DNA from: Bdellovibrio sp.
GTDB lineage: Bacteria > Bdellovibrionota > Bdellovibrionia > Bdellovibrionales > Bdellovibrionaceae
Length of the DNA stretch: 18,430 nucleotides
Assembly (NCBI GenBank): GCA_019104905.1
Contig: JAHRXB010000018.1
Span: 1 to 18,430 of the forward strand
Reading direction: 5' to 3'
The notes under the pieces are model-generated. The model saw only the letters and a program-made list of their open reading frames with translations. It had not been told where the DNA came from and did no database searches. The translations under genes and the position numbers were made by a program. Below, one piece after another: positions 1 through 18,430 of the stretch (its first letter is position 1; each line of letters begins with the position of its first letter).

Positions 1-20
1 ATTTCGACGGTATCTAAAGC

Positions 21-893
21 TTATACGATCAACTCGACAGGCTTATTAGCTTCTGCGGGCTTTGGAGTTGGGGTCGGTGTAGGACTTGCTGCCACGGTCG
101 GGGTGGGAGTCGCCGAGGGTGTCGGTGTCGCCACAGGTGAAGAAGTGGGTGTCGCAGAAGGTGTTGGTGTCACCTTTACGGAGGCCGCCGGAGTCGCCGA
201 AGGAGTGGGTGATGGCATCGAAACGGGAGCCGATGTCGGGCTGGGTGTCAGAGTACTCAAAGGTCCTGGCGTCACCGCGGTTTCAGCGCCTGTATCCACC
301 TCTGTGAGTGGAGAGGTTTCTGTTGCAACGGGGGTGACCCCTTCGATAGTTTGAGCCACTTCATTGCTGGGGACTTCGGCCTCTTTGGAATATTTGTCGA
401 TCATTTTCTTGGTGAAGATAATCAAACCAACAAGAACAACCCCGACAATCGCGATTGCGATTGTTTTGTTTGTTTTATTTTCTTGAAGAGACTGAAGTCC
501 ATCCGATTTGCCTGAGGCAGGAGGCGCTTTGCGAATCGGCGTGACTGTCGCAGCTTCAGAAGGAGCCGGTGCGCTTTCTGTGGCACCGACAGGGGCTTGT
601 TCTATCGCGGATTGAGGCTGAACTTCATCTTCGACACGAATGTAAGGTTTTGGTTTTGTCGAGCCCATCTCTTCATAAAAAACAGCGAGAACTTTTTCAG
701 AATCAAGATGAAGAAAGTTAGCGTAACTTTGCACAAAGCCGCGCAAGAAGGTTTTTGCGGGAAGATGGGCATCATCTCCCTCTTCGATGGCTTTTAAAAC
801 TTTGCTGTTAATTTTTAAAGAAAGACCAATTTCATGAAGAGAGAGGCCTTTTTCTTCGCGGGCTTTCTTTAAAATTTCGCCAGTCTTTTTCAT
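21..893 (-). CDS. rodZ: RodZ-like cell-shape protein with Pro/Thr-rich periplasmic tail
   Basis: This 290-residue bitopic inner-membrane protein has a RodZ-type N-terminal helix-turn-helix domain (about residues 4-70, HTH_25 type). In known RodZ proteins this domain binds MreB in the cytoplasm. A basic/polar linker follows, then one transmembrane helix at about 145-161 (TIAIAIVGVVLVGLIIF), then a periplasmic tail. The usual C-terminal DUF4115 beta domain is not evident. Residues 205-280 are instead Pro/Thr/Ser/Ala low complexity with a 14-residue repeat. The ATG at 893 overlaps the upstream TGA by one base (TGATG), which indicates translational coupling to the TPR lipoprotein gene; an AAGGGA Shine-Dalgarno sequence lies before it. 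A TTG at 896 is in frame but is the less likely start. The family assignment rests on domain layout and on the pilF-rodZ neighbourhood. Another HTH_25 membrane protein is the alternative. Confidence 0.8.
   Translation of the reverse strand: MKKTGEILKKAREEKGLSLHEIGLSLKINSKVLKAIEEGDDAHLPAKTFLRGFVQSYANFLHLDSEKVLAVFYEEMGSTKPKPYIRVEDEVQPQSAIEQAPVGATESAPAPSEAATVTPIRKAPPASGKSDGLQSLQENKTNKTIAIAIVGVVLVGLIIFTKKMIDKYSKEAEVPSNEVAQTIEGVTPVATETSPLTEVDTGAETAVTPGPLSTLTPSPTSAPVSMPSPTPSATPAASVKVTPTPSATPTSSPVATPTPSATPTPTVAASPTPTPTPKPAEANKPVELIV
84..209 (-). repeat. Three 42-bp (14-residue) tandem repeats in the rodZ-like tail
   Basis: Residues 229-270 of the RodZ-like protein read as three 14-residue units. 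Each begins with PTPSATP (at 229, 243 and 257) followed by a variable seven-residue segment. At DNA level this is a degenerate GTGTCGG/GTCGCC-rich repeat of 42 bp. Such repeats may vary in copy number between strains, which would change the reach of the periplasmic tail. Confidence 0.8.
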
Positions 894-1648
894 CAATGTC
901 CCTTTCGAATCAAGCTGAGCATTCCCTTGGCCTTGTCTCGGTACTTTCCGGTGGGATAGTACTTTATCAACTCTTCAAATCGTGCGACCGACTTTGATTT
1001 GTCGCCCAATCGATAGTAGGCCAAGGCACTGTAGTAATGGGGTTCATCGTACAAGTTTTTTTGACAGAATCCAATGGCGCGGTCCAAAGCCTCCGCAGCC
1101 CTTGTGTAGTCTTCCGTTTCAAAGAAGGTGCGACCGAAGTAAGTGCTTGCCACGCAGTCATCGGGAGTCGTGTTGAGAACTTTTATGAAGGCTGCGCGAG
1201 CGGGCAGGTAGTCCTTTTGATTGAACTTCGCTAGGCCTAAATTAATATAGGCCTTTTCGGGACTGGCATAGGTGAGATCATCAATCACGACTTGCAGTTC
1301 TTTTTCGGCTTCAGAGAACTTTCCTTCTTCGATCAAAACCCGAGAAAGATTATTTCGGGCTTCAGAATATTTAGAATCCAGGCTCAAAGCCTTGCGAAGA
1401 TGTTTTTCAGCCAGGTCATAACGTTCGCGGAAAAAATAGACTAAACCGAGGTTATTTTGGGTGACCGGATTGCTGGCATCCAGCTCTTCGGCTTTGAGAA
1501 GGTCGCGAAGGGCATAGGGATAGTTGCCACTTTCGAGTTGGGTTGTACCCAATCGAAGGTAGAGGTCAGCCTTATTCTTATCCTGCTGCCCCCAACTGGC
1601 GCAACCCAGCATGGCAAGCGAACAGAGAGCGATAATCCATTTACGCAT
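893..1648 (-). CDS. TPR lipoprotein, PilF/PilW-like
   Basis: A 251-residue lipoprotein. The N-terminus has a short basic region, a hydrophobic stretch and a lipobox ending MLGC, with the lipidated Cys at 16. The rest is tetratricopeptide repeats (about residues 27-60, 61-94, 95-128, 130-164, 165-198 and 203-236), with motifs such as NNLGLVYF and AEKHLRKALSLD. In the PilF/PilW family such proteins act at the inner face of the outer membrane and help the type IV pilus secretin multimerise. The position directly before a rodZ-like gene matches pilF in gammaproteobacteria. No clear Shine-Dalgarno precedes the ATG at 1648, which lies 23 bases after the methyltransferase stop. A role in pilus biogenesis is inferred from fold and synteny; a general TPR scaffold cannot be excluded. 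Confidence 0.75.
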   Translation of the reverse strand: MRKWIIALCSLAMLGCASWGQQDKNKADLYLRLGTTQLESGNYPYALRDLLKAEELDASNPVTQNNLGLVYFFRERYDLAEKHLRKALSLDSKYSEARNNLSRVLIEEGKFSEAEKELQVVIDDLTYASPEKAYINLGLAKFNQKDYLPARAAFIKVLNTTPDDCVASTYFGRTFFETEDYTRAAEALDRAIGFCQKNLYDEPHYYSALAYYRLGDKSKSVARFEELIKYYPTGKYRDKAKGMLSLIRKGH

Positions 1649-1671
1649 GTTAAAAAGGTATCATTAGAGGA

Positions 1672-2853
1672 CTAAGAGTCAACCCTGAGCTCTGCAATAG
1701 TCTCAACATGGTCGGTTTGAGGAAACATCTCAAAGGCTTGAACCCGCGCGAGCTTCATGGGAGTACCTAGTTTCTGTGACCACGCAAAGATCCAGTTAAG
1801 ATCTCGCGCCAGAGACACGGGATGGCAACTGATATAAATGATTCTCTTGGGTCGAGCAGCGGCAAGGGCACGCATGATATACTCACTGGCTCCGGCCCGG
1901 GGAGGATCTAAAACCACAAGATCTTGGGGGCCAATCACGGCTCGACGCATGTAAGACTCTACATCCGAAAGAAAGTACTTCATGCGTTTTTCTTTGATCT
2001 TAGATTTGGCCTTTTCGACCAACTTAGGATTCAATTCGACGCCTGTGATTTGAGCATTTTTAAACTTCTGGGCAAAGGGAAAGGTAAAGTTTCCTGCCCC
2101 GGCATACAGATCAAAAATATTCTGATAGTCGTTTTCTCCGGCCCAGTCGAGAGCTGTTTGGACAAGATCTTCATTCTGAAAGCGATTGACCTGAGAAAAA
2201 CCAATTCCATCGTCTTCATCGGTGATCAGCCCATAACGAACAGAGCCTTCTTCAGAGATGTACATTTCAAGGCGTTGAAGCTCTTTAGAGTTCTTCTGTT
2301 GAGCCCAGGTTTTCACCTCGGAAAACTTTTGGGTGAGCGCCTCTTCAGTGATCAGGCAATCCGTGATTTCCACAATGTCGTGAGAGTTTCTGGCGAAAAA
2401 CCCAAACTGATTGTGTTTAAATTTGGGCTGAATGCGATTGCGATATCTTAAAGAACGAGGACTTTCCTTGATAGGCAAATAGTCAAAACTCAAAGAAGGA
2501 TTGAACTTCTTGATTGTTTCTAGAACAAGCTGTTCTTTCTGTTTTCGTTGTTCATCTTCAGTGAGGTGTTGCCAATTGCAACCGCCGCAAATAGAGGCCA
2601 CCGGGCAGGGAGGCTCACGACGAAATGGACTTGGCTTAAGGACTTCGACAAGCTTTGCTTCGGCGAAGTTCTTTTTGACTAAGGTCACTTCCGCAAGGAC
2701 GTCTTCATTGGGCGCTGCTTGAGGAACGAAGACAACCACGCCTTCGTGTCGCGCGACTCCAGCACCGCCAATGGCAAGTTTTTCTATATGCAGTTTGATC
2801 TTAGAACCAAGAAGGGGAGCTTGTGCTCCCCCCTTGCTTGTTTTTGCAGACAT
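1672..2853 (-). CDS. rlmD: 23S rRNA (uracil-C5)-methyltransferase, RlmD/TrmA family
   Basis: A 393-residue SAM-dependent RNA m5U methyltransferase. In order it shows a TRAM RNA-binding domain (about 16-72), an iron-sulfur motif CPVASICGGC (Cys83, Cys89, Cys92) with the fourth ligand probably Cys166 in VEITDCLI, SAM motif I FDLYAGAGNF (247-256), motif IV LDPPRAG (315-321), the catalytic nucleophile Cys343 in ISCHPVSLARDL, and a C-terminal TDHVETIAEL with the general-base Glu384. Known RlmD-type enzymes methylate U1939 (or U747) of 23S rRNA and use SAM. The usual SCNP is SCHP here, an Asn-to-His change next to the nucleophile. A GAGAG Shine-Dalgarno precedes the ATG. The gene lies 21 bases after ndk. 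The exact target uridine (RlmD, RlmC or TrmA type) cannot be settled from sequence, although the Fe-S motif favours the RlmC/RlmD side. Confidence 0.85.
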   Translation of the reverse strand: MSAKTSKGGAQAPLLGSKIKLHIEKLAIGGAGVARHEGVVVFVPQAAPNEDVLAEVTLVKKNFAEAKLVEVLKPSPFRREPPCPVASICGGCNWQHLTEDEQRKQKEQLVLETIKKFNPSLSFDYLPIKESPRSLRYRNRIQPKFKHNQFGFFARNSHDIVEITDCLITEEALTQKFSEVKTWAQQKNSKELQRLEMYISEEGSVRYGLITDEDDGIGFSQVNRFQNEDLVQTALDWAGENDYQNIFDLYAGAGNFTFPFAQKFKNAQITGVELNPKLVEKAKSKIKEKRMKYFLSDVESYMRRAVIGPQDLVVLDPPRAGASEYIMRALAAARPKRIIYISCHPVSLARDLNWIFAWSQKLGTPMKLARVQAFEMFPQTDHVETIAELRVDS

Positions 2854-2874
2854 TAGAGTCTCTCAAAAAAATAA

Positions 2875-3300
2875 TTAAACGTTGCAGATTTCTTGTTTTT
2901 CAAAGAACAAAGCAAGTTCGCGAGCAGCTGAAGCCGCGCTGTCAGAACCGTGAACAGCGTTTTCGCCAACGTTGTCGCCGAATTTAGCGCGAACAGTGCC
3001 TGCGTTGGCTTTTTTAGGATCAGTAGCGCCCATGATTTCGCGGTTTTTCAAAACAGCGTTCTCACCTTGTAGGCACATCAAACAAACAGGTCCAGAAGTC
3101 ATGAAAGAAACAAGTTCGCCGAAGAAAGGGCGCTCTTTGTGTTCAGCATAGAACTCTTCTGCTTTTGATTTAGAAAGAACAGTGATTTTTGCAGCAGCGA
3201 TTTTCAAGCCGTTTGCTTCAAACATGCTGATGATGTCGCCGATCGCATTTTTTTTCATTGCGTTGGGCTTAATGATTGAGAAAGTTTGTTCGATAGCCAT
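2875..3300 (-). CDS. ndk: Nucleoside diphosphate kinase
   Basis: A 141-residue cytoplasmic enzyme that transfers the gamma phosphate from ATP to nucleoside diphosphates through a phosphohistidine. It shows the N-terminal TFSIIKPNA with Lys11, the KERPFF segment (55-60), the nucleotide-binding RAKFGDN region and the active-site His117 in ENAVHGSDS. The length is typical of bacterial Ndk. A strong AAGGAG Shine-Dalgarno precedes the ATG at 3300. It lies only 12 bases downstream of the small secreted-protein gene and 21 bases upstream of the methyltransferase gene, so it is probably cotranscribed with both. Confidence 0.97.
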
Positions 3301-3312
3301 GGAATCTCCTTT

Positions 3313-3615
3313 TTATTTACAAACTGTTTCAGATACTTCAAAGAACTTTGGAGTTTTAACGAATTGAGTGACACATGTCCACTCTTGGTTGCGTCCGGTG
3401 TGCATGTTCCTAACGACCAGTTGAGTCTCAACAGCCAGCTCGTTTCCGGGGGCTGCCGTGGTAAAATCTTGGGAGGTGATCTCGTAGGTCTGATCGCCAT
3501 TTAAAAGATTCAAAGTCTCTTCTACGCTTTCGGTGGTCATGATCACGATTTCATCGATACGACCGGCGAAGGCAGGGCTTGCTGCCAACAAGACAAAAAC
3601 TAATAATTTCTTCAT
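3313..3615 (-). CDS. Small secreted protein of unknown function
   Basis: A 100-residue protein I do not recognise. The N-terminus is a clear Sec signal peptide (MKKLLVFVLLAASPAFA, cleavage after Ala17). The mature part is about 83 residues, beta-rich in appearance, with exactly two cysteines (Cys81 and Cys99) that could form one disulfide in the periplasm. An AGGAGA Shine-Dalgarno precedes the ATG. It is the first gene of the probable ndk operon, separated from ndk by 12 bases. The functional link to ndk is unclear and may be only shared transcription. Confidence 0.75.
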   Translation of the reverse strand: MKKLLVFVLLAASPAFAGRIDEIVIMTTESVEETLNLLNGDQTYEITSQDFTTAAPGNELAVETQLVVRNMHTGRNQEWTCVTQFVKTPKFFEVSETVCK

Positions 3616-3637
3616 GTTAGGTCTCCTGATGGGCCTA

Positions 3638-3667
3638 CATATGCGCTTGGCCCCGGGATGCTGTCAA
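3638..3667 (-). promoter_or_regulatory. Probable promoter of the small protein-ndk operon
   Basis: On the minus strand a perfect TTGACA (3667-3662) is followed after 18 bases by a weak -10 CATATG (3643-3638). Transcription would start near 3631, just upstream of the Shine-Dalgarno of the 100-residue protein. The -10 match is poor, so this is a candidate only. Confidence 0.4.
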
Positions 3668-3717
3668 TGAAATTTGCCGCCAAGGGTCATGGTGTGCACT
3701 ATATTCATCCGGGCCAC

Positions 3718-4482
3718 TTAAAAACGGAAGATAAAGCTCACACCCAGGGTGAGGCCTCTGCTTTCGGCACAGACGGGTTCCGGGGCACATTGAGGGCGAA
3801 AGGCAGTAACCGAAGTGTTTTCCTGCGTGCCTTTTTCTAGAGCACTGTTGATGGTGTCTACGATGCCCGCCGCTGCGTTGATAATGCCTTTGGCTTGAGA
3901 ACGACTTGGGGATTCAATCTCACCCTTGCTAAAAACAAGACGGCGTCCAACAGAAGAGACAATCTTTTCGTCTTTGACTTCGTTTTGGTGAGGCGCCGCT
4001 CTTAACATAAAAGAAACAGTGAGAACACGGTCCCGCCGCTCTTGCATGCCGCCAAAATCTGCCTGGCGAAAAATAGTGATATTTGATTTTTCTCTCTGAC
4101 TGAGGAGTCTGAAGTACTGATTATTGTGTTCGGAGCGAGGAAGGAAAAACATCACCCCTAATGTTGGGTGAGTGATAGAGGCCAGAGTTTGGCGTTTTTG
4201 GTTTGTATCTTCAGAAACAACGTCCGCCAGGTAATCAAATTCAGAAATGGACTTGGTGATGACGACAACACTGATAGGGTTTCGCCCATCCTGAGCGCAG
4301 ATATTTGAGATATTTGCTGACGTCAACCCGGCCACTCGAGTTCGAGTGGATTCGCAAGCGGCGTGGTCTCGGGTATCGACGGCGATAATGAGACCTCGAG
4401 AAAACGAGTCCTCATCGGCGAACGATAAAAGAGGGCACGCGACAATCAATAATGAGGCAAAGAGGCTCGTCATTTTCTTCAT
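3718..4482 (-). CDS. Exported protein of unknown function
   Basis: A 254-residue exported protein I do not recognise. Export by signal peptidase I after LLSFA (Ala22) seems likely, but IVAC at residues 13-16 also fits a lipobox, so lipoprotein processing is possible. The middle contains a segment resembling an alpha/beta domain (GLIIAVDTRDHAAC, then ISVVVITKSISEF, then GVMFFLP). The C-terminus carries two Cys (CAPEPVC) and ends in LGVSFIFRF. That terminal alternating hydrophobic strand with a final Phe resembles the C-terminus of outer-membrane proteins, but there is no full barrel. No convincing Shine-Dalgarno precedes the ATG at 4482; a second Met is at residue 4. The gene stands alone between the ndk operon and the cytochrome cluster on the same strand. 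Confidence 0.7.
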   Translation of the reverse strand: MKKMTSLFASLLIVACPLLSFADEDSFSRGLIIAVDTRDHAACESTRTRVAGLTSANISNICAQDGRNPISVVVITKSISEFDYLADVVSEDTNQKRQTLASITHPTLGVMFFLPRSEHNNQYFRLLSQREKSNITIFRQADFGGMQERRDRVLTVSFMLRAAPHQNEVKDEKIVSSVGRRLVFSKGEIESPSRSQAKGIINAAAGIVDTINSALEKGTQENTSVTAFRPQCAPEPVCAESRGLTLGVSFIFRF

Positions 4483-4539
4483 GTGAGCATTTTTATCATA
4501 TGAGGGAATTCTTCGGGGGGCGAATGGATGGCTTGGAAA

Positions 4540-4545
4540 ATTATA
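4540..4545 (-). promoter_or_regulatory. Candidate -10 element for the 3718-4482 gene
   Basis: A perfect TATAAT lies on the minus strand about 58 bases upstream of the ATG at 4482. No good -35 hexamer is present at 16-18 bases spacing, so the promoter would need an activator or be weak. The rest of 4483-4614 shows nothing else clear. Confidence 0.35.
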
Positions 4546-4614
4546 TGACGTTGTCTAAGACTTCGACAGTTGGGGGCTCCTCCAGATCAAAGAAGGCCCC
4601 GAATGCCGTGGATA

Positions 4615-4911
4615 CTATTTGAGGCTAGAGAAATACTTCGCCAGATCAGAAATATCTTGGTCCGAAAGGGACAGGGAGATGGGGCTCATCAAAGGGTCTT
4701 TTCTTTGTCCGCTTTTAAAGTCCTGAAGCTGCTTTGAAATGTAGCCCTCTTTCTGCCCCGCAAGGTTGGGCCATAGAGGGCTTGCGCTTACGCCACCAGA
4801 ACCGTGGCATCCGATACAAGCGTTCGCTGCGGCCGGAGGAGTGCCCACCCCAGCATGACTGTAAGAAGAAATTAAAAACATCAATAGTCCCAACACTTTA
4901 TTAAATCCCAT
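4615..4911 (-). CDS. Small class I c-type cytochrome, monohaem, periplasmic
   Basis: A 98-residue cytochrome c with a Sec signal peptide (MGFNKVLGLLMFLISSYSHA, cleavage about residue 20). The haem attachment motif is CIGCH (32-36) and the sixth-ligand Met is probably Met75 in DPLMSP. The fold matches short cytochrome c553/c5-type carriers, including the LWPNLAGQ segment and the C-terminal helix SDQDISDLAKYFSSLK. The predicted mature protein is a soluble periplasmic electron carrier. A strong AAGGAG Shine-Dalgarno precedes the ATG at 4911. It is divergent from the haem-barrel gene and shares its upstream region, which suggests coordinated expression. Which oxidase or donor it serves is not shown. 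Confidence 0.92.
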   Translation of the reverse strand: MGFNKVLGLLMFLISSYSHAGVGTPPAAANACIGCHGSGGVSASPLWPNLAGQKEGYISKQLQDFKSGQRKDPLMSPISLSLSDQDISDLAKYFSSLK

Positions 4912-4963
4912 ACGTCGCTCCTTACCCGCGATTTCAATCAGTAGGGAGGTGATATCCTAAAAA

Positions 4964-4976
4964 GTTTGTAACAAAC
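4964..4976. promoter_or_regulatory. Short palindrome in the cytochrome intergenic region
   Basis: GTTTGTAACAAAC is an odd palindrome with 6-bp arms around one base. It abuts the larger palindrome at 4976-4991. It lies between the two divergent cytochrome genes and may be part of an operator or an alternative half-site pair. Confidence 0.4.
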
Positions 4977-4991
4977 ATGACGCGCGTCATG
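4976..4991. promoter_or_regulatory. Perfect 16-bp palindrome, candidate operator of the divergent cytochrome genes
   Basis: CATGACGCGCGTCATG is a perfect 16-bp palindrome in the 130-base region between the monohaem cytochrome gene and the haem-barrel gene. Its core has the layout TGAC-N4-GTCA, which resembles half-site spacing of CRP/FNR-family sites. It is centred about 41.5 bases before the start predicted from the TATAAG box at 5013-5018, the classical class II activator position. Further GCGTCA copies lie at 4994-4999 and 5020-5025. Regulator identity is inference. Confidence 0.5.
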
Positions 4992-5012
4992 GGGCGTCAC
5001 AAAGAATTCATT

Positions 5013-5018
5013 TATAAG
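5013..5018 (+). promoter_or_regulatory. Candidate -10 element of the haem-barrel operon
   Basis: TATAAG matches the -10 consensus at five of six positions. No -35 hexamer occurs at normal spacing, and the palindrome at 4976-4991 sits just upstream of that position. The predicted start near 5025 gives a short leader before the ATG at 5042. Confidence 0.4.
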
Positions 5019-5041
5019 AGCGTCATAGAAAAGTGGCTTAT

Positions 5042-6229
5042 ATGAACAGAATATTTTTATCTCTTATTTTACTATTAGTTGTCGGCCAAGCCTGGGCTCG
5101 TCCCGAGTATGCAGCTCGTCTTGGTATTAATAACTGTCAGTCTTGTCATTACAACCCCGGCGGTGGCGGCTTACGAAATCCCAATGGAAAGTTCTATGGC
5201 TGGAGAGCTCGTCAGGGTGTGTGGGATGGCGAAAAGAAATACTGGCATATCGATTTGCGCATGAACGGTCTTTATCCTAACAGAGCGACCGAGGCCAATA
5301 ACGGTATGGCTCTGATGAGTGCCGTGGCCGGAGCAAGTCTTCCAATTGAAAAGGACGGCGATAAAGTTCGTTCACAAATCGTTTTAGCTTACGACATGGG
5401 AACGGTCGCTGCCAATGGTCCTCGTGAGGCGTATCTGCAATTCATTCCCGATGAGACCAGTGTGTGGACGATCGGTCGTTTCTTGGCGCCGTTTGGACTT
5501 CTGACTGACGAACATCGTGCGTTCACTCGTTTACAGACTAAGTCGACGATCTATGACTTTGAAATGGGCGGAGCTTATTCGAAGGATCTTTCTGAGCGGG
5601 CTCACATCGACTTCGCTTTAACGACAGGATTTGCTCAAGGGGGTAAATTCACTGGCGGAACTCCGACGACTCCTGAACAGACAAGTGCTGCGATTCTTAA
5701 TGCTCGCTTCAGTCCGTCTTTTTATCCCGGCTTCTTAGGGTTGAGCTATCGCAACGATCAATCTTTGATTGTCAAAGATGTTCAAGCGGTGAGCGCTTAC
5801 AGTGCGATTTCGCTCGAGAGAACTCGCTTGTTCATCCCGCTACATGTGTTGGGTGAAGTGGTGTGGGCACAAGGGTGGAACAATCAAAAGTATAATGCCA
5901 TCAATATGGGTCAGTTCATTCCTGGTTCTGATTTGGCTTTGCAGGCGGCCCTTGAAAAAAGTGAGTCTTTGGGAATGGGTGCGGAAGCCAATTTTGAAAT
6001 CAACCCTTGGTGGGTTTTGCAATATAGATATGATCGTATAGCTTTAGATCAGAAGTTTTCTGGGGATGTGTTTCAGCGCCATGGCGTGGGCTTTAAACAT
6101 TTTTTCACAGCAACTACGAATATCCTAGTTCGCTATGAAAAGGCGGAGTCTTCTGTTAAAGAAGTACCGCAAGAAAGCGTTAGAGCAAATAAAGACAGTT
6201 TCTATTTTATCCTTCACGCGTGGTTATAG
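5042..6229 (+). CDS. Outer-membrane beta-barrel fused to an N-terminal c-type haem domain (Cyc2-like layout)
   Basis: A 395-residue exported protein. The signal peptide ends AWA (cleavage after residue 19). Directly after it comes a short haem domain: PEYAARLGINNCQSCH with the haem motif CQSCH at 32-36, then a Gly-rich stretch NPGGGGLRNPNGKFYGW. The remaining roughly 330 residues look like a porin, with alternating aromatic strands, short turns, a GRFLAPFGL segment and an aromatic-rich final strand FYFILHAWL. This order (signal, monohaem domain, barrel) is that of fused cytochrome-porins such as Cyc2, which carry electrons across the outer membrane during iron oxidation. The Gly-rich segment differs from the Cyc2 consensus, so it may belong to a related, uncharacterised haem-barrel family. 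The ATG at 5042 is preferred because it begins the signal peptide with a charged residue; a GTG at 5033 is in frame. The Shine-Dalgarno is weak (AAGTGG). The diheme lipoprotein gene follows 12 bases later. Confidence 0.8.
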   Translation: MNRIFLSLILLLVVGQAWARPEYAARLGINNCQSCHYNPGGGGLRNPNGKFYGWRARQGVWDGEKKYWHIDLRMNGLYPNRATEANNGMALMSAVAGASLPIEKDGDKVRSQIVLAYDMGTVAANGPREAYLQFIPDETSVWTIGRFLAPFGLLTDEHRAFTRLQTKSTIYDFEMGGAYSKDLSERAHIDFALTTGFAQGGKFTGGTPTTPEQTSAAILNARFSPSFYPGFLGLSYRNDQSLIVKDVQAVSAYSAISLERTRLFIPLHVLGEVVWAQGWNNQKYNAINMGQFIPGSDLALQAALEKSESLGMGAEANFEINPWWVLQYRYDRIALDQKFSGDVFQRHGVGFKHFFTATTNILVRYEKAESSVKEVPQESVRANKDSFYFILHAWL

Positions 6230-6241
6230 AAAGGCTTGTGT

Positions 6242-6967
6242 ATGAAAAAGCTTTTACTTCTTCTCCCTATGTTGGTTTTGGTTTCTTGCGGCGACAAGCA
6301 TATGGTTGTTGATCGCACAAAAGTAAGTGCGGGTGCGAACACTCAGGCCGGTGCCGGTGATGCCGCTGTGACATATGCTCGAGACATCAAACCTATTTTT
6401 CAACGTGTTTGTTCCGCTTGTCACAATGAGGGCTCTGCAATTCCTAACTGGAATAGCTATGAAGTGAGTTTTGCCAAAAAAGATCGTCTTTTAGATCGCG
6501 TCGTTATTAAAAGAGACATGCCGTTGGGTATGCCTATGACGGATGACGAACGCGCTTTGGTGGCAGAGTGGTTGAAGCTCGGTGCGCCCGAAGGCGGTGG
6601 AGTGGTGAGCAATCCTCCTACTCAAGTGGCAAAACCGGAACAGCCATCGGCACCAGCTCCAGAGACTCCATCCGAGCCCGCTCCCGCTCCGGCGCCACAA
6701 CAGCCGCCGACTTCTTCTGAGGGCGAAATTTTGACTTATGCGAAAGTTAAAACAGCCGTTTTTGATCAATACTGTGCTCTTTGTCACAACGAGAATTCGG
6801 GTGATCTTATGCCCAACTGGGGAGCGTTCTCTATCGTGAGCGGCCGCAAAGACAAGATCTACACTCGTGTTGTGTTGGAAAAAACAATGCCTCCACAAGG
6901 AATGCCTTTCAGCGAGGAAGCTCGTGATATGTTGAAAAAGTGGATTGATGATGGAGCCGTAGAGTAG
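6242..6967 (+). CDS. Two-haem c-type cytochrome lipoprotein with duplicated domain
   Basis: A 241-residue lipoprotein. The lipobox is LVSC, with the lipidated Cys at 16. Two homologous haem domains follow. Domain 1 covers about 44-117, with IFQRVCSACHNE (haem motif 57-61) and candidate Met ligands in RDMPLGMP (Met93 or Met97). Domain 2 covers about 165-239, with VFDQYCALCHNE (178-182) and KTMPPQGMP (Met216 or Met221). The domains share PNW, a KD(R/K) segment, RVV and a C-terminal acidic/Leu helix, so they arose by duplication. They are joined by a Pro/Ala/Gln linker (about 121-160). The layout resembles the PSCyt1-like haem domain found in many periplasmic or surface proteins. The gene lies 12 bases after the haem-barrel gene and was probably transcribed with it, so it may exchange electrons with the barrel. 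An in-frame TTG at 6236 is less likely than the ATG at 6242, which has AAGG upstream. Confidence 0.88.
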   Translation: MKKLLLLLPMLVLVSCGDKHMVVDRTKVSAGANTQAGAGDAAVTYARDIKPIFQRVCSACHNEGSAIPNWNSYEVSFAKKDRLLDRVVIKRDMPLGMPMTDDERALVAEWLKLGAPEGGGVVSNPPTQVAKPEQPSAPAPETPSEPAPAPAPQQPPTSSEGEILTYAKVKTAVFDQYCALCHNENSGDLMPNWGAFSIVSGRKDKIYTRVVLEKTMPPQGMPFSEEARDMLKKWIDDGAVE

Positions 6968-6995
6968 GTTCTTGGTGAATTCAAACTTAGAAAAC

Positions 6996-7030
6996 AAAAA
7001 AACCCACGACATTTCTGCCGTGGGTTTTTT
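6996..7030. terminator. Bidirectional intrinsic terminator
   Basis: The inverted repeat CCCACG (7003-7008) and CGTGGG (7019-7024) with a 10-base loop is flanked by an A run and a T run that extend the stem. It lies between the convergent diheme-lipoprotein gene and sucD, so it can end transcripts on either strand. Confidence 0.9.
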
Positions 7031-7052
7031 ATTATACATATCTTCGTAAGAT

Positions 7053-7922
7053 CTATTTCAACATAGACTTCAAAGTTGTACCCATATCCGCTGGGCTGCG
7101 AGCAATCTTACATCCTGCTGCTTCAAGAGCCGCGAATTTAGCCTCCGCAGTTCCCTTGCCGCCACTGATGATAGCGCCCGCGTGACCCATACGTTTTCCA
7201 GCAGGGGCCGCAGCACCGGCAATAAACGCCGCCACAGGTTTTTTGAAGTTCTTTTTGATGTATTCCGCAGCTTCTTCCTCTGCAGATCCACCGATTTCGC
7301 CGATCATGATCACAGCGTCAGTGTCTGGATCTTCATTGAACATCTTCAAAACGTCGATGAAGTTCGTTCCGTTCACGGGGTCACCACCGATACCTACGCA
7401 AGTGGACTGGCCAAGACCCAAGGCGGTCAACTGACCAACGGCTTCGTAAGTCAAAGTTCCAGAACGTGAAAGAACACCGATACGGCCTGGTTTGTGGATG
7501 TGGGCAGGCATAATGCCGATCTTACATGCGCCAGGAGTGATCACGCCGGGGCAGTTAGGACCAATCAAACGAGTGCGCTTGCCTTGCATGAATTTCTTCA
7601 CCTTCACCATGTCCAAAACTGGAATGCCTTCAGTGATACAGATAACCAGATCCAAATCCGCATCCACCGCTTCCATAATAGAGTCCGCAGCAAACGGAGG
7701 AGGAACGAAGATCACAGAAGCATTACAACCAGTCGCTGCTTTGGCTTCTTTTACTGTGTTGAACACAGGAAGACCGATGTGAGTTGTGCCACCTTTTCCA
7801 GGAGTCACGCCGCCCACCATTTTTGTTCCATAAGCCAAAGCCTGCTCAGAGTGGAAAGTACCTTGAGCGCCAGTGAAACCTTGGCAGATAACTTTAGTGT
7901 CTTTGTTAATAAGAATTGCCAT
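7053..7922 (-). CDS. sucD: Succinyl-CoA synthetase (ADP/GDP-forming) alpha subunit
   Basis: A 289-residue subunit, the same length as E. coli SucD. With SucC it interconverts succinyl-CoA and succinate while making ATP or GTP. Visible features are the N-terminal CoA-binding Rossmann motif [10 protein letters not shown] (15-24), [11 protein letters not shown] (121-131), [15 protein letters not shown] (146-160), [12 protein letters not shown] and the phosphorylated His247 in [15 protein letters not shown]. The gene starts 5 bases after the sucC stop, with its AAAGGA Shine-Dalgarno inside the end of sucC, so translation is probably coupled. It is the last gene of mdh-sucC-sucD. Confidence 0.97.
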
Positions 7923-7927
7923 GTCGA

Positions 7928-9091
7928 TTATCCTTTAACCGCAGCCACGATCTTTTTAGCTGCATCTGTGAGGTCGTCAGCAGGAGTGATGTTCAATCCG
8001 CTTTCTCTCAACATTTTTTTACCAAGCTCCACATTTGTACCTTCAAGACGCACAACAAGTGGAACCTTCAAGCCAAGCTCTTTAGAAGCCGCGATCACAC
8101 CTTCTGCAATGATGTCACATTTCATGATACCACCGAAGATGTTCACAAGGATTCCTTTTACGTTTGGATCTTTCAAAATGATTTTGAAGGCCGCAGTCAC
8201 TTTTTCTTTGTTAGCGCCGCCGCCGACATCCAAGAAGTTGGCAGGAGAAGATCCGTGCAACTTGATGATGTCCAAAGTCGCCATCGCCAGACCCGCACCG
8301 TTTACAAGACAGCCGATGTTTCCATCAAGCTTGATGAACGCAAGGTCATACTTAGAGGCTTCGATTTCAGAAGGCTCTTCTTCGTTAAGGTCGCGCATTT
8401 CAACGATGTCTTGATGTCTGTAAAGAGCGTTTGAATCGAAGTTCATTTTTGCATCCAAACAAAGAACTTCACCCTCTTTGGTCACCACCAAAGGATTGAT
8501 TTCGGCGATAGAACAATCTGTTGTTACAAAAGCGTTGTAAAGACCCATGAAGAATTTCACAGCCTTGTTAACGATTTCTGGAGCCATGCCGATTTCAAAT
8601 GCCAATTCGCGAGCTTGGAATGGAGCCAAGCCAATAGTGGGGTCGATGTCGACCTTTTTGATCGCGTTTGGATTGTGTTCAGCCACTTCCTCGATATCCA
8701 TACCGCCCTCAGAAGACGCCATCATCGCAGCTCTTCCGGTTGCACGGTCGATCAGGCAGGCAACGTAGTATTCTTTTGCAATGTTGCAACCCTGTTCGAT
8801 GAAAACTTTTTGAACGACTTTACCTTCAGGGCCTGTTTGGTGAGTCACCAAAGTCATGCCGATCATTTTCTTGGTAAGCTCACCGACTTCATCCAAAGTC
8901 TTCGCAATCTTAACCCCGCCGCCCTTACCGCGACCGCCAGCATGAATTTGAGCTTTCACAACCCAAATATTTCCACCCATTTCTTTTGCCGCAGCCACGG
9001 CCTCCTCAGGGGAATGCGCCACTTTACCTTTAAGTGTCGCAACTCCAAATTTTCTGAGGATCTCTTTGGCCTGATACTCATGAATATTCAT
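7928..9091 (-). CDS. sucC: Succinyl-CoA synthetase (ADP/GDP-forming) beta subunit
   Basis: A 387-residue ATP-grasp enzyme subunit. It carries the nucleotide-binding loop [13 protein letters not shown] (46-58), the Mg-ligand region EINP with Glu197 and Asn199, Asp213 in CLDAKMNFD, the succinate/CoA loop FLDVGGGA (286-293) and [10 protein letters not shown] (317-326). The N-terminus [10 protein letters not shown] is that of the family. Nucleotide specificity (ADP or GDP) cannot be read from sequence. A GGAG Shine-Dalgarno lies about 11 bases upstream of the ATG. It forms one operon with mdh upstream and sucD downstream. A strong hairpin lies in the 73-base gap after mdh. Confidence 0.97.
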
Positions 9092-9121
9092 TTTATATTG
9101 TCTCCAAATTTCTTCCGGTTA

Positions 9122-9142
9122 AAGCCCCCACTCGGGGGGCTT
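9122..9142. other. Intercistronic hairpin between mdh and sucC
   Basis: AAGCCCCC (9122-9129) and GGGGGCTT (9135-9142) form a perfect 8-bp stem with a 5-base loop. On the transcribed minus strand it is followed only by TTTAA, so it is a poor terminator. It more likely protects the mdh 3' end or partly attenuates sucCD expression. Confidence 0.6.
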
Positions 9143-9164
9143 CCACATATTGCGCAATCAGCGC

Positions 9165-10109
9165 TTATTGTACGTTTTTAAGAGCAGAAACCAATGTGCG
9201 AACGGCCTCGACGGACTTGTCGAATTCAGCCTTTTCGTCAGCATTCATTTTAAGATCAATGATGCCTTCCATGCCCTTGCCGCCGATTTTCGCAAGAACA
9301 CCAACCATCAACTTGTCGTTAACGCCGAATTCGCCGTGAAGCTCAACCGCCACAGGCAATACGCGTTTTTGGTCTTTAAGAATGGCTTCAGCCATTTCCA
9401 CAGCACCACGAGAAGGAGCGTAGTAAGCAGATCCCGTTTTAAGGTGACCACCGATTTCAGCACCCGCAGTTTTAGTGCGCTGAACGATGGCTGCGATTTT
9501 TTCAGCAGGCAAGAGGTCTGTCAAAGGCACGCCAGAAACAGAAGCCATACGAACAAGCGGCATCATCGCATCACCGTGGTTACCGATAACGATACCAGTG
9601 ACGTCTTTAACAGAGACGTTGAGTTCTTCAGCGATGAAAGCACGGAATCGCGCTGAATCCAAGCAGCCACCCATTCCCAGAACGCGCTCGCGAGGGAAGC
9701 CAAGAAGTTGTTTTGCGTAAACCGCCATAACGTCCATAGGGTTGCAAACAACGATAACGAAAGAATTTGGCGCATACTTTTTGATGCCGTCACAAACGTC
9801 TTTAACAATTTTCGCGTTGACGCCAACGAGTTCATCGCGGCTCATACCAGGCTTACGAGGCATACCCGCAGTGATGATGACAACGTCAGAGTCAGCGATA
9901 TCTTCGTACTTGTTGGTTCCTTTAACTTTTGAATCAAACAGTTCGATCGGCGCTGATTGGAAAAGATCCAAAGATTTACCGATAGCGGCACCTTCGTTGA
10001 TGTCCAAAATAACAACGTCACCGATTTCTTTTTGAGCTGCCCAGTGAGCAGTTGTAGAACCTACGAACCCTGCTCCGATAACAGCAATCTTATTTCTTTT
10101 GTAAGCCAT
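9165..10109 (-). CDS. mdh: Malate dehydrogenase, NAD-dependent, LDH-like type
   Basis: A 314-residue oxidoreductase that interconverts malate and oxaloacetate. It has the NAD-binding GAGFVGS (12-18), Asp36 in ILDI (favours NAD over NADP), the substrate loop AGMPRKPGMSRDEL with Arg85 and Arg91, VCNPMDVM (121-128), CLDSARFR with Asp151 and Arg154, and the catalytic His178 in GNHGD. Arg rather than Gln in the substrate loop marks malate over lactate dehydrogenase. The type is the LDH-like MDH common outside enterobacteria. A good AAGGAG Shine-Dalgarno precedes the ATG at 10109. It is the first gene of mdh-sucC-sucD. Confidence 0.95.
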   Translation of the reverse strand: MAYKRNKIAVIGAGFVGSTTAHWAAQKEIGDVVILDINEGAAIGKSLDLFQSAPIELFDSKVKGTNKYEDIADSDVVIITAGMPRKPGMSRDELVGVNAKIVKDVCDGIKKYAPNSFVIVVCNPMDVMAVYAKQLLGFPRERVLGMGGCLDSARFRAFIAEELNVSVKDVTGIVIGNHGDAMMPLVRMASVSGVPLTDLLPAEKIAAIVQRTKTAGAEIGGHLKTGSAYYAPSRGAVEMAEAILKDQKRVLPVAVELHGEFGVNDKLMVGVLAKIGGKGMEGIIDLKMNADEKAEFDKSVEAVRTLVSALKNVQ

Positions 10110-10147
10110 GACTCATTCTCCTTAAGGCTGCAAAATGAATGGAAAAA

Positions 10148-10177
10148 ATTAAAACTTGCGTTCGATGACACATTCAA
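10148..10177 (-). promoter_or_regulatory. Candidate promoter of mdh-sucC-sucD
   Basis: On the minus strand TTGAAT (10177-10172) and TTTAAT (10153-10148) are spaced by 18 bases. Both are partial consensus matches. It lies in the 143-base divergent region between mdh and the first ATPase gene, so the two genes may influence each other. No other clear element is seen there. Confidence 0.4.
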
Positions 10178-10252
10178 TATCAAATCGTATTTAGAGACAA
10201 CCATTACTGCTCGGCGCAGAGACCTTAGAGAGCAAGAACTGGACGGCCCCCT

Positions 10253-11008
10253 ATGAGTATGATCAGCCTGAAAGACATCACAGTCGCCTTTGAGAATCAC
10301 GTGGTTCTGAAGAACATCAACTTGGACATTGCACCTGGGGAATGTTTCGTTATTGTGGGCCCCAGTGGGCAGGGAAAAACAACCTTGCTTAAAACCATGT
10401 CGGGCCTTGTAACCCCTCAAAATGGCAAAGTTTTTATTGAACAGCAGGACTGGCTAACGCTAAGCAATAAGCAGCGTCTTCCGCTCTTAAAAAAGATGGG
10501 AATTTTGTTCCAAAAAAATGCCCTATTTGACTCTCTGACTTGTGTCGAAAATATCTGCTTTCCGTTGCGTGAAACAACAAAGTTAACGGATTGGGAAATA
10601 ACAAAAAGAGCTGAACTCTATTTAGATGCCGTGGGAATTCCACATGCTCGTGATTTGTATCCTGACGAAATCAGCGGGGGGATGCAAAAGCGCTTGGGTA
10701 TTGCTAGAGCCCTGGCTCTAGATCCAGAGATTATTTTTTACGATGATCCAACCGCGGGGTTGGATCCGATCACCTCCAAAAAGATTATCGAGTTGATTTT
10801 AAAACTCAAAAAAGAAAAAGGCTCCACTGTTGTGGCTATCACGAATGATATGAATCGCGCTTATCAGATGGCTGACAGAATCGGAGTGGTTATTGATCAA
10901 CAAGTGTTGATCACCGGAACTCCCGAGCAAACCAAGCAGTACTCTGATCCCCGAGTGCATCAATTTGTAAGAGGTCTCTTGCAGGGACCTCTTACCACGA
11001 TGGCCTAG
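10253..11008 (+). CDS. Mla-type ABC transporter ATPase 1, with degenerate catalytic residues
   Basis: A 251-residue ABC ATPase of the MlaF family. It has Walker A GPSGQGKTT (36-44), Q-loop Gln87, signature SGGMQ (141-145), Walker B IIFYDDP (160-166) and D-loop AGLDP. The C-terminus DPRVHQFVRGLLQGP resembles the MlaF tail. Two catalytic positions are altered: the Walker B glutamate is Asp165, and the H-loop histidine is Asn198 in AITNDM. Both were checked codon by codon. In known ABC pairs such changes mark a non-catalytic site. It is predicted to pair with ATPase 2 (11513-12244) and drive lipid movement between the membranes. The ATG at 10253 is followed by a second in-frame ATG at 10259. The gene is separated from the rest of the transporter by a convergent VOC gene and ends 3 bases from it. 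Confidence 0.9.
   Translation: MSMISLKDITVAFENHVVLKNINLDIAPGECFVIVGPSGQGKTTLLKTMSGLVTPQNGKVFIEQQDWLTLSNKQRLPLLKKMGILFQKNALFDSLTCVENICFPLRETTKLTDWEITKRAELYLDAVGIPHARDLYPDEISGGMQKRLGIARALALDPEIIFYDDPTAGLDPITSKKIIELILKLKKEKGSTVVAITNDMNRAYQMADRIGVVIDQQVLITGTPEQTKQYSDPRVHQFVRGLLQGPLTTMA
10967..10995. other. Perfect 10-bp inverted repeat in the ATPase 1 3' end
   Basis: GTAAGAGGTC (10967-10976) and GACCTCTTAC (10986-10995) form a perfect stem with a 9-base loop, inside the last codons of ATPase 1 and just before the convergent VOC gene stop. No T run follows on either strand. It may reduce read-through between the two convergent genes, whose stops are 3 bases apart. Confidence 0.6.
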
Positions 11009-11011
11009 CGA

Positions 11012-11389
11012 TTAGTTCATAGCATGAAGGGCAAGGCGATTTCCCTCGGTATCTTCAAAGTGAGCAACAAAACCATACTGACCGATGCTGGTTTTTTTAT
11101 TCAGGGTCTTTCCTCCGTTTTGTTCGATTTTTAGAAGGGCTCCATCAATATCACTGACGGAAAAGTAAATCGTGGTACCTGCATGTGAAGGTTGATAGCC
11201 GGCACTTTCAACCAAAGACCCAGTCGTGCCGGGAGCTTTGTCGATCCAAGGAAACCATGCCATTTTCATGGAACCCATCTCGTTGAGAGTCATGGAAAAA
11301 TTGAATGCGCCCTCGTAAAACTTTTTTGCGCGCATGATATCTTTTGCGGGAATTTCAAACCAAACAACGGGATTCGTATTGTTAGCCAT
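11012..11389 (-). CDS. VOC (glyoxalase/bleomycin-resistance) superfamily protein
   Basis: A 125-residue single VOC domain pair with the usual beta-alpha-beta-beta-beta pattern. It begins VVWFEIPAKDIMRAKKFYEGAF (two shorter pieces: VVWFEIPAKD and RAKKFYEGAF), and the second half has TIYFSVSDIDGALLKIEQNGG and ends HFEDTEGNRLALH, with a candidate metal-ligand Glu near residue 115. It resembles uncharacterised glyoxalase-like enzymes rather than GloA. The substrate is unknown. The ATG at 11389 has a strong GGAGG Shine-Dalgarno; a longer in-frame reading from 11458 has none. It lies on the opposite strand within the Mla locus, which looks like an insertion between the two ATPase genes. Confidence 0.85.
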   Translation of the reverse strand: MANNTNPVVWFEIPAKDIMRAKKFYEGAFNFSMTLNEMGSMKMAWFPWIDKAPGTTGSLVESAGYQPSHAGTTIYFSVSDIDGALLKIEQNGGKTLNKKTSIGQYGFVAHFEDTEGNRLALHAMN

Positions 11390-11476
11390 TGTGCCTCCTC
11401 TATTTCTTGATCTTGAGATAGGGGGCAGGGAACAACAAGAGGCCCTGGAATATTGCAAAGGTCACGCTTTTGTCGG

Positions 11477-11506
11477 TTGACCCAGTACAACGGCGCCCTC
11501 TAAAAT
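11477..11506 (+). promoter_or_regulatory. Promoter of the ATPase 2-permease-MCE operon
   Basis: TTGACC (11477-11482) and TAAAAT (11501-11506) are spaced by 18 bases, and each matches consensus at five of six positions. The start point would fall near 11513, which is the GTG start codon of ATPase 2. It gives the second part of the transporter locus its own promoter. Confidence 0.6.
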
Positions 11507-11512
11507 TGTTGA

Positions 11513-12244
11513 GTGATAGAATTTAAAAACTTCGTTAAGAGATTTGGTTCAAGAACAGTACTCAGCGGATTGAGTCTTAAGATTCGCGAAGGTGAAATCA
11601 TATTCATTCTGGGGACATCTGGGACAGGAAAGTCCGTTCTTTTGAAAAATCTGGTGGGCCTTCTCACGCCCGATGAGGGAGAGATCTGGATTGATGACGA
11701 AGAGGTTTCTAAGTTTTCTGAAGAGCAATATCTTCCAATTCGCAAAAAATGCGGAATGGTCTTTCAACATCCGGCTCTTTTTGACTCTTTGACGGTTTTT
11801 GAAAATGTCGCCTTTGGCCTGCGCCGCCACTATCAACTGGAAGAAAAAGTAATCCGTGAAAAAGTCGAGAAAGCTTTGCGCTTAGTGCATCTTGCGGGCA
11901 TCGAAAATAAACGCCCCGGGCAGATTTCTTATGGAATGCAAAAGCGGGTGAGTTTGGCTCGGACTGTAGCCTTGGAGCCTCGGATCTTGTTGTTTGACGA
12001 GCCCACAACAGGGTTAGATCCTGTAACTACAACCGCCGTGAACCAATTGATTTTAGATCTTTCTCGAGAGCTCAAGACCACCTCGCTGGTGGTCAGTCAT
12101 GACATGAACTGCGCGCTGTCGATTGCAGATCGCATTGTGGTTTTGGATAAAGGACAGATTGTGGCGCAAGGGACTCCTGATGAACTGAAGCGCTCGGAAC
12201 ACCCTTTGGTGAAAGACTTTCTTTCTGAGGTTCTTAGCGCATGA
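11513..12244 (+). CDS. mlaF: Mla-type ABC transporter ATPase 2
   Basis: A 243-residue ABC ATPase with intact Walker A GTSGTGKS (34-41), Gln85, Walker B LLFDEP with Glu163, and H-loop His196 in VVSHDM. Its signature is SYGMQ (139-143) where most members have SGGxQ, so Tyr140 replaces the first glycine. This signature would complete the ATP site formed by ATPase 1, whose own catalytic Glu and His are also lost. The start is GTG at 11513, since an in-frame TGA lies directly before it and there is no downstream Met before Walker A. No Shine-Dalgarno is visible. The stop overlaps the permease 1 ATG (ATGA). It is predicted to be the catalytically active half of a heterodimer at the inner membrane. 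Confidence 0.92.
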   Translation: MIEFKNFVKRFGSRTVLSGLSLKIREGEIIFILGTSGTGKSVLLKNLVGLLTPDEGEIWIDDEEVSKFSEEQYLPIRKKCGMVFQHPALFDSLTVFENVAFGLRRHYQLEEKVIREKVEKALRLVHLAGIENKRPGQISYGMQKRVSLARTVALEPRILLFDEPTTGLDPVTTTAVNQLILDLSRELKTTSLVVSHDMNCALSIADRIVVLDKGQIVAQGTPDELKRSEHPLVKDFLSEVLSA

Positions 12245-13020
12245 CCTTTGTAGTATCTCTTTTTGATGAAATCGGTGGTGCGCTTCTGTTCTTGCAAAAA
12301 ATTTTGCGCACATTCTTCTATAAAAAAGTAAAAACCCACGATGTCTTTGAGCAAATTTGGAAAGTCACTTACGACAGCTTCTTTACCACCGCCATGGCGG
12401 GTTTTTTTGTGGGCGCCATCATGACGGTTCAGTTTGCATTGCAAATGAAAGAGTTCGGAGCCTTGGGATATCTAGGAGGCCTGGCGACCAGTGGAACCTT
12501 TCGCGAAGTGGGGCCTCTTTTGATTGCCTTTATGTTGAGTGGAAAGGTGGGAGCCTATACGTCTGCGGAGCTTGGAACCATGAAAGTCACTGAGCAGATT
12601 GATGCCGTTCGCTGTTTAGGGGCGGATCCCATTCAAGAGATCATTTTACCGCGCTTCATAGGAATTATTGTCTCTAGCTTTTTTCTTTTGGGCGGCGGCC
12701 TGATTATGTCGGTTTTCGGTGGAATGTTGATGGGTCAAGCCTTTGCTGGAGTCAATTTTGAAGAATATCTTCGTCATGTTCCCATGATTGTCAGCCCTGT
12801 TTCCATCTTAAGTGGACTGATTAAGTGCGGAGCATTCGCCTTAGTTTTGGCGACCGTTTGTACGTATAAAGGTTATACCACCACGGGCGGAGCCAAAGGC
12901 GTCGGAAGATCCGTTGTCGCCACAGCGGTTTCCACGATGGTTTGCATTGTGATTATGGACTGGTTTACAAGCCATATTGGAGAAGTCATTTTGATTATGG
13001 TGAGGGGATATCGCTCATGA
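12241..13020 (+). CDS. mlaE: MlaE-type permease 1
   Basis: A 259-residue polytopic inner-membrane protein of the MlaE/TGD1/YrbE family. It has an amphipathic N-terminal helix, several membrane helices and the family motif ELGTMKVTEQIDAV (110-123), which couples the permease to the ATPase. It also shows a TTGGAKGVGRSV segment near the C-terminus. Its ATG at 12241 overlaps the ATPase 2 stop, and its stop overlaps the permease 2 ATG, so all three are translationally coupled. With permease 2 it should form the heterodimeric membrane core of a lipid transporter. Confidence 0.92.
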   Translation: MTFVVSLFDEIGGALLFLQKILRTFFYKKVKTHDVFEQIWKVTYDSFFTTAMAGFFVGAIMTVQFALQMKEFGALGYLGGLATSGTFREVGPLLIAFMLSGKVGAYTSAELGTMKVTEQIDAVRCLGADPIQEIILPRFIGIIVSSFFLLGGGLIMSVFGGMLMGQAFAGVNFEEYLRHVPMIVSPVSILSGLIKCGAFALVLATVCTYKGYTTTGGAKGVGRSVVATAVSTMVCIVIMDWFTSHIGEVILIMVRGYRS

Positions 13021-13736
13021 TCACACTTCTTTCTGAAACGATTGCTGGCCTTTTTATTCCTCCATTTAGGCAAAAAGAATTTGTTCATCAGCTCTACTTT
13101 GTGGCCAATAGAAGTCTTTTGATCATTGTTTTTTGTGTTTGTTTTGCGGCGGTGGTCACAATTCTTGAGTCTTCATTTCACATGAAGATGGTCATTCAAA
13201 ATGACTCGATGGTGCCGGGTTTCGCGGCCCTTTTGATTCTTCGTGAGCTGGGTGCTTTGGTGACGGCTCTTTTGTTGAGCTCCCGAGTCGGTGCTGGTTA
13301 TGCCTCGGAAGTGGGGTCCATGCAAATCACTGAGCAAGTCGACGCCCTTCGCATGCTCGGGATTGATCCCGTGAACTATTTGGTGGTGCCCAGATTTCTA
13401 GCCTGTGTGGTGGGCGGGATGATTCTGACTGTCATCGCCAATATGGCTTGTATATTTTCGGCCATGATTGTGAGCCAATCCTATCTTGGATACACCCCCT
13501 CGATGTTTCTGACTTCCATGCATCGATTTGTGCAGTTTAAAGATATTATTTTTGCGACCATCAAGGGTGCGAGTTTCGGTGGTGTGATTCCACTGGTCGC
13601 ATGTTATTTTGGCTTTCGATGCCAACAAGGGGCCGAAGGCGTAGGCCGAGCCACCACGAATACGGTGGTCGTGGCTTCGATCGCAATTATTGTGATTGAT
13701 TTTATTTTGTCCTATACTTTTAGTTATCTTTATTAG
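13017..13736 (+). CDS. MlaE-type permease 2
   Basis: A 239-residue MlaE-family permease, distinct in sequence from permease 1 but with the same motif EVGSMQITEQVDAL (98-111) and a matching GAEGVGRATTNTVV near the C-terminus. The ATG at 13017 overlaps the permease 1 TGA and has a GAGGGG Shine-Dalgarno; an in-frame extension upstream to 12942 has neither. Two unequal permeases next to two unequal ATPases point to a heterodimeric transporter instead of the homodimeric MlaE2MlaF2 of E. coli. The MCE gene begins 8 bases after it. Confidence 0.92.
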   Translation: MITLLSETIAGLFIPPFRQKEFVHQLYFVANRSLLIIVFCVCFAAVVTILESSFHMKMVIQNDSMVPGFAALLILRELGALVTALLLSSRVGAGYASEVGSMQITEQVDALRMLGIDPVNYLVVPRFLACVVGGMILTVIANMACIFSAMIVSQSYLGYTPSMFLTSMHRFVQFKDIIFATIKGASFGGVIPLVACYFGFRCQQGAEGVGRATTNTVVVASIAIIVIDFILSYTFSYLY

Positions 13737-13744
13737 GAGAACGT

Positions 13745-14521
13745 ATGAAGGTTGAAACCAAGGTGGGTTTGCTGGCGCTTGTCTCGATCGCGTTGATTGC
13801 GGTTTTTGCCTATTTCATGGGTTTCATTTCTCCCTTCTCTAGCGCCAAAGAGCTTCATGTGATGTACAACTACGCCGGTGGCATCGAAGAAGGCTCGCCT
13901 GTGCGAGTCATGGGTATCAAGGTGGGTAAGGTTAAATCCATCACTTTTGATCCCAGCTACAAAATGGCGGATGGTGAAGAGGTCAAACTGCGCTTGACGA
14001 TCACTATTGATAAGAAGGCCTGGACCAGCGTCCGGAAGGATTCAAAGTTTTTCATCAACCTTGCGGGTGTGATTGGGGAAAAGTTTCTGGAAATCTCTCC
14101 AGGCACAAGTGCTGCGGGTGAATTTTCTTCAGGAGACTATGTTCGTGGCGAGGATCCGCCTCGAATTGATCAGTTAATTTCTCAGGGATACGGTTTGGCC
14201 GGGAAAATCATTGAGTTGGTTGAGAAAAATGAAGGTTCAGTGACCAACACTATTCAACAGTTAGATCGTTTGATGACGAACTTCAATAAAACCTTGGTTC
14301 TATTGGATAAAACGACCAAGAATAAGGAAGTTGCGAGACTGCTTGATAATGCGGTCAAAATCAGCGATGACGTGGCATACATGACAAACAACTTGAGATC
14401 TAAGAAAGCGGAAGAGACTTATGATCTTGTTCATAAGCTCCTTTTTAGATTGGAGCCGCTGGATGGTCCCGCCATTCGAAAGTTTCTTCAGCAAGAAGGC
14501 GTTAAGGCCCGCATTTTTTAG
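13745..14521 (+). CDS. mlaD: MlaD-type MCE-domain protein
   Basis: A 258-residue protein with one N-terminal transmembrane helix (about 8-26), an MCE domain (about 36-136) and a helical C-terminal extension. The MCE domain shows SPVRVMGIKVGKV (51-63), the hydrophobic-core segment LAGVIGEKFLEISPG and a C-terminal edge YVRGEDPP. In E. coli MlaD six such subunits form a periplasmic ring through which phospholipid passes. Here the protein is longer than E. coli MlaD because of about 120 residues of amphipathic helix after the MCE domain, which may lengthen the channel toward the outer membrane. A good AGGAGA Shine-Dalgarno precedes the ATG. It is transcribed with the permeases. Confidence 0.93.
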   Translation: MKVETKVGLLALVSIALIAVFAYFMGFISPFSSAKELHVMYNYAGGIEEGSPVRVMGIKVGKVKSITFDPSYKMADGEEVKLRLTITIDKKAWTSVRKDSKFFINLAGVIGEKFLEISPGTSAAGEFSSGDYVRGEDPPRIDQLISQGYGLAGKIIELVEKNEGSVTNTIQQLDRLMTNFNKTLVLLDKTTKNKEVARLLDNAVKISDDVAYMTNNLRSKKAEETYDLVHKLLFRLEPLDGPAIRKFLQQEGVKARIF

Positions 14522-14542
14522 ATCTCTGATCAGGGAGGTCCT

Positions 14543-15310
14543 ATGTTTAAACTTTCAGTCTGTTCTATGGGAGCAGCTTTTTTCTTGGGTTTGAGTTTGG
14601 CTCAAGGAGCCTCTTTAGGTTTAGGGTCTGACCCCAAAACAATTAAGGCAAAATCTTCTTCGATTGAATCCGAGTACAGCCGCAATATGCGGGCTGAAAA
14701 ACAAGGGGAAGAAGTTAAATCAGCGGCCCCCAAAGTGACGGTGCCTGCGGTTCGACCCGGCTCTGTGGCGGCCGAAATTCGCTCGATTCCTGGGGCAACA
14801 AACACCTACTACTCCCAAAACAGCTTCTCTTATTCTTCGACATTGAAGATGCGTGAGGACCGAAAGGTAGGGGCGGGTCTTTCTGTTGGAGGAACTTTGG
14901 GGCTTGCCGGCTTTAATATGGAGCTTAACTTTGAAGATGCTGACGGAGTTATCGCCGGATTTGGAACGGGCCCCGGATATAATTCGGTTCAGTTGGCTTG
15001 GAAGCATGCATTTGAGGGGGACTATCTGGCCCCTTACGCATCTGTGGGGTATTCGCGCTGGTACAATTCGCGCGGCAGTTCGAATAATTATGGGTCTTCG
15101 GACATTTTGGATCGGGTTCTGACATCCAACGAAAAGAAAACGGGTCAATTTGGAACAGATTTTGTGAATACGTCCTTGGGGCTTCAATATAATCAGCTCA
15201 CCGGGGATCTTGCGGGGCTTTCATTCTTTGGGGAGTTGACGGCGATGTGGGAAGTAAAACGCTCTATGTTGCTTCCGAACGGGTCTATCGGAGCTATTTA
15301 CTATTTCTAA
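14543..15310 (+). CDS. Predicted outer-membrane beta-barrel protein linked to the Mla operon
   Basis: A 255-residue exported protein with a signal peptide ending near residue 23 (AQGA). A polar, Pro/Ala-rich linker covers about 25-85, followed by a beta-rich region from about 88 to the end. Strands such as NSFSYSSTLKM, KVGAGLSVGGTLGL, NSVQLAWKHAF and APYASVGYSRWY alternate polar and hydrophobic residues. The C-terminal strand ends YYF, the usual BamA-recognition pattern. It looks like an eight-stranded-type small barrel with a periplasmic N-terminal linker. The GGGAGG Shine-Dalgarno is strong, and the gene begins 21 bases after mlaD, so it belongs to the same operon. It may be the outer-membrane partner of the transporter, in place of MlaA, which is not present. 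That role is inferred from position only. Confidence 0.75.
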   Translation: MFKLSVCSMGAAFFLGLSLAQGASLGLGSDPKTIKAKSSSIESEYSRNMRAEKQGEEVKSAAPKVTVPAVRPGSVAAEIRSIPGATNTYYSQNSFSYSSTLKMREDRKVGAGLSVGGTLGLAGFNMELNFEDADGVIAGFGTGPGYNSVQLAWKHAFEGDYLAPYASVGYSRWYNSRGSSNNYGSSDILDRVLTSNEKKTGQFGTDFVNTSLGLQYNQLTGDLAGLSFFGELTAMWEVKRSMLLPNGSIGAIYYF

Positions 15311-15369
15311 TTAAAAAATCAGACATGATTTGAACGAGGGCCCGGGCGGTATTGCGGGTCCTGGAAATA

Positions 15370-15400
15370 AAAAAACCCCAGAGTTTCCTCTGGGGTTTTC
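15370..15400. terminator. Bidirectional intrinsic terminator
   Basis: CCCCAGAG (15376-15383) and CTCTGGGG (15388-15395) form a perfect 8-bp stem with a 4-base loop, read as GAAA (a GNRA tetraloop) on the minus strand. A runs and T runs flank it. It ends the Mla operon on the plus strand and the small KKAA gene on the minus strand. Confidence 0.93.
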
Positions 15401-15428
15401 TTTTAGAACTAAATTAGTTCCGTAAGAA

Positions 15429-15539
15429 TTACTTCTTAGAAGCTTTTTTAGTAGCTTTCTTTGTAGTTTTCTTAGCGGCTTTTTTAGTAGTTTTCTTAGC
15501 TGCTTTCTTAGTAGCTTTTTTTGCTGCTTTCTTTGCCAT
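15429..15539 (-). CDS. 36-residue lysine-rich protein of AAKK/TTKK repeats (histone H1-tail-like)
   Basis: A tiny gene read by eye from a low-complexity stretch. It encodes M followed by AKK and then eight four-residue units of two small residues plus KK: AAKK, ATKK, AAKK, TTKK, AAKK, TTKK, ATKK, ASKK, then TAA. Half of all residues are lysine, so the protein is extremely basic. It resembles the C-terminal tail of histone H1-like and AlgP-like bacterial proteins, but with no globular part. A strong AGGAGG Shine-Dalgarno sits 4 bases before the ATG (minus strand 15550-15545), and an intrinsic terminator follows, so this is a complete expression unit. Nucleic-acid binding or compaction is the likely role by analogy. 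A second, longer reading frame over the same bases has no Shine-Dalgarno. Confidence 0.85.
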   Translation of the reverse strand: MAKKAAKKATKKAAKKTTKKAAKKTTKKATKKASKK

Positions 15540-15686
15540 GTGCTCCTCCTAGGATGCAAACGTTGTTGTTGTTTCTCTAACTTAAAAACTTAACTTACCT
15601 TAAGTCTTCACAATTCGACCAGCGACGTCAACAAAAAATTTACCTTGCATATTTTTTGCGAGTCTTTGGGTGCTTGGAGGTGCCCT

Positions 15687-16424
15687 TTGCTTATCGTTTT
15701 ATCGATTTCGCTGCTCGGACATGCGCTCGTTCATCGAATTCTTTCGTCGATGGCGCATGAATTTGCTTTCTCTCAACACTGGGTTCGGGCTTTTTCGATC
15801 TCGAACCTGGTTGTGATCTGCTTTTTCACCGCAAGCAGTGGCTCATCCATCACACTCTGGCTTTTCATCGGCATTCTTTTAATAACTTTAAAGTTTTTTC
15901 CGACGATTTTGCGTTTTTTCTTAATAAAACGTCTGCGCGGAGCCCTCGTTCCACTTCTTGATTGCGTGATCTTGGGGGTTCAATCAGGAAAATCTTTCCG
16001 CATATCGCTTCATGAGGCCATCGAAATTCAAAGCGGATGGGTGCGCCGACAGTTGTTGGAGTTGTTTGAATCTTTGTCGATGTCGGAAAATGTCATCGCC
16101 ATGAAATCCGCTCTGCTCAAGGATTTCCAGCAAGAGATTATGGAGATCGATCGTTCGCAAAGTCGCTGTTTAGAACAGGTTCGCGCTTTGCGAAGGACGT
16201 TGAAGATGCAGGAAAATTTTCGACGTAGGTCTGGACAGGTCACTCAGCAGATTAAGATGCAGGCGATAATTGTCACCGCTCTTTTTTTGGGACTGCTGTC
16301 TTTTGTAATTATGCAATTTGGATTTAAAAGCCACCAATATCTGATCTTTTTGTCCTTCATCTTCTTTTTTGCGGGGCTCGTTTGGATATTTTCGGTGGGT
16401 CGGAGGATTAAATGGAAGGTTTAG
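15687..16424 (+). CDS. TadB-like (GspF/T2SSF-type) inner-membrane protein
   Basis: A 245-residue membrane protein with helices near residues 2-20, 38-58 and 58-80, a cytoplasmic helical segment (about 83-190) and two C-terminal helices (about 191-213 and 219-236). The cytoplasmic segment, starting LVPLLDCVILGVQSGKSFRI, follows the pattern of the Tad/type II secretion F domain, which forms the platform for a pilus or secretion ATPase. I chose the TTG at 15687 because GGAGG (15676-15680) lies six bases before it; an in-frame TTG at 15645 has no Shine-Dalgarno. The 3' end overlaps the next gene by 13 bases. No TadA ATPase, secretin or pilin is in this window, so it is an orphan pair with the next gene. 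Similarity is by pattern and moderate. Confidence 0.65.
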   Translation: MLIVLSISLLGHALVHRILSSMAHEFAFSQHWVRAFSISNLVVICFFTASSGSSITLWLFIGILLITLKFFPTILRFFLIKRLRGALVPLLDCVILGVQSGKSFRISLHEAIEIQSGWVRRQLLELFESLSMSENVIAMKSALLKDFQQEIMEIDRSQSRCLEQVRALRRTLKMQENFRRRSGQVTQQIKMQAIIVTALFLGLLSFVIMQFGFKSHQYLIFLSFIFFFAGLVWIFSVGRRIKWKV

Positions 16425-16849
16425 CACCACCGCTCGCGCTTCTTCTTTGCGTCAAACGCGCTATTGAGAAGGGACAATCGGTCAAACAAGGAGTTTTAAT
16501 CTATATCAAAAAGGAACGGGGCGAATTCGTCACCGTCGTGACGCTCTGGCTGGGGCTTTTGCAGCAGGGGCAAGATCCACGAGAAGCCGTTCAAAAGCTT
16601 TCCTCACCCCATCGTCGTACTTTATTGCAAGTTTTGGAACGGGGGCTTCGCGGCGAGTCCATTCATACCGTTCTTGTGCGTTTGGAGGAAGAATTGGTGG
16701 AGGCTTGTAACGAGGAATTAACAAATAAAATAGCGCAGTTGCCGTTTATAATGCTTATTCCCCTCTTATTATTTCAGTTTCCTGCCTTTTTACTGCTCCT
16801 TTTTGGACCTCTTCTGCAAAATTTTTTTCACTCTTTGGGAGGGGGGTGA
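16412..16849 (+). CDS. TadC-like short GspF-type membrane protein
   Basis: A 145-residue protein. The first half has the GspF/TadC layout (a helical cytoplasmic domain with EKGQSVKQGVL, LGLLQQGQDPREAVQKLS and a Leu/Arg-rich helix), and the end has one or two membrane helices (about 108-135, LPFIMLIPLLLFQFPAFLLL). It is about half the length of usual TadC proteins, so it may be a truncated or minimal form. The ATG at 16412 overlaps the end of the preceding gene, and a GGAGG Shine-Dalgarno precedes it. The overlap suggests co-translation of the two proteins and a shared complex. Function beyond this is not shown. Confidence 0.6.
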   Translation: MEGLAPPLALLLCVKRAIEKGQSVKQGVLIYIKKERGEFVTVVTLWLGLLQQGQDPREAVQKLSSPHRRTLLQVLERGLRGESIHTVLVRLEEELVEACNEELTNKIAQLPFIMLIPLLLFQFPAFLLLLFGPLLQNFFHSLGGG

Positions 16850-16876
16850 TAGAGTGGCCCTGTTGGAGGATATACC

Positions 16877-17086
16877 ATGGCACAGCTTGATAAAAAGCAA
16901 GTCGCTCTTGAGAAACTGGTAGATGAGTTGATGAAAGACCAACCTCGTCGCCAGCTGGTCAAGCAACTGACGGAAGAGCTGGGGATGGCCTATTCTGTGG
17001 ACCCACTGACTCAAATGAATACAGTTTTGCAGTCGATGAATTCAGTTTATCTTCGTTCCAGCAGAAGAAAAGACTTAGAAAGATAG
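16877..17086 (+). CDS. Small conserved-looking protein, unknown
   Basis: A 69-residue, charged, mostly helical protein I do not recognise. It has a Lys/Glu/Leu-rich first half (LDKKQVALEKLVDELMKD) and a basic C-terminus (RSSRRKDLER), with no signal peptide, cysteine or membrane helix. A GGAGG Shine-Dalgarno (16865-16869) lies seven bases before the ATG. The gene stops six bases before the cystathionine beta-synthase-like gene, so it is probably cotranscribed with it, and its translation may help that gene, whose own Shine-Dalgarno is poor. Confidence 0.7.
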   Translation: MAQLDKKQVALEKLVDELMKDQPRRQLVKQLTEELGMAYSVDPLTQMNTVLQSMNSVYLRSSRRKDLER

Positions 17087-17092
17087 TTAATC

Positions 17093-18139
17093 ATGTCACA
17101 AATCTATAATTCCATCCTGGAAACCATTGGCAGTACGCCCATGGTAGCTCTTCATAACGTCACAAAAGGCTCAAAACATAAATTTTTTGCCAAAGTGGAG
17201 TACTTCAATCCTGGCGGCAGCATTAAAGATCGCGTGGCCGTGGCGATGATTGAAGAGGCTGAAAAAAGGGGCGAGTTGAAGCCGGGAGGAATCATTGTCG
17301 AGGCGACGTCAGGAAATACTGGCGTGGGCTTGGCTTTGGTGGCTGCGGTCAAAGGATATAAGTGCATCTTCGTAATGCCGCAAAAAATGAGTGACGAAAA
17401 ACGCGCGATCTTGCGTGCGTATGGCGCACAGGTTGTCATCACTCCTATGGTTGATCCGGAAGATCCCATGAGTCACTACTCTGTCGCAAAACGAATCGCA
17501 GCGGAGGTTCCCGGTGGCTTCCTGGTGAATCAATTCTTCAATCCCGACAATCCACAACGCCACTATCAAACCACCGGTCCAGAAATTTGGAAGCAGATGG
17601 ATGGAAAGATCGATATGTTGGTGGGCGGAGCTGGAACGGGCGGAACCCTTTCCGGTTGTGCGAAGTACCTGAAGGAACAAAACCCTCAGGTCAAAGTGTT
17701 TTGTGCGGATCCCATCGGCAGCATTCTTTACGATCTTTTTTATCATAAGAAAATTGTAGACCCCCCAGGATCATATAAAGTGGAGGGGATCGGCGAGGAC
17801 ATGCTTCCGGGGAATGTGCATTTGGACATCTATGATGGATTTGTGCGCGTGGGAGACCCCGAGGCCTTTGCAATGACCCGCCGTCTGGTTGCTGAAGAGG
17901 GGCTTCTTGTGGGGCCGTCAAGCGCGACAGCTCTGATCGGCGCCATAAAAGCGTCTGAACAGCTTGAAAAGCCATCGAACATTGTTGTGATTTTCCCAGA
18001 TAGTGGTCGTCAGTATTTGAGCAAGGCCTTCAATGATCAGTGGATGATTGAAAATGGTCTTTTGAAATCTGATGATGCGAAAAACGCCTTCAATCGTGTT
18101 ATCTCGGCGGAAGAAGCTCTTAATAATCTGAAAAAATAA
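17093..18139 (+). CDS. Cystathionine beta-synthase-type PLP enzyme (no CBS domains)
   Basis: A 348-residue fold-type II PLP enzyme. It has the PLP Lys45 in GGSIKDR, the Asn loop TSGNTG (72-77), the phosphate loop GTGGT (181-185), GPSSA (274-278) and PDSGR (302-306). The EGIGEDMLPGN segment and KMSDEKRAIL are closer to cystathionine beta-synthase than to cysteine synthase (CysK), which has a shorter equivalent. The C-terminal CBS (Bateman) regulatory domains and the N-terminal haem domain of animal enzymes are absent. The following gene encodes a cystathionine gamma-lyase/synthase-type enzyme, so the pair fits reverse transsulfuration (homocysteine plus serine to cysteine). CysK-type activity remains possible. 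The ATG at 17093 lacks a strong Shine-Dalgarno and follows the 69-residue gene by six bases. Confidence 0.85.
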   Translation: MSQIYNSILETIGSTPMVALHNVTKGSKHKFFAKVEYFNPGGSIKDRVAVAMIEEAEKRGELKPGGIIVEATSGNTGVGLALVAAVKGYKCIFVMPQKMSDEKRAILRAYGAQVVITPMVDPEDPMSHYSVAKRIAAEVPGGFLVNQFFNPDNPQRHYQTTGPEIWKQMDGKIDMLVGGAGTGGTLSGCAKYLKEQNPQVKVFCADPIGSILYDLFYHKKIVDPPGSYKVEGIGEDMLPGNVHLDIYDGFVRVGDPEAFAMTRRLVAEEGLLVGPSSATALIGAIKASEQLEKPSNIVVIFPDSGRQYLSKAFNDQWMIENGLLKSDDAKNAFNRVISAEEALNNLKK

Positions 18140-18149
18140 TAGGTGTGAT

Positions 18150-18430
18150 ATGAAAAAAGTGACAGCGAACTTAGGATTTTCAACGCGAGCAATTCATGCG
18201 GGTCAATCTCCTGATCCAACAACAGGAGCCATCATGACTCCGGTGTATTTGACCTCGACCTACGTACAAGAATCACCCGGTGTGCATAAGGGGTGGGAAT
18301 ACTCTCGCACCCACAACCCCACTCGTCGAGCTTATGAAAACTGTATGGCGAGTCTTGAAAGTGGCAAATATGGTTTCGCTTTTGCCTCGGGATGTGCGGC
18401 AACAACGACGATCCTTCACCTTCTTAAGGG
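18150..18430 (+). CDS. Cystathionine gamma-lyase/gamma-synthase family enzyme, 5' part only
   Basis: The first 93 codons of a PLP enzyme of the Cys/Met metabolism family; the window ends inside the gene. It starts MKKVTANLGFSTRAIHAGQS and contains PTTGAIMTPVYLTSTY, YSRTHNPTRRAYE with the phosphate-binding Tyr/Arg, and FAFASGCAATTTIL, all typical of the family N-terminus. An AGGTG Shine-Dalgarno precedes the ATG, which is 10 bases after the beta-synthase stop. The catalytic PLP lysine lies beyond the window, so gamma-lyase versus gamma-synthase cannot be decided. The pairing favours gamma-lyase in reverse transsulfuration. Confidence 0.9.
   Translation, partial: MKKVTANLGFSTRAIHAGQSPDPTTGAIMTPVYLTSTYVQESPGVHKGWEYSRTHNPTRRAYENCMASLESGKYGFAFASGCAATTTILHLLK

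Follow-up and report, generated by a model that had tools for sequence, protein, structure and literature searches.

Two MlaF-like ATPases encoded near each other in a Bdellovibrio genome carry motif changes that, in a heterodimer, would all fall on one composite ATP site. Do they power an asymmetric lipid transporter? The window, by which we mean the whole analysed stretch of 18,430 nucleotides, comes from a fragmented assembly (317 contigs, 88% complete). In homology searches with both ATPases, the named homologues closest to the window proteins were from Bdellovibrio. The features that bear on the question are:

10253–11008, + strand: ATPase 1 (A1), MlaF-like ABC ATPase, 251 aa
11012–11458, − strand: VOC/glyoxalase-family gene (PF00903), between A1 and A2, excluded from the transporter count
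11513–12244, + strand: ATPase 2 (A2), MlaF-like ABC ATPase, 243 aa
12241–13020, + strand: permease E1, MlaE (PF02405), start codon overlapping the A2 stop (ATGA)
13017–13736, + strand: permease E2, MlaE (PF02405), likely start overlapping the E1 stop (ATGA)
13745–14521, + strand: MCE-domain protein, MlaD (PF02470), with a C-terminal extension
14543–15310, + strand: gene of a predicted outer-membrane 8-stranded beta-barrel (structure model)

The VOC gene splitting A1 from A2, the permease pair, the MCE protein and the barrel gene were absent from the initial annotation. The list of open reading frames also gives an earlier opening, 12942, for the E2 frame. Pfam matched PF02405 twice, PF02470 once and ABC_tran twice in the operon. 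The Mla-specific NCBIfam models scored below cut-off (MlaF, 196.5 and 205.9 vs 441 bits; MlaD with the MCE protein, 62.3 vs 135). A STAS domain (MlaB) was matched by none of the nine window proteins scanned. MlaC (PF05494) and MlaA (PF04333) were each found in 0/7 genomes, with positive controls in E. coli and Caulobacter. The description as Mla-type therefore holds for the MlaE, MlaF and MlaD homologues and fails for MlaA and MlaC, which makes this an MCE transporter built on the MlaEFD core and not the E. coli Mla pathway. Judging by the protein families, the cargo would be lipid. The extension of the MCE protein ends with a conserved FLQQEGVKARIF-type tail (alignment of 15 relatives). The barrel model reached a mean pLDDT of 73.9 (73–94 in the blocks of the barrel part), and the solved folds closest to it were the barrel domains of OprF and OmpA. 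In many relatives, too, the barrel gene follows the MCE gene, and its product may be a partner of the transporter.

In A1, Walker B reads IIFYDD-P, with Asp (GAT, 10745–10747) where MlaF has Glu, and the H-loop reads VAITND-M, with Asn (AAT, 10844–10846) replacing His; the signature, ISGGMQKR (10670–10693), is intact. In A2, Walker B (FDEP; Glu GAG, 11999–12001) and the H-loop (VVSHDM; His CAT, 12098–12100) are intact, and the signature is degenerate (ISYGMQKR; Tyr TAT, 11930–11932). On alignment with solved MlaF chains (best matches 7d06 and 6z5u), the Asp, Asn and Tyr fell on the catalytic Glu, the H-loop His and the first signature Gly. We take the signature change of CFTR to fall at the same Gly as that of A2. 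The E. coli MlaF signature is given as 145-LSGGM-149 in the accessible text of PMC7367683. Codons and alignment thus confirmed the residue states that the initial annotation had reported for both ATPases.

Chance was considered as the cause of this arrangement. Three lesions dealt randomly to two subunits would share one composite site in 1 of 4 cases; a single genome therefore proves little, the weight rests on conservation, and relatives were examined for this reason. Among the best 120 of 6585 A1 matches, a list that includes the window's own protein, Asp and the H-loop Asn were each present in 120/120. The best 120 of 7989 A2 matches carried SYG, Glu and His in 120/120 each. A pseudogene or a sequencing error was ruled out as the source of the changes, since the same states occurred in all 120 proteins of each list.

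A2 matches (E ≤1e-70) were present in 119 and A1 matches (E ≤1e-65) in 87 of 289 genomes of the phylum, drawn evenly with a completeness of at least 85%. We examined 101 loci, window included, most of them picked by similarity to A1 or A2, a choice that favours the pattern and does not give an unbiased sample of MCE operons. An A1/A2 pair was found in 86. The other 15 were set aside: four further loci of the window's own genome, five with A2 only, five with A1 only, and one with a single canonical ATPase. The window's genus is represented among the 86 pairs by the own genome and three others only; its remaining members were read from short loci.

At the predicted intact site, the A1 SGG, the A2 Glu and the A2 His were each kept in 86/86 pairs, with doubt over one (L143), where the last part of A2, close to a contig end, resembles another ABC protein; this end is chimeric, so that the Glu and His read there may come from a different gene. 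At the degenerate site, the first signature Gly of A2 was replaced in 86/86 (80 SYG, 4 SFG, 1 SFA, 1 GFS). The A1 H-loop residue was N in 78, S in 5, T in 2 and H in 1, His thus being gone in 85, and the A1 catalytic residue was D in 64 and E in 22. The Glu-bearing A1s belong to families outside the window's class, where some A1s have Asp. Thirty further A1 genes of the window's family were all SGG/Asp/Asn, and 30 further A2 genes were all SYG/Glu/His, some of these genes coming from the same genomes. Relatives with Glu or His in A1, which the initial annotation had named as contrary to its reading, do therefore occur, so that impairment is stronger in some pairs than in others; SGG in A2, named likewise, was found in 0/86, which leaves every pair with damage at the second site. 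The claim that all three changes fall on one A1–A2 composite site thus gained strong comparative support from 86/86 pairs, the physical dimer itself staying a prediction.

We propose, with a probability of roughly 0.83, that the operon encodes an asymmetric lipid ABC transporter of the MCE family (MlaEFD core), with an A1–A2 heterodimer that has one hydrolysing site and one idle, ATP-holding site. The complex would contain a single copy of each ATPase and each permease, along with the MCE protein as a ring. In it, the two ATPases would assemble head to tail on a permease heterodimer. Walker A/B and the H-loop of A2, together with the A1 signature, would form the composite site that hydrolyses ATP. 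The site built from Walker A/B and the H-loop of A1 and the A2 signature would bind ATP, hydrolyse it slowly or not at all, and act as a hinge. With a single hydrolysing site, about one ATP would be spent per cycle. What is observed directly is the gene content, the motif states with their conservation, and one clade per subunit in quick trees; heterodimer assembly, the idle site and the stoichiometry are predictions from sequence. One natural A2–E1 gene fusion, in a single genome (L111), hints that A2 sits on E1.

The description of the second site as dead went too far. Both subunits of 86/86 pairs retain Walker A Lys, Walker B Asp and Q-loop Gln. With these nucleotide-binding residues in place, we would rather expect a site that binds ATP but does not hydrolyse it fast. 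By analogy with degenerate-site exporters, as the accessible text of PMC7756269 presents them, the degenerate site probably holds ATP as a hinge. Both sites of a heterodimer might instead hydrolyse usefully, with the asymmetry merely tuning the kinetics. Asp can support slow hydrolysis in some ATPases; it is a conservative change, and Glu is kept in 22/86 A1s. Against this, the same site is without the H-loop His in 85/86 and without the signature Gly in 86/86. In E. coli MlaF, moreover, Glu170Gln alone fails to complement, according to the accessible text of PMC7367683. We consider useful hydrolysis at both sites unlikely, and retain the single hydrolysing site.

Genome contigs of 524 relatives were scanned with a seven-row A2 alignment, and the 80 top-ranking loci were read; several duplicate places already taken, the 21 loci described below and the 86 pairs overlap and are not additive, and L188 and L162 are apparently one contig counted twice, with equal length and the same motifs. 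In the 21 of these best 80 loci that have an adjacent A1, SGG was seen in 0/21 A2s, His in 0/21 A1s and Glu in 5/21 A1s. Four of the 21 (L183, L185, L190 and L193) come from records labelled Deltaproteobacteria, Lysobacteraceae and Proteobacteria, labels of a kind that can err. The 59 of the best 80 loci without an adjacent A1 had SGG in 54, Glu in 59 and His in 59, and 50 of them had an MlaE match nearby. Their signature exceptions were three STG, one GPG and one SYG (L171). L171 lies in a genome (G226) whose A1, on another contig (L246), still has Asp and Asn; in a second genome (G040), A1 (L135) is likewise on another contig, again with Asp and Asn. A1 was found at E ≤1e-60 in none of 14 genomes of one genus (g17) of the window's family. 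At two loci from complete genomes of this genus without A1 (L263, L265), a canonical ATPase stands beside MlaE and MCE genes.

A1 and A2 might instead form separate homodimers, each serving a transporter of its own with partly impaired sites. Such a division would agree with the foreign gene that splits A1 from A2 in the window, with the two genomes in which A1 is on another contig, and with the homodimeric NBDs of MlaFEDB and Mce1, as described in the accessible parts of PMC7367683 and PMC9882608. However, neither ATPase has a complete site of its own in any of the 86 pairs. The two genes are on the same strand in 86/86 pairs, with a gap of at most 60 bp in 76; gaps above 400 bp occurred in 8/86, all from the window's family, and the insertion of the VOC gene therefore looks local. 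The A1s on other contigs retain their lesions, and two distinct permeases share the operon (two MlaE matches in 82/86 pair loci). A homodimer of A1 or of A2 would be impaired at both sites, so that only the A1–A2 heterodimer yields one intact site. Taken with the paired permeases and with the lesions kept when A1 lies elsewhere, this makes the heterodimer the best explanation, and separate homodimers very unlikely.

Each of the four subunits formed one group in quick trees. In an IQ-TREE run of this kind, one branch set A1 apart from all other rows and another did so for A2 (SH-aLRT 94 and 98); E1 and E2 formed clades with local supports of 0.997 and 0.994. Parsimony on a tree of 94 pairs gave four changes for the A1 catalytic residue, five for the A1 H-loop and nine for the A2 signature; the intact-site residues were uniform in its rows. 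Mirror-tree correlations for the four subunits spanned 0.70–0.91 (A1–A2, 0.80; A2–E1, 0.82; E1–E2, 0.91). The A1–A2 value is not above that of A2–E1 and is below that of E1–E2, so the method singles out no A1–A2 contact.

A1 evolves faster than A2 (mean p-distance, 0.505 vs 0.409), and its Glu and His vary among relatives. Both observations could be expected if A1 were decaying or had become regulatory, the A2 homodimer alone driving transport and tolerating the Tyr signature. Yet the A1 SGG and the A1 nucleotide-binding residues are kept in 86/86, and pure decay would not preserve just the A1 motif that the A2 site needs when the A2 signature itself is lost. The same asymmetry also recurs in Myxococcota, and we give a decaying or regulatory A1 only the slimmest chance.

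The Myxococcota operons were read in five genomes (L340–L344) from the phylum of a genome titled Polyangia bacterium (G297, genome of L227), picked for holding the twin-cassette protein described below. A tandem MlaE pair and two ATPases were present in 5/5, and an MCE match was nearby in 4/5. In 5/5, one ATPase (mA) combines SGG with Asp and retains His, and the other (mB) combines FGDGM with Glu and His. The lesions would thus fall on the same composite site as in the window, through partly different residues. In FastTree analyses, E1 grouped with its Myxococcota counterpart at 0.981, E2 with its counterpart at 0.848, A2 with mB at 0.908 (one canonical row lying inside), and A1 with mA at 0.694; the support for the E2 rows alone dropped to 0.104 after the Myxococcota were added.

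When A1 and A2 were concatenated into one query, the search recovered natural twin-cassette proteins. Among the best 120 of 429 matches, 113 were newly listed, and 107 of these (P0261 and relatives) were of this kind. Like the operon pair, they combine two MlaF-like domains, the first with SGG (106/107 within the best 120) and the second with the first Gly replaced (104/107 within the same matches). Unlike it, they are single polypeptides in which neither domain has lost Glu or His (107/107, again within the best 120 of 429), and their domains formed a separate clade (0.999, tree with 18 of the proteins). The same signature lesion therefore seems to have arisen twice. Twin-cassette matches at E ≤1e-90 were present in 42/235 genomes of the phylum of G297. 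The twin cassette had been expected to lie in an MCE operon, but MlaE or MCE matches were found in none of the 20 neighbourhoods fetched. In the three neighbourhoods scanned with Pfam, penicillin-binding-transpeptidase and RodA/FtsW-family genes occurred in L308 and L313, with MreB and MreC also in L308, and an adenosine deaminase in L321. The structure model of the twin cassette had a mean pLDDT of 83.8 and a pTM of only 0.61; it resembled two-cassette chains of mycobacterial OppD and DppD (TM 0.65–0.73 by query length), a resemblance that does not prove the packing.

Putting these branches together, we suggest a wider scheme that we regard as an even bet. An asymmetric MCE/MlaEFD branch, in which both permeases and both motors have diverged, would have a single origin and be common to Bdellovibrionota, Myxococcota and some others, running a one-ATP cycle with the second site permanently idle. 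The signature lesion would have appeared again, independently, in the Myxococcota twin cassette, and powering lipid movement across diderm envelopes asymmetrically would be a solution reached more than once.

In symmetric MCE/Mla systems the two sites are indistinguishable, so the ATP cost, the alternation of the motors and the direction of lipid movement are hard to settle there. Here, both sites and both permeases are naturally labelled, which allows any one of them to be knocked out by itself. This system would also carry the biology of degenerate sites into the MCE family. It is present in Bdellovibrio bacteriovorus strain kdesi (L168). B. bacteriovorus is a predator that can be cultured in the laboratory. 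A term search of the accessible main text of a Bdellovibrio Tn-seq paper (PMC6561027) gave nothing. A heterodimeric degenerate ATPase pair in the MCE/MlaF family was found nowhere in the literature searched, subscription journals lying mostly outside its reach; to that extent, the suggestion that the system is possibly undescribed stands, while degenerate-site ABC transporters themselves are known. Degenerate-site asymmetry within an MCE-family transporter, with both subunit pairs diverged, appears widely conserved among the sequences compared and, as far as the literature searched goes, new.

The relation to known systems can be given subunit by subunit, as far as the accessible texts of the cited papers describe them. 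E. coli MlaFEDB, a type VIII ABC transporter, has the composition MlaF2E2D6B2, in which MlaF is a homodimer and the same MlaE is present twice (PMC7367683, PMC7790496). The operon shares with it the MlaE permease, the MlaF-type ATPase with an LSGGM-like signature, and the MCE protein, but has two distinct ATPases and two distinct permeases, in separate clades. Mycobacterial Mce1 has heterodimeric permeases, YrbE1A/YrbE1B (PMC10517005, PMC9882608), a homodimeric ATPase, MceG, and six different MCE proteins (PMC9882608). The two different YrbE-type permeases are a common trait, E1 and E2 forming separate clades, whereas two different ATPases and one MCE gene set the operon apart. The Veillonella MlaEFD core, without MlaA, MlaC and MlaB (PMC10665443), is closer than the E. 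coli pathway in having neither MlaA nor MlaC; it differs in its one MlaE, one MlaF and a barrel carried on MlaD, where the window has a separate barrel gene after the MCE gene.

The ATPase pair itself finds its likeness among degenerate-site ABC proteins, in which lesions of the Walker B Glu, the H-loop and the opposite signature likewise fall on one composite site (PMC7756269, accessible text). TM287/288, which the initial annotation had cited as a precedent, has the same one-site grouping according to its abstract. The motifs agree with this class in 86/86 pairs, with lesions confined to one composite site and the other canonical (the A2 end of L143 being chimeric). The degenerate-site proteins described in the texts available, which comprise exporters and a channel, have no MCE protein, whereas the pair analysed here is MCE-linked.

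A second MCE operon of the window's own genome, found on contig C163, consists of an MlaE, an ATPase and an MCE protein.

L067 (locus on contig C163), 575–1285, minus strand: signature-less ATPase of the second MCE operon

The signature of this ATPase is unrecognisable, with VPGRVRKL at that place. Its catalytic Glu is replaced by Asp, and both the H-loop His and the Q-loop Gln are missing. Counterparts with 81–89% identity were found in all 8 of the other Bdellovibrio genomes searched, and one quick tree grouped the MlaE of the operon within the paired permeases. A weak relative of the ATPase (28% identical) was observed at L264, a short locus of genome G045 (genus g17 of the same family); even its Walker A is unrecognisable, and this locus gave no MlaE match.

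A1 has an orphan paralogue (52% identity) in the same genome.

L069 (locus on contig C240), 3504–4262, plus strand: orphan A1 paralogue

In this paralogue, Glu is changed to Asp, yet the His is retained. No MlaE match was found nearby; judged by eye, the genes that follow look like a phosphonate importer. Paralogues of this type were detected in 4/24 genomes of the genus (E up to 1e-60).

Natural fusions were also seen. In one assembled genome, A2 is joined to the permease E1, and in Myxococcota two MlaF-like cassettes, the second with a degenerate signature, lie within one protein.

L111, 5639–7348, plus strand: A2–E1 natural fusion, one open reading frame
L308, 7703–9334: twin MlaF-like cassette, single protein (Myxococcota)
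L313, 7524–9212: twin MlaF-like cassette, single protein (Myxococcota)

Among the matches listed (the best 120 of 429 to A1 and A2 joined end to end), 107 of the proteins P0241–P0353 have the twin-cassette architecture. Penicillin-binding-transpeptidase and RodA/FtsW-family genes adjoin the twin cassette at both Myxococcota loci, accompanied at L308 by MreB and MreC.

Three regions of the window itself were also noted.

5033–6967: two neighbouring genes with CxxCH haem-binding motifs
14543–15310: predicted 8-stranded outer-membrane barrel, directly 3' of the MCE gene
15645–16849: two small genes

The second CxxCH gene matched a cytochrome c Pfam family, and the first matched no Pfam family. 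The second small gene showed a weak likeness to a type II secretion system F domain, slightly below the Pfam cut-off. A predicted barrel gene occupies the same place, after the MCE gene, in many relatives. With MlaA not found in any of the 7 genomes searched, the pathway might end in the outer membrane at this predicted barrel.
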